Shown here piece by piece: positions 1 to 64,000 of a DNA stretch of 64,000 nt. The translations under genes and the position numbers were made by a program. A model generated the notes under the pieces. It saw only the letters and a program-made list of their open reading frames with translations, was not told where the DNA came from and did no database searches. This DNA comes from a virus: the IMG/VR virus record IMGVR_UViG_3300025872_000040, positions 53,823-117,822 of that record; one strand, 5' to 3'. The stretch's first letter is position 1, and each line of letters starts with the position of its first letter.

Positions 1-279
1 AAGGTGGACGTCGGTTACTTCATCGTCGCCGAGTGCTACCAGATCGTAGACCCGACCGAGTTCACCAACGTCTGGAAAGACACCTGGCTCCAGAAGTACG
101 CGGCGGCCCTCATCAAGAGGCAGTGGGGAACCAACCTGACCAAGTTCAGCGGAATGGTCTTGCCAGGTGGCGTGACCTTCAACGGCGAGAAGATCTACGA
201 CGACGCAAACGCGGCGGTAGAGAAGATAGAGGCCGAGCTTCTAGACTACTCGCTTCCAGTCTCAGACATGATAGGCTGA
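1..279 (+). CDS. 13: Neck protein gp13, C-terminal part
   Basis: The reading frame is open from the first base of the window, so this is the C-terminal end of a gene that begins outside it. The last ~90 residues carry the T4 gp13 C-terminal pattern (LQKYAAALIKRQWG, then a GGVTFNGEKIYDDA segment and a hydrophobic SDMIG end). In T4, gp13 joins gp14 to form the neck that seals the filled head and receives the tail. The identification rests on this pattern and on the following gp14-gp15-gp16-gp17 order. The start codon is not in the window; a GTG at position 4 is just an internal codon. Confidence 0.85.
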   Translation, partial: KVDVGYFIVAECYQIVDPTEFTNVWKDTWLQKYAAALIKRQWGTNLTKFSGMVLPGGVTFNGEKIYDDANAAVEKIEAELLDYSLPVSDMIG

Positions 280-285
280 TTCTAG

Positions 286-1017
286 ATGGTCACCTCGACG
301 TTCTTCAACAACTACAACAACTTTGCTGAGCAGGGTCTCATCGAGGACTTGATCGTCGAGAGCATCAAGATCTACGGAACCGACATCTACTACATGCCTA
401 GAAGGAACGTTAACGTCGACGGCGTCCTGAACGAGCCTGAGTACTACGTGCTGCAGGACTACTGCATGCTCGAGATCTACATAAAGAACACTCAGGGCTT
501 TGAGGGCGAGGGTGACTTCATGTCGAAGTTCGGTCTCGAGGTCCGCGAGGAGCTCACGGTCAGCGTCGCCAGAAGGTCGTGGCTTCAGGACCTAGGACAG
601 CAGTTCGGTTTCATAAGGCCTCGAGAGGGAGACGTCATCTACATGCCAATGACGCAGGACCTGTTCAGCGTCAGGTTCGTCGAGGACAAGTCTGTCTTCT
701 ACCAGATGGGCGCGCTGCAGATGTGGGACCTCTACCTCGAGAAGTTTGAGTACTCCAACGAGGTGTTCAACACCGGGGTGCCGGAGGTCGACAACGCCGG
801 TAACGCCTACGCGACTGACACGCTTCTCAACCTTGTCACCGAGAGCGCTCTTGACAGGATAACCACGGAGTCTGGAGACTTCATCGACCTCAACGAGGTG
901 GAGGCTTCGCTCGACCTTCTAGATCCTAACGCTCAGAACGACGAGTTCCAGACCGAGTCGAACAACATACTTGACTTCACTGAAAAAGACCCGTTCAGTG
1001 AGGGAGGAATCTACTAA
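286..1017 (+). CDS. 14: Neck protein gp14
   Basis: A 243-residue protein in the gp14 slot of the T4 neck operon, six bases after gp13. It starts with the aromatic/Asn-rich TFFNNYNNFAEQ segment usual for this family, and its length is close to T4 gp14. With gp13 it forms the head-tail neck that stabilises packaged DNA and is where collar and whisker proteins attach. Its stop overlaps the start of the next gene (TAATG), suggesting translational coupling. The function is taken from family resemblance and gene order. Confidence 0.9.
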   Translation: MVTSTFFNNYNNFAEQGLIEDLIVESIKIYGTDIYYMPRRNVNVDGVLNEPEYYVLQDYCMLEIYIKNTQGFEGEGDFMSKFGLEVREELTVSVARRSWLQDLGQQFGFIRPREGDVIYMPMTQDLFSVRFVEDKSVFYQMGALQMWDLYLEKFEYSNEVFNTGVPEVDNAGNAYATDTLLNLVTESALDRITTESGDFIDLNEVEASLDLLDPNAQNDEFQTESNNILDFTEKDPFSEGGIY

Positions 1018-1862
1018 TGCTAGGACATAACTTCTACCACGGTCTGACCAGGAAGTACGTCATCCTCTTTGGTACTCTCTTCAACGACATCTACATATAC
1101 AGGCAGGACACGCAGGGCGGCGGAAACACTCAGAAGATAAAAGTTCCGATAGCGTACGGACCTCGAGAGAAGTTCCTGGCTCGCGTCAACGAGGACCCGA
1201 CCATCAACAGGCCGGTGGCGATCAGGCTGCCTAGGATGGGGTTCGAGATCACCGGCATCAACTACGCTCCGAACAGGGCTATCTCTAGGGCCGGAAAGTT
1301 CAAGTCGAAGATACTCGCCGACGACGAGACGCAGTACTCGAACGTATTCAACCCGTCGCCTTACGACATCAACTTCCAACTGTCGATCATGGTGAAGACT
1401 AACGAGGACGGCTCGAGGATAATCGAGCAGATCCTTCCTTACTTCAGGCCGGAGTTCAGCATCACAGCAAAGCTCCTGGACGACTTCCCAGACCTTAAGC
1501 TTGACATACCGGTAGTTCTAAACTCGGTGTCTCTCGACGACACCTATGACTCCGACTTCCTGTCAAGGAGAAGTCTGACGTTCGTTCTAGACTTCACGAT
1601 GAAGGCCATGTACTTCGGTCCGGTCATACAGGAGAAGATCATCAAGGTCGCGCAGGTTCCAGTCTACACCGACGCGGCGATTCAAGCGGACATACAGGCA
1701 GACCCACCGACCCAGTACAGTCAGAAGGTCACCACTCAGCCAGGTCTGACCGCCGAGGGTCAGCCAACCACCGTGCTCGCCGACAGCATAGACCCGCTGC
1801 TGATCGACGAGGTAGATAACTATGCATACATCGTGACCACGGAGGAACCTAATGTCGCGTGA
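1017..1862 (+). CDS. 15: Tail sheath stabiliser / tail terminator gp15
   Basis: A 281-residue protein beginning GHNFYHGLTRKYVILFGTLFND, the characteristic N-terminus of T4 gp15 homologues. In T4, gp15 forms a hexameric ring at the top of the finished tail, holds sheath and tube, and makes the contact to the neck. It overlaps gp14 by one base and the small terminase gene by eleven, so gp14-17 look like one translationally coupled operon. The C-terminal ~60 residues are Gln/Thr-rich and probably variable. Confidence 0.92.
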   Translation: MLGHNFYHGLTRKYVILFGTLFNDIYIYRQDTQGGGNTQKIKVPIAYGPREKFLARVNEDPTINRPVAIRLPRMGFEITGINYAPNRAISRAGKFKSKILADDETQYSNVFNPSPYDINFQLSIMVKTNEDGSRIIEQILPYFRPEFSITAKLLDDFPDLKLDIPVVLNSVSLDDTYDSDFLSRRSLTFVLDFTMKAMYFGPVIQEKIIKVAQVPVYTDAAIQADIQADPPTQYSQKVTTQPGLTAEGQPTTVLADSIDPLLIDEVDNYAYIVTTEEPNVA

Positions 1863-2229
1863 CGTAATTGCTAACTCTCTCAACATGACTCCCATGTCCG
1901 TGGAGGATCCGATCCCGGTCGACCACGTCGAGGACGACTACGACTTCGCTAGAAAGAACCTAAGAGACGTCATCCATCGCGGAGCGTCTGCCCTAGAGGA
2001 CATCATCGACATAGCCCAGCAGAGCGAGTCACCTCGAGCCTACGAGGTCGTGTCGACACTCATCGGTCAGATAACCGACGCCAACAAGAAGCTTCTAGAG
2101 CTGGCAGCCCAGAAGAAGAAGCTTCAGGACGAGAAGCAGTCGGACGGACCATCGACCGTCAACAACAACCTGTTCGTCGGAAACTCCACCGAGCTTCTAA
2201 AGATGCTCAAGGCCAAGGCGAATGAGTGA
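1852..2229 (+). CDS. 16: Small terminase subunit gp16
   Basis: A 125-residue acidic and helical protein directly before the large terminase, as in T4. The start was chosen for the strong GGAGG upstream. The C-terminal half is Lys/Gln-rich and predicted to form coiled coil (ANKKLLELAAQKKKLQDEK), as expected for the oligomerising part of gp16. The small subunit recognises viral DNA and regulates gp17 cutting and translocation. It is shorter than T4 gp16 (164 aa) but close to the size seen in cyanophage relatives. Confidence 0.88.
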   Translation: MSRDVIANSLNMTPMSVEDPIPVDHVEDDYDFARKNLRDVIHRGASALEDIIDIAQQSESPRAYEVVSTLIGQITDANKKLLELAAQKKKLQDEKQSDGPSTVNNNLFVGNSTELLKMLKAKANE

Positions 2230-3847
2230 CATCTACCTCGGCAACAACAACCTAAAGCGCGCCGGCGTCGTAATAGACTTTAAGAGGGAGCAGATCGAGG
2301 AGTTCATAAAGTGCTCCCAGGATCCCGTCTACTTCTGCGAGAACTACGTCAAGATCGTCAGCGTCGACAAGGGTCTGATCCCGTTCGTCCCTTACGAGTA
2401 TCAGAAGACCATGTTCAAGCAGATAGTGGGCAACAGGTTCACCATCTGCAAGATGCCTCGCCAGGTCGGTAAGACCACCGGAGTCGTCGGTCTCCTCCTG
2501 TGGTACGTTCTCTTCAACGAGAACTACAGCATCGCAGTCCTGGCCAACAAGGAGAAGCAGTCCAGGGAGATCTTAGGTCGCGTCCAGCTGGCCTACGAGT
2601 GGCTTCCTAAGTGGCTGCAGCAGGGCATCGTCGAGTGGAACAAGAGCAACATAGTCCTCGAGAACGGCTCGAAGATAATGGCCTCGTCCACCTCCTCGAG
2701 CGCCATCCGTGGACAGTCCTACAACATGGTGTACCTCGACGAGTTCGCGTTCGTACCCAGGAACATCCAGGACCAGTTCTTCGCCTCGACCTTCCCGACC
2801 ATCTCGTCCGGTCAGACCAGTAAGGTGGTGATCACCTCTACCCCCAATGGCATGGACTTGTTCCACAAGCTCTGGGTAGACTCGGAGCACGACAGGAACA
2901 CCTACGTCAGGGTAGACGTCCACTGGTCAGACGTCCCAGGTCGCGACGAGGCCTGGCGAGACGAGATGATCAGGAACACCAGCGAGCAGCAGTTCAAGCA
3001 GGAGTTCGAGTGCGAGTTCCTCGGATCGACCAACACCCTCATCTCAGGATCTTATCTCTCTAAGATGGTTTTCTACCCTCCGATCGAGTCGAAGAACGGG
3101 CTAGACATATACGAGAGGGCTAAGAAGGACCACACCTACGTCTGCGCCGCCGACACCAGTCGAGGGGTGGGACTGGACTACTCGGCCTTCGTCATAGTCG
3201 ACGTCACCGAGTTCCCGTACAAGATGGTGGCCAAGTTCAGGGACAACATGATGGAGCCGGTACTGTTTCCGACCCTCATCATAAATACGTGTCGGCACTA
3301 CAACGACGCCTACGTCTTGGTGGAGGTCAACGACAACGGCCAGCAGATCGTCGACATGCTCTACATGGAGTTCGAGTACGAGAACGTTGTCATGACCCAG
3401 CCTAACCCAAAGGTGGGCGTAAGGGCCAACTCGGAGGGTGGAAGAAAGACCCGCTTAGGAGTAAAGACCACGGCCACGGTCAAGAAAGTCGGCTGCTCTA
3501 ACTTCAAGTCCCTGGTCGAGAACAACAAGCTGTTCATACCGGACTACGACACCATACAGGAGCTGGCCTCCTTCATAGCCGTAAACTCCTCCTTCCAGGC
3601 CGAAGAGGGGAAACATGACGACTTGGTCATGTGTCTGGTCCTGTTCTCGTGGCTGGCTAACCAGCAGTACTTCAGGGACCTGACTAGCCTAGACTACAGG
3701 AAGCACATAGCGCTAGACAATGAGAGATTTATAGAGGAACAATTGACACCGTTTGGAATGATCGAGGACGGCCGGGACGAGTACCAGGATGACAACGGGT
3801 ACAGAATCATTGACTCCAATAGCTTTGATAGGGATCTCCTCCTATAA
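2222..3847 (+). CDS. 17: Large terminase subunit gp17
   Basis: A 541-residue packaging motor ATPase/nuclease. The N-terminal ATPase domain shows Walker A at residues 78-86 (MPRQVGKTT) and Walker B with the catalytic Asp-Glu at 163-164 (MVYLDEFAF). The C-terminal half carries the RNase-H-like nuclease acidic residues (AADTSRG, VEVNDNG and a late HDDLVM). It pumps DNA into the prohead and cuts the concatemer. T4 gp17 is 610 aa; this copy resembles the shorter cyanophage forms. It overlaps gp16 by 8 bases. Confidence 0.97.
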   Translation: MSDIYLGNNNLKRAGVVIDFKREQIEEFIKCSQDPVYFCENYVKIVSVDKGLIPFVPYEYQKTMFKQIVGNRFTICKMPRQVGKTTGVVGLLLWYVLFNENYSIAVLANKEKQSREILGRVQLAYEWLPKWLQQGIVEWNKSNIVLENGSKIMASSTSSSAIRGQSYNMVYLDEFAFVPRNIQDQFFASTFPTISSGQTSKVVITSTPNGMDLFHKLWVDSEHDRNTYVRVDVHWSDVPGRDEAWRDEMIRNTSEQQFKQEFECEFLGSTNTLISGSYLSKMVFYPPIESKNGLDIYERAKKDHTYVCAADTSRGVGLDYSAFVIVDVTEFPYKMVAKFRDNMMEPVLFPTLIINTCRHYNDAYVLVEVNDNGQQIVDMLYMEFEYENVVMTQPNPKVGVRANSEGGRKTRLGVKTTATVKKVGCSNFKSLVENNKLFIPDYDTIQELASFIAVNSSFQAEEGKHDDLVMCLVLFSWLANQQYFRDLTSLDYRKHIALDNERFIEEQLTPFGMIEDGRDEYQDDNGYRIIDSNSFDRDLLL

Positions 3848-3858
3848 TTCTACCAATT

Positions 3859-3866
3859 GATAAATA
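3859..3866 (+). promoter_or_regulatory. Late promoter before gp18
   Basis: GATAAATA, one base from the T4 late consensus TATAAATA, about 50 bases before the gp18 start. It would be read by host polymerase carrying gp55. An AAAGGAG ribosome site lies just before the ATG at 3917. Confidence 0.65.
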
Positions 3867-3916
3867 AACGAGTAAGAAAAGAATTGAAAACGTTCTTATC
3901 ATAAAAGGAGATCACA

Positions 3917-6016
3917 ATGCCATTTCAGGTTTCACCGGGCGTAAATGTCTCTGAGATTGACCTTACTACGATCGTCCCTGCAGTATCCACCACAGAGGGT
4001 GGTATCGCGGGTGTCTTTCGCTGGGGTCCAATCGAAGACCGCCAACTAATAAGCAACGAGGATGAGCTCGTCCGCTCGTACGGCAAGCCGGACGACAACA
4101 ACTACGAGACCTTCTTCACTGCAGCATCGTTCCTAGCCTACGGTAACAAGCTGTACGTCTCTCGCGCCGCGGCGTCCAACGCCTACAACGCTAGGGCAAA
4201 CACCGCTGGTACCGCTACCTCTGTCCAGATCAAGAACAAGGTAGCCTTCGAGACGTTCACCCCGGACGCCAACGTCACTTTCTACGCTAAGTACGCAGGC
4301 GCCCTCGGTAACTCTCTCAAGGTCTCGGTCATCGACAGTGAGGCAGCATACCACAGCCTCATCTTTGGAGACACGACTTCTACGGTATCAGTAGTTGGCG
4401 ACTCTACTGCCGCCGGCGACGGTACGGTTCCAGTAGCAAACGGCATCTTTGCAGACGCCAACAGCATCTTGCAGGTTACTGGTACGGTCGGAAGCGCGAA
4501 CCTAACCGTCGTCATCAGTAGCACAAGCAGCACTACTGCTAACACGGACTACCAGACCCTTCTGACCAAGCTTACCGTAGGTGACTACATCCGCGTCGGT
4601 GACTCGACTGTCGGCTATCAGGACATGAAGATCAAGGCTCTGAACACGGTTCCGGCTTCAAACACTGCTACCGCTATCACAGCGATCATCAACTGTGAGA
4701 ACATATTCGGTCTGTCCGGCAACGTCACGATGAACGACAAGTTCATTCGCTACTGGGAGTTCTACAACACCGTCGACGCCCCTCCAGGACAGTCGGCTTA
4801 CATACAGAACAACACTACCAGCACCGTCAAGGACGAGATGCACATCGTTGTCGTCGATGCTGACGGCAAGTGGACAGGTATCAAGGGCACTATCCTTGAG
4901 GCTTGGGAAGGTCTCTCTCGCGCTACCGACGCTAAGTCGGAGCAGGGTGGAACCCTTTACTATAAAGAAGTTCTCAAGAACGGTTCAAGATACCTCTACG
5001 CTGGATCTAACAGGTCTGGGTCGGCTACAGGCACTGCTGCCGCTCTTACGGCTTCAACAAACACCAAGCCTCTCTCGGCAGTCATGTCTGACGGCACCGA
5101 CGGTGTGTCTGAGACTGCGATCTCGGTGTCTGCTCTCGCCAATGCCTACGACCAGTTCAAGTCAGCTGAGGACGTCGACATCAGTCTAGTTCTGGCTGGT
5201 AAGGCGATCGGAGGCACCAACGGAGAACAGGTAGCCAACTACCTCATCGACAACATCGCTGAGTTCCGCAGGGACTGCGTGGTGTTCGTATCTCCTGACG
5301 TTAACGACGTGGTCAACAACGTCGGTGAGGAAGTCGAGGCTCTCGTTGCTTTCCGCGACGGACTTCGCTCGACCTCATACGCGGTCATGGACAGCGGCTA
5401 CAAGTACATGTACGACCGCTACAACGACAAGTATCGCTACGTACCTCTGAACGGCGACACCGCCGGTCTCTGCGTTCGTACCGACGACCTCCGCGACCCT
5501 TGGTTCTCACCGGCCGGCTTCAACCGCGGTCAGATCAAGAACGTGGTTCGTCTGGCCTACAATCCAGACAAGGCCGACCGCGACGTCCTCTACAAGAAGG
5601 GCATCAACCCGGTCGTCACCTTCCCTGGTCAGGGCACCATTCTCTACGGAGACAAGACTCTCCTGGCCAAGCCGTCGGCTTTCGACAGGATCAACGTCCG
5701 CCGTCTCTTCATCGTTCTTGAGAAGTCGATCGCGACCTCTGCTAAGTTCACCCTGTTCGAGTTCAACGACGAGTTCACCAGGGCGACCTTCAAGAACCTG
5801 GTTGAGCCGTTCCTTCGCGACGTGCAGGGAAGGCGCGGTATCTATGACTTCAAGGTGGTCTGCGACACGACCAACAACACCCCTGAGGTCATCGACCGCA
5901 ACGAGTTCATTGGCGACATCTATATCAAGCCTGCTCGCTCCATCAACTTCATTCAGCTCAACTTTGTGGCTGTGAGGACGGGCGTGCAGTTTGAAGAAGT
6001 CGTCGGCAGGTTCTAA
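3917..6016 (+). CDS. 18: Contractile tail sheath gp18
   Basis: A 699-residue sheath protein with the usual N-terminus (SPGVNVSEIDLTT...) and a C-terminal domain with the conserved sheath core (RGIYDFKVVCD...NTPEVID, then an IKPARSINFIQLNF strand). Many copies wrap the tail tube and contract at infection. The middle (about residues 70-300) is Thr/Ala/Val-rich and corresponds to the variable surface domains of T4 gp18 (659 aa). Strong AAAGGAG ribosome site; own late promoter; tail tube gene 12 bases downstream. Confidence 0.97.
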   Translation: MPFQVSPGVNVSEIDLTTIVPAVSTTEGGIAGVFRWGPIEDRQLISNEDELVRSYGKPDDNNYETFFTAASFLAYGNKLYVSRAAASNAYNARANTAGTATSVQIKNKVAFETFTPDANVTFYAKYAGALGNSLKVSVIDSEAAYHSLIFGDTTSTVSVVGDSTAAGDGTVPVANGIFADANSILQVTGTVGSANLTVVISSTSSTTANTDYQTLLTKLTVGDYIRVGDSTVGYQDMKIKALNTVPASNTATAITAIINCENIFGLSGNVTMNDKFIRYWEFYNTVDAPPGQSAYIQNNTTSTVKDEMHIVVVDADGKWTGIKGTILEAWEGLSRATDAKSEQGGTLYYKEVLKNGSRYLYAGSNRSGSATGTAAALTASTNTKPLSAVMSDGTDGVSETAISVSALANAYDQFKSAEDVDISLVLAGKAIGGTNGEQVANYLIDNIAEFRRDCVVFVSPDVNDVVNNVGEEVEALVAFRDGLRSTSYAVMDSGYKYMYDRYNDKYRYVPLNGDTAGLCVRTDDLRDPWFSPAGFNRGQIKNVVRLAYNPDKADRDVLYKKGINPVVTFPGQGTILYGDKTLLAKPSAFDRINVRRLFIVLEKSIATSAKFTLFEFNDEFTRATFKNLVEPFLRDVQGRRGIYDFKVVCDTTNNTPEVIDRNEFIGDIYIKPARSINFIQLNFVAVRTGVQFEEVVGRF

Positions 6017-6028
6017 TAGGAGGGAATA

Positions 6029-6580
6029 ATGGCTTTCAGCATTAACGACATCAGAAGCCAGCTTACCTTCGGTGGTGCTCGCCCCAACCTGTTTCAGGTG
6101 GCGATCACTAACCCGATCAACCCGGCAGCTGACCTCAAGGTACCGTTCATGGCAAAGGCGACTACCCTGCCTGAGTCAAACATCGGTCTCATCGAGGTAC
6201 CTTACTTCGGCCGCAAGATCAAGCTGGCAGGCGACAGAACGTTCGCCGAGTGGACTACCACTATCATCAACGACGAGGACTTCCTGATCAGGAACGCCCT
6301 CGAGCAGTGGATCAACACCATACAGTCGCCGGAGTCCAACCTCCGCGAGCTGGCTAACCCGTCGCCTCTTCTGTACAAGTCTCAGGCGACTGTTACTCAG
6401 TTCGGAAAGACCGGCGACGTGCTTCGCATCTACCAGTTCAACGGGATCTACCCTCAGACTCTCGCGCCGATCGATCTCTCTTGGGAGTCGGTCGACACGA
6501 TCGAGGAGTTCCAGGTGACCTGGCAGTACGACAGCTTCGAGGTCATCGGTGGAATCACCGGGATCCCTGGTCCAGTATAA
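6029..6580 (+). CDS. 19: Tail tube protein gp19
   Basis: A 183-residue tail tube subunit starting with the family pattern FSINDIRSQLTFGGARPNLF. Hexamers stack inside the sheath to make the DNA channel. Length and position directly after gp18 match T4 gp19 (163 aa). TAGGAGG lies before the start. It is followed by an 11-bp stem-loop before the portal gene. Confidence 0.95.
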   Translation: MAFSINDIRSQLTFGGARPNLFQVAITNPINPAADLKVPFMAKATTLPESNIGLIEVPYFGRKIKLAGDRTFAEWTTTIINDEDFLIRNALEQWINTIQSPESNLRELANPSPLLYKSQATVTQFGKTGDVLRIYQFNGIYPQTLAPIDLSWESVDTIEEFQVTWQYDSFEVIGGITGIPGPV

Positions 6581-6594
6581 TAAGTGACTCAATG

Positions 6595-6622
6595 GAGGGG
6601 CTATAAATGTATATAGCCCCTC
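6595..6622 (+). other. Stem-loop with a late-promoter-like box between gp19 and gp20
   Basis: Perfect 11-bp inverted repeat: arms at 6595-6605 and 6612-6622 (GAGGGGCTATA / TATAGCCCCTC) with a 6-base loop. TATAAATG at 6602-6609, close to the T4 late box, lies across the left arm and loop, 34 bases before the gp20 ATG. The hairpin may attenuate gp18-19 readthrough or protect mRNA ends; no T-run follows, so it is not a clear terminator. Confidence 0.6.
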
Positions 6623-6642
6623 TATACTATTAGGAAATCATC

Positions 6643-8157
6643 ATGGATCTGTTCGGCTTTAAGATTGTTAAGAAGAGCGACGAGGAGAAGCAACCTCTGT
6701 CGTTCGCACCGCCCGTCGAGGACGACGGCGCGGTAGTCGTCGCTGCCGGTGGCTACTACGGTACGTACGTAGACCTCGAAGGTACGACGAAGAATGAGAA
6801 CGACCTGATCACCCGCTACCGCGAGATGTCGCTTCAGCCGGAGTGTGAGAGCGCGATCGACGACATCGTCAACGACGCCATCATAACTGACGAGGACGAG
6901 ATAGTCACGATCAACCTAGACACCGTCGAGGTCCCTGAGAACATCAAGGAGATCATCAAAGACGAGTTTGACGAGATCAAGAAACTTCTCAACTTTGACA
7001 GCACTGCGTACGAGTTGTTCAAGCGTTGGTACATCGACGGTCGGTTGAACTATCACATACTGATAGATCCTGACAACCCGATGGACGGAATCAAGGAGCT
7101 CAGGTACCTTGACCCAAGAAAGATTAAGAAGATCAGACAGGTAGAGGCGAAGCGCAAGGGCGCGGCCACTATGAAGAAGGTCAAGGAAGAGTTCTACATC
7201 TACAACGACAGGGGCTTTGGCAAGGGTTCCGTGGCTCTTACTCAAGGTGACCACAGCAGCACTCAGGGTCTCAGGATCGCCAGAGACTCGATACTAAGCG
7301 TTACTTCGGGCCTCACAGACCAGAACAACATGGTCGTACTGTCGTACCTACATAAGGCGATCAAGCCGCTCAACCAGCTCAGGACCCTAGAGGACGCGAC
7401 GGTCATCTACAGGATGTCTCGAGCTCCGGAGCGCAGGATATTCTACATCGACGTCGGTAACCTTCCTAAGATGAAGGCCGAGCAGTATCTTCGTGACATG
7501 ATGGTCAAGCACAAGAACCGACTGATCTACGACGCCAGCACCGGTGAGATCAGGGACGATCGTAAGTTCATGACCATGATGGAGGACTACTGGCTCCCTC
7601 GTCGCGACGGCAACAGGGGAACCGAGATCCAGACTCTTCCAGGCGGGCAGAACCTAGGTGAGCTCGAGGACGTTAAGTACTTCAGAAAGAAGCTTTACAA
7701 CGCCCTCAACGTTCCAGTTAGTCGTCTTGAGACTGAGACTGGGTTCAACATGGGTAGGACCAGCGAGATCTCTCGAGACGAGGTGAAGTTCACCAAGTTC
7801 ATCTCTAGGCTGAGAAAGAGGTTCTCGATCCTGTTCCTTAAGGCTCTCGAAAAGCAGCTAATCCTTAAGAACGTGATCACTCCAGAGGACTGGCCGGATC
7901 TGCAGTACAAGATCGGCTTTGACTTCGCTAACGACAACTTCTTCGGCGAGCTCAAAGACAACGACATCCTCAAGGAGAGAATCGCGATCGCCGATGGGAT
8001 ACAGACCTACATCGGAAAGTACTTCTCGAACGAGTGGGTCAGGAAGAACGTGTTCAAGCAGACTGACGAGGACATCAAGAACGAGGACGCTCTGATAAAG
8101 CAAGAAACTCCCGAGATGACCCCTCTGCCTCCAGGCACGCCGCCTCAGACAGAGTAA
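6643..8157 (+). CDS. 20: Portal vertex protein gp20
   Basis: A 504-residue portal protein in the T4 gp20 position. It shows the recognisable family blocks (ITRYREMSLQPECESAIDDIV near residue 55; LPGGQNLGELEDVKYFRKKLYNALNVP around 335-360). Dodecamers form the ring at the head vertex used for head initiation, DNA entry and neck attachment. T4 gp20 is 524 aa. The C-terminus is Pro/Thr-rich. Start at the first ATG after the stem-loop, with a weak AGGA-type ribosome site. Confidence 0.96.
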   Translation: MDLFGFKIVKKSDEEKQPLSFAPPVEDDGAVVVAAGGYYGTYVDLEGTTKNENDLITRYREMSLQPECESAIDDIVNDAIITDEDEIVTINLDTVEVPENIKEIIKDEFDEIKKLLNFDSTAYELFKRWYIDGRLNYHILIDPDNPMDGIKELRYLDPRKIKKIRQVEAKRKGAATMKKVKEEFYIYNDRGFGKGSVALTQGDHSSTQGLRIARDSILSVTSGLTDQNNMVVLSYLHKAIKPLNQLRTLEDATVIYRMSRAPERRIFYIDVGNLPKMKAEQYLRDMMVKHKNRLIYDASTGEIRDDRKFMTMMEDYWLPRRDGNRGTEIQTLPGGQNLGELEDVKYFRKKLYNALNVPVSRLETETGFNMGRTSEISRDEVKFTKFISRLRKRFSILFLKALEKQLILKNVITPEDWPDLQYKIGFDFANDNFFGELKDNDILKERIAIADGIQTYIGKYFSNEWVRKNVFKQTDEDIKNEDALIKQETPEMTPLPPGTPPQTE

Positions 8158-8166
8158 CGAGCTTTT

Positions 8167-8174
8167 GATAAATA
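8167..8174 (+). promoter_or_regulatory. Late promoter before the core genes
   Basis: GATAAATA about 23 bases before the small acidic core-like gene, followed by AGGAGA as ribosome site. Same one-base departure from the T4 late consensus as the box before gp18. Confidence 0.6.
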
Positions 8175-8196
8175 AAGAAGACAGGAGATAGTTATC

Positions 8197-8445
8197 ATGG
8201 ACAATGAAGTAACTGCGGCAGACGTAGTCAATGGAATCATGAGTGGAAACTCGATGGATGCCAAGAGCGCCTTCGACTCGCTGGTAACGGCTAGAGTCGG
8301 AGAGTTGATAAACATGGCAAGACCGGACGTAGCGGCGTCGCTGTTCTCAGACGACGAGGTTCGGGTCGAGGAAGACATCAACACGAATCTAGATAGCGAA
8401 GAAGGATCAGTAGATGGCGATCAAGTTCAATCAGTTCCAGAGTAA
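8197..8445 (+). CDS. Small acidic prohead-core-like protein
   Basis: An 82-residue, strongly acidic protein between portal and prohead protease genes, where T4 has the small core proteins gp67 and gp68. I see no clear sequence match, only location, size and charge. The second half is Asp/Glu-rich, typical of internal head proteins. It overlaps the next gene by 32 bases. Treat as a prohead core candidate; it could also be a capsid accessory of unknown role. Confidence 0.6.
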   Translation: MDNEVTAADVVNGIMSGNSMDAKSAFDSLVTARVGELINMARPDVAASLFSDDEVRVEEDINTNLDSEEGSVDGDQVQSVPE

Positions 8446-10324
8446 GATCGAGGAGATCTATACTCCTCGAGCAGAAGACGAGAAGCGCTTCGCCGCTAAG
8501 CACGTCGTCGCCGTCACCAAGGACGCGGCCGGCAACCCTCCTGACTTTGCCACCAAGGGCATGGCCGGGAAGAAGAAGCGACTCGCGGACACCGACTCTG
8601 AGGAGCAGAAGAAGGTTTACGAGTACGCGTATCCCTACGTTCCTAATCAGATAGCCTACGAAGATGACGACTCCGGCGAGACTGAGGTCGAGCCGTCTGA
8701 GCCAGCAGAGACTGACTACGAGGGTGAGATGGCCAAGGCCGAGCTCAGGGCGGTAGCGTCTAAGGCTGGGGCTCTTGCCCAGATGATGGACGACGAGATG
8801 GAGCTAGAAGCTTGGCTTCAGTCAAAGATCTCGGTCGCTAAGAAAGACATCGACACCGTGTACGACTACGTTGTCTTCAGCATGATGCCGAGGATGAACA
8901 CCGAGGAGTTCGAGTCTGCTCTCGAGATGCTCTCTGAGGAAGCCCTTGAAGAGGTGCTCAGAAAGTCTGACTCAGCTGGCAAGTGGATCAGCGACTTCGT
9001 TCACTCTGACAACCCAAAGTTCAAGGGTAAGTCAAAGAAGCAGAGGATGAAGCAGGCTCTCGCGGCTTACTACGCTAAGCAGCGCAACGAGTCGGTCGAG
9101 ATGGACGAGGCTCGTCGCAGCGAGGACTATCTCGGTACCGTTCACAAGGATGACCCAGACTACGACAAGAAGATCGCTGCTTATAGGAAAGATCACGTAG
9201 TAAGAATTCGCGGTCGAGCACCGAAGCCAGAGCATAAAGACAAGTACAAGCGCGGCGGTGAGCTCTATCGCTCTTCGTCTCAAGACGTCAAGCCTGAGCA
9301 CGCTTCTAGAGTAGACATCTATTCTCGCGGTAAGAAGAAGACCGTCAAGGAAGAGGTCGATCTCGAAGAGGGTGTGGTCGACGTATACGCTCACGAGCGC
9401 AAGGACGACAGCCACAAACTACAGGACTGGTCGAAGGCCAAGCTAGACAAGTATAGAAAGATGCCACACGGCTCTCATTCTAACAAGGACATCGAGGACG
9501 AGCACAAACGTCGAATCAGGACCTCTGAGTACGAGATGCGCTCCAAGGAGCCAGTCAAGGAAGAGGTCGAGCAGATCGACGAGCTCTCGAAGAAGACCAT
9601 GCTTAGCTACGTCGACAAAGCTCTAAGAGACAAGAGAAGAACTGATCGTGCACATGGTATTGAGAGCAACAAGCCATACTCTACGTCAGCTGCTGGAAAA
9701 AGTGACTATAGTGTCAAGTTGCTCGGCAAAGAGTCTGACAAGCGTCACAAAGGTATCGTGACGGCAACTAAGAAGCTAGCTAAAGAAGACGTCGAGCAGA
9801 TCGACGAGCTCTCAAAGAAGACTCTAGGTTCTTACATTAAGAAGTCTGCAGAAAAAGTTCATAAGTCGTCTTTCATGGCTGCTAAAGATAAGCCAGAAAA
9901 TGCTGCTAAGCATGGTATGGATTCTTATAAGCGTATTGAAGGTATTCGCAAAGCTACAGATAAGTTAACCAAAGAAGAAGTTGAGCTAGACGAGGCAAAG
10001 CGCGGTCGTCCTCGCAAAGACGGATCTTCATCCGGTGAGGACGAGGGTGGTCGCGAGCACATTGTGATTCAGCTTCGCAAGGCCATCAACCTTCGCGGTC
10101 AGAAGCACGTCGAGTTCAACAGCGGTGAGAAGCATCAGGTTCCAGTCGATCATGCTAAGAAAGCTCTCGACATGCACGACTCGATGAAGAAGGCTGAGGA
10201 CAAGCAGGACTTTGCTGCTAGACTCGCTAAGTCTCACGGCAGCTTTAAGGATGCTATCTCCGGCAAGCCTGCTGAGCCTAAGAAGCCTAAGATCACTCTT
10301 GCCAAGTTCGCAGGTAAGAAATGA
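8414..10324 (+). CDS. Large internal head/prohead protein with repeated protease-site-like motifs
   Basis: A 636-residue, highly charged Lys/Glu-rich protein in the head gene block. Five copies of a short motif, V-E/D-x-[I/L/M]-[D/E]-E, occur with the Glu at residues 232, 319, 390, 465 and 527 (VEMDEA, VDLEEG, VEQIDELSKKT twice, VELDEA). They are spaced 62-87 residues apart and mostly follow K-E-E/D. They resemble the T4 prohead protease site [L/I]-x-E, so the protein may be cut into several internal fragments. The N-terminus (FNQFQSKIEEIY) resembles head proteins of related phages. The exact function is unknown. Codon use shifts to more A/T around 9600-10000, suggesting newer repeat units. 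Confidence 0.75.
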   Translation: MAIKFNQFQSKIEEIYTPRAEDEKRFAAKHVVAVTKDAAGNPPDFATKGMAGKKKRLADTDSEEQKKVYEYAYPYVPNQIAYEDDDSGETEVEPSEPAETDYEGEMAKAELRAVASKAGALAQMMDDEMELEAWLQSKISVAKKDIDTVYDYVVFSMMPRMNTEEFESALEMLSEEALEEVLRKSDSAGKWISDFVHSDNPKFKGKSKKQRMKQALAAYYAKQRNESVEMDEARRSEDYLGTVHKDDPDYDKKIAAYRKDHVVRIRGRAPKPEHKDKYKRGGELYRSSSQDVKPEHASRVDIYSRGKKKTVKEEVDLEEGVVDVYAHERKDDSHKLQDWSKAKLDKYRKMPHGSHSNKDIEDEHKRRIRTSEYEMRSKEPVKEEVEQIDELSKKTMLSYVDKALRDKRRTDRAHGIESNKPYSTSAAGKSDYSVKLLGKESDKRHKGIVTATKKLAKEDVEQIDELSKKTLGSYIKKSAEKVHKSSFMAAKDKPENAAKHGMDSYKRIEGIRKATDKLTKEEVELDEAKRGRPRKDGSSSGEDEGGREHIVIQLRKAINLRGQKHVEFNSGEKHQVPVDHAKKALDMHDSMKKAEDKQDFAARLAKSHGSFKDAISGKPAEPKKPKITLAKFAGKK

Positions 10325-10572
10325 GTACTGTCTACAAGTTTCTAGGTACTCAGGTAGCTCTCAGCTCAGCTAACAACGTTAACTCGAGCGGACTAATCAG
10401 AGTCATCAACAACAGCGCTACGGCGGGAGTTCTTACCGTAGCGTACGCCAACGGAACAACCTACGCTAACACCACCCTAGGTCCCAACGAGTCTATCATC
10501 GTTGAGAAGGGTAAGACAGACACACTGGCCGGATCTAGCATGCTAGGCACACCAGTAGCTTACAGGAACTGA
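10321..10572 (+). CDS. Small beta-rich head-region protein
   Basis: An 83-residue Asn/Thr/Ala-rich protein with alternating hydrophobic residues, likely a small beta sandwich. It overlaps the preceding gene by ATGA and sits four bases before the protease gene, so it is part of the head assembly operon. Similar small proteins occur here in T4-like phages of marine and soil bacteria. A virion surface or decoration role is possible but not shown. Confidence 0.6.
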   Translation: MSTVYKFLGTQVALSSANNVNSSGLIRVINNSATAGVLTVAYANGTTYANTTLGPNESIIVEKGKTDTLAGSSMLGTPVAYRN

Positions 10573-10576
10573 TCTA

Positions 10577-11242
10577 ATGAAGCTCATTAGAGAGATCGTA
10601 GAAGAAGTTAAGTTCGTCAAAGAGGCGAACGAGAGCAAGGGCAAGGACTACTACATCGAGGGAGTGTTCATGCAGGCCGAGCGAGTAAATCGCAACGGTC
10701 GCGTCTACCCGATGGGAGTCATGCTCAAGGAAGTAAACAGGTACTGCACCGAGAGCGTCGACAAGAATCGCGCCTACGGTGAGCTAGGTCACCCATCGGG
10801 CCCTACCATCAACCTTGACCGCGTGTCTCACATGATCAAGGAGCTGAGAGTGGACGGGTCAAACATCATCGGACGCGCCAAGATCATGGACACCCCGATG
10901 GGAAACATCGTCAAGAACCTCATGGACGAGGGAGCCTCCCTAGGAGTCTCTTCAAGAGCGATGGGAAGCCTGAAGCCGAAGAACGGAGTGATGGAGGTAC
11001 AAGAAGACTTCCACCTCGCCACGGCAGCCGACATCGTCGCGGATCCTTCTGCCCCTGACGCGTACGTTAGCGCGGTAATGGAGAGCGCCGACTGGGTCTA
11101 CGTCGAGGGAAAGGGTTGGATAGAGCAGTTCATCGACGACGCTAAGAGGACTATAAAGAACGCCTCGTCCAATGAGTTGGCCGAGAAGAAGGTTCAAGTC
11201 TTCTCTCAGTTCATGAAGCTTCTGTCCGAGGGTAAGAATTAA
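10577..11242 (+). CDS. 21: Prohead core protease gp21
   Basis: A 221-residue serine protease of the T4 gp21 / herpes assemblin type. The conserved His region is YGELGHPSGP (His72) and the Ser region is LGVSSRAMG (Ser125/126). An Asp-containing DIVADPSAPDA block follows near residue 155. It cuts gp23, gp22 and core proteins after [L/I]-x-E during head maturation. T4 gp21 is 212 aa. The order core-21-22-23 is conserved. Confidence 0.95.
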   Translation: MKLIREIVEEVKFVKEANESKGKDYYIEGVFMQAERVNRNGRVYPMGVMLKEVNRYCTESVDKNRAYGELGHPSGPTINLDRVSHMIKELRVDGSNIIGRAKIMDTPMGNIVKNLMDEGASLGVSSRAMGSLKPKNGVMEVQEDFHLATAADIVADPSAPDAYVSAVMESADWVYVEGKGWIEQFIDDAKRTIKNASSNELAEKKVQVFSQFMKLLSEGKN

Positions 11243-11249
11243 GCTTTTT

Positions 11250-11257
11250 TATAAATA
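11250..11257 (+). promoter_or_regulatory. Late promoter before gp22
   Basis: Exact TATAAATA, 28 bases before the gp22 start, followed by AAAGGAG. Matches the T4 late promoter. Confidence 0.75.
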
Positions 11258-11284
11258 AAAAGAAGCGCTTCAAAGGAGTAGTAA

Positions 11285-12283
11285 ATGTCTAAAGATAAAA
11301 AGCAAGAGGAACTCGTTGAGTTCAAGGCTACCGGGGAGAACTCGATGGTAGCCGATCCGGTCGCCGGAGGCAACCCCCACGCTAATCGTCCGGCCGACAA
11401 GACCGAGGGCGAGAAGGCTATGCCAAAGCTGACCAAGTACCAGATCCTCGCCGACATCATGGCCGCGGCTTCTAAGATGAACAAGGAGAACCTCTCCTCG
11501 ATTCACAGCAAGGTCAACGAGATGTGCGGACCTGGCACTAAGAAGAAGACCGTCAACGAGATGGTCAAGGAAGACATCACCGAACTGTTCGGCAGCGAGT
11601 TGACTGAAGAGTTCATCGACAAGGCTTCGACGATCTTTGAGGCTGCAGTGTCGACTAAGGTAGAGACTGAGCTAGCTCGTCTCGAAGAAGAGTTTAATGC
11701 CAAGCTGACCGAAGAGACCGAGAAGCATCTCGCCGAGATGACCGAGAAGGTTGACCAGTACGTCACTTACATCGCAGAAGAGTGGATGAAGGAAAACGCC
11801 CTCGAGGTTGAGGCCGGACTCCGCACTGAAATGACAGAGAGCTTCCTCGCTGGTCTCAAGTCGCTCCTTGAAGAGCACTACGTAGAGATCCCAGACGAAA
11901 AAGTGGAGGTTGTGGAAACCCTAGCCGAGAAGATCGAGGAGCTCGAAGCAAAGCTCAACGAGGAGATCGACTCCAAGGTAGCCATGAGAAAGACCATCGA
12001 GGAGATGCAGGCTCAGAAGATCCTTGACGAACTGACTGAAGGACTCGCTGAGACTCAGAAAGAGAAGTTCCGCACTCTTGCCGAGAACATTGAATACGCC
12101 GACAACGACGAGCTCAGGAAGAAACTTGAGATCCTCAAGGAGTCGTACTTCAAGGCCTCAGAGAAGGTGACCGGTAAGGAAGATGAGCTCATCTCTGACG
12201 CTGTTGAGCCTCTCAACGAGCAGACCGTCGATCCGAGAGTATCGAGGTACGTTACCGCTCTGTCGCGAACCATCAAGAAATAA
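11285..12283 (+). CDS. 22: Prohead scaffold protein gp22
   Basis: A 332-residue, Glu/Lys-rich, almost entirely helical protein with long coiled-coil stretches, lying between protease and major capsid genes exactly as T4 gp22. It forms the inner scaffold of the prohead and is degraded by gp21. The C-terminal LSRTIKK end resembles scaffold C-termini that contact the shell. Own late promoter and strong ribosome site. Confidence 0.9.
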   Translation: MSKDKKQEELVEFKATGENSMVADPVAGGNPHANRPADKTEGEKAMPKLTKYQILADIMAAASKMNKENLSSIHSKVNEMCGPGTKKKTVNEMVKEDITELFGSELTEEFIDKASTIFEAAVSTKVETELARLEEEFNAKLTEETEKHLAEMTEKVDQYVTYIAEEWMKENALEVEAGLRTEMTESFLAGLKSLLEEHYVEIPDEKVEVVETLAEKIEELEAKLNEEIDSKVAMRKTIEEMQAQKILDELTEGLAETQKEKFRTLAENIEYADNDELRKKLEILKESYFKASEKVTGKEDELISDAVEPLNEQTVDPRVSRYVTALSRTIKK

Positions 12284-12288
12284 TTGGT

Positions 12289-12296
12289 TATAAATA
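12289..12296 (+). promoter_or_regulatory. Late promoter before gp23
   Basis: Exact TATAAATA 29 bases before the major capsid ATG, followed by an AAGGAG ribosome site. Expected to be the strongest late promoter in the window. Confidence 0.8.
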
Positions 12297-12324
12297 AATC
12301 TAAGAAACAACAAGGAGCACTATA

Positions 12325-13686
12325 ATGTTTCTAAACGAAGAAGTTCAAAACAAGTGGAAGGCGGTCCTCGACCACGAGTCGCTTTCTCCGATTAAGGACA
12401 CTCACCGCCGCTCGGTTACCGCGGTCCTCCTCGAGAACACCGAGAAGGAATCGGCTGCTCAGCGTGGTTGGGCTCCTCAGAGCCTCCTGGAAGCCGGTCC
12501 GGCTAACCAGATGGGTGCGTCTTCATCGACTGCATCTGACGGCGCTATCGACACCTACGATCCGGTTCTCATCTCGCTCGTTCGTCGCGCGGCTCCGAAC
12601 CTGATCGCCTACGACCTCTGCGGCGTTCAGCCGATGACCGGTCCTACCGGCCTCATCTTCGCTATGCGCTCACGCTACGCCAACCAGGTCGGCACTGAGG
12701 CCTTCTACAACGAAGCCAACACTGAGTTCGCCTCGGTCGGTTACAACGGCTCTGTAGCTGCTCCTGGCAGCCAGCAGGTCGGCACCGCTCCTGGCACCCA
12801 GACCGGTTACCTCGGTTCGGCTGGTGACGGCCTCGCGAGCGCCTACAACTACGCACAGGGTATGTCGACCGCTCAGGCTGAGCAGCTCGGCGACGTTGCC
12901 AACGCTGCCTTCGCTGAGATGGCTTTCTCGATCGAGAAGGTTACCGTCACTGCTAAGAGCCGCGCCCTCAAGGCTGAGTACACCATGGAACTGGCTCAGG
13001 ACCTCAAGGCGATCCACGGACTGGACGCTGAGACCGAACTAGCCAACATCCTCAGCACCGAGATCCTGGCCGAAATCAACCGCGAAGTAGTTCGTACCAT
13101 CAACGTATCGGCCGTCCGCGGCGCGAACACTGGTACAACCACTGCCGGTATCTTCGACCTCGACACCGACTCAAACGGCCGCTGGTCGGTTGAAAAGTTC
13201 AAGGGCCTCATGTTCCAGCTCGAGCGTGAAGCTAACCAACTTGCCAAGGACACCCGTCGCGGCAAGGGTAACATCATCCTCTGCTCGTCAGACGTCGCGT
13301 CTGCCCTCCAGATGGCTGGTGTTCTTGACTACACCCCGGCTCTCAACAGCAACTCGCTGAACGTAGACGACACTGGCAACACCTTCGCCGGCGTTCTCAA
13401 CGGTCGCTTCAAGGTCTACATCGATCCGTACACCACTGGCAACTACGCTACTGTCGGTTACAAGGGCGCCTCGGCATTCGACGCCGGCCTCTTCTACTGC
13501 CCGTACGTTCCGCTGCAGATGGTTCGCGCGGTTGGTGAGAACAGCTTCCAGCCGAAGATCGGATTCAAGACCCGCTACGGCATGGTCGCTAACCCGTTCT
13601 CACGCGGAGCTACCGCTTCTGACGGCACCATTCTCACCGCTCAGAACGTCTACTATCGCAGGATCGTTGTTAACAACATCATGTAA
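12325..13686 (+). CDS. 23: Major capsid protein gp23
   Basis: A 453-residue HK97-fold major capsid protein with strongly host-like, C-rich codon choice, fitting high expression. Family blocks include DLCGVQPMTGPTGLIFAMR around residue 96 and a C-terminal block from RYGMVANPF to the end. A predicted gp21 cut follows Leu54-Leu55-Glu56 before Ala57, near the T4 site at residue 65. T4 gp23 is 521 aa; the shorter length is like cyanophage forms. A strong terminator follows. No separate gp24 vertex gene is seen next to it. Confidence 0.97.
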   Translation: MFLNEEVQNKWKAVLDHESLSPIKDTHRRSVTAVLLENTEKESAAQRGWAPQSLLEAGPANQMGASSSTASDGAIDTYDPVLISLVRRAAPNLIAYDLCGVQPMTGPTGLIFAMRSRYANQVGTEAFYNEANTEFASVGYNGSVAAPGSQQVGTAPGTQTGYLGSAGDGLASAYNYAQGMSTAQAEQLGDVANAAFAEMAFSIEKVTVTAKSRALKAEYTMELAQDLKAIHGLDAETELANILSTEILAEINREVVRTINVSAVRGANTGTTTAGIFDLDTDSNGRWSVEKFKGLMFQLEREANQLAKDTRRGKGNIILCSSDVASALQMAGVLDYTPALNSNSLNVDDTGNTFAGVLNGRFKVYIDPYTTGNYATVGYKGASAFDAGLFYCPYVPLQMVRAVGENSFQPKIGFKTRYGMVANPFSRGATASDGTILTAQNVYYRRIVVNNIM

Positions 13687-13693
13687 TAATCAA

Positions 13694-13710
13694 GATCGGG
13701 GTTCACCCGA
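13694..13710 (+). other. Short hairpin after gp23
   Basis: Inverted repeat ATCGGG-GTTCA-CCCGAT, just after the gp23 stop and before the GC-rich terminator. Probably part of a two-hairpin 3' end. Confidence 0.5.
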
Positions 13711-13719
13711 TAAGACTAA

Positions 13720-13744
13720 GGGGGGCTTCGGCCCCCCTTTTTTA
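13720..13744 (+). terminator. Rho-independent terminator after gp23
   Basis: A GGGGGGC / GCCCCCC stem with a TTCG loop followed by seven T. It ends the late head operon and separates it from the convergent minus-strand island. Confidence 0.9.
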
Positions 13745-14032
13745 TTCCCTAGAGATCTTCTTGCCAGTCTCTCGTAGCTTTCGATGCTCGTTTGGTACCA
13801 TGTAGTACTCTAGAGCAGCTATGATAGAGTCTCGAAACTTGATCTGGTCGTTCATGTTCTCAGCTAGGTATGAGCTCTTGACTGGATCGACCGCCTCTGT
13901 CTCACGCGCGTTACCGATCTGCTCACACAGTAACAGGTAGTCCTGGGACAGTACGTCTCGCAGCACCTTGTCCAAGCTCTCAGGCTCGAGCTCCACGTTC
14001 ATGGTGGCCTTCACCTTGATCTTACCGTTCAT
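13742..14032 (-). CDS. Unknown minus-strand protein, 96 aa
   Basis: A 96-residue acidic helical protein (NVELEPESLDKVLRDVL; YYMVPNEHRKL near the C-terminus). I do not recognise it. It is transcribed against the late operon and ends on the far side of the gp23 terminator, which would probably also work in reverse (A-run on the other side of the stem). A GGAGAC before the ATG acts as ribosome site. It is probably co-transcribed with the two tRNAs and the HTH gene upstream. Confidence 0.6.
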   Translation of the reverse strand: MNGKIKVKATMNVELEPESLDKVLRDVLSQDYLLLCEQIGNARETEAVDPVKSSYLAENMNDQIKFRDSIIAALEYYMVPNEHRKLRETGKKISRE

Positions 14033-14055
14033 AACAAATAGTCTCCAAATAGTGA

Positions 14056-14132
14056 TGGTGCCCGCGGTAGGACTCGAACCTACACTTAGGAGGGTTTAAA
14101 GCTCTTGCCTCTGCCGGTTGGGCTACGCGGGC
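14056..14132 (-). tRNA. tRNA, anticodon UAA by geometry (Leu-type), short variable arm
   Basis: Acceptor GCCCGCG/CGCGGGC with A73 and encoded CCA; T arm GTAGG-TTCGAGT-CCTAC. Counting back from the T arm with a 5-base variable loop gives anticodon TAA (reads UUA, Leu). The anticodon stem has three good pairs with mismatches at both ends. A Leu tRNA should have a long variable arm, so identity is uncertain; a shift of one base would give TTA, an ochre-suppressor anticodon. Confidence 0.7.
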
Positions 14133-14135
14133 AAT

Positions 14136-14210
14136 TGGTGGGCGCGGTAGGACTCGAACCTACACTCAGACCGTTATGAGCGGCCGGCTTCACCTTTAAG
14201 CTACACGCCC
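14136..14210 (-). tRNA. tRNA with CAT anticodon (Met or Ile2)
   Basis: Acceptor GGGCGTG/CGCGCCC, encoded CCA, perfect GGCCG/CGGTC anticodon stem with one GU, loop CTCATAA. G1-C72 is paired, so this is not the initiator. Elongator Met versus lysidine Ile cannot be told from sequence alone. Confidence 0.9.
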
Positions 14211-14247
14211 TATAGACCAGGGGATCGCACCCCCTGATCATTTATGC

Positions 14248-14496
14248 TTAGACCGACTGTTGAGCCAGAGCTCGGTAGCCGGCGGCGATCACTTCTCGCG
14301 ACGGCGTGCCGAGGCGGTACTTCATAGTGATACCTTCCTTGGTCTTACGCTCGTTGAGGTAGATCGGGTAGCCCTGCATGCGGAGAGACGAGATCGTGGC
14401 GGTGACGTTGGCCACCCCGTAACGAGACTCGATCTGAGCCTTGGTGAGCTCCTCGCCGTTCATGAAGGCATTCAGTACGCGCTGTGCATTAGACAT
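14248..14496 (-). CDS. Small helix-turn-helix DNA-binding protein
   Basis: An 82-residue winged-helix-like protein. Residues 18-45 read ELTKAQIESRYGV followed by ATISSLRMQGYPI, a helix-turn-helix with recognition helix, and then a beta wing (YLNERKTKEGITMKYRLG). Very similar small proteins (N-terminus MSNAQRVL, C-terminal GTPSREV) are widespread in T4-like phages of marine and soil bacteria. Likely a transcription regulator. It has its own TTGACA promoter upstream (14552-14580) and an AGAGGTT-type ribosome site. Confidence 0.8.
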   Translation of the reverse strand: MSNAQRVLNAFMNGEELTKAQIESRYGVANVTATISSLRMQGYPIYLNERKTKEGITMKYRLGTPSREVIAAGYRALAQQSV

Positions 14497-14551
14497 TCTA
14501 AAACCTCTTAGTTCGTTTCACATGTGTGCGGTCTTAGCTGACCGTATTATT

Positions 14552-14580
14552 AAAGTAAGCCATTATGAAAATAATGTCAA
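14552..14580 (-). promoter_or_regulatory. Early promoter for the HTH gene
   Basis: On the minus strand: TTGACA, 17-base spacer beginning TTATTTT, then TACTTT. Belongs to the TTGACATTATTT promoter family repeated in this genome. Confidence 0.75.
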
Positions 14581-14585
14581 CTAGA

Positions 14586-14693
14586 TTAGTGAGGGGTCTC
14601 TAGGGAGCCGACCAGAACCATCCCAGCCAGAAAGAAACCGATCACCAGCCAGAACCAGACTCGCTGAAACTCGGGAGAATCGATATGGTACAT
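14586..14693 (-). CDS. Small membrane protein, 35 aa
   Basis: A 35-residue reading frame with an AGAGG ribosome site seven bases before ATG. The middle (FWLVIGFFLAGMVLVG) is a single transmembrane segment. It lies just downstream of its own TTGACATTATTT promoter. Function unknown; small single-span proteins are common among early phage genes that act on the host envelope. Confidence 0.55.
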   Translation of the reverse strand: MYHIDSPEFQRVWFWLVIGFFLAGMVLVGSLETPH

Positions 14694-14722
14694 GTTAACC
14701 TCTTACCTTTCCTTATATTCTT

Positions 14723-14751
14723 ATAGTAGTCCATTTCACAAATAATGTCAA
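14723..14751 (-). promoter_or_regulatory. Early promoter, minus strand
   Basis: TTGACA, 17-base spacer starting TTATTTG, TACTAT. The -10 region and 5' leader (GGACTACTATAAGAATATAAGG) match the plus-strand promoters near 46740 and 48760 almost base for base. Confidence 0.8.
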
Positions 14752-14814
14752 CCAGATCCTCTGGAATGGTTAACAGAAGGTTAATGGGCTTTTTATGTGT
14801 TGTCGTTATAACCT

Positions 14815-14842
14815 ATTATAAGAGCTCTGGAAATAATGTCAA
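14815..14842 (-). promoter_or_regulatory. Early promoter, minus strand, second
   Basis: TTGACA, 16-base spacer starting TTATTTCC, TATAAT. Reads leftwards into the stretch before the 35-aa gene. I see no ORF between the two promoters. Confidence 0.7.
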
Positions 14843-14855
14843 CCGAATAGAACGG

Positions 14856-14863
14856 CATAAATA
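14856..14863 (+). promoter_or_regulatory. Late promoter before the tail-tube-like gene
   Basis: CATAAATA, 18 bases before the ATG at 14881, with AGGAGG between. One base from the T4 late consensus. Confidence 0.55.
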
Positions 14864-14880
14864 GCACAGGAGGACCGACC

Positions 14881-15393
14881 ATGGCAATCATAGAGAAGCA
14901 GCCTACGAATCCGAACTTTCTGACTGGAGCAGGGTTTCAGTTCAACCTGTCCAGGACACCAAACGTTAACTTCTTTGCCACGAGAGCCACCCTCCCGACG
15001 ATCGATCTTGGATACATCGACGTGAACACTCCGTTCGTCAGGCTTCCGAACCCAGGAATCAACCTGACCTTCGGAGACTTCAACTTAACGTTCAAGGTCG
15101 ACGAGGACATGAAGAACTACTTTGAGATATACGACTGGCTGATCCAGCTCGGCTTCCCAGACTCGTTCACTCAGTACACCGCAGGCCGCGTCTCTCCGAC
15201 AGACAAGAACTACTCGGACGGAACTCTGATGGTCATGTCGAGCAAGCACAATCCCAACCTAGTAGTCACGTTCCAGGACATGTTTCCGATCCTGCTGTCA
15301 GAGCTGAGCTTCAGCTACGAGGATACGGACGTCGAGACACTAGAGGCTACCGTAACTTTCCGCTACAAGAAGTTCTCCATAGAAAAGCTCTAA
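14881..15393 (+). CDS. Tail-tube-like structural protein
   Basis: A 170-residue, beta-rich protein. Features such as GFQFNLSRTPNVNFF, the ATLPTIDLG strand, VDEDMKNYFEIYDWLIQLGFP and a C-terminal VTFRYKKFSIE resemble gp19-type tube folds and homologous virion proteins of T4-like cyanophages. It is probably a tail tube paralogue or tail completion component. It stands alone with its own late promoter and a strong AGGAGG, separate from the main tail operon. Exact role not known. Confidence 0.7.
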   Translation: MAIIEKQPTNPNFLTGAGFQFNLSRTPNVNFFATRATLPTIDLGYIDVNTPFVRLPNPGINLTFGDFNLTFKVDEDMKNYFEIYDWLIQLGFPDSFTQYTAGRVSPTDKNYSDGTLMVMSSKHNPNLVVTFQDMFPILLSELSFSYEDTDVETLEATVTFRYKKFSIEKL

Positions 15394-15399
15394 TATCAG

Positions 15400-15428
15400 T
15401 TTACTTTTTTTACAGAGTTTGTTATATT
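15400..15428 (+). promoter_or_regulatory. Promoter for uvsY operon
   Basis: TTTACT, 17-base spacer, TATATT; 28 bases before the uvsY start. Host-sigma70-like, without the TTATTT extension. Confidence 0.65.
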
Positions 15429-15455
15429 AAAGAGTAGACCTATGGAGACTTTGAC

Positions 15456-15890
15456 ATGGACATCGCGGAAATTCACGACTTGTGGGATCAAGACTCTAAG
15501 ATAGATCCAACCGACCTAGGGACCGCGAGCCTCATAATCCCACAGCTTCACGCCAAGTACATGCGTCTCTACACGACTGAGAAGCTGACTCTCAAGAAGA
15601 TGGAGCAGGGACACAAGGAGCTCGTCCGACTGAAGTGGGAGTACTATGGCGGCACGCTTGACGAGGAGACTCTCTCCGAGAACGGATGGAGACCGAACCC
15701 TCTCAAGATCCTTCGCTCCGACATTCCGATGCACCTAGACTCGGATCAGGACATCATAAAGTCCAACCTCAAGACCGCATACATAAGAGAGAAAGTCGAT
15801 CTGTTAGAAGCGATCGTCAAGACTCTGAACAACCGAGGCTTCCTCATAAAGAACTACATAGACTGGTACAAGTTTACTAATGGGGCGTGA
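15456..15890 (+). CDS. uvsY: Recombination mediator UvsY
   Basis: A 144-residue protein matching T4 UvsY (137 aa) in length and in blocks: an N-terminal LWDQDSKID segment and the LRSDIPMHLDSDQDI block, followed by a C-terminal helix. It loads UvsX onto gp32-coated single strands during recombination-dependent replication. It overlaps the uvsW start by one base. Own promoter just upstream. Confidence 0.92.
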   Translation: MDIAEIHDLWDQDSKIDPTDLGTASLIIPQLHAKYMRLYTTEKLTLKKMEQGHKELVRLKWEYYGGTLDEETLSENGWRPNPLKILRSDIPMHLDSDQDIIKSNLKTAYIREKVDLLEAIVKTLNNRGFLIKNYIDWYKFTNGA

Positions 15891-17350
15891 TGACTGACGT
15901 TATAATAAAGAAGCTCAACGACGTCTACTGCAAGGTTATCTCTGACACTGGGATAGCTCAAGAGCTCAGCGACTTGTTTACGTTCATGGTTCCTGGTGCA
16001 AAGTTCATGCCCCAGGTTCGTAACAAGTTCTGGGACGGTAAGATTCGCCTCTTTAATATGATGAACAAGACGATATACGCCGGACTGACCTCCGAGATAG
16101 TGAAGTTCTGCGAGCTGAGAAGCTACACGTGCGAGGTCGACCCAGACCTGCAGATCCAGTTCTCAGTGGACGACGACTACCTCAACGACCTCATCAAGGA
16201 GCTGAAGGTAAAGCACGAGCCTCGCGACTACCAGCGAGAGGCCTTCATACACGCCGTCAATAACAACCGCTCAGTTCTTCTCTCTCCTACGGGATCAGGT
16301 AAGTCTCTCATAATCTACCTGCTGACGCGTCACTACATGCTTGAGAACAAGCGAGTACTCGTCGTGGTTCCTACGACGTCGCTGGTTCACCAGATGAGGT
16401 CTGACTTCATCGACTACAACAACGGTAAGGACCTCGACATTCACATCATCATGTCAGGTCACGAGAAAGATACTCAGTCCGACATCACCATCACCACGTG
16501 GCAGTCGATCTTTAAGATGCCGATGGAGTGGTTCGAGAGGTTCAACGTAGTCATCGGTGACGAGGCTCATCTCTTCAAGGCCAAGTCTCTCACCGACATC
16601 ATGACCAAGCTGGTAGACTGCCCGCACAGGTTTGGATTCACGGGAACGCTCGACGGCGCTCTGACAAACAAGATGATCCTAGAGGGTCTGTTTGGTCCGG
16701 TTCATAAGGTCACGTCTACCAAGCAGCTTATGGACGACGAGCATCTGTCGACTCTCAGCATCAGCGTCATACGTCTAAAGTACACGGACGAGGAGAGAAA
16801 GCTTCTGAAGGGAGCTTCCTATCAAGATGAGATAGACTGGCTGGTTAGACACGAGCGTCGAAACGACTTCATAACGAACATGGTAAAGTATGGTCTAAAA
16901 GAAAATACTCTTGTGCTGTTTCAATATGTTGACAAACATGGCAAAGTATTGTATGATAAGATAAGTGCCGCCGTGGGAGACAAGAGGAAGGTGTACTTTA
17001 TCCATGGAGGAGTTGAGGCCGAGGAGCGAGAGCAGATAAGAGCTATCGTCGAGGCTGATAGCAGCGCGATCATCATAGCTAGCTACGGGACGTTCTCTAC
17101 CGGTGTCAACATTAAGAACCTTCATAACGTGGTGTTCGCCTCTCCGACTAAGTCTAGGGTGAGGTCTCTTCAGTCCATCGGTCGCGGCCTAAGAATAACT
17201 GACACCAAGAAGACTGCAAAGCTATACGACTTCGCCGACGACTTGATCTATAAGTCACACGTCAACCACACTATGAAGCACTTTATGGAGAGGGTGAAGA
17301 TATATGACGAAGAAAAGTTCGACTACGTGGTAATAAACAGAGAGCTCTAA
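15890..17350 (+). CDS. uvsW: DNA/RNA helicase UvsW
   Basis: A 486-residue SF2 helicase. Walker A SPTGSGKS near residue 135, DEAH box near 226 (VIGDEAH), motif III GFTGTL, and motif VI QSIGRGLRI near 440. UvsW unwinds R-loops and branched DNA and shifts T4 from origin to recombination-dependent replication. The ATG at 15890 was preferred over the in-frame GTG at 15887 because it gives the common TGATG overlap with uvsY. Length as in T4 (502 aa). Confidence 0.95.
   Translation: MTDVIIKKLNDVYCKVISDTGIAQELSDLFTFMVPGAKFMPQVRNKFWDGKIRLFNMMNKTIYAGLTSEIVKFCELRSYTCEVDPDLQIQFSVDDDYLNDLIKELKVKHEPRDYQREAFIHAVNNNRSVLLSPTGSGKSLIIYLLTRHYMLENKRVLVVVPTTSLVHQMRSDFIDYNNGKDLDIHIIMSGHEKDTQSDITITTWQSIFKMPMEWFERFNVVIGDEAHLFKAKSLTDIMTKLVDCPHRFGFTGTLDGALTNKMILEGLFGPVHKVTSTKQLMDDEHLSTLSISVIRLKYTDEERKLLKGASYQDEIDWLVRHERRNDFITNMVKYGLKENTLVLFQYVDKHGKVLYDKISAAVGDKRKVYFIHGGVEAEEREQIRAIVEADSSAIIIASYGTFSTGVNIKNLHNVVFASPTKSRVRSLQSIGRGLRITDTKKTAKLYDFADDLIYKSHVNHTMKHFMERVKIYDEEKFDYVVINREL
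16929..16957 (+). promoter_or_regulatory. Intragenic promoter in uvsW
   Basis: TTGACA, 17-base spacer, TATGAT inside uvsW, in a locally AT-rich patch that stands out from the surrounding GC-rich codons. Would drive the Sm-like gene and gp55. Confidence 0.45.
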
Positions 17351-17706
17351 TGGCAACCATAATGCACCTGTCCGATGGGACTATGATCATGGGAGAGATC
17401 GAGGAATCGAGCTCCGGAAAAAAAGCCTTGACATTAAAGAATCCAATTGAGATAATAATGTCTATGTCCTCCGAAGAGTCTTACGTATTCTATGGAAGAC
17501 TCTGGATGCCGTTCGTAGATCAGCAGCAAATTACTCTCAACGCTGATCACGTCATAGCCTTTGGAACTCCTACAGAAAAAGTTATGAAGTACTACACAAA
17601 GTTAATAGCTGAACCAGAAGAGCAAGAAGAGAAAGCGCAGCTTGACTCAGAAGACCTGAGCGAGGCCGTAGAACTTCTAGCCAAGCAGAAAGGGAGATAC
17701 CACTGA
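17350..17706 (+). CDS. Sm-like beta-barrel protein beside gp55
   Basis: A 118-residue protein. Its first ~80 residues follow an Sm-like pattern: HLSDGTMIMGEI, a turn, KALTLKNPIEI, and later QITLNADHVIAFG. The C-terminal third is acidic and helical. Genes of this type lie between uvsW and gp55 in several T4-like marine phages, so coupling to late transcription or RNA handling is plausible. Start and stop overlap both neighbours, indicating translational coupling. Function not established. Confidence 0.65.
   Translation: MATIMHLSDGTMIMGEIEESSSGKKALTLKNPIEIIMSMSSEESYVFYGRLWMPFVDQQQITLNADHVIAFGTPTEKVMKYYTKLIAEPEEQEEKAQLDSEDLSEAVELLAKQKGRYH
17428..17456 (+). promoter_or_regulatory. Intragenic promoter for gp55
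   Basis: TTGACA, 17 bases, GATAAT, inside the Sm-like gene and about 250 bases before gp55. Confidence 0.5.
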
Positions 17707-18266
17707 TGGAAGCTCCCATGAAGAAAGTACCTAGACACTACGTAGACAATAAGAAGTTCTACACCGCTATCATAAAGTACAAGCAGGACGTCAAGCACGC
17801 CGAGGAGCACGGCCTTGAGAAGCCTCGGATTCCTAACTACGTCGGAGAGTGTCTTCTTAACATCGCCAACCGTCTCTCGACGAGACCCAACTTCGTTAAC
17901 TATCCCTTCAGGGAGGAGATGGTGTCCGACGGTATCGAGAACTGTCTTCAGTACTTTGATAACTTTAATCCTGAGAAGACGAGTAACCCGTTCTCATACT
18001 TTACTCAGATCATATACTACGCCTTTCTTCGACGCATCCACAAGGAGAAGCGTCAGCTGTACGTCAAGTACAAGACCCTTCAGAACCTTCACGTAATGGG
18101 AATGCTGGCGGCTCAAGGCGACGCTGACGACGCCAAGAGCGTTGACTTCATATCAGCTAACAACGAGTACATGGATAACCTAGTTAGATCCATCGAGAGC
18201 AAGATGAAGGTAAAGAAAGAAGTTAAACCTAAGACAGTGATGAGAAAGTTCTATGATAAAGAGTAA
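17706..18266 (+). CDS. 55: Late-transcription sigma factor gp55
   Basis: A 186-residue protein matching T4 gp55 (185 aa). It has the conserved sigma region-2-like core FREEMVSDGIENCLQYFDNF followed by KTSNPFSYFTQIIYYAFLRRI, which binds core polymerase and melts TATAAATA promoters. With the gp45 clamp it turns on late genes; late boxes of the right sequence precede gp18, gp22 and gp23 in this window. Overlaps the preceding gene by one base. Confidence 0.95.
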   Translation: MEAPMKKVPRHYVDNKKFYTAIIKYKQDVKHAEEHGLEKPRIPNYVGECLLNIANRLSTRPNFVNYPFREEMVSDGIENCLQYFDNFNPEKTSNPFSYFTQIIYYAFLRRIHKEKRQLYVKYKTLQNLHVMGMLAAQGDADDAKSVDFISANNEYMDNLVRSIESKMKVKKEVKPKTVMRKFYDKE

Positions 18267-18441
18267 GATGCACCTGGTGCCGCAAGTGATCATTGATGTG
18301 GCGGAGTCCATTAAAGACAATGGTAACCCGAACTCACGCGAGATGTACATGGCTAGAATTGAAGCTATCAAAGACTTCTGCGAGTACGTGATAGCTAGAG
18401 AGAAAGCAGCCAAGTCGATCTCTGCAGTCAAGAGAAAGTAA
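18253..18441 (+). CDS. Small conserved phage protein, 62 aa
   Basis: A 62-residue helical, basic protein overlapping gp55 by 14 bases and gp47 by one. It has the pattern VAESIKDNGNPNSREMYMARIEAIKDFCEYV. Small proteins of this kind sit between 55 and 47 in related phages. No function known; the position suggests it is translated with gp47. Confidence 0.6.
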   Translation: MIKSKMHLVPQVIIDVAESIKDNGNPNSREMYMARIEAIKDFCEYVIAREKAAKSISAVKRK

Positions 18442-19511
18442 TGAAGGTAGCTCTTATAACAGACACACACTGGGGTGTTCGCAACGACAGTCAGGTCTTT
18501 CTAGAAGCCAACCGTCGCTTCATGAACGACATCTTCTTTCCTAAGCTGATGGAAGAAGGAATCCAGCACGTCATCCACCTCGGAGACCTGGTCGACCGCC
18601 GTAAGTACATCAACTTCAATACGGCTAGAAGACTTCGCCACGACTTCCTTGAGCCCCTTAATTCAAGGGGCGACATTAAGGAGGTGCACATCATAGCCGG
18701 TAACCACGACACCTACTATAAGAACACGAACGAGATCAACGCCCTCCGCGAGCTGACACACGGCTACGAGAAGATCAACATCTACGACGCTAACCCAGTA
18801 GAGATAAACATCGGCGGTCTGGACATCTTGCTTCTACCGTGGATCTGCGACGAGAACAGGAAGGAGACTCTCGATGCTATCAAAAGAACCAAGGCGCAAG
18901 TCGCTATGGGACACCTTGAGCTACAAGGTTTTGAGATGTATAGAGGAAGCATGGTCAGTCACGGTGACGATCCTGGTCTCTTTGATCGCTTTGATCTTGT
19001 TTGTTCTGGGCATTACCATCATCGCTCCTCTTCTGGTAGCATTCATTATCTTGGCTCTCATGCTGAGTTTACATGGAGCGATTACAATGATGCTCGGGGG
19101 TTCCACATCCTCGACACCGAGACGAGAGAACTAGAGTTCATCGAGAACCCTTATAGGATGTTCGAGAAGATCTTCTACGACGACTCTGAGATGAGCATAG
19201 ATGAGATTAACTCTCGTGACTTTGACATGTACAGGGGAATGTGTCTCAAGGTCGTCATCAAGAACAAGACCAATCCTTATATGTTCGACATGTTCATCGA
19301 CCGACTAGAGAAAGTAAACCCGGCAGATCTCCAGATCGTCGAGGACCACCTCAACCTCGGTCTAGTCGAGGACGAGGATATAGTCGATGAGGCAGAAGAT
19401 ACGTTGACAATTTTTAGAAAGTATGTTAATAATATGACTATAGACGTCAGCAAAGAGAAGCTGAACAAGACCATTACAGAGGTCTACGCCGAAGCTCTTG
19501 AGTTAAAGTGA
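18441..19511 (+). CDS. 47: Recombination nuclease subunit gp47 (Mre11-like)
   Basis: A 356-residue calcineurin-like phosphoesterase with all metal-binding motifs: DTHWG (residues 8-12), GDLVDRR, AGNHDTYY, GHLELQGFE and SGHYHHR. With gp46 it resects DNA ends to start strand exchange. T4 gp47 is 339 aa. A 7-bp perfect hairpin (GCCCCTT/AAGGGGC) lies inside the gene near 18653. Confidence 0.96.
   Translation: MKVALITDTHWGVRNDSQVFLEANRRFMNDIFFPKLMEEGIQHVIHLGDLVDRRKYINFNTARRLRHDFLEPLNSRGDIKEVHIIAGNHDTYYKNTNEINALRELTHGYEKINIYDANPVEINIGGLDILLLPWICDENRKETLDAIKRTKAQVAMGHLELQGFEMYRGSMVSHGDDPGLFDRFDLVCSGHYHHRSSSGSIHYLGSHAEFTWSDYNDARGFHILDTETRELEFIENPYRMFEKIFYDDSEMSIDEINSRDFDMYRGMCLKVVIKNKTNPYMFDMFIDRLEKVNPADLQIVEDHLNLGLVEDEDIVDEAEDTLTIFRKYVNNMTIDVSKEKLNKTITEVYAEALELK
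19404..19432 (+). promoter_or_regulatory. Intragenic promoter for gp46
   Basis: TTGACA, 17 bases, TAATAA, near the 3' end of gp47, about 80 bases before gp46. Confidence 0.5.
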
Positions 19512-19514
19512 CAT

Positions 19515-21227
19515 ATGATCTTATTTAAGAAGATAAGGTGGAAGAACTTTCTTTCCACCGGAAACACGTTTACTGAGGTTGACTTTAACGCGTCTAACCT
19601 CACTCTCATAGTTGGAGACAACGGGGCAGGGAAGTCGACCATCCTCGACGCTCTCTGCTTCTCGCTGTTTAACAAGCCGTTCAGAAAGATCAACAAGCCT
19701 CAGCTGATAAACACAATCAACGGTAAAGACGCCGTAGTCGAGATCGAGTTCTCCGTAGGAAAGAAGAACTACAAGATTGTGCGCGGCTTGAAGCCGAACA
19801 CTTTTGAGATCTATCTAGACGGAGCTATGGTCAATCAGGACGCAGACAAGCGCGACTATCAAGACGTGCTTGAGAAGCAGATCTTGAAGCTTAACTTCAA
19901 GTCTTTCTGTCAGGTAGTGATCCTAGGATCGGCGTCGTTCGTTCCGTTCATGCAGCTTCCGACCGGCTCTAGACGAGAGATCATCGAGGACCTTCTCGAC
20001 CTTCAGATATTCTCTCAGATGAACTCGGTGCTCAAGAAGAAGATAACTGAGAACAACGAGAAGATCATCAGACAAGACTCTAGCAAGGACGGTCTCGAGC
20101 GCCTTATCGATGTCTCTAAGGAGCACATCAAGAAGATGCAAGAGAGCAACGAGAAGCTAGTGCAAGAGAAGTTGGATAGAATAGAGCAGACAGACAAAGA
20201 GATACAGAAGTACTCGTCGATCTACCATGACGTCGAAGAAGAGATCCAGTCTCTAGAGGTCGGACTTGACGAGGAGTACTCTCTATCAAAGAAAGCCAGC
20301 AAGCTGGAGTCGCTCAGACACCAGATAGAAGCACGTGTAAAGATCATCAGCGGTGACCTCGAGTTCTTTACTAACAACGATGAGTGTCCAACCTGCAAGC
20401 AGCTCATCCTAGAGACACACAAGGCTGCCATGGTCGGGGAGAAGAGCGAGAAGCTAGTTGAGCTCAACGACGGTATCTCTAAGCTCGCTCTTGAGTACGA
20501 CGAGACCAAGAAGCGCTTCGAAGAAGTTCTTAAGGTGAAGACCGCAGTCAACTCCAAGAAGATGGAGCTTCACAAGCATATGACGCAGGTTAACTCTCTC
20601 TTGAACTACAAGGAGATGCTCGAGAGGGAGATAAAGCAGACCGCGTCAGCCGACAACGTAGAGGACGAGCTCAAGAAGATTGAGCAGCTACAGTCTGATC
20701 TTGACGAGGCGGTCAGAGCTTATAACGAGCTGGTAGAGGACGGTAAGGTATTCAACGTGGCGGCTGCGCTGATGCGAGACGACGGTATCAAGGCCAGGAT
20801 CATTCGTCAGTACGTACCGATAATAAATAAGTTCATCAATAAGTATTTAGCTGCTATGGACTTCTTCGTCAACTTTGAATTGGATGAGAACTTCAATGAG
20901 ACTATCAAGTCACGCTTTAGAGACGAGTTCTCTTACGCATCTTTCTCTGAGGGCGAGAAGATGCGCATTAATCTGGCTATCCTCTTTACATGGCGCGCGA
21001 TCAGTAAGCTTCGAAACAGCGCTTCTACTAACCTTCTTATTATGGATGAAGTACTCGACGGCTCTCTTGACAGCAATGGCACGGATGAGTTTCTAAAGAT
21101 CTTAGCCGGTCTAGTGACAGACACTAACACCTACGTCATCAGTCATAAGACCGACCAGCTCTACGATAAGTTTACTAATGTCTTAAAGTTTGAGAAGCAT
21201 AAGAACTTCTCGAGGATTGCCACGTGA
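19515..21227 (+). CDS. 46: Recombination nuclease subunit gp46 (Rad50-like)
   Basis: A 570-residue SMC-type ATPase. Walker A GDNGAGKST at residues 34-42, two coiled-coil arms around a zinc hook CPTC near 292, ABC signature SFSEGEKMR near 477, Walker B LLIMDEVLD near 508. It forms the ATP-driven clamp of the gp46/47 end-resection nuclease. Three bases after gp47; overlaps the first PP-loop gene by four bases. Confidence 0.96.
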   Translation: MILFKKIRWKNFLSTGNTFTEVDFNASNLTLIVGDNGAGKSTILDALCFSLFNKPFRKINKPQLINTINGKDAVVEIEFSVGKKNYKIVRGLKPNTFEIYLDGAMVNQDADKRDYQDVLEKQILKLNFKSFCQVVILGSASFVPFMQLPTGSRREIIEDLLDLQIFSQMNSVLKKKITENNEKIIRQDSSKDGLERLIDVSKEHIKKMQESNEKLVQEKLDRIEQTDKEIQKYSSIYHDVEEEIQSLEVGLDEEYSLSKKASKLESLRHQIEARVKIISGDLEFFTNNDECPTCKQLILETHKAAMVGEKSEKLVELNDGISKLALEYDETKKRFEEVLKVKTAVNSKKMELHKHMTQVNSLLNYKEMLEREIKQTASADNVEDELKKIEQLQSDLDEAVRAYNELVEDGKVFNVAAALMRDDGIKARIIRQYVPIINKFINKYLAAMDFFVNFELDENFNETIKSRFRDEFSYASFSEGEKMRINLAILFTWRAISKLRNSASTNLLIMDEVLDGSLDSNGTDEFLKILAGLVTDTNTYVISHKTDQLYDKFTNVLKFEKHKNFSRIAT

Positions 21228-22303
21228 GTGAAGAACCTGGACTAGTTCTATTTACTAGTAAGAAGCTCAATATAACTGACATAGGACTTCCTCTATGGAT
21301 ACCTCGCAAGTATCCGTGGGAGAGAAGTGTCAATAGAATAAACCATGAACTCGGTAAGATCACCGACGCGTTCAACTACACAATATCTTGTGAGACTATA
21401 GAAGAGATCCTTAGGGACGAGCCTCAGAACAACAAGACTTTCGAGGAGCAAGCGTTCTCTACAGCCCTTGACATCAAGAGAAAGACGGGAGACTCTAGGG
21501 TCTATCTCATGTACAGTGGAGGCATAGACAGCACTTCTGCTCTAGTGTCTTTCATGGAGACGTGGGGCGACGACCTAGAGAGACTTCACATAGCGATGTC
21601 GTATAGGTCGATCGACGAGTTTCCAGAGATGTGGCCTCTCATAAACTCTAAGTTCAAGGGAAGAATACATAACTCCTTAGCTGACACTGAGGAGTACTAC
21701 AAGAGAGGATACGTCGTGACTGGAGAGCATGGAGACCAGATCTTTGGGAGCGACGTATTGTTTAAGGTGGTCGATACTTACGGAGAAGCCGGTATCCACA
21801 TGAAGTGGAAGAATAACATAGACATGGTGTATCGTCGTATGTTTGGGATCCCATTTGCTCCGCACATATCCGACTTCATCGACAGACACTGCCAAGGAAT
21901 AAAGCACTCTCCAGTTCCTATAAGATCGTGCTACGACTGGGTTTGGTGGTTTAACTTTGTAAACAAGTGGCAGTTCGTCAAATATAGACTTCTTGCTACT
22001 AAGCAACACAGCGATGCTAAGTTACACTTTAGCAAGATCATAAACTTCTATGATACACCATCTTGGCAGAGGTGGAGTATGGACAACCATCACCTTAAGA
22101 TCAAGGGTACGATGTTGTCTTATAAATATGCAGCGAAGAAGTTTATTGTAGACAAGACTGGCTTCATAGACTACATTAATAAGCCTAAGGTCGGAAGCCT
22201 TCAGTACGTCAAGTCTAACTTTATGTCTCCAGACGGCATAGATACTAATCTAGATATAATGCCTCTTGAGAGATGCTTGGAGTTCGTTAACAATGATCAA
22301 TGA
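21224..22303 (+). CDS. Asparagine-synthetase-like PP-loop ATPase, first copy
   Basis: A 359-residue protein with a PP-loop SGGIDS at residues 98-103. A second motif TGEHGDQIFGSD lies near 165-176, matching the SG-GADELFGGY block of asparagine synthetase B domains. It lacks an N-terminal Cys2 glutaminase domain, so it would use free ammonia, an amine or another nucleophile after adenylating a carboxylate. It is clearly paralogous to the protein at 23488 (shared DWVWWFNFVNKWQ / DWVWWFGFTNKWQ and FYDTPSWQRWSMDNH / FFDTPEWQKWSLDNH). Substrate unknown. ATGA-coupled to gp46. Confidence 0.75.
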   Translation: MSEEPGLVLFTSKKLNITDIGLPLWIPRKYPWERSVNRINHELGKITDAFNYTISCETIEEILRDEPQNNKTFEEQAFSTALDIKRKTGDSRVYLMYSGGIDSTSALVSFMETWGDDLERLHIAMSYRSIDEFPEMWPLINSKFKGRIHNSLADTEEYYKRGYVVTGEHGDQIFGSDVLFKVVDTYGEAGIHMKWKNNIDMVYRRMFGIPFAPHISDFIDRHCQGIKHSPVPIRSCYDWVWWFNFVNKWQFVKYRLLATKQHSDAKLHFSKIINFYDTPSWQRWSMDNHHLKIKGTMLSYKYAAKKFIVDKTGFIDYINKPKVGSLQYVKSNFMSPDGIDTNLDIMPLERCLEFVNNDQ

Positions 22304-22877
22304 GTATGTGGTCTACGTTGGGCATGACAATAGAATAGTTCACGCCGCGCACAACACTTCTATCTATGTTCCAATAGTATACGAGAAGATTCTGTACTAC
22401 TACATGGACTCTTTACCTCCCACAATGGACATATACGACTACTCCGTCATAAAGAAAGACGGAAAGAACACCTATATGAAGAGACTCGACATTACTGATC
22501 ATATTCTAAAGGTGACTGAGAGTCAGAGAAACATAATTCGTATACTTGAAGACATGAATGACTTCTCTCGCTTCTACATGAGGGCGTACGAGACTAACTA
22601 CGTGTCAAGGTACATGAACTTCTTTCTCTATGAAGAGATAGATGAGTATAAGAAGACTGGAGTAGTAGGTCCAATCTTAACATCGCTTAAAGACATTGAT
22701 GACAGTTATAGCATTGACGATGTCGTAGATCGTGAGTCGATGAAGAGACAAGACGTGAAAAACATGTTATCTTATCTTAACTCTGTAGAAGCTAAGGTAC
22801 GAAAACTAATTAAGAAAGAAAAGTATGATGAGGCCTCGTTCTTCATCACCAAGGAGAGAGGTAAGACGAGATGGTAA
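22293..22877 (+). CDS. Unknown protein of the PP-loop cassette, A
   Basis: A 194-residue protein if started at 22293 (MINEYVVYVG), preferred because it overlaps the upstream stop by 11 bases and has GGAG 12 bases before it. The longer frame from 22266 adds nine residues. Helical and Tyr/Asp-rich. It shares a block with the next protein: DEYKKTGVVGPIL here, GEYEKSGKISPLL there, and a C-terminal KVRKLIKKEKY / TVKKLIKKKKF. I do not recognise a domain. Expressed between the two PP-loop enzymes, so probably a partner or substrate-binding component. Confidence 0.65.
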   Translation: MINEYVVYVGHDNRIVHAAHNTSIYVPIVYEKILYYYMDSLPPTMDIYDYSVIKKDGKNTYMKRLDITDHILKVTESQRNIIRILEDMNDFSRFYMRAYETNYVSRYMNFFLYEEIDEYKKTGVVGPILTSLKDIDDSYSIDDVVDRESMKRQDVKNMLSYLNSVEAKVRKLIKKEKYDEASFFITKERGKTRW

Positions 22878-23488
22878 GTGAATCGGACTCTTTCTATGGT
22901 GTGTTGATATACGCAGATACCGGCTCAAAGAAAAGAATCATTCGCGTAGTTCCTATGGAATATAGGAAAGCCAAGGTCTTAATGACCGGTGTGGCGACAT
23001 ACGTCTATCTTGGTGAGATAAGTCGCGACTGCATGGAGAACCCAAGTTACTACACCTATGACGTGCGAGAAGGATTGAAGTACGTAGGAGGTCCAATAGA
23101 TGAGACGACCGAACAGAGACTGGTGTTGAAGAAGATCATGATTAGCTATCTAGAGAAGCTTGAGAACGTCAAGCACATGTATAAAAGCGCGTTCATACGA
23201 CCGATCATCGATGAGGACATTTACGACGCCCTCATCATATACGACGTCGGAGAGTACGAGAAGAGTGGTAAGATAAGCCCTCTCCTCCAGTCAATGTACA
23301 AGGAGAACAAAAAGTTCACCAACATGGACGTATACGTCGGCTTCATAAAGCAGCGCTATGAGGATCTGAACTACCAGATGGCGTATCTCTATAAGTTTGA
23401 GAGAACGGTAAAAAAGCTTATCAAGAAGAAGAAGTTCTCTCTCGCTAACCAGCTATTGAACGCAGAGTTCGAGAAAAGAATGCTCTGA
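22871..23488 (+). CDS. Unknown protein of the PP-loop cassette, B
   Basis: A 205-residue protein, paralogous in its C-terminal half to the preceding one (shared E-Y-x-K-x-G-x-x-x-P-[LI]-L and x-V-x-K-L-I-K-K-[EK]-K-[YF]). The N-terminal part is beta-like (FYGVLIYADTGSKKRIIRVVP). It overlaps both neighbours by a few bases, so all four genes are translationally coupled. No known family recognised. The alternation enzyme-A-B-enzyme suggests duplication of an ancestral enzyme/partner pair with inversion of order, or a heteromeric complex. Confidence 0.65.
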   Translation: MVSESDSFYGVLIYADTGSKKRIIRVVPMEYRKAKVLMTGVATYVYLGEISRDCMENPSYYTYDVREGLKYVGGPIDETTEQRLVLKKIMISYLEKLENVKHMYKSAFIRPIIDEDIYDALIIYDVGEYEKSGKISPLLQSMYKENKKFTNMDVYVGFIKQRYEDLNYQMAYLYKFERTVKKLIKKKKFSLANQLLNAEFEKRML

Positions 23489-24525
23489 TGGGGATCATCC
23501 TCTACACTTATCCGTTCAAAGATAAGACTCTCAGGTTCGAGAGACCATGGTGTCCTACCGTGTATCCGTACACGCAGTCAGTGAACCGCGTCCGAACTGG
23601 TCTAGATCCGTTCGAGTACACTAACCTGTGCGAGAGCATAGTAGAGATCAAGAGCCTACCCCAGTCGAAGAAGACGTTCTCAGAGATGTGCTTTGAGACA
23701 GCCGACCGCTTAAACAAGACCATTGACAAAAAAATGTACTTGTACTATAGTGGTGGAATGGACAGCGCCGCTGCTCTTCTTTCATTTAGAAAGATGATGT
23801 CAAAACAAGACCTTGAGAAGCTCTATATCGTGGCTTCTCACCATAGCATGCTAGAGTTTCCAGAGTTGTGGACTGAGATACACTATCAGTTTGCTGGTAG
23901 GATCATCAGTTCGTATGCTAATATGGAAGACTTGGCGACCGATGGTGTAGTTATAACGGGTCAACACGCAGACCATCTTCTTGGGTCCGATAACATCAGG
24001 AGAGTGTATAACACGCACGGAAACGAAGGAATAACTATGCCGTGGAGAGACGCGATGCTCCCCATATATACGGCTCAGTTCGGTGCAGAGACCGCTAGAA
24101 ATTTCATTGATGTGTACGGAGAGACTACGTGTGAGTGCCCTTTCCCGATAGTCACTGCATTTGACTGGGTGTGGTGGTTCGGCTTCACTAATAAGTGGCA
24201 GCATGCCAGATACAAGTTTCTAGGTTATAAGCCATGGAAGAATCCAAAGAAAACATATAAGAACGTCGTTCACTTCTTTGACACACCAGAGTGGCAGAAG
24301 TGGAGCCTGGACAATCACGACTTGAAAGTAGTGACTAACATAAAAGACTACAAGCACACGATACGCTCTTTTGTAATAGACGAGAGTGGTCATAAGTCAT
24401 ACGTAAAAAAGAAGAAAGAATCTAGTCTTAGAATGCTCTGGTATAACAAAGAGTTTTGCTATGGTGTGGCAGATGACTTTAGCGAGCTTACCAAGTATCA
24501 AAGCCTAGAGTTCATAGGTAGGTGA
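23488..24525 (+). CDS. Asparagine-synthetase-like PP-loop ATPase, second copy
   Basis: A 345-residue paralogue of the 21224 protein. PP-loop SGGMDS at 88-93; second motif TGQHADHLLGSD near 157-168, in which the acidic pair of the asparagine synthetase motif is only partly kept. The shared Trp-rich block DWVWWFGFTNKWQ lies near 225. Again no glutaminase domain. Possible roles: amide or peptide ligation, or activation of a nucleotide or sugar acid. Whether both copies are active is unknown. Followed 4 bases later by a cupin. Confidence 0.75.
   Translation: MGIILYTYPFKDKTLRFERPWCPTVYPYTQSVNRVRTGLDPFEYTNLCESIVEIKSLPQSKKTFSEMCFETADRLNKTIDKKMYLYYSGGMDSAAALLSFRKMMSKQDLEKLYIVASHHSMLEFPELWTEIHYQFAGRIISSYANMEDLATDGVVITGQHADHLLGSDNIRRVYNTHGNEGITMPWRDAMLPIYTAQFGAETARNFIDVYGETTCECPFPIVTAFDWVWWFGFTNKWQHARYKFLGYKPWKNPKKTYKNVVHFFDTPEWQKWSLDNHDLKVVTNIKDYKHTIRSFVIDESGHKSYVKKKKESSLRMLWYNKEFCYGVADDFSELTKYQSLEFIGR
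23723..23751 (+). promoter_or_regulatory. Intragenic promoter in second PP-loop gene
   Basis: TTGACA, 17 bases, TATAGT, in an A-rich patch; could drive the cupin and genes after it. Confidence 0.4.
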
Positions 24526-24529
24526 AAAG

Positions 24530-25207
24530 ATGATTATTAAAACCGGAAAGACAAACGAGAGAATCGACCTTACGCATACCATGTACCCATGTGTGGCCTA
24601 TATGGTTCGCGGTGAACTTCAGTCGTTCGAGCATAAGCACTCGACCGTCTACGGGTTTACGACTAAAGGTGCGAGGATATGCCTCACTGATGAGAGTCGT
24701 GACTTCGAAGAGATCGTACTTAAGAAGAATAGTTACTTCTGTATTCCAGTTCGTGGAAACGACGTGACTATCGAGAGCGACGAGTGCTTCGCTGTGTTTA
24801 AGCTAGGCTTCAATGGAATGGAGGCGTACGGTCGCCACCGGGACGAGCTAGGTCGTCTGTCTTACATCGACGGATGCTCTGACTCGCTTCTAGCGTTTCC
24901 ACCTCGTCTTGGAGACCCGTCACTCAACTACCTCTACTTTCCACCGGGCATCGACCAGTCGTTCCATACTCATCCGAGCATCCGAATCGGCTGTGTCATT
25001 CAGGGTTCTGGTAAGTCGAGTCTTCGTGACAAAGAGATCGACCTGGTTCCAGGAGTCATGTTTGCTCTTGAAGAGAAAGAGCTTCATCGGTTCAGAACTT
25101 CTGCCTCTGGAGATGTCATGAAGATCATAGCTTTCCATCCAGATGGAGACTGGGGTCCTACAGATGAAAACCACACTATGCTTAACAGGACTTATATAGC
25201 GAAGTAA
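24530..25207 (+). CDS. Cupin-domain protein
   Basis: A 225-residue protein with a C-terminal cupin: PPGIDQSFHTHPSIRIG, then G-SGKS, VPGVMFALEEKELHRF, with metal-ligand candidates His-x-His, a later Glu and a later His. The N-terminal half looks like a second, degenerate beta-barrel (YMVRGELQSFEHKHSTVYGFTT), so this may be a bicupin. Cupins bind small metabolites or act as metal enzymes. Lying four bases after the PP-loop genes, it probably belongs to the same pathway. Substrate unknown. Confidence 0.7.
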   Translation: MIIKTGKTNERIDLTHTMYPCVAYMVRGELQSFEHKHSTVYGFTTKGARICLTDESRDFEEIVLKKNSYFCIPVRGNDVTIESDECFAVFKLGFNGMEAYGRHRDELGRLSYIDGCSDSLLAFPPRLGDPSLNYLYFPPGIDQSFHTHPSIRIGCVIQGSGKSSLRDKEIDLVPGVMFALEEKELHRFRTSASGDVMKIIAFHPDGDWGPTDENHTMLNRTYIAK

Positions 25208-25398
25208 TGAGCATGTTTAAGGTATTGAACTACTTATACTATTCTAACATAAACATCAGTATCAACTTGAACCCGGTCTTCTGGAAGCTTCGGGCCTTCT
25301 ATGACCGTCCGAATGAGATAGATCCGGGATGTCACTTTTTCTGTTTACAAATATTGCCAATCCGTATATCATTGATTATAGACAATGGTGACTACTAA
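25207..25398 (+). CDS. Small conserved protein, 63 aa
   Basis: A 63-residue frame overlapping the cupin stop (TAATG). Pattern NPVFWKLRAFYDRPNEIDPGCHFFCLQILPI, ending in hydrophobic strands and a DNGDY tail. Similar short proteins with an RPNEIDPG-like core occur in other large phages. No function known. The hydrophobic end may be a membrane-contacting hairpin or beta sheet. Confidence 0.55.
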   Translation: MSMFKVLNYLYYSNINISINLNPVFWKLRAFYDRPNEIDPGCHFFCLQILPIRISLIIDNGDY

Positions 25399-25406
25399 GG
25401 TGATAT

Positions 25407-25943
25407 ATGAACATATTCTATGTAGACGAGGACCCGGTCAAGGCAGCTCAGGCCCTCGTCGATAAGCACGTCGTCAAGATGATTCTTGAGTCGGCTCAGC
25501 TTCTATCCACTGCTCACCGAGTTTTGGACGGAGTCGAGTCGACTGCTCTGTCTAAGACCGGTCGCAAGAAAAAAGTATGGGCCCTCGGTGACAGCCGAGA
25601 CTCTATCCTGTATCAAGCTACACACATCAACCATCCTTCAGCTGTATGGTGTCGCTACTCAGTCGAGAACTATCTCTGGCTGGTCGAGCACTTCTACGCT
25701 CTTCTTGACGAGTATACCTACCGCTACGGCAAGCGTCACAAGTGCTACGACTTAGCCTACACGCTTCAGTCGCCTCCGCACAACATGCGCCTGCACGAGG
25801 GTAGTCCCATGCCTTCAGCTATGGCTGACGAGTACAAGGTCGGATCAGACCCGTTGACAAATTATCGTAACTATTATAAGTTTGGTAAATCATCCATGCA
25901 TAAGTGGACCAAGCGACAACCTCCGGAGTGGATTGCAGCATGA
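25407..25943 (+). CDS. Conserved T4-like phage protein (possible DNA-repair/glycosylase-like)
   Basis: A 178-residue protein beginning FYVDEDPVKAAQALVDKHVVKMILESAQLLSTAHR. This N-terminus is strongly conserved in many T4-like phages. Other features are HINHPSAVWCR near residue 73 and KYKFGK-type basic residues at the end (NYYKFGKSSMHKW). Some relatives are labelled pyrimidine-dimer glycosylase-like, but I see no convincing DenV motif, so the function is left open. The zinc-binding gene overlaps its stop by ATGA. Confidence 0.65.
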   Translation: MNIFYVDEDPVKAAQALVDKHVVKMILESAQLLSTAHRVLDGVESTALSKTGRKKKVWALGDSRDSILYQATHINHPSAVWCRYSVENYLWLVEHFYALLDEYTYRYGKRHKCYDLAYTLQSPPHNMRLHEGSPMPSAMADEYKVGSDPLTNYRNYYKFGKSSMHKWTKRQPPEWIAA

Positions 25944-26176
25944 AGAAGAGCAAGGACTATCTCGAGGGGTTCTATGACGGGTTTATGGCTGCACGCGTAA
26001 GCGGAGTTGTAACTCCTCAGCCGCCTACAGTAGACACTAAATGCCACGTATGTGGAATGGACTTTGCCAATAAGGTCTGGGGATATGTCTGTAATCATAA
26101 TCAATGTCCAAGCAAGATGTCTTGGGCTGCTCGAGCAGCAACAGCAACTATGATGGGAAATAATAATGAGTCGTGA
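25940..26176 (+). CDS. Small zinc-binding protein
   Basis: A 78-residue protein from the ATG that overlaps the upstream stop (ATGA), preferred over an upstream in-frame ATG at 25904. A four-cysteine knuckle (C-H-V-C near residue 36 and C-N-H-N-Q-C near 51) suggests one zinc site. The N-terminal DYLEGFYDGFMAARVSG helix is common to small phage proteins. Role unknown. Confidence 0.6.
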   Translation: MKKSKDYLEGFYDGFMAARVSGVVTPQPPTVDTKCHVCGMDFANKVWGYVCNHNQCPSKMSWAARAATATMMGNNNES

Positions 26177-26570
26177 CTGGGTAAAAGATATTTGGAGAAT
26201 GCACAAACACTACGGCGTACATCCCGTAGTCGAGAGCATGGACGCAGACACTCTCAAGAAGTTTCTTGAGTTTCGCGTTAACTTCCTTCAGGAAGAGCTG
26301 GACGAGCTAAAGGCTAACAAGGATAACCCTGAAGAGATCGTCGACGCCCTCATCGACCTATGCGTCGTAGCCATCGGTACCCTCGACGGCTTTGCAGTTG
26401 ACTCACACGCGGCTTGGGACGCAGTTCTCGAGGCTAACATGAACAAGACTCCGGGCGTGAAGGCCACCCGTCCTAACCCCCTCGGTCTTCCAGACCTCAT
26501 CAAGCCTGAAGGCTGGACAGCACCTAGCCACGCCGGCAATCACGGACTCTTAACTAAGATGGTTGAATAA
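26166..26570 (+). CDS. MazG-like nucleotide pyrophosphohydrolase
   Basis: A 134-residue helical protein with the all-alpha NTP pyrophosphatase pattern: QEELDELKAN with an acidic metal motif E-E-x-x-E, then EEIVDALIDLCVVAIGTLDGF carrying the second D-x-x-D. Such enzymes hydrolyse non-standard or excess (d)NTPs. It heads a run of nucleotide and DNA modification genes and overlaps the zinc-binding gene, fitting clean-up of unwanted dCTP or signalling nucleotides. Confidence 0.8.
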   Translation: MSRDWVKDIWRMHKHYGVHPVVESMDADTLKKFLEFRVNFLQEELDELKANKDNPEEIVDALIDLCVVAIGTLDGFAVDSHAAWDAVLEANMNKTPGVKATRPNPLGLPDLIKPEGWTAPSHAGNHGLLTKMVE

Positions 26571-26582
26571 GGAGAGAAAACC

Positions 26583-27158
26583 ATGTTAGACTTCAGCGGT
26601 GAAGTCATTGCAACTTTGTCAAGCTTAAATAAAGTTGTCGATATGAGAGAGCATAAGGCCGACCTAGACATGATGGTCGCGACTAACTGGAAGCGCGAGA
26701 TGCTACGTAAAGGCCCCAGGTCTTACGACGTAGTTAAAAGAAATACGGCTACCGGTCTAGGTGCCGAGATTGCAGTTCAATCAACTGGCTTCTTCAAGCA
26801 ATCTTCACCTATCACCGAAGACGCCAAAGATCTCACTTTCGCTCAGAGAAAGACCGACGTGATTTGCGAGGGTAAGAACGGCGAGGTTAAGACTATGAAT
26901 GCTAAGTACCCTTACTGGTACATTAGCAACGGTCAAGTCGAGTCAGTCAACTACTCAACTCGCTTCAACCAGTTCTTTCTGATCGTGGCCTACGAGGAGG
27001 TCCAACCGCTGAAGTACCGCTATCGCCCGCGTTATCTAGTTGACAGCAATAAGCTTTCAGGATATATTGTAAAGAATAACACTGGGTACAGCCCGTATCG
27101 CTTTGACCACGTGCGGGCCATCAAGAACGGCGACTGCATCGACCTATGGAGCAACTAA
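26583..27158 (+). CDS. Candidate PD-(D/E)XK-type nuclease
   Basis: A 191-residue protein. Around residues 60-110 it has LGAEIAVQ, then KTDVICEGKNGEVKTMN: a helix Glu, an Asp and E-V-K in the spacing of PD-(D/E)XK nucleases (D-x(n)-E-x-K). The rest (YPYWYISNGQVESVNYSTRFNQF) is aromatic. It lies just before DNA-modification genes, where a nuclease that spares modified phage DNA but cuts host DNA would fit. The nuclease call is from motif reading alone. Confidence 0.5.
   Translation: MLDFSGEVIATLSSLNKVVDMREHKADLDMMVATNWKREMLRKGPRSYDVVKRNTATGLGAEIAVQSTGFFKQSSPITEDAKDLTFAQRKTDVICEGKNGEVKTMNAKYPYWYISNGQVESVNYSTRFNQFFLIVAYEEVQPLKYRYRPRYLVDSNKLSGYIVKNNTGYSPYRFDHVRAIKNGDCIDLWSN
27040..27068 (+). promoter_or_regulatory. 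Intragenic promoter before modification genes
   Basis: TTGACA, 17 bases, TATATT near the end of the candidate nuclease gene, about 80 bases before the Nmad1-like gene. Placed to drive the cytosine-modification genes. Confidence 0.55.
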
Positions 27159-27625
27159 TGTTTACAATTCAACCGAATCATGAACGCGAGTCTGTCAAGG
27201 TACTCCGCGAGTGCATCGACCTGCAGCTCAAGAAGTCTCAAGACTACCAGAACCCGAACTCTAACGTAGTTCAGGCCATGCACTATCGTCGCGGCATCGA
27301 CTCGATCCATGACATCCTTCAAGGCAAGCTCTATCGAGCCCAGTCACTAATCGAGTCTGGTCGTGCTGACTCTGCTAACTTCGAGTCCCTTGAAGATACC
27401 TACAAGGATCTTATCAACTACGCCTCGTTCGCAGTCGCGTGGCTTCGCTACGGCGTTCCCGGCCAAGACAAAGAGCGCGACATCTTCAATCGAAAGAAGT
27501 CGACCTACAGCATCAATAGTCAGATCACTGACTCTGTAACTCAGTCTGGTACTTATCGCCCTGCTGACAATACGGTTAAGTTCAATCATGAGACCGGGGC
27601 TTATACCATCAACATGGGCTCGTAA
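27146..27625 (+). CDS. Nucleotide-modification-associated domain protein (Nmad1/DUF1599-like)
   Basis: A 159-residue protein. Residues ~25-110 are helical with the pattern KSQDYQNP-N, YRRGIDSIHDILQGKLYRAQSLIESG, EDTYKDLINYASFAVAWL, which resembles the DUF1599/Nmad1 family found beside DNA-base modification enzymes in phages. A second start, ATG at 27158, would shorten it by four residues. The position right before the dCMP-hydroxymethylase-type gene supports the call. Family assignment is from memory of the pattern. Confidence 0.6.
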   Translation: MEQLMFTIQPNHERESVKVLRECIDLQLKKSQDYQNPNSNVVQAMHYRRGIDSIHDILQGKLYRAQSLIESGRADSANFESLEDTYKDLINYASFAVAWLRYGVPGQDKERDIFNRKKSTYSINSQITDSVTQSGTYRPADNTVKFNHETGAYTINMGS

Positions 27626-27627
27626 GT

Positions 27628-28323
27628 ATGACCCTTTCCATTCAGCGCATCCGTTCTATCTTCCGGTTCATGCACGAGTCAGAAGACTACGTTATTGATA
27701 AGACTGGCGCTAAGATGATCGAGATCGTCAACGCTAGTTTCATCGCTGATGAAACTTCTATCTTTGGCACTGTCAATGAGAACTACGTCCAGCGAGAGCT
27801 CGAGTGGTACCGATCTCTCTCGCGTAACGTCAATGACATTCCCGGTGGTCCTCCTACTATCTGGAAAGAGGTAGCTGACAGTCGCGGCTTCATCAACTCT
27901 AACTACGGTTGGTGTATCTGGTCTGATGCTAATGGTCGTCAGTACAATCGGGTTCTAGAAGAGCTTCGAAAGAACCCGTACTCACGGCGAGCGGTGATGA
28001 TCTACACGCGTCCTAGCATGTGGAACGACTACAATAAGGACGGAATGTCCGACTTTATGTGCACCAACGCGGTTCAGTATCTCATCCGCAATGGTAAGCT
28101 CAATGCCGTCGTTCAGATGCGATCTAACGATGCTGTCTTTGGCTACAAGAATGACTATGCCTGGCAACAGTACGTGCTCTCTCATCTAGCTAGAGAGCTT
28201 GACGTCGAGCCCGGAACTATCTATTGGAACGCAGGGAGCTTGCACGTATATGAGCGACACTTCAAGCTGGTCGTGGACTCAGAAGTATCTAAATCTAGCG
28301 AAGCACATTTCCAGCTGGTCTAA
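27628..28323 (+). CDS. Thymidylate-synthase-fold enzyme, probably dCMP hydroxymethylase
   Basis: A 231-residue member of the thymidylate synthase family. Catalytic Cys145 (SDFMCTNAVQYL), phosphate-binding Arg-Ser at 165-166 (QMRSND), and the C-terminal NAGSLHVYERHF block (TS: GDxHxYxNH). Asp176 (KNDYAW) lies 31 residues after the Cys. This is the spacing of C146-N177 in E. coli TS and C148-D179 in T4 gp42. Asn there selects dUMP and Asp selects dCMP, so this is probably a dCMP hydroxymethylase making 5-hydroxymethyl-dCMP with folate. T4 gp42 is 246 aa. Overlaps the deaminase gene by 74 bases. Confidence 0.8.
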   Translation: MTLSIQRIRSIFRFMHESEDYVIDKTGAKMIEIVNASFIADETSIFGTVNENYVQRELEWYRSLSRNVNDIPGGPPTIWKEVADSRGFINSNYGWCIWSDANGRQYNRVLEELRKNPYSRRAVMIYTRPSMWNDYNKDGMSDFMCTNAVQYLIRNGKLNAVVQMRSNDAVFGYKNDYAWQQYVLSHLARELDVEPGTIYWNAGSLHVYERHFKLVVDSEVSKSSEAHFQLV

Positions 28324-28792
28324 GGATCCAAGCTCAAAGATAGGAGCAGTGGCTGTGGGTAACCATGGCCAGATCCTGTCTCAAGGTTACAATGGGTTTC
28401 CTCGCGGCATCGAGGACTCGTCCGACCGTCTCTACAATCGAGAGAAGAAGTATAAGTATGTGGTTCATGCAGAGATGAACTGCATATATAATGCCACGCT
28501 GAATGGAATAAGTCTAAATAACGCTGACCTCTACGTTCATGGACTTCCGGTTTGCTCAGATTGTGCCAAAGGAGTCATTCAGGTCGGTGTGAAGCGTGTG
28601 TTTATCTGTCAGCCCACTGTGATAGCACCGAGCTGGCACGAGTCTTACATGCACACCGAGTCGATGTTCGTAGAGGCCGGCGTTGAGGCAGTTTGTTATG
28701 ACAATGAAGGCAATGTTCTCCATGACACGAAGCGAAAAGCGCGTACTGATAGTGGGAATCAACCCATCTGGCTCGGACCCTACCCGAGTTAG
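28250..28792 (+). CDS. cd: dCMP deaminase
   Basis: A 180-residue zinc deaminase; the start at 28250 (MSDTSSWSW) is chosen for AGGGAG 13 bases upstream and the match to family N-termini, leaving a 74-base overlap with the preceding gene. Zinc and proton-shuttle motif HAEMN plus CSDC. The KIGAVAVGNHGQILSQGYNGFPRG block is typical. It converts dCMP to dUMP for dTTP synthesis. Beside a dCMP hydroxymethylase it would help remove ordinary dCMP. Confidence 0.9.
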   Translation: MSDTSSWSWTQKYLNLAKHISSWSKDPSSKIGAVAVGNHGQILSQGYNGFPRGIEDSSDRLYNREKKYKYVVHAEMNCIYNATLNGISLNNADLYVHGLPVCSDCAKGVIQVGVKRVFICQPTVIAPSWHESYMHTESMFVEAGVEAVCYDNEGNVLHDTKRKARTDSGNQPIWLGPYPS

Positions 28793-29096
28793 CCAGTCCA
28801 TCAAGAGACTCTGTAAGTGGACTGAGTCTCTCGGCTTAACTTTCTTCTCTTTCGTAAACTGTATCTCGCGACCAGGACCCTACCGAGAGTCCGACGTCGA
28901 CTACGAGATGCTGCAAGAGTGTGTGAAAGGCTATAAGAAAGTAATAGCTCTTGGAAACTTTCCGTCGATGGCTCTCTCGAAGATCGAAGTCGAGCACTTC
29001 ATGCTGCCTCATCCGTCTGGGCTAAATAGAAAGTTAAATGACAAGTCTTACGAGACAAAGATTCTGGAGGAGTGCCGTGAGTACATCGAGGCTTAA
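28722..29096 (+). CDS. Uracil-DNA-glycosylase-superfamily-like protein
   Basis: A ~124-residue protein from ATG 28722 (alternatives 28698, 28704, 28713; AAGG lies upstream). Two motifs match the UDG superfamily: GINPSGSDP near the N-terminus (motif A of TDG/Mug type is GINPG) and HPSGLNRKLND near residue 95 (motif B, NPSGLN/HPSPLS). It is shorter than most UDGs. It could remove uracil or another base analogue, or be a binding remnant. The neighbourhood of pyrimidine-modifying genes supports a base-excision role. Reads into the epimerase gene by 20 bases. Confidence 0.6.
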   Translation: MTRSEKRVLIVGINPSGSDPTRVSQSIKRLCKWTESLGLTFFSFVNCISRPGPYRESDVDYEMLQECVKGYKKVIALGNFPSMALSKIEVEHFMLPHPSGLNRKLNDKSYETKILEECREYIEA

Positions 29097-29976
29097 AGTT
29101 CTAATCACTGGCGTGCAAGGTTACATTGGTTCGACTCTCGCTCGTGAGATTCATCTTAATCACAAAGACAATATATGTGTGCATGGAACTGACCTAGTCG
29201 AGTCGGTTAACCAGAGTCAACAGTATGTTGAGAAGTACTTCAAGGCTGATGTCAGAAATGACTGGTCTCTTACTATGGCCAGTCTGCCGGAGTATGACTG
29301 CGTGGTGCACTTGGCTGGACTCATCTCAGTCGCCGAGTCAACGAATAAACCGACCGAGTATACTTTAACAAACGTCAATGGCACAATCAACGTGCTCGAG
29401 TGGTTCAACCCTAGAAACTTTATCTTTGCCTCAACGGCCGGAGCGTTTGATCCTATCAATCCATATGCCCAAACAAAGATCTTAGCTGAGAGCATCATTC
29501 GTCAGTATGCTCATGAGTACACCATCTTTCGCTTCTTTAACGTTGCTGGATCTGACGGTGTAAATCGACAGATTGGTGACTCGACTCATCTAGTTCGCAT
29601 CGCCGCCGAGACCGCCGCCGGAAAGTGGAACAGTATGGACCTCTATGGTACTGACTATGATACTTCGGACGGAACATGTATCCGCGACTACATTCACGTA
29701 TCAGATCTAGTTGACAGTATTGTTAAAGCAATTTACAATCCAAAGAATACTAAATATGAGTGTCTCGGTAACGGTAAAGGGTACACCAATCGAGAAGTCA
29801 TAAACATGATGAAGAAAGTAAGTGGTCAGGACTTTGAGGTGGTAGAACGTGGACGACGAACCGGTGATCCGGCGTTTCTAGCTCTAAGACCAAATGAGGT
29901 CAGTTCTCTTGTAGAGAGCAAATATACACTAGAAGACATGTGCAGAAGCGCTTATCTTATTGCGGAGTCAGAATGA
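29077..29976 (+). CDS. UDP-sugar 4-epimerase (GalE-like)
   Basis: A 299-residue short-chain dehydrogenase/reductase. The GTG start at 29077 has a strong GGAGG six bases before it; upstream in-frame codons are out-of-frame readings of the neighbour. Rossmann motif ITGVQGYIGS, catalytic NPYAQTK (YxxxK), RFFNVAG, and the GalE signature YGTDYDTSDGTCIRDYIHVSDL. Probably interconverts UDP-glucose and UDP-galactose (or UDP-xylose and UDP-arabinose). The nearby UDP-galactopyranose mutase suggests its product feeds a furanose donor. Confidence 0.88.
   Translation: MSTSRLKVLITGVQGYIGSTLAREIHLNHKDNICVHGTDLVESVNQSQQYVEKYFKADVRNDWSLTMASLPEYDCVVHLAGLISVAESTNKPTEYTLTNVNGTINVLEWFNPRNFIFASTAGAFDPINPYAQTKILAESIIRQYAHEYTIFRFFNVAGSDGVNRQIGDSTHLVRIAAETAAGKWNSMDLYGTDYDTSDGTCIRDYIHVSDLVDSIVKAIYNPKNTKYECLGNGKGYTNREVINMMKKVSGQDFEVVERGRRTGDPAFLALRPNEVSSLVESKYTLEDMCRSAYLIAESE
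29711..29739 (+). promoter_or_regulatory. Intragenic promoter in epimerase gene
   Basis: TTGACA, 17 bases, TACAAT, about 235 bases before the glycosyltransferase-like gene. Confidence 0.4.
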
Positions 29977-31073
29977 AAAAGATCCTTATAACTGGAATGA
30001 ACGCTGCTCAGTGCAAGAAAGATTACTTCTTGCAGCAGGAACTTCAGGTAGTTCCGTCTCACTACGCTCTTATCCGAGTGCTGGAAGATATGGGATACCA
30101 AGTCGAGCAACGACCTATCTTACTTGGCGAGGATCTCTCTGGATACGACGAGGTCATCGTTTACATGCACAGCATCCAAGCTTTTTGTCAGCGTCTCTTC
30201 GGCGGTCTATATGCCATGGGCGCGCGACAAGACTGTATCTTAGCCTTTGACGACTGGCAGGTAGACCAGATCTATACCAGCTTTAGAAACTACATGGACG
30301 ACCTTCGTGACGATCCTCAGAAGGCGTATCGCGAGTATCTGCTCGAGCTCTATCAGGGCAAGGAGTCTCTTGAAGACATCAAGAAGTACCACGACGTGTA
30401 CGTTCAAGGTTGTGAGCTAGTCCTTCGCAAAAACAGTCGTCTGCTCGTGTCGGCTTTCGCCGGAGGAGACCTGTCGCTTCTGAAGCTACAGTGGAACGAG
30501 AACAAGGTGTTCCAGTTCAACCCTAACCCGTACCATCTCAACCGTCGACCGGACAACAATTACGGCGAGCCTGGATCTATTCTTTCTTTTGCCGGCAACA
30601 ACGACGTCAACCCTGCCTCTAAGCTGAGAGTCTGGAACTTCGCGTCGCTCGTTCAGAAGAAGACTCAGAAGTGGCTCAAGCAGCAGAACATCAACAAGTG
30701 GGACATCAACTTCTACGGCGCTCGGCGCGGCGAGGAAGTAAAGCAGCAGCGTCTCACCGAGTCTGAGATGTGCCGAGTCTATAACTCTCAGTGGGGCTGC
30801 TTGATGCCGGGCTACTTTCACTCTGGGTCCGGTTGGTGGCGAGCTCGGCCTCTTCAGGTAGCCGACGCCGGATCTATCCTCGTGTGCGACGATCGTGAGG
30901 GTTCAGTCTACGGCGAGGCCTACACCGGTCTTACTGCCGACAAGGTGGAAGGCATGACGCTGGAGGATCTTATCAAGACCGCGCGCTATCAGAAAGAGTG
31001 CTTGTACGAGAAGCACCCTCTGACTAAGGCAGTCACCAAGATGGAGATTAGTGCCATCCTGGAGTCTAAGTGA
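29973..31073 (+). CDS. GT-B-like glycosyltransferase, candidate DNA glycosyltransferase
   Basis: A 366-residue protein from the ATG overlapping the epimerase stop. Its layout resembles T4 beta-glucosyltransferase (351 aa): N-terminal MKKILITGMNAA strand-loop, IRVLEDMGYQV, a DEVIVYMHS strand, and in the C-terminal half INFYGARRGEE, then SGSGWWRARPLQVADAGSILVCDD, followed by an acidic segment and a final helix. T4 BGT has a similar late TLRVWE-MASDAVMLIDE segment. I infer a sugar-nucleotide transferase, possibly onto hydroxymethylcytosine. Similarity is by eye and weak. Confidence 0.55.
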   Translation: MKKILITGMNAAQCKKDYFLQQELQVVPSHYALIRVLEDMGYQVEQRPILLGEDLSGYDEVIVYMHSIQAFCQRLFGGLYAMGARQDCILAFDDWQVDQIYTSFRNYMDDLRDDPQKAYREYLLELYQGKESLEDIKKYHDVYVQGCELVLRKNSRLLVSAFAGGDLSLLKLQWNENKVFQFNPNPYHLNRRPDNNYGEPGSILSFAGNNDVNPASKLRVWNFASLVQKKTQKWLKQQNINKWDINFYGARRGEEVKQQRLTESEMCRVYNSQWGCLMPGYFHSGSGWWRARPLQVADAGSILVCDDREGSVYGEAYTGLTADKVEGMTLEDLIKTARYQKECLYEKHPLTKAVTKMEISAILESK

Positions 31074-32068
31074 TGGCTAAGTATCTCGTAGTTGGAGCTG
31101 GTCTCTCGGGTGCTACCATCGCCCGAGAGCTTGCTGATGCCGGTCACACGGTAATAGTGATAGACTCTCGAACTCATATCGCCGGTAACGCGTACGATGA
31201 GACCAACGAGTACGGTATTAGGGTACACAAGTACGGACCCCATCTATTTCATACTAACAACGAGAAAGTATTTGAGTATCTTAGTCGCTTTACAGAGTGG
31301 GTCGAGTATGACCACCGCGTAAAGGCTCTTCTTGAAGACGGACGCTACGTAACTTTTCCTCCTAACAAAGAGACCAAGGAGATCGTTGGAGCAGAAAACG
31401 TAGTAGATACCTTCTATCGGCCGTACACCAAGAAGATGTGGGGAAAGGAGCTTGAGGAAGTCGCTCCAAAGATATTAGACCGCGTTCCCGGTCGCGACGA
31501 CATGGAGGACAGATACTTTCCTAATGACAAGTACTGCTTCATGCCCGTAGAAGGGTACACTAAGATGGTCGAAAACATGCTAGATCATCAAAACATTAGA
31601 GTCTGGCTAGCATACCCATTTAAGAAGCACATGGAAGACTCGTATGATCACGTGTTCAACAGCATGGCGATCGACGAGTACTACGGCTATCAGTTTGGTG
31701 AGCTCGAGTATCGATCAATCAAGTTTCACACTACGACTGCACCTATTCCTAAAGCTCTTCCAGCTACTACAGTCAACTTTACTAACGACGGTCCACTTAC
31801 GCGAGTGACCGAATGGAAGAACCTGCCGCGTCACGGAAACAACCCGTACTTCACGACTCTTACTGCGGAAGAACCGTGCGACTATAAAGATAACAACTAC
31901 GAGCGATACTATCCTATCTCTGATGATATAAATAAGGACAGGTACGCCAAGTACGCATCTATCAAGAACGATAAAGTTACGTTCATCGGCCGCTGCGGGC
32001 AGTACGTCTACATTGATATGCACCAGGCGGTCAACTCCGCCCTTAGAATCGCGATGGATTACAAGTGA
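31073..32068 (+). CDS. glf: UDP-galactopyranose mutase
   Basis: A 331-residue FAD enzyme. N-terminal dinucleotide motif GAGLSGATIAREL, then HIAGNAYDE, KYGPHLFHTNN, YTKKMWGKE, and C-terminal FIGRCGQYVYIDM: all diagnostic of Glf. Converts UDP-galactopyranose to UDP-galactofuranose (some relatives also act on UDP-arabinopyranose). Shorter than bacterial Glf (~370 aa) but the motifs are complete. Start at ATG 31073 (TGATG overlap). A Glf inside a phage DNA-modification block is unusual and suggests a furanosyl donor. Confidence 0.93.
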   Translation: MAKYLVVGAGLSGATIARELADAGHTVIVIDSRTHIAGNAYDETNEYGIRVHKYGPHLFHTNNEKVFEYLSRFTEWVEYDHRVKALLEDGRYVTFPPNKETKEIVGAENVVDTFYRPYTKKMWGKELEEVAPKILDRVPGRDDMEDRYFPNDKYCFMPVEGYTKMVENMLDHQNIRVWLAYPFKKHMEDSYDHVFNSMAIDEYYGYQFGELEYRSIKFHTTTAPIPKALPATTVNFTNDGPLTRVTEWKNLPRHGNNPYFTTLTAEEPCDYKDNNYERYYPISDDINKDRYAKYASIKNDKVTFIGRCGQYVYIDMHQAVNSALRIAMDYK

Positions 32069-33267
32069 CCTTCACACACGCATCAATCGTTCCCCTCATC
32101 GGCGGCGAGACTCTCGGCACCGAGCAAGCCTTCGGTCGCCCTCCCGAGTACCTTATGTCGTACGAGCCTTTCTGGGCAAACGACCGACACCTCGTCAACC
32201 ACTACCGCGGCGAGATTCCCTACTACGTTCTAGACAAGAACGAGAAGCCAGACAAGAAGGTCGACGTCATCGGGTCAGTCTGCCCGTGCGCTGGCCTCAG
32301 CATGCTTTCTCACGGCTACGGCGACGACAACGCTAACAACCGGTGGATGATCGAGACGGCTAAGTTCGTTCTCGGTGAGATGAAACCTAAGGTGTTCTGG
32401 GGCGAGAACGCTCCGGGCTTCGCCGGCAAGGTGGGTAAGAACATCCGAACCCAGATGTACAACATCGGTCGAGAGAACGGGTACACGTTCACGGTGTATA
32501 GAACCAAGTCTCTCTTCCACGGCGTGCCTCAGATCCGAGAGAGGTCGTTCTACTTCTTCTGGCAGTCTGACAAGACTCCCAAGCTGAACTACTACAACAC
32601 CCCACACAAGAGCATCGAGCAGACCATCCTAGACGCTCGAGGCAACACGCTGCAGGAGCCGATCAACAAGAAGACCCCGTCACAGGATCCATACTACCGC
32701 TACATCCTAGAGCACATCAACGGCGGAATGACTCACCGCGAGTTCTCAGCTCAGGTCGAGCCTTCTCGGGCCAGAGGGAACGACACGTTCTCTTACATCG
32801 AGAAGCAGGGGATCACCTACGACAAGGTCTCTGAGTGGATGACTGCCAACGGATACGAGCGAGAGGCTGCGAGCTGCATGCGAAAGTACGAGAAGCTTAA
32901 GTCCGGCGGCTCGATCATGCGTCGCGGAACTGTCGTCCCTAAGGACTACATCGGGGCCTTCGTCGGCCACTATCCAGTCTCCCTCACGCATCCGATCGAG
33001 GATCGCTACATTACGTATCGAGAGGGGTTGACAATTATGGGACTTCCTGATACATTTGAACTATTGGATCCTAAGGACAGCGCCAACCACATGTGCCAGA
33101 ACGTACCAGTTCAGACGGCCCGTGACATGGCTACTGAGATTCTAGGTTGGTTGAACGGTGAGCGCGAAGAGTTCAATTCAAACTACGTCTATCAATATAA
33201 TGGAACAAAGACACATGAGTTCGGTGACATACAAGATGGCTCGAGAAAAATCTCCTCCTTCCTATAA
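32065..33267 (+). CDS. DNA cytosine-C5 methyltransferase
   Basis: A 400-residue protein with cytosine-C5 methyltransferase motifs in order: motif I variant PLIGGETLGTEQAFG near residue 10, motif IV CPCAGLS near 73 with the catalytic Cys of the Pro-Cys pair, motif VI WGENAPGF near 112, motif VIII HGVPQIRERSF near 153, motif IX YREGLTIMGLPDTF and motif X NVPVQTARDMATEIL near the end. GTG start overlapping the glf stop. Target site unknown. Odd in a phage that should carry hydroxymethylcytosine; may modify host or early unmodified DNA. Confidence 0.85.
   Translation: MTFTHASIVPLIGGETLGTEQAFGRPPEYLMSYEPFWANDRHLVNHYRGEIPYYVLDKNEKPDKKVDVIGSVCPCAGLSMLSHGYGDDNANNRWMIETAKFVLGEMKPKVFWGENAPGFAGKVGKNIRTQMYNIGRENGYTFTVYRTKSLFHGVPQIRERSFYFFWQSDKTPKLNYYNTPHKSIEQTILDARGNTLQEPINKKTPSQDPYYRYILEHINGGMTHREFSAQVEPSRARGNDTFSYIEKQGITYDKVSEWMTANGYEREAASCMRKYEKLKSGGSIMRRGTVVPKDYIGAFVGHYPVSLTHPIEDRYITYREGLTIMGLPDTFELLDPKDSANHMCQNVPVQTARDMATEILGWLNGEREEFNSNYVYQYNGTKTHEFGDIQDGSRKISSFL
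33028..33056 (+). promoter_or_regulatory. Intragenic promoter in methyltransferase gene
   Basis: TTGACA, 17 bases, TACATT, AT-rich patch near the 3' end of the methyltransferase gene; could drive the DUF3310-like gene, the GT-A gene and gp45. Confidence 0.45.
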
Positions 33268-33535
33268 GTTTAATGAGGAAAACCTCCTCAATGAGCTACA
33301 CGCTTACATCGCTAATACATACACACAGCACTACATCGGTAGGGATAACATCCAGGCCTTTGAGCTGATCTCGGCTGCAGGTCACGGCATGGGCTTCACC
33401 ATCGGTGACATCATCAAGTACGCCTCTCGCTACGGCAAGAAGAACGGCCGCAACCGAGCCGACCTCCTAAAGATCCTTCACTACGGGATCCTAGCCCTCT
33501 ACATTCATGACAAGGAAACCGCTGATGGAAATTAA
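33215..33535 (+). CDS. DUF3310-like (SaV-like) small protein
   Basis: About 106 residues from ATG 33215; starts at 33200 and 33236 are also possible, and no ribosome site is decisive. The core AFELISAAGHGMGFTIGDIIKYASRYGKKNGRNRADLLKILHYGILAL matches the DUF3310 pattern (GF-GN-IKY--R-GKK-----DL-KA--Y), common in phages beside nucleotide metabolism genes. Function unknown. Overlaps the GT-A gene by 11 bases. Confidence 0.65.
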   Translation: MSSVTYKMAREKSPPSYKFNEENLLNELHAYIANTYTQHYIGRDNIQAFELISAAGHGMGFTIGDIIKYASRYGKKNGRNRADLLKILHYGILALYIHDKETADGN

Positions 33536-34400
33536 GATCGACCTAGAGCAGATTAGGAAGCTTAAGCTGTTCGTAGCTACACCTATGTACGGCGGTCAGT
33601 GCGCCGGCATGTACAACAAGTCGATGTGCGACTTAACGACCATGTGCGTTAAGTATGGTATCGATATGCGGGCTTACTATCTCTTCAACGAGTCTCTCAT
33701 CACTCGAGCTCGTAACTACTGCGTCGACGAGTTTCTTCGCAGCGACGCTACCCACATGCTCTTCATTGACTCCGACATCGGCTTCAATCCTCAGGACGTT
33801 CTCGCCATGCTGGCGCTCATGACGCCGGAGTCTGAGTACGACGTTCTGGGCGCGCCCTATCCTAAGAAGACTATCTCTTGGGAGAAGATCAAGCATGCCG
33901 TCAACGTTGGTGCGGCAGACAAGGATCCTAGCTACCTAGAGAACTTCGTCGGCGACTACGTCTTCAATCCAGTCGGAGACAAGAAAGAGATCCCGATCGG
34001 TGAGCCTGCAGAGGTTCTTGAGACCGGCACCGGATTTATGATGATTCGTAGGAAGACTCTCGAGAAGTACGCGGAGGCTTACCCACAACACAGCTATCGT
34101 CCTGACCACGCTCGCTCAGAGTCGTTCGACGGCTCACGAGAGATCTTGATGTACTTCCAGGCTGACATCGACCCGGAGAGCAGGCGATACCTGTCAGAGG
34201 ACTACCTGTTCTGCCAGAACGCTCGCAAGATCGGACTTAAGGTTTGGCTCTGCCCGTGGATGAAGCTGCAGCACGTTGGAATGTACATCTTCGGAGGTAG
34301 CCTAGCCGCCATCGCTTCTATCGGCGCGTCTCCTACAGTCGATGAGGCTAAGTTAGGTAAGAACCTAAAGAAGAAACAGAAGTTCAAAGGAAGAAGGTAA
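33525..34400 (+). CDS. GT-A fold glycosyltransferase
   Basis: A 291-residue protein with a metal-binding D-x-D (FIDSDIGF near residue 85) and typical GT-A layout: LFVATPMYGGQ, LITRARN, then TGFMMIRRKTLE and SEDYLFC toward the end. Start at ATG 33525 with AAGGAA seven bases upstream. Similar proteins are common in T4-like phages. It may add a sugar to DNA or to a virion protein. The Lys-rich C-terminal tail (KKKQKFKGRR) could aid binding to nucleic acid. Confidence 0.8.
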   Translation: MEIKIDLEQIRKLKLFVATPMYGGQCAGMYNKSMCDLTTMCVKYGIDMRAYYLFNESLITRARNYCVDEFLRSDATHMLFIDSDIGFNPQDVLAMLALMTPESEYDVLGAPYPKKTISWEKIKHAVNVGAADKDPSYLENFVGDYVFNPVGDKKEIPIGEPAEVLETGTGFMMIRRKTLEKYAEAYPQHSYRPDHARSESFDGSREILMYFQADIDPESRRYLSEDYLFCQNARKIGLKVWLCPWMKLQHVGMYIFGGSLAAIASIGASPTVDEAKLGKNLKKKQKFKGRR

Positions 34401-34410
34401 GAGGTAAATT

Positions 34411-35070
34411 ATGAAGATCAGTGAAAACACAATTAACACTCTCAAGAGCTTCTCGGTCATCAACCAGTCCATCATGGTTCGACCGGGGTCGAAGATCAGC
34501 ACGATGTCTCCCTCCGAGACTATCATTGCATCGGCCAAGGTCGAGGAGGAGTTTCCGACGCAGTTCTGCATCTACGAGCTTCCTCGATTCCTAGGCGTCG
34601 TGTCTCTGTTTGAAGATCCTGACTTCGACTTCAGCGACACCGCGGTCACGATTCGCAGCGGAAAGAAGAAGACGTCGATCACTTACGCCGCTCCAGGAAT
34701 GATCGTCACACCTCCTGCTGGCGACATCAACTTTCCTGAGCCCGAGGTAGAGTTCAAGCTGGCCGGCACCGACCTTCTCAACATTCTCAAGGCTGCGACT
34801 GTGATGCAGCTTCCTGAGGTGGCTATCACCGGCAACGGTGGCAGTATCTTGCTCGAGGCCATCGACAACAAGAACCCAACGGCCGACACTTACTCAATTG
34901 CGGTAGGTGAGACTAACAAGACGTTTCGCATGATCTTTAAGATCGAGAACCTGAAGCTCATCAACTCAGACTATCACGTCTCAGTATCGTCTCGCGGTCT
35001 CAGCAAGTTCTCGAACGACAAGCTAACTTACTTCGTGGTGACGGAGGCTACTTCAACGTACGAGGGTTGA
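34411..35070 (+). CDS. 45: Sliding clamp gp45
   Basis: A 219-residue clamp subunit matching T4 gp45 (228 aa): NTINTLKSFSVINQSI at the N-terminus, the EFPTQFCIYELPRFLGVVSLF block, and a C-terminal TEATSTYEG. The trimeric ring tethers gp43 and also activates gp55-dependent late transcription. First gene of the 45-44-62-regA-43 replication set. Confidence 0.95.
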   Translation: MKISENTINTLKSFSVINQSIMVRPGSKISTMSPSETIIASAKVEEEFPTQFCIYELPRFLGVVSLFEDPDFDFSDTAVTIRSGKKKTSITYAAPGMIVTPPAGDINFPEPEVEFKLAGTDLLNILKAATVMQLPEVAITGNGGSILLEAIDNKNPTADTYSIAVGETNKTFRMIFKIENLKLINSDYHVSVSSRGLSKFSNDKLTYFVVTEATSTYEG

Positions 35071-35095
35071 CAATGTCTTACGATTATGATACTAT
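35067..35095 (+). promoter_or_regulatory. Promoter overlapping the gp45 stop
   Basis: TTGACA, 17 bases, TACTAT. The -35 overlaps the gp45 stop and the -10 lies inside the WYL_2-like gene, so it would transcribe gp44-62-regA. Confidence 0.6.
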
Positions 35096-35327
35096 CAAAC
35101 TATATCTTAAGACCATGAACGGAGTCGTCAGCTTCAAGAAGCGAGACGGCTCACTTAGAACGATGAAGTGCACGCTCAGGGGAGAAGCCCTCCCTGAGCA
35201 GACCGACATAGAGGAACACGCCTCGGCTCCTAACAAGGAGTACCTCGCGGTGTGGGACCTCGATAAGAATGGATGGAGGTCGTTTAGGATTGACTCTATA
35301 GAGGACATCACCTTCGTCACCGCTTGA
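35073..35327 (+). CDS. WYL_2/DUF2693-like small SH3-fold protein
   Basis: An 84-residue protein from ATG 35073 (a TTG two codons earlier is part of the promoter -35). Pattern VVSFKKRDGSLRTMKCTLRGEALPEQ, then LAVWDLDKNGWRSFRIDSI, which fits the small Sm/SH3-like DUF2693 (WYL_2) family widespread in T4-like phages. Function unknown; probably ligand or nucleic-acid binding. Confidence 0.7.
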   Translation: MSYDYDTIKLYLKTMNGVVSFKKRDGSLRTMKCTLRGEALPEQTDIEEHASAPNKEYLAVWDLDKNGWRSFRIDSIEDITFVTA

Positions 35328-35345
35328 TCATTTGGAGTCTATATT

Positions 35346-36290
35346 ATGAACGTACGTGAAGAATTTCTCTGGGTCGAAAAGTATCGGCCCAAGACTATCG
35401 AAGATGCCGTCCTGCCGGCAGACCTGAAGAACACTTTTCAACAGTTCGTTGATCAGGGTAACATCCCTAACTTACTTCTTAGCGGGTCTGCCGGCGTCGG
35501 TAAGACGACTGTAGCCAGGGCCATGCTCGAGCAGCTCGGCTGTAACTACATCGTCATCAACGGCTCGATGAACGGTAACATCGACACCCTTCGCGTCGAG
35601 ATCCAGTCGTTCGCCTCTACTGTCTCCTTCAAGGGAGGAAGAAAGTACGTCATCATCGACGAGGCTGACTATCTCAACGCCAACTCTACTCAGCCAGCCC
35701 TTCGTAACTTCATGGAGGAGTTCTCCAGCAACTGCGGCTTCATTCTTACGTGTAACTTCAAGAACCGCATCATCGAGCCGCTCCACTCTCGCTGCTCGGT
35801 CATCGAGTTTAAGATCAGTAAGAAGGACATGCCTAAGCTCGCCTCTCAGTTCATGAAGCGAGCACAGACGATTCTAGAGACCGAGCGAGTAGAGTACGAC
35901 CGCGCGGTGCTAGCCGAGGTCATTCAGAACCACTTTCCTGACTGGCGACGAGTACTCAACGAGTTACAGCGCTACTCGGCTACCGGCAAGATCGACAGCG
36001 GAATCTTGTCGCGACTAGAGGACGAGTCATTCTCGGCCCTCGTGTCTACGCTTAAGAAGAAAGACTTCAACTCGATGCGCAAGTGGGTAGGTGAGAACTC
36101 TGACACCGACTCGAGCATCTTGTTTCGACGTCTCTACGATCAAGCCTACGATCTAATCAAGCCTAACAGTATCCCTCAGCTGGTCCTCATTCTCTCGGAC
36201 TATCAGTACAAGGCGGCGTTCGCTGCAAACCAGGAGATTAACCTCGCGGCGGCTCTGACACACGTCATGGCCGACGTGGAGTTTGTCTAA
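35346..36290 (+). CDS. 44: Clamp loader large subunit gp44
   Basis: A 314-residue AAA+ ATPase: EKYRPKTIEDAVLP, Walker A GSAGVGKTT near 47-55, Walker B YVIIDEAD near 103, sensor/Arg finger region LHSRCSVIEF. With gp62 it loads gp45 onto primed DNA. T4 gp44 is 319 aa. One-base overlap with the next small gene. Confidence 0.96.
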   Translation: MNVREEFLWVEKYRPKTIEDAVLPADLKNTFQQFVDQGNIPNLLLSGSAGVGKTTVARAMLEQLGCNYIVINGSMNGNIDTLRVEIQSFASTVSFKGGRKYVIIDEADYLNANSTQPALRNFMEEFSSNCGFILTCNFKNRIIEPLHSRCSVIEFKISKKDMPKLASQFMKRAQTILETERVEYDRAVLAEVIQNHFPDWRRVLNELQRYSATGKIDSGILSRLEDESFSALVSTLKKKDFNSMRKWVGENSDTDSSILFRRLYDQAYDLIKPNSIPQLVLILSDYQYKAAFAANQEINLAAALTHVMADVEFV

Positions 36291-36505
36291 TGTACTACTC
36301 AGCCTGGTGCTTGGCTGGAGAGAAAGACTCAGCTAAGAAGTGCGACGGGTGTGACTGTGAGTTCATAAAGGGCACTCGCTACATGAACGTCAAGTTCACG
36401 CTTGAGGACGGATCTAACGTCGTGCGCCTCATGAATATCTTCCTCTGTACTACCTGTATAGAGGACTTTAGCGACTTCGTGGAGGGACCTGATGAACCCG
36501 TTTGA
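36290..36505 (+). CDS. Small zinc-ribbon-like protein between gp44 and gp62
   Basis: A 71-residue protein with cysteines in a C-x2-C-x-C pattern near the N-terminus (KKCDGCDCEF) and C-x2-C near the end (FLCTTCIEDF), suggesting a zinc ribbon. It overlaps gp44 by one base and gp62 by 14, so it is co-translated with the clamp loader subunits. Not present in T4 at this place. Role unknown. Confidence 0.65.
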   Translation: MYYSAWCLAGEKDSAKKCDGCDCEFIKGTRYMNVKFTLEDGSNVVRLMNIFLCTTCIEDFSDFVEGPDEPV

Positions 36506-36869
36506 TTACGTCAACGCCATCAACGCTGGGAAGGACATCATCAGAGAGTCCGACTCACGAGAGGCGGCCGAGAAGGGCTACAACCCCTACATGGCTAACA
36601 TAGCCCTGTCTTACCACCCAGACACCGTCATGTTCGCCAACGAGATGAACGTTAACCACTGGGCAGACCGTCTGCTTCAATATGACTATCTTATAAATAC
36701 TGTCAGAAAGCGTAAGAGATTTTCTAAGTGGTACAAGCCTGACTCCGAAGAGATAGACCTTATAAAGGAGTACTACGGGGTAGGGCCTGAGATCGCTAAG
36801 CAGTATCTAAGAGTCTTATCGGCGGAACAGTTGGCCGACCTGAGAAAAAGAATAATAAAAGGTGGTTGA
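36492..36869 (+). CDS. 62: Clamp loader small subunit gp62
   Basis: A 125-residue protein, smaller than T4 gp62 (187 aa) but in its position and with the cyanophage-type pattern: NPFDYVNAINAGKDII, ANEMNVNHWADRLLQYDYLINTVRKRKRFSKW, ending in a helix rich in Lys/Arg. Partner of gp44 in clamp loading. Overlaps regA by one base. Confidence 0.88.
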   Translation: MNPFDYVNAINAGKDIIRESDSREAAEKGYNPYMANIALSYHPDTVMFANEMNVNHWADRLLQYDYLINTVRKRKRFSKWYKPDSEEIDLIKEYYGVGPEIAKQYLRVLSAEQLADLRKRIIKGG

Positions 36870-37261
36870 TGATTGAGAACTTCGTTGAGGTGAGACTCAA
36901 GGAGAAGGAAGACTTTCTAAAGATAAAGGAGACGCTGACTAGGATCGGCGTCGCTTCTAAGAAAGACAACACTCTCTACCAGTCCTGCCACATACTTCAC
37001 AAGCAGTCTAGGTACTACATCGTTCACTTCAAGGAGCTGTTTCTCCTTGATGGAAAGACAGCAGATCTGTCTGAGAGTGATATAGGCAGGAGAAACACGA
37101 TAGCTAAGCTTCTAGCTGAGTGGGACCTTCTGGACATAGTCGACCCGAGTCGCATCCAGGAGCCTCAGACCAGTCTCAGTCAGATCAAGATTATTCCGTT
37201 CAAAGAGAAGAACAACTGGACTCTAGAAGCAAAGTACACTATCGGTAAAAAGAAGGGTTGA
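36869..37261 (+). CDS. regA: Translational repressor RegA
   Basis: A 130-residue protein matching T4 RegA (122 aa) with the core ETLTRIGVASKKDNTLYQSCHILHKQ and KELFLLDGK. It binds ribosome sites of early mRNAs, including its own and those of clamp genes, and lowers their translation. ATG 36869 (TGATG overlap) preferred to the TTG one codon earlier. The Hsp20 promoter begins at its stop codon. Confidence 0.94.
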   Translation: MIENFVEVRLKEKEDFLKIKETLTRIGVASKKDNTLYQSCHILHKQSRYYIVHFKELFLLDGKTADLSESDIGRRNTIAKLLAEWDLLDIVDPSRIQEPQTSLSQIKIIPFKEKNNWTLEAKYTIGKKKG

Positions 37262-37286
37262 CATCTCTAGGAAGAGATACTATATT
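37258..37286 (+). promoter_or_regulatory. Promoter for hsp20
   Basis: TTGACA, 17 bases, TATATT, overlapping the regA stop; about 58 bases of leader before the hsp20 ATG. Confidence 0.8.
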
Positions 37287-37344
37287 ATAAGAGTAGTCGC
37301 CTAATGGGGCTACGAATCTATGTCTCGCTTAATAGGAGAAAAAC

Positions 37345-37863
37345 ATGACAGACTGGCGTACATACAAGTTTGACCACACTTTTGCGGATCTTGACAAGTT
37401 CAACAAGTTCTTCGTCGGCTCCGACAAGCTGGTTCAAAAGGTCACAGAGACCGTCGAGCACATCGCTAAGACAGCCGGCTCTACCTTCCCACCTTTCAAT
37501 CTCAAGAAGACTGACGACAATACCTACGTCATCGAGATGGCGGTTGCTGGCTTCGGCAAGCAAGACGTCGAGCTTACTCTCGAGGACAACAAGTTAGTCA
37601 TCAAGGGCCAGACTACGGTCGAGACCCTCACCGATGATGGTATTAACGTCCAGTACCTTCACAAGGGTATTGCCGACCGAGCGTTCACTCGCACCTTCTC
37701 TCTAGCAGACAACGTAGTAGTCAACAACGCTGCCATGATGAACGGAATCTTGAAGATCTGGCTTGAGCACATCATTCCAGAAGACAAGAAGCCTAAGAAG
37801 ATTGACATCGCTGACTCAGTAGAACCTGCTAAGAAGACGAAGAAGCAGCTCCTCACCGAGTAA
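37345..37863 (+). CDS. Small heat-shock protein Hsp20/IbpA-like
   Basis: A 172-residue alpha-crystallin-domain chaperone. FPPFNLKKTDDNTYVIEMAVAGF begins the domain; the C-terminal hallmark NGILKIWLEHIIPEDKKPK (N-G-x-L-x-I) is followed by a short tail with KKIDI. T4-like cyanophages carry hsp20 at the same spot between regA and gp43. Probably protects phage proteins or assembly during takeover. Own strong promoter. Confidence 0.93.
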   Translation: MTDWRTYKFDHTFADLDKFNKFFVGSDKLVQKVTETVEHIAKTAGSTFPPFNLKKTDDNTYVIEMAVAGFGKQDVELTLEDNKLVIKGQTTVETLTDDGINVQYLHKGIADRAFTRTFSLADNVVVNNAAMMNGILKIWLEHIIPEDKKPKKIDIADSVEPAKKTKKQLLTE

Positions 37864-37887
37864 TCTCAAACTTTGTTATGATAAAAG

Positions 37888-37912
37888 AGTGGCTGGGTAA
37901 CTCCCGGCCACT
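37888..37912 (+). other. Hairpin between hsp20 and the DUF1127 gene
   Basis: Inverted repeat AGTGGC...GCCACT with inner GGG/CCC. No clear T-run, so it may be an mRNA 3'-end stabiliser or leader structure of the next gene rather than a terminator. Confidence 0.5.
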
Positions 37913-37949
37913 TACTCATTTCACACGCGTACTAGAAAGAATAATAACA

Positions 37950-38120
37950 ATGCCTAAGATACTTAAAAACATGCTCAAGAAATACAAGAACTACAAGCTA
38001 TATGCCAAGACCGTCGACGAGCTGTCTGCTCTTTCTGACAAGGACCTCAAGGACATCGGCATCTCGAGGTCTGAGATCAAGTCTGTAGCTACCAGGCAGT
38101 ACATTCGCAAGGCAAAATAA
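37950..38120 (+). CDS. DUF1127-domain protein
   Basis: A 56-residue protein from ATG 37950; the longer frame from 37878 runs through the hairpin and lacks a good start. The core YAKTVDELSALSDKDLKDIGISRSEI is the DUF1127 signature, a short Arg/Lys-rich family abundant in Rhizobiales and other alphaproteobacteria and linked there to RNA-level regulation. The phage copy was probably taken from a host and may mimic or interfere with host DUF1127 proteins. Confidence 0.8.
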   Translation: MPKILKNMLKKYKNYKLYAKTVDELSALSDKDLKDIGISRSEIKSVATRQYIRKAK

Positions 38121-38123
38121 ATA
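38116..38123 (+). promoter_or_regulatory. Possible late promoter before endolysin gene
   Basis: AATAAATA 27 bases before the endolysin ATG. Weak match to TATAAATA, but lysis genes are expected to be late. Confidence 0.35.
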
Positions 38124-38149
38124 TCGCAGAACCTTTATAGGAGAGTGCG

Positions 38150-38758
38150 ATGTTAACTATGGAACAGCTGTCTCGATGCTTTGAGACTGATAAGTCAATT
38201 CTAGAGAAGTATCTAGTTCCGCTGATCAAGTGCTTCGACAGATTCGAGATCAACACCTCAGAGAGAATCGCAATGTTTCTCGCTCAAGTTGGTCACGAGT
38301 CTGCCGGCCTTAAGACCGTCAAGGAGAACCTGAATTACTCGGCAGAGAGATTGATTCAGGTGTTTCCTAAGTACTTTAGAAACGTCAGCGCGACTTCATA
38401 CGCTCGGAACCCAGAGAAGATAGCCAACCGAGTCTACGCCAACAGGATGGGAAACGGTCCTGAGGAGTCTGGGGACGGTTGGAAGTACAGGGGGCGCGGA
38501 GCCATACAGCTGACCGGAAAAGACAACTACGGTCGATTCGCGAAGTCGATGGGAATGAAGTTAGAAGACGTTCCCGCCTACCTCGAGACTCCAGAGGGAG
38601 CCATCATGTCTGCTGGTTGGTTCTGGGACGTCAATAAGCTCAACGAGTCTGCTGACGCCGAAGACGTCGAAGCGTCGACTAGAAAGATCAACGGTGGCGT
38701 CAACGGCCTCGACGACCGAAAGAAGCACTACAAGAAGATCAGATCTATAATCGGTTGA
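38150..38758 (+). CDS. Endolysin, GH19 chitinase-like
   Basis: A 202-residue glycoside hydrolase family 19-type lysin. Catalytic-helix pattern AQVGHESAGLKTVKENLNYSAERL, then YRGRGAIQLTGKDNYGRFAKSMG, and TRKINGGVNGLDDRKKHY near the end: all typical of phage GH19 muramidases. It cuts peptidoglycan glycan strands at lysis. No signal peptide, so it needs a holin. Unusual among T4-likes, which often have T4-lysozyme. Confidence 0.92.
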   Translation: MLTMEQLSRCFETDKSILEKYLVPLIKCFDRFEINTSERIAMFLAQVGHESAGLKTVKENLNYSAERLIQVFPKYFRNVSATSYARNPEKIANRVYANRMGNGPEESGDGWKYRGRGAIQLTGKDNYGRFAKSMGMKLEDVPAYLETPEGAIMSAGWFWDVNKLNESADAEDVEASTRKINGGVNGLDDRKKHYKKIRSIIG

Positions 38759-38783
38759 CAATTTTTTAGATCCTTGATATATT
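38755..38783 (+). promoter_or_regulatory. Promoter for DNA polymerase gene
   Basis: TTGACA, 17 bases, TATATT, overlapping the endolysin stop; 27 bases before the gp43 ATG. Confidence 0.8.
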
Positions 38784-38810
38784 GGTATAGTATTCTCAGC
38801 ACAGGTGATC

Positions 38811-41342
38811 ATGTCAAGGTTCTACACACACGTCGATCTCGTCCGAAACGAGATCTTGCTCAGGGGCTATCAGAACGGCAAGCGCATTCAAGAGCGAATG
38901 CCGTACCGTCCCTACCTCTTCCTTCCTAAGAAGGACGGGCCGTACAAGACTCTCGACGGGGTAGCGGTCGACAAGATCGAGTTTGAGTCGGCTTCAGAGG
39001 CGCGCGACTTCATCAAGAAGTACAGCGAGGTCTCTAACTTCTCGTGGTACGGTCTCAACAACTTCCTCTACACCTTCATCTACGACGAGTATCAGGGCGA
39101 GATCGACTACGATCCGTCGTTAATCTCCGTCGTCAGCATCGACATCGAGACTCCGACTGACTCTGGCTTTCCAGACCCGCACGTCGCCAATGTCCCCATC
39201 AGCAACATCACAGTATCTAAGAACGGCAAGATCGTGGTCTTTGGCTGCGAGTACTACAAGCCTAAGCTCGACAACGTTCACTACGTCATGTGTAAGGACG
39301 AGCACGACCTGCTCAGTCGCTTCATCGTCCTGTGGCACAGCGATGAGTGGAAGCCTGACGTCGTGACCGGGTGGAACATCGATGGGTTCGACATTCCATA
39401 TCTGTACAACCGGTTAGAGCGTGTTCTCGGTGAGCGAGAAGGTCGCAAGCTCTCCCCGTGGGGTTACGTTGAGCAACGAGAGATTATTCGTGGCAAGTCT
39501 GCTTCTCGCGGTGGCAAAGGAATTGATGACAGAATTGAAGCGTTTTATGAAATACGTGGTGTATCGTCTCTTGACTACATGGAGCTGTACAAGAAGTTCT
39601 CTTTCTCCAACCAGGAGAGCTACTCCCTTAATCACATAGCTAAGGTAGTTCTCGATCAAGAGAAGCTGGACTACTCTGAGTTCAACAGCCTGTATGAGTT
39701 CTACAAGAAAGACTACGAGCGGTTCGTGGACTACAACATTCACGACGTCGTTCTCGTCGACAGACTCGAGGACAAGCTCGGCTTTATCAAGCAGGTGTTC
39801 GCTCTAGCGTACGACGCCAAGGTGAACTATATGGACACGATGACAACGGTGCGTCCGTGGGACGTCATCATCCACAACTACCTGATGGACAGAAAGATCG
39901 TCATTCCGCAGCGGTTAGACTCGAGCGAGGACTTCGACTTAGTCGGGGGGTACGTCAAGGACCCTCAGAACGGAATGCACCAGTGGGTAGTCTCGTTCGA
40001 CTTGAACTCTCTCTACCCTCACTTGATCATGCAGTACAACATCTCTCCCGAGACGTACGTAGGAAAGCTAGAGGGCTTCTCCATCGAGTCGAGCCTGAAG
40101 GGTGTCCATGACTCCTTTCAAAAGGAGATGAAGGAACATAACGTCTGCGTAGCCGCCAACGGCTGTGCCTACACCAAGGAGCGTCACGGCTTCCTCCCTG
40201 AGATCATGGAGAAGATGTACAACGACCGCGTCGAGTACAAGAACAAGATGATTGAGGCGAAGAAGCAGTACGAGAAGACTCCCACCAAGGATCTTGAGAA
40301 GCTCATCTCTCGCTACCACAACATGCAGTTCGTTAAGAAGATCCAGCTCAACTCAGCCTACGGCGCACTCGGCAACAAGTACTTTCGCTGGTTCGACCTC
40401 AAGCACGCCGAGGCTATCACTACCTCCGGTCAGCTCGCGATTAGATACATAGAGAATGAGATCAACGAGTATCTCAACAAGTTGCTCAATACCAAGGAGA
40501 AAGACTATGTCATTGCGAGCGATACGGATTCAATCTATATTACTCTTGACGCGCTTGTCGGTCAACTTGGTAAAGACAAACCTGAGACTCTTAAGATCGT
40601 CTCCATCATTGATAAATTCTGTCAGGCTAAACTTGAACCGTTTATTGATGATGCTTACGAGCGCCTTGGCCGACGCGTTAATGCCTACTCCCAAAAGATG
40701 AGGATGAAGCGCGAGAACATCGCTAACAAGGGTATCTGGACAGCGAAGAAGCGCTACATCCTAAACGTGTATGACCAAGAGGGCGTGGCCTTCACTGAGC
40801 CCAAGCTAAAGATGATGGGCATCGAGGCAATCAGGTCCTCTACTCCGGCCTCGTGTAAGGACAACATTAAGAAGGCACTCAAGATCATCATGTCGTCTGA
40901 CGAGCGAGAGCTCAGGAAGTTCGTAGAAAACTTCAGACGTGAGTTCTCTCAGATGCCGTTCGATGAGGTCGCCTTCCCACGTACGTGCAATAAAATGGCA
41001 CTTTATGCCGACGCAGCTTCTATATACAAGAAGGGTACTCCTATCCACGTTCGCGGTGCCCTTCTTTATAACAATCTCATCAAGCAGCAGAAGATGGCTG
41101 ACAAGCTTCCTAGGATCATGAACGGCGACAAGATAAAGTTTGCTTACATGAAGCTTCCTAACCCCATCAGGGAGAACGTCTTCTCGACGCCTGGAGAGAT
41201 GCCGAGAGAGCTCGAGCTTGATAAATACATCGACTACGAACTGCAGTTCGAGAAAGCCTTCATTGACCCTATCATGAGCATCCTCAAGGCCATTGGTTGG
41301 GATCTCGAGGAGAGGGCAACACTGAGTAAGTTCTGGAGCTAA
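38811..41342 (+). CDS. 43: DNA polymerase gp43
   Basis: An 843-residue family B polymerase. Exonuclease motif I SIDIETP near 109, Exo III NIHDVVLVDRLEDKL, polymerase motif A SFDLNSLYPHLIMQYNISPET near 395, motif B LNSAYGALGNKYFR near 514, motif C SDTDSIYI near 570. Replicates phage DNA with gp45. Slightly shorter than T4 gp43 (898 aa). The ATG at 38811 was preferred to the GTG at 38805 because of AGGTGA just upstream and the family N-terminus. GC drops in codon use near 40500-40680. Confidence 0.97.
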   Translation: MSRFYTHVDLVRNEILLRGYQNGKRIQERMPYRPYLFLPKKDGPYKTLDGVAVDKIEFESASEARDFIKKYSEVSNFSWYGLNNFLYTFIYDEYQGEIDYDPSLISVVSIDIETPTDSGFPDPHVANVPISNITVSKNGKIVVFGCEYYKPKLDNVHYVMCKDEHDLLSRFIVLWHSDEWKPDVVTGWNIDGFDIPYLYNRLERVLGEREGRKLSPWGYVEQREIIRGKSASRGGKGIDDRIEAFYEIRGVSSLDYMELYKKFSFSNQESYSLNHIAKVVLDQEKLDYSEFNSLYEFYKKDYERFVDYNIHDVVLVDRLEDKLGFIKQVFALAYDAKVNYMDTMTTVRPWDVIIHNYLMDRKIVIPQRLDSSEDFDLVGGYVKDPQNGMHQWVVSFDLNSLYPHLIMQYNISPETYVGKLEGFSIESSLKGVHDSFQKEMKEHNVCVAANGCAYTKERHGFLPEIMEKMYNDRVEYKNKMIEAKKQYEKTPTKDLEKLISRYHNMQFVKKIQLNSAYGALGNKYFRWFDLKHAEAITTSGQLAIRYIENEINEYLNKLLNTKEKDYVIASDTDSIYITLDALVGQLGKDKPETLKIVSIIDKFCQAKLEPFIDDAYERLGRRVNAYSQKMRMKRENIANKGIWTAKKRYILNVYDQEGVAFTEPKLKMMGIEAIRSSTPASCKDNIKKALKIIMSSDERELRKFVENFRREFSQMPFDEVAFPRTCNKMALYADAASIYKKGTPIHVRGALLYNNLIKQQKMADKLPRIMNGDKIKFAYMKLPNPIRENVFSTPGEMPRELELDKYIDYELQFEKAFIDPIMSILKAIGWDLEERATLSKFWS

Positions 41343-41344
41343 CG

Positions 41345-41626
41345 ATGAGCGACTACAACTTTGACTTTGGTTTCTCCGCCGTCACAGAGGAGGAGCTGGC
41401 CGCCGTCCAAAAGAAGGACGAGGAGATAAAGTCCGCCACTGACGCCGCGGCGTCTGCTGCAGCAGAAGCAGCGAAGGCTCATGACAAGGCTAACCAGATG
41501 TATAAGATGATCACTCCTCTCTTGGACAACCTCGTAAAGGATCCTGAGAAAGAGTACATCTACTGGCCGAACCGTCAAGCGAAGATCAAGGCCTTCAAAG
41601 AGCAGCTTCAAAAAATCCTTAAATGA
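41345..41626 (+). CDS. Conserved small helical phage protein, 93 aa
   Basis: A 93-residue protein two bases after gp43. An N-terminal YNFDFGFSAVTEEEL segment and an Ala-rich coiled coil lead to the conserved end LLDNLVKDPEKEYIYWPNRQAKIKAFKEQL, which is found in small proteins of many large myoviruses. Role unknown; the location suggests a replication accessory or structural helper. Overlaps the membrane protein gene by four bases. Confidence 0.65.
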   Translation: MSDYNFDFGFSAVTEEELAAVQKKDEEIKSATDAAASAAAEAAKAHDKANQMYKMITPLLDNLVKDPEKEYIYWPNRQAKIKAFKEQLQKILK

Positions 41627-42426
41627 TAAACTATCTAGCACTGGTCGTAGCGCTGTGTCTGTCGGCAGTGTCAGCATACTACTCCATAGTAGGTCTGACT
41701 GCGCTGTTCGCTGCCGCGTTCTGGCCGGTGGTGGTAATGGGAACCGCGCTCGAGGCTGGAAAGCTGGTCACGGCCAGCTGGCTCTATAGAAACTGGAGAA
41801 CGGCGCCTGAGATACTGAAGGCCTATCTCTTGCTCTCGATCATAGTTCTCATGTTCATCACCAGCATGGGAACGTTCGGGTTTCTGACCAAAGCTCACAT
41901 CGACCAAACTCTCCGGATGACTGGAGAGACAGACCAACAGGTGCAGATAATCGACCAGAAGATCGAGAACATAAAGCTAGCAGTCGCCGACATCGACAAG
42001 CAAGTATCTCAGATCGACGCCGCAGTGAACAAGATGACAGATCGTGGACAAGCCACTTCCTCGCTCAGGGCGGCTGAGCAGCAGAGGAAGACCCGAGACG
42101 CTCTTACAAAGAAAAGAGACGATCATGTCAAAGATATTTCCGAACTCACGACCGAAAGAGTCAGACTCAAGTCTGAAGTTAGAAAGCTCGAAGCCGAAGT
42201 TGGGCCGCTCAAGTACATATCTGAGATCATCTACGATAATCAGTCGCCTGAGAACCTTGAAAGAAGCGTTCGCATTGTTATTATTCTTCTTGTTAGCGTT
42301 TTTGATCCACTGGCTATCGTTCTACTGATAGCAGCAAATCATGGAATCGCCACATCAAGACGGTTGACAATTATAGGGCAAAAGGATACTATAGAAATAA
42401 CCGACAATGACATCCTGAAAATCTAG
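41623..42426 (+). CDS. Membrane protein with central coiled coil
   Basis: A 267-residue protein. N-terminal two to three transmembrane segments (residues ~3-50 and 67-92), a long coiled coil (about 105-195) and a C-terminal transmembrane segment (RIVIILLVSVFDPLAIVLLIAA near 218-240). This arrangement is shared by a conserved protein of many T4-like phages near uvsX. Likely anchored in the host inner membrane; function unknown, perhaps superinfection immunity or replication attachment. Confidence 0.75.
   Translation: MINYLALVVALCLSAVSAYYSIVGLTALFAAAFWPVVVMGTALEAGKLVTASWLYRNWRTAPEILKAYLLLSIIVLMFITSMGTFGFLTKAHIDQTLRMTGETDQQVQIIDQKIENIKLAVADIDKQVSQIDAAVNKMTDRGQATSSLRAAEQQRKTRDALTKKRDDHVKDISELTTERVRLKSEVRKLEAEVGPLKYISEIIYDNQSPENLERSVRIVIILLVSVFDPLAIVLLIAANHGIATSRRLTIIGQKDTIEITDNDILKI
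42364..42392 (+). promoter_or_regulatory. Promoter for uvsX
   Basis: TTGACA, 17 bases, TACTAT, in the 3' end of the membrane-protein gene, about 46 bases before the uvsX ATG. Confidence 0.7.
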
Positions 42427-42438
42427 TGTGAGGTGAAT

Positions 42439-43485
42439 ATGTCTCTCAAGGACAAGCTTATTAAGAACTCGACAATCGATCTTACGTCGACCCTGCTCGA
42501 CAGCAAGATCTTTACTAAGAAGGACATGATCCCTACGTCCGTGCCGATGATCAACGTGGCCCTGTCCGGTACGGTCGACGGGGGTATCACTCCAGGCCTA
42601 ACCATGTTGGCCGGCCCATCCAAGCACTTTAAGACCGGCTTCGCCCTTCTTCTAGCATCGGCCTTCCTAAAGAAGTACAACGACGGCGTCGTGCTTTTCT
42701 ACGACTCTGAGTTCGGTACTCCTCAGTCATACTTTAACACTTTCAAGATACCTCTCGAGTCGGTGGTTCATACGCCTATTACCGACATCGAGGAGCTCAA
42801 GTTCGACATCATGCAGCAGATGAAGAACCTCGAGCGCACTGACCGAGTCATGATCATCATCGACTCGATCGGTAACCTCGCCTCGAAGAAGGAGGTTGAG
42901 GACGCGATGGAAGGTAAGTCCGTCGCCGACATGACGCGAGCCAAGCAGCTCAAGTCTCTGTTCCGAATGGTCACGCCTCACCTGTCTCTTAAGGACATTC
43001 CGATGGTAGTGATCAACCACACTTACAAGACTATGGAGCTCTACGCCAAGGACGTCGTCGGAGGCGGAACTGGCTCGTACTACGGCTCAGACAACATCTG
43101 GATCCTAGGGAGGCAGCAGGACAAGGATGGCACCGAGATACAAGGCTACCACTTCGTCATTAACGTGGAGAAGAGTCGCTATGTCAAGGAGAAGTCGAAG
43201 ATCCCGATCACAGTCTCATTCAACGGTGGTATCAATCGCTGGAGCGGTCTTCTGGATGTCGCTCTGGACGGTGGTTATATTGCTAAGCCTAAAGCTGGGT
43301 GGTACGCCGTAGTCGACAAGACGACCGGCGAGCTTCAGCAGCCGAACATGCGCGCGGCCGACATAGTGAACAACAAGGAGTTCTGGATGAAGATCTTCGA
43401 GTCCACTGACTTCGCACGCTACATCGAGAACCGGTACAAGATAGCCATCGGTTCTATCATGGACGACGACTCCGAGGACAATTGA
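42439..43485 (+). CDS. uvsX: Recombinase UvsX (RecA-like)
   Basis: A 348-residue RecA-family strand-exchange protein. Walker A LAGPSKHFKT near residue 56-65 (T4: GPSKSFKS), Walker B VMIIIDSIGNL near 138, and the DNA-binding loop region VVGGGTGSYYGSDNIWILGRQ near 205. It pairs DNA for recombination-dependent replication and repair with UvsY. The ATG at 42439 (GAGGTGA upstream) is preferred to a GTG two codons earlier. C-terminus acidic, as in RecA. Confidence 0.95.
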   Translation: MSLKDKLIKNSTIDLTSTLLDSKIFTKKDMIPTSVPMINVALSGTVDGGITPGLTMLAGPSKHFKTGFALLLASAFLKKYNDGVVLFYDSEFGTPQSYFNTFKIPLESVVHTPITDIEELKFDIMQQMKNLERTDRVMIIIDSIGNLASKKEVEDAMEGKSVADMTRAKQLKSLFRMVTPHLSLKDIPMVVINHTYKTMELYAKDVVGGGTGSYYGSDNIWILGRQQDKDGTEIQGYHFVINVEKSRYVKEKSKIPITVSFNGGINRWSGLLDVALDGGYIAKPKAGWYAVVDKTTGELQQPNMRAADIVNNKEFWMKIFESTDFARYIENRYKIAIGSIMDDDSEDN

Positions 43486-44864
43486 TGCTTGAGGAGGTAA
43501 TTCTCTCCAACCTGCTGCTCAACGAGGAGTACAGCAGGAAGGTGGTGCCGTTCTTGAAGGAGGAGTACTTCTCTCAGCAGCAGCACCGAGTCGTGTACTC
43601 GCTCATCGACGAGTACATCAAGAAGTACAACGGCCTCCCTACTAAGGAGGCCCTCGTCATCGAGCTGTCCGAGAAGACTGGCCTCAGCGAGCAGGTGTTC
43701 AACGAGGCTAAGTCTACAGTAGTCGCTCTCGCGCCGAGCGACACTCAGATCGACTGGCTTCTCGACAACACAGAGAAGTTCTGCCAGGACAAGGCGATCT
43801 ACAACGCCATCATGCAGTCGATCACCATCATCGACGACAAGACTGGCAACGCCTCGAAGGGAGCAATCCCTAAGATCCTGCAGGACGCGCTCGGAGTCTC
43901 TTTCGACTCCAGCGTCGGCCACGACTACCTGCAGGACTCTGACATTCGATACGACTTCTACCACCGCAAGGAAGACCGCATCCCGTTCGACCTGACCTTG
44001 TTAAACTCCATCACTCGCGGTGGGTTGCCCAGGAAGACACTCAACGTCATCCTGGCCGGCACCGGCGTCGGCAAGTCTCTCTTCATGTGTCATGCCGCTG
44101 CCAACAACCTGTGTCAGAACAGGAACGTCCTCTACATCACCCTCGAGATGGCCGAGGAGAAGATCGCCGAGCGCATCGACGCTAACCTGCTCAACGTGTC
44201 GATCGACGAGCTCATGACCCTGCCGAAGGAGTCGTACGACAAGAAGATCAACAAGCTGAGAGAGAAGTACGTCGGTAAGCTAATAGTCAAGGAGTATCCA
44301 ACCGCGTCGGCCGGATCAGCACACTTTAGGCACCTGCTCAATGAACTCAGAATTAAGCGTAACTTTGTACCAGACATTATCTATATTGACTATCTTAATA
44401 TCTGTAGCAGCAGTCGCATACGCGCTGGCTCTAATGTCAATAGCTATACGTACATTAAGGCAATCGCAGAAGAGCTCAGAGGACTCGCTGTTGAGTTTAA
44501 CGTTCCTCTCGTCTCGGCTACGCAGACGACTAGAAGCGGATACAGCAACTCCGACATCGACCTCACAGACACCTCAGAGTCCTTCGGCCTCCCGGCGACC
44601 GCCGACTTCATGATAGCTCTCATCAAGTCTGATGACCTTAACGAGCTCGATCAGATCATGATAAAGCAACTAAAGAACCGCTACAACGATCCGAACATAA
44701 ATAAGAAGTTCGTGGTCGGAGTAGACCGACCTAAGTTCAGACTCTACGACGTCGAGGAGTCTGCACAGAATGATATTCTAGATGGACCCGTGTTTGACAA
44801 GACCCCCTATGGAGCCGGATCCAGCTCTGACTTTAAAGAAAAGTTGAAAGGATTACTGTCATGA
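43485..44864 (+). CDS. 41: Replicative helicase gp41
   Basis: A 459-residue DnaB-type hexameric helicase. Walker A GTGVGKSLF near residue 190, H1a-like LYITLEMAEEKIAER, Walker B DIIYIDYLNIC near 297, H4 region GYSNSDIDLTDTSESFGLPATADFM. N-terminal domain binds primase gp61 (not in this window). T4 gp41 is 475 aa. ATG 43485 overlaps the uvsX stop (TGATG). Confidence 0.96.
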   Translation: MLEEVILSNLLLNEEYSRKVVPFLKEEYFSQQQHRVVYSLIDEYIKKYNGLPTKEALVIELSEKTGLSEQVFNEAKSTVVALAPSDTQIDWLLDNTEKFCQDKAIYNAIMQSITIIDDKTGNASKGAIPKILQDALGVSFDSSVGHDYLQDSDIRYDFYHRKEDRIPFDLTLLNSITRGGLPRKTLNVILAGTGVGKSLFMCHAAANNLCQNRNVLYITLEMAEEKIAERIDANLLNVSIDELMTLPKESYDKKINKLREKYVGKLIVKEYPTASAGSAHFRHLLNELRIKRNFVPDIIYIDYLNICSSSRIRAGSNVNSYTYIKAIAEELRGLAVEFNVPLVSATQTTRSGYSNSDIDLTDTSESFGLPATADFMIALIKSDDLNELDQIMIKQLKNRYNDPNINKKFVVGVDRPKFRLYDVEESAQNDILDGPVFDKTPYGAGSSSDFKEKLKGLLS

Positions 44865-45562
44865 TTGAGTCAATTCATAAGCACGGACTCTTCGCGATTC
44901 CAATCTACAAGTTAAAGTTCTCGCGACACGAGGAGCTCAAACAGCAGTTCATAGACTATATGGAGACTGAAGATGAGTGGTCTCTGACGACCGCGCCTAC
45001 CCTTAACTTCACCGCCGCCAACCTTCACAAGGTCAAGCTGTTCGAGCCTTTCGTAGAGTTCGTCGAAGAGGGCCTGAGACGCGTGATGGACGATCAAGGA
45101 TACGTGCCGAGCGTTAAGGTCACTGGAATGTGGGGTACTAAGCATGACGACGGTGGGTTTCATCATCGACACACGCATCACAACACGTTCCTGGCGGGAG
45201 TCTATTACCTACACGGAAACGAAAGCTGCTCGGGTACATCATTCTATAACGTGCACAGTTACCATTCCATAATTCATCCAGCAAGGCAGAGGGGAAGGTC
45301 ACAGAACAGAAACTCTTTGAGTAGCCACACTGAAAGGTTCGAAGAGGGTACACTGATCATCTTTCCGGCCTGGCTCCCCCACGACACGGCCAGGAACAAC
45401 ATGCAGAGAACAAACACGACTCGGTACATCTTGTCGTTCAACTCCATGCCGGTAGGTTCAACCAACGTCGACATGTTTGATAGGTACGACTATCCAGATC
45501 CGTCTAAGATGAAACTAATTACGAAGCTAGACGACAAGTTCGACCATCGAAGAGGCAGTTGA
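44861..45562 (+). CDS. 2OG-Fe(II) oxygenase-like protein
   Basis: A 233-residue jelly-roll oxygenase of the type common in T4-like phages. Iron ligands are likely in HRHTHHNTFLAGVYYLHG (near residue 102) with the distal His and 2-oxoglutarate Arg in LIIFPAWLPHDTARN...TRYILSFN. Possible hydroxylation target: a protein, nucleobase or small molecule; in a phage with modified cytosine a base oxidation role is conceivable but unproven. ATGA overlap with gp41. Confidence 0.78.
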   Translation: MIESIHKHGLFAIPIYKLKFSRHEELKQQFIDYMETEDEWSLTTAPTLNFTAANLHKVKLFEPFVEFVEEGLRRVMDDQGYVPSVKVTGMWGTKHDDGGFHHRHTHHNTFLAGVYYLHGNESCSGTSFYNVHSYHSIIHPARQRGRSQNRNSLSSHTERFEEGTLIIFPAWLPHDTARNNMQRTNTTRYILSFNSMPVGSTNVDMFDRYDYPDPSKMKLITKLDDKFDHRRGS

Positions 45563-45587
45563 CAAACTTACTCAACTGACATATATT
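45559..45587 (+). promoter_or_regulatory. Promoter giving a leaderless start
   Basis: TTGACA, 17 bases, TATATT. The ATG at 45594 begins seven bases after the -10, at the predicted transcription start. Confidence 0.75.
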
Positions 45588-45593
45588 ATACAC

Positions 45594-45821
45594 ATGGTCA
45601 TGAAGTGGACCCGTCACAGGGACAATCTTGGTAATGCGTGGTACGAGGGCAGGGTCGCCGGGGCTCTAGAAGCTAGGGTCTGGCACGACCCTGCCAGTCG
45701 TCTAAACTATAAATGGTTATGTAGGATACGAAATCATGCGCCGTTCTCAAAAAGATCGGCTATTCTTTGTAAGAAAGATGCGGATGCGATAGTTTCGACT
45801 TTCTATAACCCGCTATTGTGA
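45594..45821 (+). CDS. Unknown early protein, 75 aa
   Basis: A 75-residue basic protein (KWTRHRDNLGNAWYEGRVAG; three late Cys/Lys residues). Its first ATG coincides with the predicted +1 of the promoter just upstream; a second ATG at 45600 is in frame. Not recognised. The final part (KDADAIVSTFYNPLL) is helical. Probably a small early host-interaction protein. Confidence 0.6.
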   Translation: MVMKWTRHRDNLGNAWYEGRVAGALEARVWHDPASRLNYKWLCRIRNHAPFSKRSAILCKKDADAIVSTFYNPLL

Positions 45822-45864
45822 TGACAGTTTGTGGTACCTCAACTCGCTTGAAGGATACCTGTAA

Positions 45865-46353
45865 ATGTCTAAAGAAGTAAAGAGACTGACCAGAGAGGTC
45901 AAAAAGCTAACTGGAAACGTCTCTAAGAGAAAGCTGGTCAAGGAGTCGGCTGCTTTCTTCAAAGAGTATCTATTTAGAGACAATCCCCGCCTAGCCAACT
46001 TTGTATACGTCGACTTGAAGCTAAGGTCCGGAATGGACTGTTTCGGCGAGGTCTGCTGGCAAGACAGCAACCTTAGGCCGCGCGAGTTCGACATGACTAT
46101 AAACATGGACCTTCCGAACTATGACATCGTGTCTACCGCAGCCCACGAGATGGTCCACGTGTGGCAGTACTCGACCGGTAGGTTCAAGAACTATCTAGAC
46201 GGAAACGACTACTTCAACGGTCGTCTCTACAAGAGAGACCTCTCGTACGAGAAAAGACCGTGGGAGAAAGAAGCCTACAGGATGGAGACTAGACTGGTGA
46301 AAAAGTGGATCAAACACGTAAAGAAGAACGGACTCTATGAGCTTAAGTCTTGA
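45865..46353 (+). CDS. SprT-like zinc metallopeptidase-like protein
   Basis: A 162-residue protein with the zinc motif HEMVHVWQ (HExxH) near residue 93 and a downstream acidic helix (WEKEAYRMETRLV) that can give the third ligand. The N-terminal ~30 residues are a Lys/Arg-rich helix. SprT-like proteins are frequent in large phages; SprT/Spartan relatives act at DNA-protein crosslinks. Host target unknown. Confidence 0.75.
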   Translation: MSKEVKRLTREVKKLTGNVSKRKLVKESAAFFKEYLFRDNPRLANFVYVDLKLRSGMDCFGEVCWQDSNLRPREFDMTINMDLPNYDIVSTAAHEMVHVWQYSTGRFKNYLDGNDYFNGRLYKRDLSYEKRPWEKEAYRMETRLVKKWIKHVKKNGLYELKS

Positions 46354-46552
46354 AAGACAACTCGAGCTTCGAAGCCTGATTCTAGCAGACCTCGAGGCTA
46401 CGGACCAGATTAACGGAAGAGAAGCCGCTAGAGACATAGCGGTAGCTCAGCTATACTACTCTACGGAGTGGCTGGTCAAGACCTATCCTAGGGAGAAAGT
46501 CATAGAGTTACTCGAGACACAGCTTCGGAACATTAGAGCAAAGAAGTGGTAG
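46337..46552 (+). CDS. Unknown helical protein, 71 aa
   Basis: A 71-residue protein (ERQLELRSLILADLEATDQINGREAARDIAV) overlapping the SprT-like gene by 17 bases. All helical, moderately basic at the C-terminus. Not recognised. Followed directly by a 28-base tandem repeat array. Confidence 0.55.
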   Translation: MSLSLERQLELRSLILADLEATDQINGREAARDIAVAQLYYSTEWLVKTYPREKVIELLETQLRNIRAKKW

Positions 46553-46558
46553 ATCTTT

Positions 46559-46698
46559 AAGTTATTGAAAAACCATAGCTTTTTCTAAGCCTTTGAAAAG
46601 ACACAGTTTTTTCTAAGTCATTGAAATACCATAGCTTTTCTTAAGCCGTTGAAGACATTGAGCTTTTCCTAAGCCATTGATCTTCAACGGCTATTTTT
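46559..46698. repeat. 28-base tandem repeat array
   Basis: Four full 28-base units (46559-46586, 46587-46614, 46615-46642, 46643-46670) and a partial fifth. Each begins AAGYY, has TTGAAA-like sequence in the first half and an AGCTTTTTCT-like end. The last unit folds back on the fifth (12-bp stem) into a terminator. A single related copy (TAAGCCATTGA) is at 48693. Confidence 0.85.
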
Positions 46699-46702
46699 TT
46701 TT
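46644..46702 (+). terminator. Terminator at the end of the repeat array
   Basis: Perfect 12-bp stem AGCCGTTGAAGA (46644-46655) / TCTTCAACGGCT (46681-46692), 25-base loop, followed by A and nine T. Confidence 0.75.
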
Positions 46703-46731
46703 CAAAAAGCTGCACTTTTTGGTGTACATTA

Positions 46732-46752
46732 TTTGTAAGATGGACTACTATA
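46732..46752 (+). promoter_or_regulatory. Promoter-like element before the 71-aa gene
   Basis: The spacer and -10/leader sequence (TTATTT...GGACTACTATAAGAATATAAGGAATG) match the TTGACATTATTT promoter family, but the -35 just upstream reads TGTACA instead of TTGACA. Drives the gene at 46776. Confidence 0.6.
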
Positions 46753-46775
46753 AGAATATAAGGAATGAGGAACTA

Positions 46776-46991
46776 ATGTCCATCTACACGACCACCAAGA
46801 AAGCCACCCCTGAGATCGACTCCCTGATCCAGGCCTTCTCCGGTAAGATCACGGTCTGCCGTCCCGGCCGGAAGTTCAAGACCTTCCGCCAGCGTGGCAC
46901 TTGGGAGGCCATGGCCGCCAAGAACGGCTGCGAGACCTTCGTTACCCAAGGTCAACGAAATTCTTCCTCCATGAACCGCTCTAGGGGTTGA
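46776..46991 (+). CDS. Unknown early protein, 71 aa
   Basis: A 71-residue protein started at ATG 46776, which has GAGGA upstream; the longer frame from 46677 runs back into the terminator and promoter. Basic, Thr/Lys-rich start and Ser/Arg-rich end (NSSSMNRSRG). Not recognised. The next promoter overlaps its end. Confidence 0.55.
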   Translation: MSIYTTTKKATPEIDSLIQAFSGKITVCRPGRKFKTFRQRGTWEAMAAKNGCETFVTQGQRNSSSMNRSRG

Positions 46992-47016
46992 CATTATTTC
47001 CCAGACCGGCTATAAT
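46988..47016 (+). promoter_or_regulatory. Early promoter, leaderless type
   Basis: TTGACA, 17-base spacer starting TTATTTCC, perfect TATAAT. The ATG at 47023 starts seven bases after the -10. Confidence 0.85.
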
Positions 47017-47022
47017 CATACT

Positions 47023-47361
47023 ATGGAAAACAGGAACAAACAAGTGACTCGTCAACGTACATCTGACTACGCCTTTACCACCACTAACCCTAACGACAGT
47101 CGGATTGCCGATCTCAAGCTGCACGCTCTCATCATGGGCATGGAGAACAAGATCATCGAGCTCAAGAATCCTGACGTCGCCAAGCGTAAGTTCAAGTCTC
47201 GCTACCGTGTGGTCGTCCGCGGCCGTCTCGGCAAGGACAATCCTAACGCTCACCTCTATCGAGTCGGCGGTCCCCTGAAGCGTAGCACGTCTCAGGACAT
47301 CCGGCACGAGCATGCCCAGCGGTTCGACGTGTACCTCCGCGAGGTCCGCATCTACCGTTGA
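47023..47361 (+). CDS. Unknown early protein, 112 aa
   Basis: A 112-residue Arg/Lys-rich protein (RYRVVVRGRLGKDNPNAHLYRVGG). Beta-like centre, His/Arg-rich end. Not recognised. There is no ribosome site because the predicted transcript begins at the ATG itself. Possibly a small nucleic-acid-binding or host takeover protein. Confidence 0.6.
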   Translation: MENRNKQVTRQRTSDYAFTTTNPNDSRIADLKLHALIMGMENKIIELKNPDVAKRKFKSRYRVVVRGRLGKDNPNAHLYRVGGPLKRSTSQDIRHEHAQRFDVYLREVRIYR

Positions 47362-47386
47362 CATAATTACTGGTACCTGATACTAT
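47358..47386 (+). promoter_or_regulatory. Early promoter
   Basis: TTGACA, 17 bases, TACTAT, overlapping the preceding stop; 38 bases before the ATG at 47424. Confidence 0.8.
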
Positions 47387-47423
47387 CTGACTATAAACTG
47401 TGAAAACCTGAAAGGACTATATC

Positions 47424-47870
47424 ATGAAGATCGAAATGTCGTTCGCGGACTTCTCCGCTGGTGTCTCCTCTGTCGGCCGTGCCTTCGAGCAGTCCAAGGC
47501 CATCTTCTACGTCAAGTGCCCCAAGGGTGGCAAGGTTGAGCTCAACCTGCACTCCGGCACCTTCACCGTAGGCTCCGGCTGCAAGCTCCGCGAGGTCATC
47601 ACCGCGGCTGTCGAGAAGTCTGGCTTCAAGATCGCCAAGCGCGCCAAGGGTTGGACCGTGGTCTCGGCCGACGGCTACGACCAGGGAGACCTGCTCGCTC
47701 ACTTCTGCGCCCTCTACAAGGTCGTCGAGGGTGCGGTCGCCGCTTCCTCGGCCAAGGCCACCAAGGCCAAGGCAGTCGCCAAGGGCAAGCTCGAGCTCTC
47801 AGACATGCTGAACTCGGCCCTCGGCGGCAAGACTAAGTCGACGAAGTCAGTCAGCCGCAAGGCTGCCTGA
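47424..47870 (+). CDS. Unknown early protein, 148 aa
   Basis: A 148-residue protein. The first ~100 residues look compact (FSAGVSSVGRAFEQ, KVELNLHSGTFTVGSGCKLREVI) and the rest is an Ala/Lys-rich tail (AKATKAKAVAKGK, KSTKSVSRK) of the histone-like type, suggesting nucleic-acid contact. GC-rich optimal codons suggest high expression. Not recognised. Confidence 0.6.
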   Translation: MKIEMSFADFSAGVSSVGRAFEQSKAIFYVKCPKGGKVELNLHSGTFTVGSGCKLREVITAAVEKSGFKIAKRAKGWTVVSADGYDQGDLLAHFCALYKVVEGAVAASSAKATKAKAVAKGKLELSDMLNSALGGKTKSTKSVSRKAA

Positions 47871-48121
47871 TGACCCTCTTTCGCGGAGTGCCGTCAGACG
47901 GCCCGTGTCATACCGCCAACTGCCAGCTGTGGGAGGTCTTCGTTGACCAGATCAAGAAGCGAACCGGCCGAGAGCCGTCCCACGGCTGGACAGAGGCGGA
48001 AGTCGTCCAGTGGCTCGACCTCGAGGGAGATCAAGTCCTTCACGGGGATGACCGAGGGCGGAGCCAACCGAATAGCGCGCTTCTACCAGCAGATGGGGAA
48101 GCGAGTGCTCGCGCGGCCTGA
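47870..48121 (+). CDS. Unknown protein, 5' part of a possibly frameshifted gene
   Basis: An 83-residue frame overlapping the previous stop (TGATG). Up to about residue 52 (WTEAEVVQWLDLEG) it reads as a normal protein; after that it becomes Gly/Asp/Arg/Ser-rich and out-of-frame-like. The +1 frame from about 48020 to 48167 reads as a sensible C-terminus. One full gene of ~100 aa may be interrupted here by a sequencing error, mutation or programmed +1 shift. Confidence 0.5.
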   Translation: MTLFRGVPSDGPCHTANCQLWEVFVDQIKKRTGREPSHGWTEAEVVQWLDLEGDQVLHGDDRGRSQPNSALLPADGEASARAA

Positions 48122-48167
48122 GTACAACCCAGAGACCACTCTCTGGGAGTTCGAGGTGGAGTGGTGA
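48048..48167 (+). CDS. 3' part in the +1 frame, or separate 39-aa gene
   Basis: From ATG 48048 (CGGGG upstream) this frame gives 39 residues, TEGGANRIARFYQQMGKRV...ETTLWEFEVEW, with well-formed amphipathic and beta-like segments. Either the true end of the gene started at 47870 or a separate small overlapping gene. Confidence 0.45.
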   Translation: MTEGGANRIARFYQQMGKRVLARPEYNPETTLWEFEVEW

Positions 48168-48168
48168 G

Positions 48169-48339
48169 ATGTTCGTCTTCAAGGCGTCTCTCACCGTCCT
48201 ACTGCTGATCTTCGTCCTGAGGCAGGCTCGAGAGCTGGCCATCGGGCCGGTAGAGGTCAGACTGATTCTTCGCTACGTCTCGATCGCTCTGTGGGCAGTG
48301 TTCGGCCTGCTGCTGGTGATCGGCGTCTGGACCGCATGA
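48169..48339 (+). CDS. Small membrane protein, 56 aa
   Basis: A 56-residue frame with two hydrophobic segments (SLTVLLLIFVL and ALWAVFGLLLVIGVW) separated by a charged loop. Starts just after the preceding stop, with GAGG-rich sequence upstream. Function unknown; could be a holin-like or envelope-acting protein but no evidence beyond topology. Confidence 0.55.
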   Translation: MFVFKASLTVLLLIFVLRQARELAIGPVEVRLILRYVSIALWAVFGLLLVIGVWTA

Positions 48340-48347
48340 GGTAACAA

Positions 48348-48695
48348 ATGAGACTCGCCAAGACACTCGCCTGCGTCGCATCCCTAGGACTGGGCGGCTG
48401 CGTAGTCGCCGCGGTGCCAGATCCATACGTCGGCCCGGTGGTCACCGGCGCGTACGTGTCGCCCGTCCCTCAAGTGACAGTCGTCGGTGGTGGCTACTAC
48501 CCGCCCGTCGCCCCTGTCGTATACGGCGCCTGGAGAGGACCGTACTACGGCGGTGGCTACTGGGGAGGGGGAGGCTACTATGGCCCTCGTCCTGGATGGG
48601 GTCCTCGTCCCTACGGTCCTCCCGGCCCTCCAGGGCCTCGTCCAGGCCCCAGACCGGCCCCTAGACCTGGTCCAGGGCCATATCAAGGCCGCTAA
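48348..48695 (+). CDS. Proline/glycine-rich lipoprotein
   Basis: A 115-residue protein with a lipoprotein signal peptide: Lys5, hydrophobic LACVASLGL, lipobox LGGC with Cys at residue 18. The rest is Pro/Gly/Tyr-rich (GGGYWGGGGYY, repeated GPRP), like rhizobial surface lipoproteins. Likely exported and lipid-anchored in the host envelope during infection. Resembles host genes in composition. Confidence 0.7.
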   Translation: MRLAKTLACVASLGLGGCVVAAVPDPYVGPVVTGAYVSPVPQVTVVGGGYYPPVAPVVYGAWRGPYYGGGYWGGGGYYGPRPGWGPRPYGPPGPPGPRPGPRPAPRPGPGPYQGR

Positions 48696-48735
48696 GCCAT
48701 TGACTTTCCTTATGAAAAAAACTTAAAAATAGTGG

Positions 48736-48764
48736 TTGACATTATTTCTTAAATAGACTACTAT
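48736..48764 (+). promoter_or_regulatory. Early promoter
   Basis: A-tract, GTGG, TTGACA, 17-base spacer TTATTTCTT..., TACTAT, then the shared leader AAGAATATAAGGAATG. Confidence 0.85.
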
Positions 48765-48795
48765 AAGAATATAAGGAATGGATAGGAAAAACGAC

Positions 48796-49068
48796 ATGGC
48801 TACCGACTTCAACGAGCTCCTCAAGTTCATCGCCCAAGATGCCAACACCGACCAGATCAAGCAGATCGTCAACGCGGTCAACTTCCGCCGCGACATCTTG
48901 AACCGCCAGAACAAGTTCATGTTCAAGGTCGGCCAGAAGGTCTGCTTCACGAAGCGCGACGGAGTAGTAGAGACCGGCATGGTCCAGAAAGTCGCCATCA
49001 AGAAAGCTCAGGTCAAGGTCGGCAACACGCTGTGGACCGTTCCCTTCAACATGCTCAAGGCTGCTTAA
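48796..49068 (+). CDS. Small SH3/KOW-like phage protein
   Basis: A 90-residue protein from ATG 48796; an in-frame ATG at 48778 adds six residues and has the better AAGGA spacing, so either start is possible. N-terminal helix (DFNELLKFIAQDAN), then KFMFKVGQKVCFTKRDGVVETGMVQKVAIKKAQVKVG, a small SH3-like barrel pattern common in phages. Role unknown; perhaps RNA or protein binding. Confidence 0.65.
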   Translation: MATDFNELLKFIAQDANTDQIKQIVNAVNFRRDILNRQNKFMFKVGQKVCFTKRDGVVETGMVQKVAIKKAQVKVGNTLWTVPFNMLKAA

Positions 49069-49070
49069 TC

Positions 49071-49271
49071 ATGACGAACGAAGAGATTGCACGTAACATC
49101 CGCTACAAGTTGTTCGCTGACCGCGACTCTATCAAAGAAGCCGTCGACTACGCGTTCGAGGTCTTCCGCAGGCTCGGTCCGGACGGTGAGATCGCCGCGA
49201 CCACCGCTATGATGGTCGTCCTGAACACGCTCTCGAACAAGATCCTCGAGAACGAGGGTGTAAAATCGTGA
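49071..49271 (+). CDS. Unknown helical protein, 66 aa
   Basis: A 66-residue helical protein starting two bases after the previous stop (start at ATG 49071; the longer frame is a shadow of the upstream gene). EEIARNIRYKLFADRDSIKEAVDYAFEV. Not recognised. Followed by short GTGACACTTT repeats. Confidence 0.55.
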   Translation: MTNEEIARNIRYKLFADRDSIKEAVDYAFEVFRRLGPDGEIAATTAMMVVLNTLSNKILENEGVKS

Positions 49272-49306
49272 CACTTTATGTGACACTTTGTGTGACACGG
49301 CGTGTC
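49268..49306. repeat. Operator-like direct repeats and palindrome
   Basis: Two copies of GTGACACTTTRTG followed by GACACGGCGTGTC, a 5-bp palindrome, lying just before the A-tract of the next promoter. Looks like a protein binding site. Confidence 0.5.
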
Positions 49307-49319
49307 TGAGAAAAAGTGG

Positions 49320-49348
49320 TTGACATTATTTCTCAGATGGTCTACTAT
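49320..49348 (+). promoter_or_regulatory. Early promoter for the DUF932 gene
   Basis: A-tract, GTGG, TTGACA, 17-base spacer TTATTTCTC..., TACTAT. 40 bases before ATG. Confidence 0.85.
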
Positions 49349-49388
49349 AACATAGTAAGCTGACAAACCAACTCAAGGATTCTATATC

Positions 49389-50360
49389 ATGGCTCATATG
49401 ATTGAGATGATCAACGGCAAGGCGCAGATGGCGTACGCCGGTGATACGCCCTGGCACGGCCTCGGCACTCGCGTTCCTAACGACCTCACTCCGGTCCAGA
49501 TGCTCGAGGCTGCTGGTCTTAACTGGTCCGTCGAGCCGGTCGAGTCGTACATCAAGCACAACGGCACCGAGATCCCGACCGGCATGAAGTCTCTGGTCCG
49601 CTCTCTCGACTCCAAAGTCCTTACCAACATCGGTGAGAACTGGGAACCCGTGCAGAACGTCGAGGCCTTCGAGTTCTTCAACGACTTCGTCATGGCTGGC
49701 GACATGGAGATGCACACCGCTGGCTCGCTTCGCGACGGTCAGATCGTCTGGGCTCTCGCCAAGGTGAAGGAGTCGTTCTCTCTCGCCACCAAGAAGGGCG
49801 AGGACGTCGTCGAGTCGTACCTCTTGTTCTCCAATCCGCACAAGTACGGCTTCGCCCTCGACGTGCGCTTCACACCGATCCGTGTCGTGTGCAACAACAC
49901 GCTGACTCTCTCCCTGCAGGCCAAGGGCGACAACATGGTGCGCCTCAACCACCGTCGCAAGTTCAACGCTGACGAGGTCAAGGAGACTCTCGGCATCGCC
50001 AAAGACAAGCTGGCTGCCTACAAGGAGATGGCTCAGTTCCTCTCGACCAAGCGCTACACCAAGGACAATCTGGTCGAGTACTTCTCCGGACTGTTCCCGA
50101 AGCACAACGTCGAGTCGGTCAAGGAGGTCAAGGACCTGTCGCGCAACGCGGTCCGCGCCATCGAGGTTCTCGACACTCAGCCCGGCGCCGAGATGGGCGA
50201 GGGTACGTGGTGGCAGGCATACAACGCGGTCACCTACCTAGCCGACCACGAGCTCGGTCGCAGCGCCGACTCGCGTCTCACCTCGGCCTGGTACGGCACC
50301 AACCGCAACCTCAAGATGCGCGCCCTTGACACGGCGGTAGAAATGGCGGAGGCGGCTTGA
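49389..50360 (+). CDS. DUF932 phage/plasmid-like protein
   Basis: A 323-residue member of the DUF932 (phage/plasmid-like, TIGR03299-type) family: N-terminal GDTPWHGLGTRVP, LTNIGENWEPVQNVEAFEFFND, VDVRFTPIRVVCNNTLT-type core and a helical C-terminal domain. Widespread on phages and plasmids; function unknown, with possible roles in replication or recombination. Host-like GC-rich codons and a strong early promoter suggest high early expression. Confidence 0.85.
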   Translation: MAHMIEMINGKAQMAYAGDTPWHGLGTRVPNDLTPVQMLEAAGLNWSVEPVESYIKHNGTEIPTGMKSLVRSLDSKVLTNIGENWEPVQNVEAFEFFNDFVMAGDMEMHTAGSLRDGQIVWALAKVKESFSLATKKGEDVVESYLLFSNPHKYGFALDVRFTPIRVVCNNTLTLSLQAKGDNMVRLNHRRKFNADEVKETLGIAKDKLAAYKEMAQFLSTKRYTKDNLVEYFSGLFPKHNVESVKEVKDLSRNAVRAIEVLDTQPGAEMGEGTWWQAYNAVTYLADHELGRSADSRLTSAWYGTNRNLKMRALDTAVEMAEAA

Positions 50361-50390
50361 GCCGCTTCCCCTCTCACGGGAGTCACTGAA

Positions 50391-50561
50391 ATGATGGTGT
50401 TCATAGTCATGGTCGACAAGAAGAACGGTGCGACCGAGGTCAACGGCGTCTTCTCTGATCATAAGAAAGCGTACGAGTGGGTTGACTCGCTCAAGGGTCG
50501 TCAAGGCGTCGTCGACGTGTGGGTCACTCGACGCCTGGTCGAGGACTTCAAAGTTGTCTGA
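50391..50561 (+). CDS. Small unknown protein, 56 aa
   Basis: A 56-residue frame, FIVMVDKKNGATEVNGVFSDHKKAYEWVDSL, beta-alpha pattern. An ACGGGAG lies upstream. Small single-domain proteins of this pattern are common in phages. Overlaps the next TTG-start gene by eight bases. Confidence 0.55.
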   Translation: MMVFIVMVDKKNGATEVNGVFSDHKKAYEWVDSLKGRQGVVDVWVTRRLVEDFKVV

Positions 50562-50751
50562 CAACACCAACAAGTTTCTCGACGCTGTAGAGAAGATGAT
50601 CGACGCGCAGGATGACATGTGGCATGAAGAACAGCACTGTAACTACCGAGAAGTTGAGCGTATCCGCGACGAGGTCTATAAGCCGGCCCGAGAAGCAGCG
50701 CGCTGGTACTTCAGGCAAGCGATCCGGGAGATCGTTAAAGAAAGCCAATAG
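50554..50751 (+). CDS. Unknown helical protein, 65 aa, TTG start
   Basis: Start is probably TTG 50554, with GAGGA nine bases upstream; the alternative ATG at 50598 would remove the N-terminal helix. All-helical, acidic then basic (KMIDAQDDMWHEEQHCNYREVERIRDEV). No recognised family. Confidence 0.5.
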   Translation: MSDNTNKFLDAVEKMIDAQDDMWHEEQHCNYREVERIRDEVYKPAREAARWYFRQAIREIVKESQ

Positions 50752-50806
50752 ACACGTAGTCCTAGAGTACAACCAGGCTCCAACCGACAACGGTGAGCTG
50801 GCAAAG

Positions 50807-51061
50807 ATGCTATACGACACTATGGATCACTACCACTACCTCGTCTGCCCCCATAAGACCGACGAGGAGAGGGAGTACATGAACTCTCAGACTATCTTCG
50901 GAATCATCGACCTGGCCAAGACCGAGAACGAGCTTTTCGGCCACTCCTACAGAGCCTTCATCATCAACAAGATCAACTTCTACCGAAAGATGATTGAGTT
51001 CAACCACGTCGACGACCATACCGTCGGCTACAACCCCACCAAGACGAGGTGGATGAAGTGA
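50807..51061 (+). CDS. Unknown protein, 84 aa
   Basis: From ATG 50807 (GGTGAG upstream), an 84-residue protein rich in His/Tyr/Asp (DTMDHYHYLVCPHKTDEEREYMN). The frame is open further upstream without a good start. Not recognised. Its stop overlaps a GTG start (GTGA). Confidence 0.5.
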   Translation: MLYDTMDHYHYLVCPHKTDEEREYMNSQTIFGIIDLAKTENELFGHSYRAFIINKINFYRKMIEFNHVDDHTVGYNPTKTRWMK

Positions 51062-51228
51062 CTCAGTCTTTCGAGGAGAGGAACCGAAAGGTCCTCAAGA
51101 AGGTCGGCTATTTCAATATCAAAAAGAAAAGAGACCAGGAGAAGGCGAAGGAATCAGTTGACAATTTTTACAGGTCTGTGTATGGTATAAATACAAGTGG
51201 AGCTAAGAAAAATGCAGCGTCCTGGTAA
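51058..51228 (+). CDS. Possible small basic protein, GTG start
   Basis: A 56-residue Lys/Arg-rich frame from GTG 51058 overlapping the previous stop. The start lacks a strong ribosome site and the 3' half contains the next promoter, so this is tentative. Confidence 0.35.
   Translation: MTQSFEERNRKVLKKVGYFNIKKKRDQEKAKESVDNFYRSVYGINTSGAKKNAASW
51158..51186 (+). promoter_or_regulatory. Promoter, with adjacent TATAAATA box
   Basis: TTGACA, 17 bases, TATGGT; TATAAATA follows at 51186-51193, so the gene at 51212 could be driven both early and late. Confidence 0.6.
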
Positions 51229-51430
51229 GGTACATAAGGCCGGTCTGGCAGACGGCACACGGTTTGACATTCGGGTTCTTCTGTCCTATCTGCACGACGC
51301 CACAAAGGCTCTGGAATCCGCCGGTGATTCGGAAGCAGCGTTTCGCTTCGAGATGCTGTACGACTATCTCAAGAATCACTACAACCCATCGAAACCTCTG
51401 AGGTTTGAAAACAAACATTTGGGGCTATAA
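51212..51430 (+). CDS. Unknown protein, 72 aa
   Basis: A 72-residue helical protein from ATG 51212 (GTGGAG upstream; the GTG at 51197 is less likely). FDIRVLLSYLHDATKALESAGD, then YDYLKNHYNPSKP. Not recognised. Stop overlaps the next start (TAATG). Confidence 0.55.
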   Translation: MQRPGKVHKAGLADGTRFDIRVLLSYLHDATKALESAGDSEAAFRFEMLYDYLKNHYNPSKPLRFENKHLGL

Positions 51431-51534
51431 TGGTATACGTAGCGACTGAAGAAGGCGTACTAGTTGCGCTGGTCATCGGATCCCTAGCCGGTATCTTGGC
51501 TGGGTTCGTCTTATCTCACATCACCTATAGATAA
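51430..51534 (+). CDS. Tiny membrane protein, 34 aa
   Basis: A 34-residue frame coupled to the previous stop. After VATEEG comes one transmembrane helix (VLVALVIGSLAGILAGFVL). Precedes the transglycosylase-like lipoprotein gene, so an envelope or lysis role is possible. Confidence 0.5.
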   Translation: MVYVATEEGVLVALVIGSLAGILAGFVLSHITYR

Positions 51535-51573
51535 GATCTACACCCTCAGAGGTTTTCCTGGAAAGGAAGACTA

Positions 51574-52017
51574 ATGCGTAAACTCTTGCACATTTTTCCG
51601 GCTCTGCTTATAGCCGGGTGCACGACCACCGCCGACTTGGACATGTCAGCGTCAGCAAAGGACCGAGTGGTCTATGAGCTGGTTACCAAGAAGGCAGAGG
51701 AAAACAACGTCCCAGTGAAGCTCGCTCACGCGGTCATTCGCCTGGAGTCTAACTACAACCCAAAGACGCGCGGCCGCCAGGGTGAGATTGGACTGGGACA
51801 GATCAAGTGTCAGACCGCTAGGGGTGTCGGCTTCTCAGGAAACTGTGCCAAGCTCTACGACCCGGAGACCAACTTGACTTACTCTATGCGATACCTTAGG
51901 GAGGCTCTTAACCGAGCCGGGAACAACGAGTGCCACGCCGCCACGCTCTACAACGCGGGGCTCGGTGCTCGAATGAAGTCGTCTGCGTACTGCAGAAAAG
52001 TAATGGCTCAGCTCTGA
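51574..52017 (+). CDS. Lytic-transglycosylase-like lipoprotein
   Basis: A 147-residue exported SLT-domain protein. Lipoprotein signal with lipobox LIAGC (Cys16). Catalytic Glu in IRLESNYNP near residue 61, GEIGLGQIK near 72, and the C-terminal YNAGLGARM block: typical of soluble lytic transglycosylase / lysozyme-like fold of rhizobia. Lipid-anchored in the outer membrane it would cut peptidoglycan from the periplasm. GGAAAGGAAG ribosome site. Probably of host origin. Confidence 0.82.
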   Translation: MRKLLHIFPALLIAGCTTTADLDMSASAKDRVVYELVTKKAEENNVPVKLAHAVIRLESNYNPKTRGRQGEIGLGQIKCQTARGVGFSGNCAKLYDPETNLTYSMRYLREALNRAGNNECHAATLYNAGLGARMKSSAYCRKVMAQL

Positions 52018-52025
52018 GCCAAGAC

Positions 52026-52117
52026 GGGGGTGGGTGTTGGTACACAGGGAGACCTTATAAGTCTTTCAGCGCCCGATTAGCGTTCTCGACTCGGTTCGAA
52101 TCCGGGCACCCCTACCA
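52026..52117 (+). tRNA. Class II-like tRNA with apparent TAT anticodon, identity unclear
   Basis: Acceptor GGGGGTG/CACCCCT (one GU), encoded CCA, T arm CTCGG-TTCGAAT-CCGGG, anticodon stem GAGAC/GTCTT with loop CTTATAA (anticodon TAT), and a variable arm of about 24 bases as in Leu/Ser/Tyr tRNAs. The D arm is a 4-bp stem with a loop of only TGGT. Either an unusual Ile/Leu-type tRNA or a decayed gene. Confidence 0.6.
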
Positions 52118-52140
52118 ATTCACTGTAAGGAGAATATGAA

Positions 52141-52653
52141 ATGCGTAACACAATCATTGCAATCGCTACTTTAATCGCTGGCTCGGCAGTCGCCGCAGAC
52201 CTTCCGTCTCGCTCGGCACCGCCTGCTCCAGTCGTTCAGGCTCCGGTCTCGTGGTACGTCGGTCTCAACGGCGGCACCATCGCCGGCAACTCCGGCACTG
52301 TCGGTGTCAACGGCGGCCTTCAGTACGGACAGTACGTTCGCGTAGAAGGCGCTTATGACTACGCTAACACCGGTGGTGGAAACCTTCTCGGTCAGAACAC
52401 CAACCTGCTGACTGGAAACTTCATCGTTCAGTATCCGGTCGACCAGTTCAAGGTTACGCCGTACGCTCTCGCCGGTGCTGGCTACCGCTGGTCGTCGGTC
52501 AAGAACGAGCCAATCTACAACGTCGGCGGCGGCGTCCGCTACGGCCTTACCAGCAACGTCGACCTCGACGCTCGCTATCGCTACGTGTCGTCGACTTCTG
52601 ACTCGACTCGTAACGCCAGCGTCTACACCCTCGGCGTGAACTACAAGTTCTAA
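52141..52653 (+). CDS. Outer-membrane beta-barrel protein (Omp25/RopB-like)
   Basis: A 170-residue exported protein. Signal peptide (RNTIIAIATLIAGSAVA, cut before AADLP), then a Pro-rich linker, and eight alternating strands ending YTLGVNYKF with a C-terminal Phe, as needed for barrel insertion. The AADLPSRSAPP start is a hallmark of rhizobial Omp25/RopB-type surface proteins. Host-derived; in the infected cell it could alter phage receptors or membrane. Flanked by tRNAs; AAGGAG site. Confidence 0.82.
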   Translation: MRNTIIAIATLIAGSAVAADLPSRSAPPAPVVQAPVSWYVGLNGGTIAGNSGTVGVNGGLQYGQYVRVEGAYDYANTGGGNLLGQNTNLLTGNFIVQYPVDQFKVTPYALAGAGYRWSSVKNEPIYNVGGGVRYGLTSNVDLDARYRYVSSTSDSTRNASVYTLGVNYKF

Positions 52654-52660
52654 TCGAATA

Positions 52661-52738
52661 GGTCCCTTAGCTCAGCTGGACTAGAGCAACAGCCTTCTAA
52701 GCTGTGGGTCGGTGGTTCGAATCCACCAGGGATCGCCA
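52661..52738 (+). tRNA. tRNA-Arg (TCT)
   Basis: Acceptor GGTCCCT/AGGGATC, G73, CCA encoded; anticodon stem ACAGC/GCTGT with loop CTTCTAA. Reads AGA. Confidence 0.93.
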
Positions 52739-52763
52739 ATATATAGACCAGGAGGAATTTGAT

Positions 52764-52976
52764 ATGTCTTTTGATCATCTCATGGTCGAGCTCGGCTCGC
52801 GATACAAGTACAAGAACATCTTTCTCGTCTTAGACGAGCTGCAGCAGTTCATCAAGGAGGAGGGATACAAGTGCTCCCTCCTCCGTCCGTCTGACTACCA
52901 CATCGACGTGGACGAGAACAGAGTAAGCGTGCTCATCAATACTAAGGATGAGATAACCGGATTCATGTTAGGATAG
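52764..52976 (+). CDS. Unknown protein, 70 aa
   Basis: A 70-residue protein from ATG 52764 with strong AGGAGG. Helix-strand pattern (FDHLMVELGSRYKYKNIFLVLDELQQFI, then YHIDVDENRVSVLINTKDEI). Contains a 10-bp perfect inverted repeat in its coding sequence. Two-gene unit with the Dps gene three bases later. Not recognised. Confidence 0.6.
   Translation: MSFDHLMVELGSRYKYKNIFLVLDELQQFIKEEGYKCSLLRPSDYHIDVDENRVSVLINTKDEITGFMLG
52856..52884 (+). other. 10-bp intragenic hairpin before the Dps gene
   Basis: GGAGGAGGGA (52856-52865) / TCCCTCCTCC (52875-52884), 9-base loop, within the 70-aa gene and ~100 bases before the Dps start. The left arm is SD-like, so it could pair with ribosomes or be masked. 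Confidence 0.5.
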
Positions 52977-52979
52977 AGA

Positions 52980-53420
52980 ATGGATCAACTAGTCGAAGAC
53001 ATGAAGAGGCTGCTGGCCACTACCTTTTCTTTCTACCTCAAGGCCCATAACTTTCACTGGAACGTAGAAGGTCAGAACTTTCTTGATCTTCACGAGTTCT
53101 TTAAGGACATCTACGAGCAGGTGCACGGCGACGTTGACGCCATCGCTGAGGAGACTCGCGCGCTAGGATCGTATGTCCCTGGATCGTACTCACGATTCTC
53201 GGAGCTGACGGTGATTAACGATGAGACGTCAATCCCTGCGGCTTACGCGATGGTGGCTAAGCTGGCCTCTGACAACACGACTCTGATGGCCATGCAGAAG
53301 AAGGCATACGCCTCGGCTGAGGCTGTCGGCGAGATGGGTCTGTCGAACTTCCTGCAGGACCTGTACGACAAGCATAAGAAGATGCAGTGGATGCTCACCT
53401 CCCTCAATAAGGGAGAGTGA
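52980..53420 (+). CDS. Dps-like DNA-protection/ferritin protein
   Basis: A 146-residue ferritin-like four-helix protein of the Dps family. Ferroxidase signature KAHNFHWNVEGQNFLDLHEFF (His/His) followed by DVDAIAEETRALG with the acidic ligands. Dps dodecamers store iron and shield DNA from oxidants. E. coli Dps is 167 aa; here the N-terminal DNA-binding tail is short. Probably protects phage DNA from Fenton chemistry, or counters host oxidative defence. Three bases after the previous gene. Confidence 0.88.
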   Translation: MDQLVEDMKRLLATTFSFYLKAHNFHWNVEGQNFLDLHEFFKDIYEQVHGDVDAIAEETRALGSYVPGSYSRFSELTVINDETSIPAAYAMVAKLASDNTTLMAMQKKAYASAEAVGEMGLSNFLQDLYDKHKKMQWMLTSLNKGE

Positions 53421-53427
53421 GCTAGTT

Positions 53428-53519
53428 GGTGGGGTGGCCGAGAGGCTGAAGGCAGCGGTTTGCTAAATCGCCGTACCTGGAAACGGGTACCGTGGGTTCG
53501 AATCCCACTCCCACCGCCA
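53428..53519 (+). tRNA. tRNA-Ser (GCT)
   Basis: Class II with long variable arm; GGTGGGG/TCCCACC acceptor, G73, CCA encoded; loop TTGCTAA. Reads AGC/AGU. Confidence 0.93.
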
Positions 53520-53521
53520 GT

Positions 53522-53529
53522 TATAAATA
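53522..53529 (+). promoter_or_regulatory. Late-promoter-like box before initiator tRNA
   Basis: Exact TATAAATA four bases before the tRNA start; spacing is too short for a normal transcript 5' end, so it may be chance. Confidence 0.3.
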
Positions 53530-53532
53530 TAG

Positions 53533-53606
53533 CGCGGGATAGAGAAACGGTAACTCGGCAGGCTCATTACCTGCAGATGATGGTTCAACTCCATCTCCCG
53601 CAACCA
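53533..53606 (+). tRNA. Initiator tRNA-fMet (CAT)
   Basis: CGCGGGA at the 5' end and TCCCGCA-ACCA at the 3' end give the C1:A72 mismatch diagnostic of bacterial initiator tRNA. Anticodon loop CTCATTA, stem GCAGG/CCTGC (two of the three initiator GC pairs). Confidence 0.85.
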
Positions 53607-53608
53607 GG

Positions 53609-53682
53609 ATCGGTGAAGTGTTACGGTAGCACAGCGGTCTCCAAAACCGCGGGCGTAGGTTCGACTCCTACCACCGGTGCCA
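53609..53682 (+). tRNA. tRNA-Trp (CCA)
   Basis: Acceptor ATCGGTG/CACCGGT, G73, CCA encoded; loop CTCCAAA. Confidence 0.92.
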
Positions 53683-53688
53683 TTCTTA

Positions 53689-53958
53689 TCAGTCGCGCGA
53701 CGGCCAGAGTCCGTTGATGCAGATGATGAACGATGGCTCTCCGTTCTCGTAGCCGTAGTACTTGTTACCATGAGCGTCAGTCTTCCTCAAGTCAGGAAGC
53801 TTGAAGTTATGGACGCCATCTCCGCCGTAGTTATTTCCTAGCAGCGCGAACAGCGCTTGATTGTGGGAGATGTCTAAGGTTTGACCGGCGCAGAAGGCCC
53901 ACTCTCTCGGTGGGAAGTTGCCGGCGAACATTCTAATTTCTGCTAAGTAGCCTTCCAT
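53689..53958 (-). CDS. Phage tail-collar / microcystin-dependent-like protein
   Basis: An 89-residue minus-strand protein (second ATG chosen, five bases after GGAGAG). GYLAEIRMFAGNFPPREWAFCAGQTLDISHNQALFALLGNNYGGDG is the tail collar/Mdp fold, used at the tips of phage fibres, followed by FKLPDLR. It is a single collar domain, shorter than usual (~170 aa), and lies isolated among plus-strand tRNAs, so it may be a fibre-associated gene moved here or a remnant. Confidence 0.8.
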   Translation of the reverse strand: MEGYLAEIRMFAGNFPPREWAFCAGQTLDISHNQALFALLGNNYGGDGVHNFKLPDLRKTDAHGNKYYGYENGEPSFIICINGLWPSRD

Positions 53959-54016
53959 CATATCTCTCCATGATGTTGGTGTGGGTGAACACAGTATTTA
54001 TCACGTGAGAGTAGTC

Positions 54017-54508
54017 ATGCGAGTACACATCGGTAAGTATCCTAACAATCCAGACAAAGAGCGCAAGATCTCAGTCAAGATCGACAAGTGGGACACCTGG
54101 TCGATGGACCACACGCTCGCACTCATCATCCACCCCATGCTGGTCCAGCTCAAGGAAACTAAGCACGGCGGTCCTTATGTCGACAACGAGGACGTACCGG
54201 AGGAGCTGTGGAACACCGACGAGCATGTAGATCCATACGCCTTAGACGATAAGTACTTTGACCGATGGGACTACGTTCTTGATGAGATGATCTTTACCTT
54301 CGAGAGCCTAACTAAAGACTGGGAGGGAGAGTACTTTATCTCTCACGGCGAGCACGAGTTCGTCGAGCACGACGACGGGTCCGGCAACGCCACCCTCAAC
54401 TGGATCAAGAAGCCAGAGGTGGACCGTGAGGGTATGGAGGCCCACGGGGACCGGATCAAGAACGGCCTGAGGCTTTTCGGTAAGTATTATATGGCCCTCT
54501 GGGACTGA
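54017..54508 (+). CDS. Conserved T4-like phage protein of unknown function
   Basis: A 163-residue acidic protein from ATG 54017 (GAGAG upstream; the longer frame from 53981 overlaps the leader). HIGKYPNN, then DNEDVPEELW and FDRWDYVLDEMIFTFESL, then GEYFISHGEHEF: a pattern seen in proteins shared by many large myoviruses. No enzymatic motif is apparent. Followed by a TTGACATTATTT promoter. Confidence 0.65.
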   Translation: MRVHIGKYPNNPDKERKISVKIDKWDTWSMDHTLALIIHPMLVQLKETKHGGPYVDNEDVPEELWNTDEHVDPYALDDKYFDRWDYVLDEMIFTFESLTKDWEGEYFISHGEHEFVEHDDGSGNATLNWIKKPEVDREGMEAHGDRIKNGLRLFGKYYMALWD

Positions 54509-54519
54509 AAAAATAGTGG

Positions 54520-54548
54520 TTGACATTATTTCTAAGGTGGTTTATATT
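54520..54548 (+). promoter_or_regulatory. Early promoter, leaderless type
   Basis: A-tract, GTGG, TTGACA, 17-base spacer TTATTTCTA..., TATATT. The ATG at 54556 lies eight bases after the -10. Confidence 0.8.
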
Positions 54549-54555
54549 ATAAATA

Positions 54556-54657
54556 ATGGCAATGACATATACACACGAGACTAGAATGAAGCCAACGACG
54601 AAGTCACACTTTAGGTCGATCCAGCCGCGAGTCAATTGCGGAGCTGCCGTCTCATGA
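54556..54657 (+). CDS. Possible 33-aa leaderless peptide
   Basis: A 33-residue Thr/Arg-rich frame (AMTYTHETRMKPTTKSHFRS) starting at the predicted transcript start, followed by a strong terminator. An independent monocistronic unit. A second ATG at 54562 is in frame. No family recognised; could instead be a small RNA. Confidence 0.4.
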   Translation: MAMTYTHETRMKPTTKSHFRSIQPRVNCGAAVS

Positions 54658-54687
54658 CATGATCTAAACCAGATCAGAGTTCAAGAG

Positions 54688-54713
54688 GCGGGACCAAGAG
54701 TCCCGCTTTTTTT
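54688..54713 (+). terminator. Rho-independent terminator
   Basis: GCGGGAC-CAAGA-GTCCCGC followed by seven T. Ends the transcript from the 54520 promoter. Confidence 0.9.
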
Positions 54714-54745
54714 ATGTTCAACAACAAGAAACTTTGTTGAACATA
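54713..54745. repeat. 12-bp perfect inverted repeat
   Basis: TATGTTCAACAA / TTGTTGAACATA with a 9-base gap, between a terminator and the promoter at 54750. Operator-like position upstream of the -35; could also form a hairpin. Confidence 0.65.
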
Positions 54746-54749
54746 TCGG

Positions 54750-54778
54750 TTGACAATATTCTCTAGGCGTGATAGACT
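54750..54778 (+). promoter_or_regulatory. Promoter for the main tRNA array
   Basis: TTGACA, 17 bases, TAGACT; 33 bases before tRNA-Lys. Likely drives the tRNA cluster from 54811. Confidence 0.6.
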
Positions 54779-54810
54779 AACAATACAGGCTGTTTGAAAA
54801 TAAACTAACT

Positions 54811-54883
54811 AGACTCCTGGCTCAACGGTGAGAGCGCCGGCCTTTTAAGCCGTGAGGTTCGGGTTCGAGTCCCGAGGAGTCTG
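54811..54883 (+). tRNA. tRNA-Lys (TTT)
   Basis: AGACTCC/GGAGTCT acceptor, G73, loop CTTTTAA. CCA is not encoded (CTG follows), unlike most others here. Confidence 0.9.
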
Positions 54884-54884
54884 C

Positions 54885-54959
54885 TGGCGCGTAGCTCAGC
54901 GGAAGAGCAAACGCTTGATAAGCGTTAGGTCGCTGGTTCAATCCCAGCCGCGCCAACCA
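54885..54959 (+). tRNA. tRNA-Ile (GAT)
   Basis: TGGCGCG/CGCGCCA acceptor, A73, CCA encoded; AACGC/GCGTT stem, loop TTGATAA. Confidence 0.93.
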
Positions 54960-54964
54960 ATTAC

Positions 54965-55040
54965 GGACTGTTAGCTCAGTTGGTAGAGCAGGAGACTCTT
55001 AATCTCTTGGTCGTAGGTTCGAGTCCTGCACGGTCCACCA
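54965..55040 (+). tRNA. tRNA-Lys (CTT)
   Basis: GGACTGT/ACGGTCC acceptor with one GU, A73, CCA encoded; loop CTCTTAA. Confidence 0.93.
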
Positions 55041-55045
55041 AATTC

Positions 55046-55122
55046 GCTCCGTTCGTCTAGCGGTCTAGGACACTGCCCTCTCAAGGCAGAGATCACGGGT
55101 TCAAATCCCGTACGGAGTACCA
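55046..55122 (+). tRNA. tRNA-Glu (CTC)
   Basis: GCTCCGT/ACGGAGT acceptor, CCA encoded; CTGCC/GGCAG stem, loop CTCTCAA. Confidence 0.92.
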
Positions 55123-55128
55123 ATACGT

Positions 55129-55206
55129 TCGGCGGTAGCACTCTAGGTGAGCGCGCTCGGCTGTTAACCGAGAATGAGGTTGGTTCGAATCCAACCCGCC
55201 GAGCCA
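55129..55206 (+). tRNA. tRNA-Asn (GTT)
   Basis: TCGGCGG/CCGCCGA acceptor, G73, CCA encoded; CTCGG/CCGAG stem, loop CTGTTAA. Confidence 0.93.
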
Positions 55207-55212
55207 AGTTTC

Positions 55213-55287
55213 GGGTGGTTAGCTCAGGGGTAGAGCGGCTGTTTTACACGCAGCGGGTCGGGAGTTCGATCCTCTCACCACCCACCA
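55213..55287 (+). tRNA. tRNA-Val (TAC)
   Basis: GGGTGGT/ACCACCC acceptor, A73, CCA encoded; loop TTTACAC. Confidence 0.92.
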
Positions 55288-55296
55288 TTAATGTAC

Positions 55297-55461
55297 CGTA
55301 AGACACAACGCTACTGAACCGATTGGTCGTCGGGTGTAGGGTAGCTGGAAGACTTACGCCTCTCTGCTTTGGAGATTGACCGCCAAAAGCACGTCGAGGA
55401 GGGCGCTGGTGCTGACCAGCAGGCAACCGTAGGAGATACGGATCAGCAACATTTTTTTTTT
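55297..55461 (+). ncRNA. Candidate structured RNA with T-run end
   Basis: Between tRNA-Val and tRNA-Ser. Nested helices CGTAAG/CTTACG (55297/55353), GCTAC/GTAGC (55310/55341), CCGA/TCGG (55319/55330). Then TCTC/GAGA, GCTGGT/ACCAGC (55405/55415), CCGTA/TACGG (55427/55437) and the alternative TGCTGA/TCAGCA (55410/55443), ending at ten T (55452-55461) directly before tRNA-Ser. No good ORF. Could be a terminated small RNA or a processing spacer. Confidence 0.5.
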
Positions 55462-55545
55462 GGAGGATGGCGTGCATGGTGCACACAGAGTCTTGAAAAC
55501 TCCGCCACCGAAAGGTTGATGGTTCGATTCCTTCATCCTCCGCCA
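55462..55545 (+). tRNA. tRNA-Ser (TGA)
   Basis: Class II; GGAGGAT/ATCCTCC acceptor, G73, CCA encoded; loop CTTGAAA. Reads UCA and UCG. Confidence 0.9.
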
Positions 55546-55559
55546 ATTCGCTGGATTAC

Positions 55560-55625
55560 TATAGAGACGGTGTCCTAGGTCTGTCTCTTGTGCTTACCAG
55601 TAGAGGAAGCCCGGAAACCTCTATA
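55560..55625 (+). ncRNA. Candidate structured spacer RNA
   Basis: Outer pair TATAGAG/CTCTATA (55560/55619), with competing local hairpins GAGAC/GTCTC (55564/55583) and TAGAGG/CCTCTA (55601/55618). Lies between tRNA-Ser and tRNA-Ala; no ORF. Confidence 0.4.
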
Positions 55626-55644
55626 AACATACGGGTAGAATTTT

Positions 55645-55720
55645 GGGCTCTTAGCTCAGCTGGGAGAGCAGTAGCTTTGCAAGCTTCAGGTCGTCGGTTC
55701 GATCCCGACAGAGTCCACCA
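55645..55720 (+). tRNA. tRNA-Ala (TGC)
   Basis: GGGCTCT/AGAGTCC acceptor, A73, CCA encoded; loop TTTGCAA. Confidence 0.92.
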
Positions 55721-55722
55721 CG

Positions 55723-55821
55723 TTTGAGAGTGAGCCTATGGCGTCTACAGGCTTATTGAGAAGTACTGGTTAGGGTTGGATCCCAACACCTCGGTGACAC
55801 AACAGCCTCATAGCTCTCAAA
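55723..55821 (+). ncRNA. Candidate structured RNA closed by an 8-bp helix
   Basis: TTTGAGAG (55723-55730) pairs with CTCTCAAA (55814-55821). Inside are a 7-bp hairpin TGAGCCT/AGGCTTA (55731/55749) and GTTGG/CCAAC (55775/55783). A three-way-junction-like fold, just after tRNA-Ala. No known family recognised and no ORF. Confidence 0.55.
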
Positions 55822-55845
55822 GCAATTACTACCTGAATACGAGTA

Positions 55846-55931
55846 GACGCGTGCAAACAAGGTCGACCGTCAGAATGTCAGGGGTAGCGGGAATACTGAC
55901 CTGAAGGCCCGCACTAGAAGCGTCGTGTTTG
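55846..55931 (+). ncRNA. Candidate RNA with interleaved (pseudoknot-type) helices
   Basis: Two interleaved sets: GACGC (55846) with GCGTC (55920) crossing CAAACA (55854) with TGTTTG (55926); and inside, GTCAG (55877) with CTGAC (55896) crossing GCGGG (55887) with CCCGC (55908). The GCGTCGTG of the first set is repeated at 55937-55944. Non-coding in all frames of any length. Confidence 0.4.
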
Positions 55932-55936
55932 TCCGA

Positions 55937-56181
55937 GCGTCGTGGATCTCGCTGATAAATGGTTCAGCATCGGACTCCAGTTTTAGAGTTTTGGCAGAGT
56001 TCGGACGAAACTGCCTTGACTTGCACGGTTCAGGTCCTGTGCTTGTGACTGTCGCTTCGGCTGACGTTTCAGACCAGATATACTCATGGCTGCTCGGGGG
56101 TTATGAGAAGAATTAAATCTGGGGCCGTCGTTATGACCGCCATGGATAGCCCGAGCCAATTTGAATAGCTGAGAGGTAAAA
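55937..56181 (+). other. Non-coding stretch with further inverted repeats
   Basis: Hairpins GGCAG/CTGCC (55993/56010) and GCAC/GTGC (near 56023/56039), then interleaved CCAGAT (56074)/ATCTGG (56117) and GCTCGGG (56092)/CCCGAGC (56150). Ends in GAGAGGT ahead of the AT-rich gene at 56182. I see no convincing gene; a 63-residue frame at 55925 lacks coding character. Confidence 0.4.
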
Positions 56182-56523
56182 ATGAGAGAATATATACCAG
56201 ACAATTGGGTTATTTTTAAAATAATCAAAGATGGTTTTATAATATACAAAGTTCTTGGAGGTTGGTCTGGTGGTTATCTTCACGGCAGTTCTTGGCAAAT
56301 GAACAGTGGAATTGTAGGTGTTACAGAAAACGCTTCTTATTATCACTTCAAAGGTTATTCTGGATCACTATATAAATGCTCCAAAACATCGTATGGTATT
56401 CGTATGAATATCGCAGCAGTTGCGGATAATTTGTTGAAGAAATATCCCGATACAGTTACGTTAATGTCTGAAGATACCAATTGGTTCGATTTGGATTTTA
56501 ATACAAGTTTGGCTCAGAGTTAG
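56182..56523 (+). CDS. AT-rich orphan gene, conserved phage protein of unknown function
   Basis: A 113-residue protein in sequence visibly richer in A/T than everything around it, so probably a recent arrival. Pattern NWVIFKI, then YKVLGGWSGGYLHGSSWQMNSGI, YYHFKGYSGSLYKCSKTSYGIRMN: this GWSGGYL-x-G-x-SW-x-NSGI and SGS-Y-C arrangement is found in small proteins of many unrelated phages. GAGAGG site before ATG. Lies between two structured non-coding stretches in the tRNA array, perhaps as cargo of a small mobile unit. Function unknown. Confidence 0.7.
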   Translation: MREYIPDNWVIFKIIKDGFIIYKVLGGWSGGYLHGSSWQMNSGIVGVTENASYYHFKGYSGSLYKCSKTSYGIRMNIAAVADNLLKKYPDTVTLMSEDTNWFDLDFNTSLAQS

Positions 56524-56584
56524 AGGGATTGTAGGTAGGACCTGTAATATAACCGCCAAGGCGATGATTGACTGGGCAACCTTC

Positions 56585-56702
56585 ATTATAACTGATGAAC
56601 ACTAGGCTATCATACCGATCCTCCGAGATCGTGACAACAGGCAAAGGTGGCGGGTACCACCGATGCAGGATGGGAAACCCCCTAGTGTTCTTCTGTTATA
56701 AT
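56585..56702 (+). ncRNA. Candidate multi-branched structured RNA before tRNA-Tyr
   Basis: Long closing stem: ATTATAAC (56585-56592)/GTTATAAT (56695-56702), a 5x5 internal loop, then AACACTAGG (56598-56606)/CCTAGTGTT (56681-56689). It encloses hairpins CGATC/GATCG (56616/56627), GGTGG/CCACC (56646/56657) and GGG-AAA-CCC (56672). It ends exactly where tRNA-Tyr begins. This is the best-supported RNA fold in the window; no family recognised. Confidence 0.6.
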
Positions 56703-56787
56703 GGGAGAGTGTCCCGAGCGGCAAAGGGGGAGGACTGTAAATCCTTTGGCTAAGCCTGCGTAGGTTCGAGTCCTACCTCTCCCACCA
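56703..56787 (+). tRNA. tRNA-Tyr (GTA)
   Basis: Class II; GGGAGAG/CTCTCCC acceptor, A73, CCA encoded; loop CTGTAAA. Confidence 0.92.
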
Positions 56788-56805
56788 ATTCTAAGTGAGG
56801 TTGCT

Positions 56806-57603
56806 ATGGAAAATCGCTGCATCGTGTTCTCTATCAAGTGGGTGAACGTTCATAGTCTTAGAGACAATGAGCACTATCACATGCTGCTGCACTCACTGAG
56901 AAGCATTAGAAAGCACAGTGACATAGACATAGTCGTCTATACCGACCCGATCGATCTTCTATTGGAGGATGAGCACCTTAGGGAAATCGCCGGCATCCAA
57001 CTCATGGAGTTCGATTCGTCCAAGTTCAAGGTAGAGGGAGACCCGTGGCTGTGGGAGTGGTCAGAAGTCGTCCTCCATAAGTGGCCGAACTGTGTAGATC
57101 TGCTTCTCAATCATAGGTACGATCGCGTGTTCTTCAGTGACCCCGACGTTCACTTCTATCAGGACCCTAACCGCATCTTCGACGCCTATACGGACCCGAG
57201 CAAGGTCTACATAAAGCGAGAAGACTGGGGTGCGGTCAAAGGGTTCAACGACGGGACGTTCATCTTGAGTCGCGAGGTTGCCGAGAAGCTGGTTGACTAC
57301 ATGACTCTCTATCCCCCCATCAGGGAGAAGATGATAGCCGACTATCGCGAGAGCAAGAAGTTTGATCCCGCGAAGCTCAAGCAGTTTAGGTGGGTCACCT
57401 ATCAACACGCTACTCGTTACATGTTTGACGAACTAGGAATAGAGGTCGAGTGGCTGGACAAGCGTTACGTCAGAAAGATGGATGACGAGCCAGGAGAGAA
57501 CTGGGTCGATGAGTTCGTGACTGACGACCTCGTGGCGGTGCACTACTACAGACACCATGCCAGAAGGTTCGTGCCGTACTTCAAGTACAGGCAGAAGTTA
57601 TGA
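56806..57603 (+). CDS. GT-A-like glycosyltransferase
   Basis: A 265-residue protein with a GT8-like pattern: DIDIVVYTDPIDLL, then DRVFFSDPDVHFYQDP with D-P-D as the metal-binding DxD near residue 110, and a WGAVKGFNDGTFILSREVAEKLV acceptor-side block. Probably transfers a sugar from a nucleotide donor to virion protein, DNA or host glycan. Begins a run of sugar genes between tRNAs. Confidence 0.75.
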   Translation: MENRCIVFSIKWVNVHSLRDNEHYHMLLHSLRSIRKHSDIDIVVYTDPIDLLLEDEHLREIAGIQLMEFDSSKFKVEGDPWLWEWSEVVLHKWPNCVDLLLNHRYDRVFFSDPDVHFYQDPNRIFDAYTDPSKVYIKREDWGAVKGFNDGTFILSREVAEKLVDYMTLYPPIREKMIADYRESKKFDPAKLKQFRWVTYQHATRYMFDELGIEVEWLDKRYVRKMDDEPGENWVDEFVTDDLVAVHYYRHHARRFVPYFKYRQKL

Positions 57604-57633
57604 CGGAATCGGTTGGTCGCGACAAATAGACCC

Positions 57634-57654
57634 GCCGGGAGCCACGGTCAGCTC
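57634..57654 (+). other. Hairpin after glycosyltransferase gene
   Basis: GGGAGC-CACGGTCA-GCTCCC, no T-run. Possible RNA processing or weak termination signal between the gene and tRNA-Thr. Confidence 0.4.
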
Positions 57655-57665
57655 CCAACAGTTTC

Positions 57666-57741
57666 GCCCGTATAGCTCATCAGGTAGAGCGCCTGTTTTG
57701 TACTCAGGAGGCGGTGGGTTCGAGTCCTGCTGCGGGCTCCA
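57666..57741 (+). tRNA. tRNA-Thr (TGT)
   Basis: GCCCGTA/TGCGGGC acceptor, T73, CCA encoded; loop TTTGTAC. Confidence 0.9.
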
Positions 57742-57746
57742 AGACT

Positions 57747-57822
57747 GGTCTCGTAGTATAATGGTCTATTATGCTCGACTGTCCATCGAGAGACGAGGGT
57801 TCGATTCCCTTCGAGACCGCCA
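57747..57822 (+). tRNA. tRNA-Asp (GTC)
   Basis: GGTCTCG/CGAGACC acceptor, G73, CCA encoded; CTCGA/TCGAG stem, loop CTGTCCA. Confidence 0.92.
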
Positions 57823-57830
57823 CTATATTT

Positions 57831-57907
57831 GCCTGGAGGGGGGTATTGGCTATCCCACCATCCTCATAAGATGGCTCAAGCTGGTTCGATGCCAGCTCTA
57901 GGCACCA
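57831..57907 (+). tRNA. tRNA with CAT anticodon (Met or Ile2)
   Basis: GCCTGGA/TCTAGGC acceptor, A73, CCA encoded; CCATC/GATGG stem, loop CTCATAA. Third CAT tRNA of the window. Confidence 0.88.
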
Positions 57908-57909
57908 AT

Positions 57910-57984
57910 CCTGCGCGTGGTGTAAAGGAAGCACGAGAGATTGTGGCTCTCTTAGCCCTGGTTCGATACCAGGCCGCAGGACCA
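57910..57984 (+). tRNA. tRNA-His (GTG)
   Basis: CCTGCGC/CCGCAGG acceptor with A73; AGAGA/TCTCT stem, loop TTGTGGC. The 5' neighbour is T and position 73 is A, so the usual G-1:C73 pair is absent, as in alphaproteobacterial tRNA-His. Confidence 0.9.
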
Positions 57985-57992
57985 ATATATAA

Positions 57993-58071
57993 CTGGGTGT
58001 AGCGTAGTCTGGTTTATCGCGCCTGATTTGGAGTCAGGAGATCGCAGGTTCGAATCCTGCCACCCAGACCA
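57993..58071 (+). tRNA. tRNA-Pro (TGG)
   Basis: CTGGGTG/CACCCAG acceptor, A73, CCA encoded; CCTGA/TCAGG stem, loop TTTGGAG. Confidence 0.92.
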
Positions 58072-58086
58072 GTTAGGGAGAGAGCG

Positions 58087-58188
58087 ATGACTCTGAAGGA
58101 GTGGCTAGAGGTGCTGTTATACGTGGCGTGGATGCCACTGACGGTGCTCGCCGTCCTCGCGTTATACATCTCTCTCCTCTTAGAATGA
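58087..58188 (+). CDS. Tiny membrane protein between tRNAs, 33 aa
   Basis: A 33-residue frame with AGGGAGAG upstream. After KEWLEVL comes one long hydrophobic helix (LYVAWMPLTVLAVLALYISLLL). Its stop abuts tRNA-Gln directly. Unknown role. Confidence 0.5.
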   Translation: MTLKEWLEVLLYVAWMPLTVLAVLALYISLLLE

Positions 58189-58262
58189 TGGGAGATAGTT
58201 TAACGGTAGAACAGTGGACTCTGACTCCTCTAGTCTTGGTTCGAATCCAGGTCTCCCAACCA
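58189..58262 (+). tRNA. tRNA-Gln (CTG)
   Basis: TGGGAGA/TCTCCCA acceptor, A73, CCA encoded; loop CTCTGAC. Confidence 0.9.
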
Positions 58263-58263
58263 T

Positions 58264-58338
58264 GGTGCCTGAGTGGGACGGTAACGCACGGGACTGCAAA
58301 TCCTTGAGAACCCGGTTCGACTCCGGGAGGCACCTCCA
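58264..58338 (+). tRNA. tRNA-Cys (GCA)
   Basis: GGTGCCT/AGGCACC acceptor, T73, CCA encoded; loop CTGCAAA. Confidence 0.92.
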
Positions 58339-58345
58339 AAGAATT

Positions 58346-58422
58346 GGTTCCGTAGCTCAACTGAAGAGAGCATCGCGCTACGAACGCGAAGGTTGAGGGT
58401 TTGAATCCTTCCGGGACCTCCA
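58346..58422 (+). tRNA. tRNA-Arg (ACG)
   Basis: GGTTCCG/CGGGACC acceptor, T73, CCA encoded; TCGCG/CGCGA stem, loop CTACGAA. A34 would need host TadA to read CGC. Confidence 0.92.
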
Positions 58423-58451
58423 TTATATCATGCCAACAGAAGAGGTATATC

Positions 58452-58679
58452 ATGTTTTGGTATGTAATACTCGTAGTGATCAACGCAAACGGCACTGCAA
58501 ACGCCACGACACACTATCCAAAGTCTCCAGCTTACAACAACGAGACTAACTGTCGCGAGTACGCCACTGTGTTGGCCGATAAGGTTCAACTTGAGAAGGG
58601 TACCAGCAACGCGAAAGTGTTCTGGAAGTGCGAGTCACTCTCGTACGAGACAATTGCTAAGACCCTCCCTCGTACGTGA
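58452..58679 (+). CDS. Small possibly exported protein, 75 aa
   Basis: A 75-residue protein from ATG 58452 (AGAGG upstream). Short hydrophobic start (FWYVILVVI) then NATTHYPKSPAYNNETNCREYA and a second Cys near the end (WKCESL), so possibly a small periplasmic protein with one disulphide. The pattern (N-CREYA, F-KC) recurs in small phage and bacterial proteins of unknown function. Confidence 0.6.
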   Translation: MFWYVILVVINANGTANATTHYPKSPAYNNETNCREYATVLADKVQLEKGTSNAKVFWKCESLSYETIAKTLPRT

Positions 58680-58718
58680 AGTATAAATGTATAGTTAGAA
58701 TCAGCGCAGAGAGCATCA

Positions 58719-59594
58719 ATGATCCTCATAACGTCGGCAGTCGAGACTTATCCTAGAAAGATAATAGACTGCATCAAGAGCAGATCAAGGGTGCCGGCGA
58801 TAGTAGTCAACCTCAAGAGAGACCCGCGCTTGCTCAGGAACTTGAACCCGAGTCTGACGCTAGTGCACTTCAGAGGAACTGGTTATAATGCCCTCACGCG
58901 CGACGGAAGGTTTGAGATCATAAACAGCCTCGAGTCGATCACCAACACGACGAGAAAACACTATGGCCAGATGAAGGCTATCTCTCTCGGAATACGCAGT
59001 CCCGACACGGATCCACTTCCGATAGAAGGTGGAAGTCTAGCCGTCATAGAGTCGCGCGTCGCCGCTGCGTTCGAGAGTAGGGGATGGACTAGCTGCGTCA
59101 TAAAGCCGTCGACGTCGCGCGGACAGGGCGTCTTCGTCCTGAAGCTAGAACGAGACACGTTTAGAGAGACGCTCATGGGTATCAACCTCGAGATACCGGA
59201 GTGGTTCATTCAGGAGACTGTCTCTTTCAAGAGACTAGTTCGAGTCATGACTATCGGAGGCAAGATCGTCGAGGGGGCTGTAACTTACGACTACCCAAGA
59301 GACGGGAACTGGAAGTGCAGCGTGTGCATGAACCCACTAGCACTTCACGAGAGAGATCCAAGCCCGGAGCTTCTTGACTTCATACGGTTGATAACTCAGC
59401 GACTAACCCTTACAGACAGTCGAGGCATATCTTATATCGACGTCTTTGAGACCGAAAATGGATACGTCTATAATGAGACTAATACTAGTTGCAACCTAGT
59501 GCATCAAGAGAGAATAACTGGAGTGCCTCTAGCAGACATGACTGCCGAGTACCTACTCGGTGAGCATGACAGGCATCTATCCAGGCGGCCGTAG
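58719..59594 (+). CDS. ATP-grasp ligase-like protein (RimK-type)
   Basis: A 291-residue protein with RimK-type ATP-grasp features: IKPSTSRGQGVFVLKLE near residue 130 (Lys and glycine-rich loop), PEWFIQETVSF and LVRVMTIGGKIVEGAV, and the metal-binding end YIDVFETENGYVYNETNTSCN near 245 (D-E-N). Such enzymes activate a carboxylate as acyl-phosphate to form a peptide or amide bond. TATAAATG lies 30 bases before 58719. Its 3' end overlaps tRNA-Gly by ten bases. Substrate unknown. Confidence 0.65.
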   Translation: MILITSAVETYPRKIIDCIKSRSRVPAIVVNLKRDPRLLRNLNPSLTLVHFRGTGYNALTRDGRFEIINSLESITNTTRKHYGQMKAISLGIRSPDTDPLPIEGGSLAVIESRVAAAFESRGWTSCVIKPSTSRGQGVFVLKLERDTFRETLMGINLEIPEWFIQETVSFKRLVRVMTIGGKIVEGAVTYDYPRDGNWKCSVCMNPLALHERDPSPELLDFIRLITQRLTLTDSRGISYIDVFETENGYVYNETNTSCNLVHQERITGVPLADMTAEYLLGEHDRHLSRRP

Positions 59595-59659
59595 CTCAAT
59601 GGTAGAGCAAGACGTTGCCAACGTTTAGACGAGGAGTTCGATTCTCCCCGGCCGCTCCA
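59585..59659 (+). tRNA. tRNA-Gly (GCC)
   Basis: GCGGCCG/CGGCCGC acceptor, T73, CCA encoded; AGACG/CGTTT stem, loop TTGCCAA. The 5' end lies inside the ATP-grasp gene. Confidence 0.92.
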
Positions 59660-59664
59660 ATATC

Positions 59665-59742
59665 GCCCCACTAGCCCAACTGGTTAGAGGTGCTTGCCTT
59701 AGAAGCAAGAGGTTCTCCGTTCGAATCGGAGGTGGGGCACCA
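59665..59742 (+). tRNA. tRNA with TAG anticodon (Leu), short variable arm
   Basis: GCCCCAC/GTGGGGC acceptor, A73, CCA encoded; perfect CTTGC/GCAAG stem, loop CTTAGAA; T arm CTCCG/CGGAG. Variable loop is only five bases, unlike bacterial Leu tRNAs. D-arm sequence (TAGCCCAAC-GG) resembles the minus-strand UAA tRNA at 14056. Confidence 0.85.
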
Positions 59743-59761
59743 AACAAACTTACTAGCGTTC

Positions 59762-59838
59762 GGTCACGTAGCTCAGCAGGACAGAGCATCGGTTTCCTAA
59801 ACCGAGGGTCGGAGGTTCGAGTCCTCCCGTGATCACCA
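59762..59838 (+). tRNA. tRNA-Arg (CCT)
   Basis: GGTCACG/CGTGATC acceptor, A73, CCA encoded; TCGGT/ACCGA stem, loop TTCCTAA. Reads AGG. Confidence 0.92.
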
Positions 59839-59853
59839 ACACAGGAGAGTCAG

Positions 59854-60075
59854 ATGGGTGGAGCAGCCTGGAACCCTAAGAACAAGACTCCGGAAGAACT
59901 TTTCCAAGAACTCGCGATAGATAAGCCAGAGTACTACGACCTAGAACCGCCGACTCTTGAGGATTACAAGAAAGCTAGGTGGAACGAGCTCGTAAATAAG
60001 CCTAGCGGAATGGCGGCCAACTGGTCTTGGAGCATCAAGATTGAGCGAGAATATAAGGAAAAGTATGGGGGTTGA
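59854..60075 (+). CDS. Unknown protein, 73 aa
   Basis: A 73-residue acidic protein (NPKNKTPEELFQELAIDKPEYYDLEPPTLEDYKKARWNELV), helical. AGGAG before ATG. Not recognised. The next promoter overlaps its end. Confidence 0.55.
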   Translation: MGGAAWNPKNKTPEELFQELAIDKPEYYDLEPPTLEDYKKARWNELVNKPSGMAANWSWSIKIEREYKEKYGG

Positions 60076-60100
60076 CATTATTTTAGATCTATGATACTAT
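60072..60100 (+). promoter_or_regulatory. Early promoter
   Basis: TTGACA, 17-base spacer TTATTTTAG..., TACTAT; 31 bases before the ATG at 60131. Confidence 0.85.
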
Positions 60101-60130
60101 CTAAAAATGATGATTTGAAAGGATAACGGC

Positions 60131-60274
60131 ATGCTTCTTACTGACATCTACCGCGAGTTTCGGACCCTCAACACCTCCACCGAGCGGGTCGAGTACCTTC
60201 GCACCCTCCAGACACTCAACCTCCACTTCGACATCAACTACGACAACCTCATCGAGTACTGGTCCACACACTGA
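60131..60274 (+). CDS. Small helical protein, 47 aa
   Basis: A 47-residue frame with GAAAGGA upstream (LTDIYREFRTLNTSTERVEYLRTLQ). Its TGA overlaps the next ATG, so it may serve as a leader for the glycosyltransferase gene. Not recognised. Confidence 0.55.
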   Translation: MLLTDIYREFRTLNTSTERVEYLRTLQTLNLHFDINYDNLIEYWSTH

Positions 60275-61092
60275 TGCGTCCTACAGTAAAGTACGCGGTT
60301 CAGGCCTGCGACAAGTTCTCTAACCAGAACCAGAAAAGATACTGCGGCGACGACCGGCTTCTTCTGTGTAAGAAGTCGATCACGTCGCTTCTGTCGTCCA
60401 TTGAGAACAGCCTCGACGAACATCAGAACCATGGACCGCTTCATGTGGTTCGCATATTTAACGATCGATCCTCGTACGAGTATACTCAGTTCATGGCTGC
60501 AGCCGTCCGGAGATTCTCGTCGATGAACCTCATAGTAGAGGTCGTCAACACTAAGAAACCTGGAATCATGCAGTCGATTCGCGAGTGCTACGAGTGGCTC
60601 ATCGAGGGAGCCTCGGCGCTGGTGTACCAGGTACAAGACGACTATCTCTTCCGTCACGACGCTATCTACCAGATGATAGACATATTTCGTCAGGTGAAGT
60701 TCGCGGTGAACACTGAGCCGGTCATATCTTCCTACAATGACCCATGGCTGTTCTTGAACAGCGACTCATACGCGTATCGTCCGACGCCGAGGACGATCAT
60801 TCCTGGAGCGAGACAGTACTGGCTTCAGTACTACGACATGAGCTGCTCGTTCATGACTAGCCCTAAGGTCATCAAGGACAACTACGATCTGATCGAGAAG
60901 TTCCTGTCTCTCCCACCGAACGGCGACGATCAGAAGAGACTCGAGTCTATCTCTCTGAACTACATGCTCACACGGCGCGGAGTCCTTGGCCTCATGCCGT
61001 TCAGCTCGGTCGGTCTGCACATGCAGGCTGAGACTGAGAAAGATCCATACATAGACTGGAAGTCTTGGTGGGACTCAGTCGAGGAGATCTAG
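60274..61092 (+). CDS. Glycosyltransferase-like protein, GT2-type
   Basis: A 272-residue protein with GT-A features: HVVRIFNDRSS near residue 57, IMQSIRECYEWL, then YQVQDDYLFRHDA with an acidic D-D motif near 120, and a C-terminal acceptor domain (YDMSCSFMTSPKVI). Probably a sugar transferase of the right-hand glycan island. Acceptor unknown. Confidence 0.65.
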   Translation: MRPTVKYAVQACDKFSNQNQKRYCGDDRLLLCKKSITSLLSSIENSLDEHQNHGPLHVVRIFNDRSSYEYTQFMAAAVRRFSSMNLIVEVVNTKKPGIMQSIRECYEWLIEGASALVYQVQDDYLFRHDAIYQMIDIFRQVKFAVNTEPVISSYNDPWLFLNSDSYAYRPTPRTIIPGARQYWLQYYDMSCSFMTSPKVIKDNYDLIEKFLSLPPNGDDQKRLESISLNYMLTRRGVLGLMPFSSVGLHMQAETEKDPYIDWKSWWDSVEEI

Positions 61093-61095
61093 GGA

Positions 61096-62097
61096 ATGAA
61101 GAGACTGCTGGTAAGTGGAGGAGCCGGTTTCATCGGCCATCACTTTATCGATTACGTGCTTAGAGTCACAGACTGGGAAGTGATCAGTCTAGACAGACTA
61201 GACTTTTCAGGTAACTTAAATCGGTTGAGCGACGTTCTCAAAGATGATCCAAACAGAACGCGTGTGAAGATCGTGTTTCACGACCTTCGAGCTGAAGTCA
61301 ACGAGCACACGAAGAGTTTAATTGGAGACGTTGACTACTTCGTTCACATGGCAGCTGCTTCTCACGTAGATCGTTCTATAGAAGATCCAATGTCGTTTGT
61401 TCAAGACAACGTCGTAGGAACTTGCAACGCTCTTAACCTGGCTAGAAAGCTCGACCTAGAACGGTTCATATACTTCTCTACTGACGAGGTGTTTGGTCCA
61501 GCTCCAGTCGGAGTAGACTATGAGGAGTACGATCGTTATAACTCTACCAATCCATACTCGGCCACCAAAGCCGGCGGTGAGGAGCTAGCAGTAGCCTTTA
61601 GAAACACCTATGATCTTCCGATAGTCATCACGCATACCATGAACGTCTTTGGAGAGCGACAGCATCCCGAGAAGTTTATACCTTCTTGCATCAAGAAGAT
61701 TCGAGACGGAGAGACTGTCACCATTCATAGCGATAAGACTAAGACTGTTCCAGGAAGCCGCCACTACATACACGCTGCGGACGTCGCTGAGGCCGTCATG
61801 TTTATCTTGGGTCTAGATGACAGCTCTTTGAAAACGGTATGTCCCAAGTACAACATCGTTGGAAAGCAGGAAATAAATAACCTTGAGCTAGCAGAGATAA
61901 TAGCCGCGGCTCAAGAAAAGACTCTTAGCTATGAGATGGTTGACTTTCACTCCTCTCGACCCGGCCACGACTTGAGGTACAGTCTGAGCGGTGAGAAGAT
62001 GAAGTCCCTAGGATGGGAACCTAAGATAGACCTCACTGATAGAATAAAGCAAGTAGTTGATTGGACGCTGGCGCGTCCAGATTGGATGATGAAATGA
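61096..62097 (+). CDS. dTDP-glucose 4,6-dehydratase-like (RmlB-type) enzyme
   Basis: A 333-residue extended SDR. GGAGFIGHHFIDYVL, DYFVHMAAASHVDRSI, active-site FSTDEVFG (RmlB: STDEVYG) and NPYSATKAGGEEL (YxxxK), then TMNVFGERQHPEKFIP and PGSRHYIHAADVA. Converts an NDP-glucose into a 4-keto-6-deoxy sugar, precursor of rhamnose or amino sugars. Likely supplies the neighbouring glycosyltransferases. GGGA before ATG. Confidence 0.88.
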   Translation: MKRLLVSGGAGFIGHHFIDYVLRVTDWEVISLDRLDFSGNLNRLSDVLKDDPNRTRVKIVFHDLRAEVNEHTKSLIGDVDYFVHMAAASHVDRSIEDPMSFVQDNVVGTCNALNLARKLDLERFIYFSTDEVFGPAPVGVDYEEYDRYNSTNPYSATKAGGEELAVAFRNTYDLPIVITHTMNVFGERQHPEKFIPSCIKKIRDGETVTIHSDKTKTVPGSRHYIHAADVAEAVMFILGLDDSSLKTVCPKYNIVGKQEINNLELAEIIAAAQEKTLSYEMVDFHSSRPGHDLRYSLSGEKMKSLGWEPKIDLTDRIKQVVDWTLARPDWMMK

Positions 62098-62771
62098 AGA
62101 GATGCATATTTGCCGCTTACAACTTTCAAGTAGACCCTCGCTATCCAGAGCTTCACTTCAGGGTCTGCGACAAGCTAAAGACAGAAGACATCGACTATAT
62201 GCCCCTGCGCTACGACAAACCTGACGGACAGGTAGTTCACTGGCAGGTGCTTGACTACGCTCTCCCCGAGCTGTTCTACAAGAGCGGGTACGACAGCGTG
62301 ATGGTCCTCGACCTCGACTGCATTCCTCTCTCGCGTGATGCCTTGATCGACACCTTTAAGTCTGCCGAAGCCGGAGCCCTCGTCGGAAACGCGCAGAGGT
62401 CAAACCACATCGAGAACGACCAGCACGTATACGTCGGGTCTTCTTGCTTCACGCTAACGCGCGACTTCTACGAGAAGATGGGTAAGCCATCGACCGGCCT
62501 CACTTACAGATCTGACACGATCGAGGAGTTCACCTACGCCTGTGAGGAGAAGAGTCTTCCAGTAGTGAAGTACATGCCTGAGTCTTACGAGGCTATTCCC
62601 TACAGACAGAGCGAGCCATGGAAGCTAGCCGATGGAATGCCGGAGTATGGCATTGGAACTACTTTCGTCGACGTCGACAAGAGACATATGTTCTATCACT
62701 TGTTCGAGTCTCGGTATCATGGTAACATTGGAAAGTTCATTGCAAAATGCGATACGATCTTGAAGCGATAA
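62094..62771 (+). CDS. GT-A glycosyltransferase-like protein
   Basis: A 225-residue protein from the ATG overlapping the dehydratase stop. MVLDLDCIPL near residue 82 gives the DxD metal site; SSCFTLTRDFYEKMG and YGIGTTFVDVD follow. Probably a small glycosyltransferase of the same pathway as the RmlB-like enzyme. Overlaps the methyltransferase gene by 25 bases. Confidence 0.65.
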   Translation: MKRCIFAAYNFQVDPRYPELHFRVCDKLKTEDIDYMPLRYDKPDGQVVHWQVLDYALPELFYKSGYDSVMVLDLDCIPLSRDALIDTFKSAEAGALVGNAQRSNHIENDQHVYVGSSCFTLTRDFYEKMGKPSTGLTYRSDTIEEFTYACEEKSLPVVKYMPESYEAIPYRQSEPWKLADGMPEYGIGTTFVDVDKRHMFYHLFESRYHGNIGKFIAKCDTILKR

Positions 62772-63313
62772 TTCGAGGGGCTACCCTTGAAAGAGTTAAC
62801 GACTTCCCATACGAGAAGATCGCCCCCCTAATTAACTCATTTAGACACTTTGATGGAGTCTATGCTCCTCCAGGTCGAGAGCACTACAGACTCTTGTCAT
62901 ACCTAGCTTCTCATTTTAACGGTGACGTTCTCTACGACGTAGGGACGTGGACAGGTCTATCGGCCATCTCAATGGCTACGAACCAGAGCAACCGCATAAT
63001 CTCGTACGACATAGGATTCTTTATTGAGGTTAACCGTCCAGAGAACGTCGAGTTTCGTATCGGTGACGTGTTCAACGAGAAAACTATCTTCGAGTCGCCC
63101 TTCATATTCGTAGACGTCGACCCGCACGACGGCATCTTCGAGAAGCTGTTCATCGAGCATCTCAGGAAGAACAAGTACAAGGGTCTAGTCGGCTTCGACG
63201 ACATCCACCTCAACGAGGAGATGCGCGAGATCTGGGCCAGCATCACCGAGAAGAAGTTCGACCTCACCGAAGTAGGACACTGGTCTGGTACCGGACTGGC
63301 TATCTTTGAATGA
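62747..63313 (+). CDS. SAM-dependent methyltransferase-like protein
   Basis: A 188-residue class I methyltransferase pattern: VLYDVGTWTGLSAISMA near residue 64 (motif I D-x-G-x-x-x-G), IISYDIG, then FIFVDVDPHDG near 122 and GFDDIHLNEEM. Resembles small methyltransferases in sugar loci (cephalosporin-hydroxylase-like), so it may methylate a sugar hydroxyl. ATGA overlap with the next gene. Confidence 0.7.
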   Translation: MRYDLEAIIRGATLERVNDFPYEKIAPLINSFRHFDGVYAPPGREHYRLLSYLASHFNGDVLYDVGTWTGLSAISMATNQSNRIISYDIGFFIEVNRPENVEFRIGDVFNEKTIFESPFIFVDVDPHDGIFEKLFIEHLRKNKYKGLVGFDDIHLNEEMREIWASITEKKFDLTEVGHWSGTGLAIFE

Positions 63314-63906
63314 TCTCTATCGTAGTTCCCTATCTCTCGAGCTCAAGGTATATCGACTACCTCAAGCTCAAGCTTGAAGAGAACACTAGCCATGACTACG
63401 AGCTCATAGAGATAGTCGACGAGAAAGACGTCTACTACGCGTACAACCGCGGAGTGTACCAGGCGAAGTACGACAGCGTTGTCCTGATGAACGACGACAT
63501 GGTCCCGGCTCCGAACTGGGACATGTTCTTCGCACCGATGATAGCGCCGGGAGTGGTAGTAACCGGCCACGTCGTCGAGCCGGATCCCGGATCTGTAACT
63601 AGAGGCAAGGGATTCTTCTCAAACATAAAGTACGACTGCGGTCGGACCATCGACGAGTTCGACTACGAGAAGTTCGTAGAGTTCGCCGAGAGGTACTCGA
63701 AGAATCAGCCCGACATGTCTAGCGGCTTCGGCTGGTACATGCCGGTCGGATTCCACAAGTCGACGTTCGTGTCGTACCCGAACCTGAAGAAGTTTCCGTA
63801 CCCGAACGACATCCTGCTTCTTGACGACATCCTTCCGTCGCTGGGCTACAGGTTCGGTCGGGCGAACTCTCTCTTCTATCACTTTCAGAGCAAGTCGTGG
63901 AAGTGA
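63310..63906 (+). CDS. Glycosyltransferase family 2-like protein
   Basis: A 198-residue GT2-type protein: ISIVVPYLSSSRYIDYL at the N-terminus, AYNRGVYQAKYDSVVLMNDDMVPAPNW with D-D-M as metal site near 62, and LLLDDILPSLGYRFGR. Shorter than usual GT2 enzymes (~250 aa). Last gene of the glycan island in this window, followed by tRNA-Thr. Confidence 0.78.
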   Translation: MISIVVPYLSSSRYIDYLKLKLEENTSHDYELIEIVDEKDVYYAYNRGVYQAKYDSVVLMNDDMVPAPNWDMFFAPMIAPGVVVTGHVVEPDPGSVTRGKGFFSNIKYDCGRTIDEFDYEKFVEFAERYSKNQPDMSSGFGWYMPVGFHKSTFVSYPNLKKFPYPNDILLLDDILPSLGYRFGRANSLFYHFQSKSWK

Positions 63907-63922
63907 GATATATAGAAGGCAC

Positions 63923-63996
63923 GCTCCTATAGTTAAATGGCATAACGCGTCCTTGGTAAGGACGTATCCCAAGTTCGATTCTTGGTGGGAGCACCA
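63923..63996 (+). tRNA. tRNA-Thr (GGT)
   Basis: GCTCCTA/TGGGAGC acceptor, A73, CCA encoded; CGTCC/GGACG stem, loop TTGGTAA. Confidence 0.92.
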
Positions 63997-64000
63997 TTCT

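Follow-up and report, generated by a model that had tools for sequence, protein, structure and literature searches.

A conserved module of AsnB-like PP-loop enzyme, small partner protein and bicupin in phages and bacteria

Five tightly coupled genes in a virus genome raise the question of what two PP-loop enzymes, encoded around two small related proteins and followed by a cupin, might make together. We analysed these genes within the window, the whole 64,000-nucleotide stretch that corresponds to bases 53823-117822 of a 117.8-kb IMG/VR virus record. A preliminary description had treated the five genes as a duplicated, phage-borne cassette for an amide or peptide-like bond.

The cassette and its PP-loop enzymes

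ORF calling identified all five genes at 21224-25207 on the plus strand, each with an intact reading frame. The first enzyme, PP_A (359 residues, 21224-22303), starts at a GTG codon that overlaps by 4 nt with the stop of an SMC/gp46-like gene; Pfam searches identified Metallophos and SMC_N proteins upstream of the cassette that resemble T4 gp47 and gp46, respectively. PP_A overlaps partner 1 (194 residues, 22293-22877) by 11 nt, partner 1 overlaps partner 2 (205 residues, 22871-23488) by 7 nt, and partner 2 overlaps the second enzyme, PP_B (345 residues, 23488-24525), by 1 nt. A gap of 4 nt separates PP_B from the bicupin (225 residues, 24530-25207). The G+C content of the cassette is 44.4% as compared with 50.9% for the window, lower than in 98% of same-size stretches, which fits horizontal acquisition without proving it. 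A scan for promoters and terminators returned matches at chance level only.

PP_A and PP_B are 39% identical over 351 residues (BLASTP, E=2e-85). All the motifs reported as common to the two proteins were found, including the PP-loop (SGGIDS at 21515-21532 in PP_A, SGGMDS at 23749-23766 in PP_B), the second motif (TGEHGDQIFGSD at 21719-21754 and TGQHADHLLGSD at 23956-23991, respectively) and the WVWWF and WQ[RK]W stretches. The form SGG[ILVM]DS is present in 145 of 152 non-identical homologues as well as in both window copies. Neither the two enzymes nor the two partners have a credible Pfam, PHROG or PADLOC match. Across Pfam, NCBIfam, PHROG, PADLOC and the PDB, searched with single proteins and with alignments, the PP-loop stretch was the sole match for the enzymes, and a profile of 41 PP relatives matched solved structures in this stretch only. 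The PADLOC models of anti-phage defence systems likewise gave no full-length match.

The placement of these enzymes close to asparagine synthetase, which had been proposed from motifs, was supported by profile comparison. In hhalign the PP profile matched AsnB best (probability 94.9, E=4.5e-8, 87 columns from SGGIDS through TGExGDQLFG), and the alignment pairs the TGExGDQxFG block with GDGGDELFGG of AsnB. TilS ranked second (4.9e-7), followed by MnmA, GuaA, NadE, QueC and TtcA. The same profile matches a bona fide Neolewinella AsnB (E=1.8e-6). The AlphaFold2 model of PP_A (pLDDT 92.8) gave long, top-ranked Foldseek alignments to asparagine synthetase, TsnB9 and carbapenam synthetase (PDB 1q19), with probabilities up to 0.97, but with TM values of 0.3-0.4 and all E values above 0.01. 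Apart from these low TM values and the close second rank of TilS, the other point against the AsnB placement is the PF00733 score: no protein of the window or genome exceeds the curated cut-off, and only 4 of the 41 relatives reach E<0.1. A class II glutaminase domain was not matched in Pfam and neither enzyme has a cysteine at position 2, in agreement with the preliminary description. The PP enzymes are AsnB-like in kind and glutaminase-free, and constitute a separate family that falls below the Pfam cut-off.

The partner, the bicupin and the distribution of the module

Partner 1 and partner 2 show weak pairwise likeness (E=0.001), and profile comparison of their subfamilies, c18 and c22, established that they are homologous (hhalign E=9.6e-14, 184 columns). 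Of the two motifs ascribed to these proteins, KLIKK is present as described, whereas the E-Y-K-x-G motif was slightly misread and its true letters are EYKKTGVVGPIL and EYEKSGKISPLL. The family as a whole has no conserved sequence stretch; profile comparison links subfamilies c18, c22, c92, c8 and c7 with those of Bdellovibrionales, Nomurabacteria and Polynucleobacter and, more weakly, with that of Xanthomonas (E=2.9e-4). The AlphaFold2 model of partner 1 (pLDDT 90.1) is composed of five N-terminal strands and five helices. No significant match to Pfam or the PDB was identified by sequence or by Foldseek, the PDB match to 5yvq_B being weak (probability 0.18). The good Foldseek matches in BFVD are unnamed phage proteins; the named phage matches, a handful and all weak, are mostly tail-fibre assembly proteins.

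The cupin contains AraC_binding and Cupin_2 (PF07883) domains above the Pfam cut-off, the latter at 28.2 bits against 27.2. The HxH...R motif and His186 are conserved, with the predicted metal ligands H146, H148 and H186 each present in at least 90% of the aligned sequences.

Scans of IMG/VR retrieved 72 relatives with the PP profile, 443/483 stretches in a broader PP scan and 161/167 in a cupin scan. The combination of partner, PP enzyme and bicupin recurs in hundreds of these contigs and in bacteria. Among 53 non-identical cupins from an independent cupin-only search, 40 lie no more than two genes away from a PP gene, four are at a contig edge and nine lack one, so the association exceeds chance. 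Reciprocally, 37 non-redundant PP loci extend to both sides of the gene; 32 of these have a partner within 1.5 kb, 24 have a cupin within 2.5 kb and three have neither. The cupin, already counted with the unit in the preliminary description, belongs to the core of the module as its third component. At PP loci the partner profile had 65 matches, none distant from the PP gene, within loci that span only 4 kb on either side; part of the training set of this profile consisted of PP-gene neighbours, some from the same contigs. Against 1034 control ORFs it recovered only the two partners of the window and one protein in Duganella sacchari, which lies outside the training set and has the gene order partner-PP-cupin.

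A scan of prokaryotes with one genome per species identified 41 loci, in a Xanthomonas albilineans prophage, Lewinella/Neolewinella, Tenacibaculum, Aquimarina, Fulvivirga, Planctomycetes, Verrucomicrobia, Bdellovibrionales, Nomurabacteria, Polynucleobacter, Duganella and others. By group, the module is found in Bacteroidota, Xanthomonas prophage, Duganella, Bdellovibrionales, Planctomycetes and CPR. Flavobacteria have the order cupin, 127-residue protein, PP, and Lewinella the order protein of about 158 residues, PP, cupin; kinship between these small proteins and the phage partner was not detectable by profile comparison. The copies in Bacteroidota and Planctomycetes lie in ordinary chromosomal surroundings, with other small neighbours in place of the partner. 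Pseudomonas phage Cygsa01 was the sole sequenced phage with relatives; its two copies are annotated as MnmA and lie beside a Gly-rich protein. Partner, PP enzyme and bicupin thus form a conserved module and not a private cassette; with bacterial loci in many phyla, it is not specific to phages. The claim that it is undescribed does hold: the enzymes and small proteins fall outside every known family, and literature on phages with asparagine synthetase, cupin, tail fibre or radical SAM yielded nothing on the module.

Two versions side by side in the window

Close relatives carry a single PP gene and a single partner after a gp46-like gene, mostly with a cupin next. One set of these has a c18-type partner (L006-L008, L027, and L009-L011, in which another protein replaces the cupin) and a second set a c22-type partner (L012-L015, L024). 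In the enzyme tree, PP_A falls among the c18-linked enzymes (99/100) on a branch of 0.48, and PP_B among those linked to c22 (90/99) on a long branch of 1.53. In the partner tree, partner 1 groups with c18, the single partner of the L006-L011 relatives (94/92), and partner 2 is nearest to c22, the partner of the L012-L015 and L024 relatives, on a long branch of 1.9. From these groupings the window appears to carry the two versions next to each other with one cupin for the pair, joining two lineages of a normally single-copy module, with the placement of the second set less sure. Because the two halves group with different single-copy lineages, this does not look like a simple duplication in place, although the case is weaker for the second set.

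The two enzymes also differ in their active sites. Across 108 non-redundant homologues, residues R38, SGG-DS, D171, W241, F275, Q282, W284, K301 and K320 are 87-98% conserved, and PP_B retains all of these. The glutamate of TGE is conserved in 78% of the homologues and intact in PP_A, which has every family-conserved residue; PP_B has Gln159 in its place within the deviant TGQHADHLLGSD motif. PP_A and PP_B are therefore not equivalent. Canonical and deviant PP copies are often combined at loci with several PP genes (L030, L047, L074, L071, L103, L136, L168, L178). Intact frames, together with active-site residues conserved across the homologues, argue for working genes and not for decay. Overall, the initial interpretation was right about a glutaminase-free AsnB-like domain, the cupin as part of the unit and functional genes, and has to be revised on duplication, equivalence of the copies and restriction to phages.

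Proposed chemistry and comparison with known systems

The best explanation, to which we give about even credence, is that two versions of partner plus AsnB-like synthetase are juxtaposed around one shared bicupin and carry out carboxylate adenylation, amide formation and tailoring of the product. PP_A would bind ATP at SGGIDS and adenylate the carboxylate; the Glu of TGExGD and the C-terminal Lys residues, which by analogy may act as in AsnB, would assist, and attack by an amine would give an amide-type bond. This step is likened to the synthetase half of asparagine, beta-lactam or lasso-peptide synthetases, and the earlier proposal of amide or peptide-bond formation is retained as a prediction. 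The dedicated partner, encoded beside the enzyme, may present the substrate, most likely a peptide or protein, or couple it to the enzyme, and the bicupin would then isomerise, cyclise or oxidise the product at its predicted metal site. PP_B, which has the PP-loop and lacks the conserved Glu, probably acts as a second subunit or as an enzyme with a changed specificity. The explanation gains from those phage modules that lie downstream of tail-tip-like proteins with low-complexity ends and near protein-modifying enzymes; it loses from the many, that of the window included, that lie away from tail genes, and from the ordinary chromosomal setting of the Bacteroidota and Planctomycetes copies.

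A rather unlikely alternative is that the product is a free small molecule, such as a compatible solute, signal or antibiotic-like metabolite, and that phages acquired the module as auxiliary metabolic or competition genes. Stand-alone operons of PP and cupin in bacterial chromosomes, ABC-transporter-like genes adjoining some Lewinella loci and the varied genomic positions of the phage copies are consistent with this, as is the cupin profile, whose closest solved structures are BacB of the bacilysin pathway and L-ectoine synthase. On the other hand, there is no constant linkage to further precursor-making genes, the partner is not a recognised metabolic enzyme, and several phage copies lie directly downstream of tail-tip-like genes.

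Such neighbours bear on a tentative and more specific reading, in which the module is a post-translational modification machine common to phages and bacteria that applies RiPP-style chemistry to virion adhesins. A tail-tip-like protein with a Cys/Asn-rich repeat end and a radical SAM protein are encoded ahead of the module at L100, L118, L128, L135 and relatives. In the Xanthomonas prophage (L108, L131, L151, L152) the module has a poly-Pro tail-fibre-like gene on one side and a 2OG-Fe oxygenase on the other, and at L185, L188 and L189 the PP gene is downstream of tail-tip-like genes. The partner, possibly a fold relative of tail-fibre chaperones, would dock the AsnB-like enzyme and the bicupin on surface or tail-tip proteins, where the two would build an unusual side-chain linkage, with radical SAM or 2OG-Fe hydroxylase steps running alongside. 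Tail or modifying-enzyme neighbours of this kind occur at only about a quarter of the viral loci. The module of the window itself is far from tail fibres, and no tail fibre with an odd C-terminus was seen in the other 54 kb of this record.

That partner 2 and PP_B are decaying baggage, leaving only PP_A, partner 1 and the cupin at work, is compatible with the best explanation and in our estimate improbable. The long branches of both proteins and the Glu to Gln change in PP_B would fit, but frames and overlaps are intact, the PP-loop and C-terminal Lys residues are kept, and canonical and deviant pairs recur at other loci.

The modification of tRNA is common among PP-loop enzymes, and a TilS/MnmA/QueC-like action on tRNA or DNA, possibly on phage tRNAs or hydroxymethylated DNA, would accord with the rank of TilS in hhalign, the MnmA annotation in Cygsa01 and the presence in the window of 28 tRNA genes and a thymidylate-synthase-family protein (27628-28323). 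We regard this as quite improbable: the second motif is of AsnB type (TGExGDQxFG), PF01171 (the TilS ATP_bind_3 domain) has no match in the genome, a full-length QueC domain of the kind found in Qat and QueC-like CBASS systems is absent (the PADLOC match covers 43 residues only, E=0.0031), and bacteria that bear the module retain their own TilS. DNA hypermodification, raised by the thymidylate-synthase-like protein, was dropped because the cluster of this protein (c56) was not seen in relatives, its members coming from the window and the duplicate contig alone. Least probable of all is a hydrazine-synthetase-like scheme, in which an ATP-dependent adenylating domain produces an ester or amide for rearrangement by the cupin: its pairing logic equals that of the MetRS-like/cupin systems, which join an adenylating HUP-class domain to a metal cupin (PMC2922099; PMC11705231), and the hydroxyamidotransferase TsnB9 is among the Foldseek matches, but the adenylating domain is AsnB-like and not MetRS-like, and an N-hydroxylase gene was not recognised in the module neighbourhoods that were read.

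Carried by hundreds of genomes of uncultivated phages and by many bacterial phyla, the module has no name and no matching Pfam, NCBIfam or PHROG family. Its cultivated carriers (Duganella sacchari, Tenacibaculum, Neolewinella and the Xanthomonas prophage) provide a defined protein set with testable chemistry. The module may also bring to light chemically modified tail adhesins in phages, an aspect of their biology that has hardly been explored.

Among known systems, the enzymes share with the AsnB synthetase domain (PF00733) the SGGxDS PP-loop, the second motif and a fold match; they differ in the sub-cut-off score, the lack of a glutaminase, a Trp-rich C-terminal part of their own, the dedicated partner and the bicupin neighbour. 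The lasso-peptide cyclase uses an AsnB-like fold without glutaminase and serves as a working analogy for the PP enzymes. In lasso-peptide systems this C protein acts with B1/B2, whereas no precursor peptide, cysteine-protease B2 or PqqD-like B1/RRE was recognised in the module neighbourhood, and the partner fold has no Foldseek match to B1 or B2. The beta-lactam and carbapenam synthetases are similarly AsnB-derived amide-forming enzymes, with 1q19 among the best Foldseek matches, but the TM is about 0.3 and the module contains no further pathway genes. The MetRS-like and cupin hydrazine synthetases resemble the module in that a metal cupin accompanies an adenylating enzyme of the HUP class, and differ in the adenylating family and in the N-hydroxylase, which was not recognised beside the module. 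BacB, also a bicupin, is the top PDB sequence match of the cupin profile (E=8.7e-6, with only the second cupin half aligned), and has different partner genes. The partner has no significant Pfam or PHROGs match to the tail-fibre assembly chaperones (Mu gpU, Tfa) and in the window lies far from tail genes; its Foldseek matches to several of them, 5yvq_B included, are weak, and in some prophages it is encoded after tail-fibre-like genes.

Tail-like proteins beside the module

Tail-tip-like phage proteins with Cys/Asn-rich repeat ends were identified in six loci, L100 (1653–3518), L135 (1580–4147), L118 (1381–2811), L145, L146 and L128. Their C-terminal repeats are Cys/Asn-rich (NCNCACTYNC...), and in each locus a radical SAM protein (PF04055) follows directly. 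This pairing looks like a virion adhesin with RiPP-type chemical modification. In Xanthomonas albilineans-type prophages (L108, 3087–5595; L131, 963–7375; L151, 6371–12783), a single stretch encodes a poly-Pro or PT-repeat tail-fibre-like protein, the partner, the PP-loop enzyme, a protein of ~108 aa and a 2OG-Fe(II) oxygenase (PF13640).

Other neighbours in relatives

Next to their PP-loop genes, four phage contigs (L037, 4391–5428; L074, 9014–9955; L052, 2633–3598; L073, 10043–10798) encode solute-binding proteins resembling the TRAP, TTT/Bug and ABC types. In L009 (5786–6484), L010 and L011, the cupin position is taken by a protein that contains the P-loop-like motif GAPGSKW and, by eye, would be sulfotransferase-like. 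Directly 3′ of the cupin, many relatives (e.g., L007, 10366–10845) encode what looks like a peptide deformylase; the window has no deformylase-like gene after its cupin and carries a 63-aa ORF there instead. In Duganella sacchari (L172, 9684–16941), the module is followed by a convergent ATP-grasp-like gene and a large RHS-repeat gene.

Other genes of the window

The thymidylate-synthase-family protein at 27628–28323 (PF00303) has, by eye, an Asp at the usual dUMP-binding Asn position, and this replacement suggests a putative dCMP hydroxymethylase. ARAGORN predicted a tRNA with anticodon TTA (14056–14132, minus strand), which adjoins tRNA-Met and would decode UAA, a stop codon. By eye only, this phage also has putative genes for sugar-nucleotide and heptose-type biosynthesis (29038–33267, and L246, 14694–17316).

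Annotation of the Cygsa01 enzymes

The two PP-loop copies of Pseudomonas phage Cygsa01 (L001, 5923–6831 and 7116–8072) are annotated as tRNA 2-thiouridylase MnmA, a name against which our profile comparison with PP-loop families argues.
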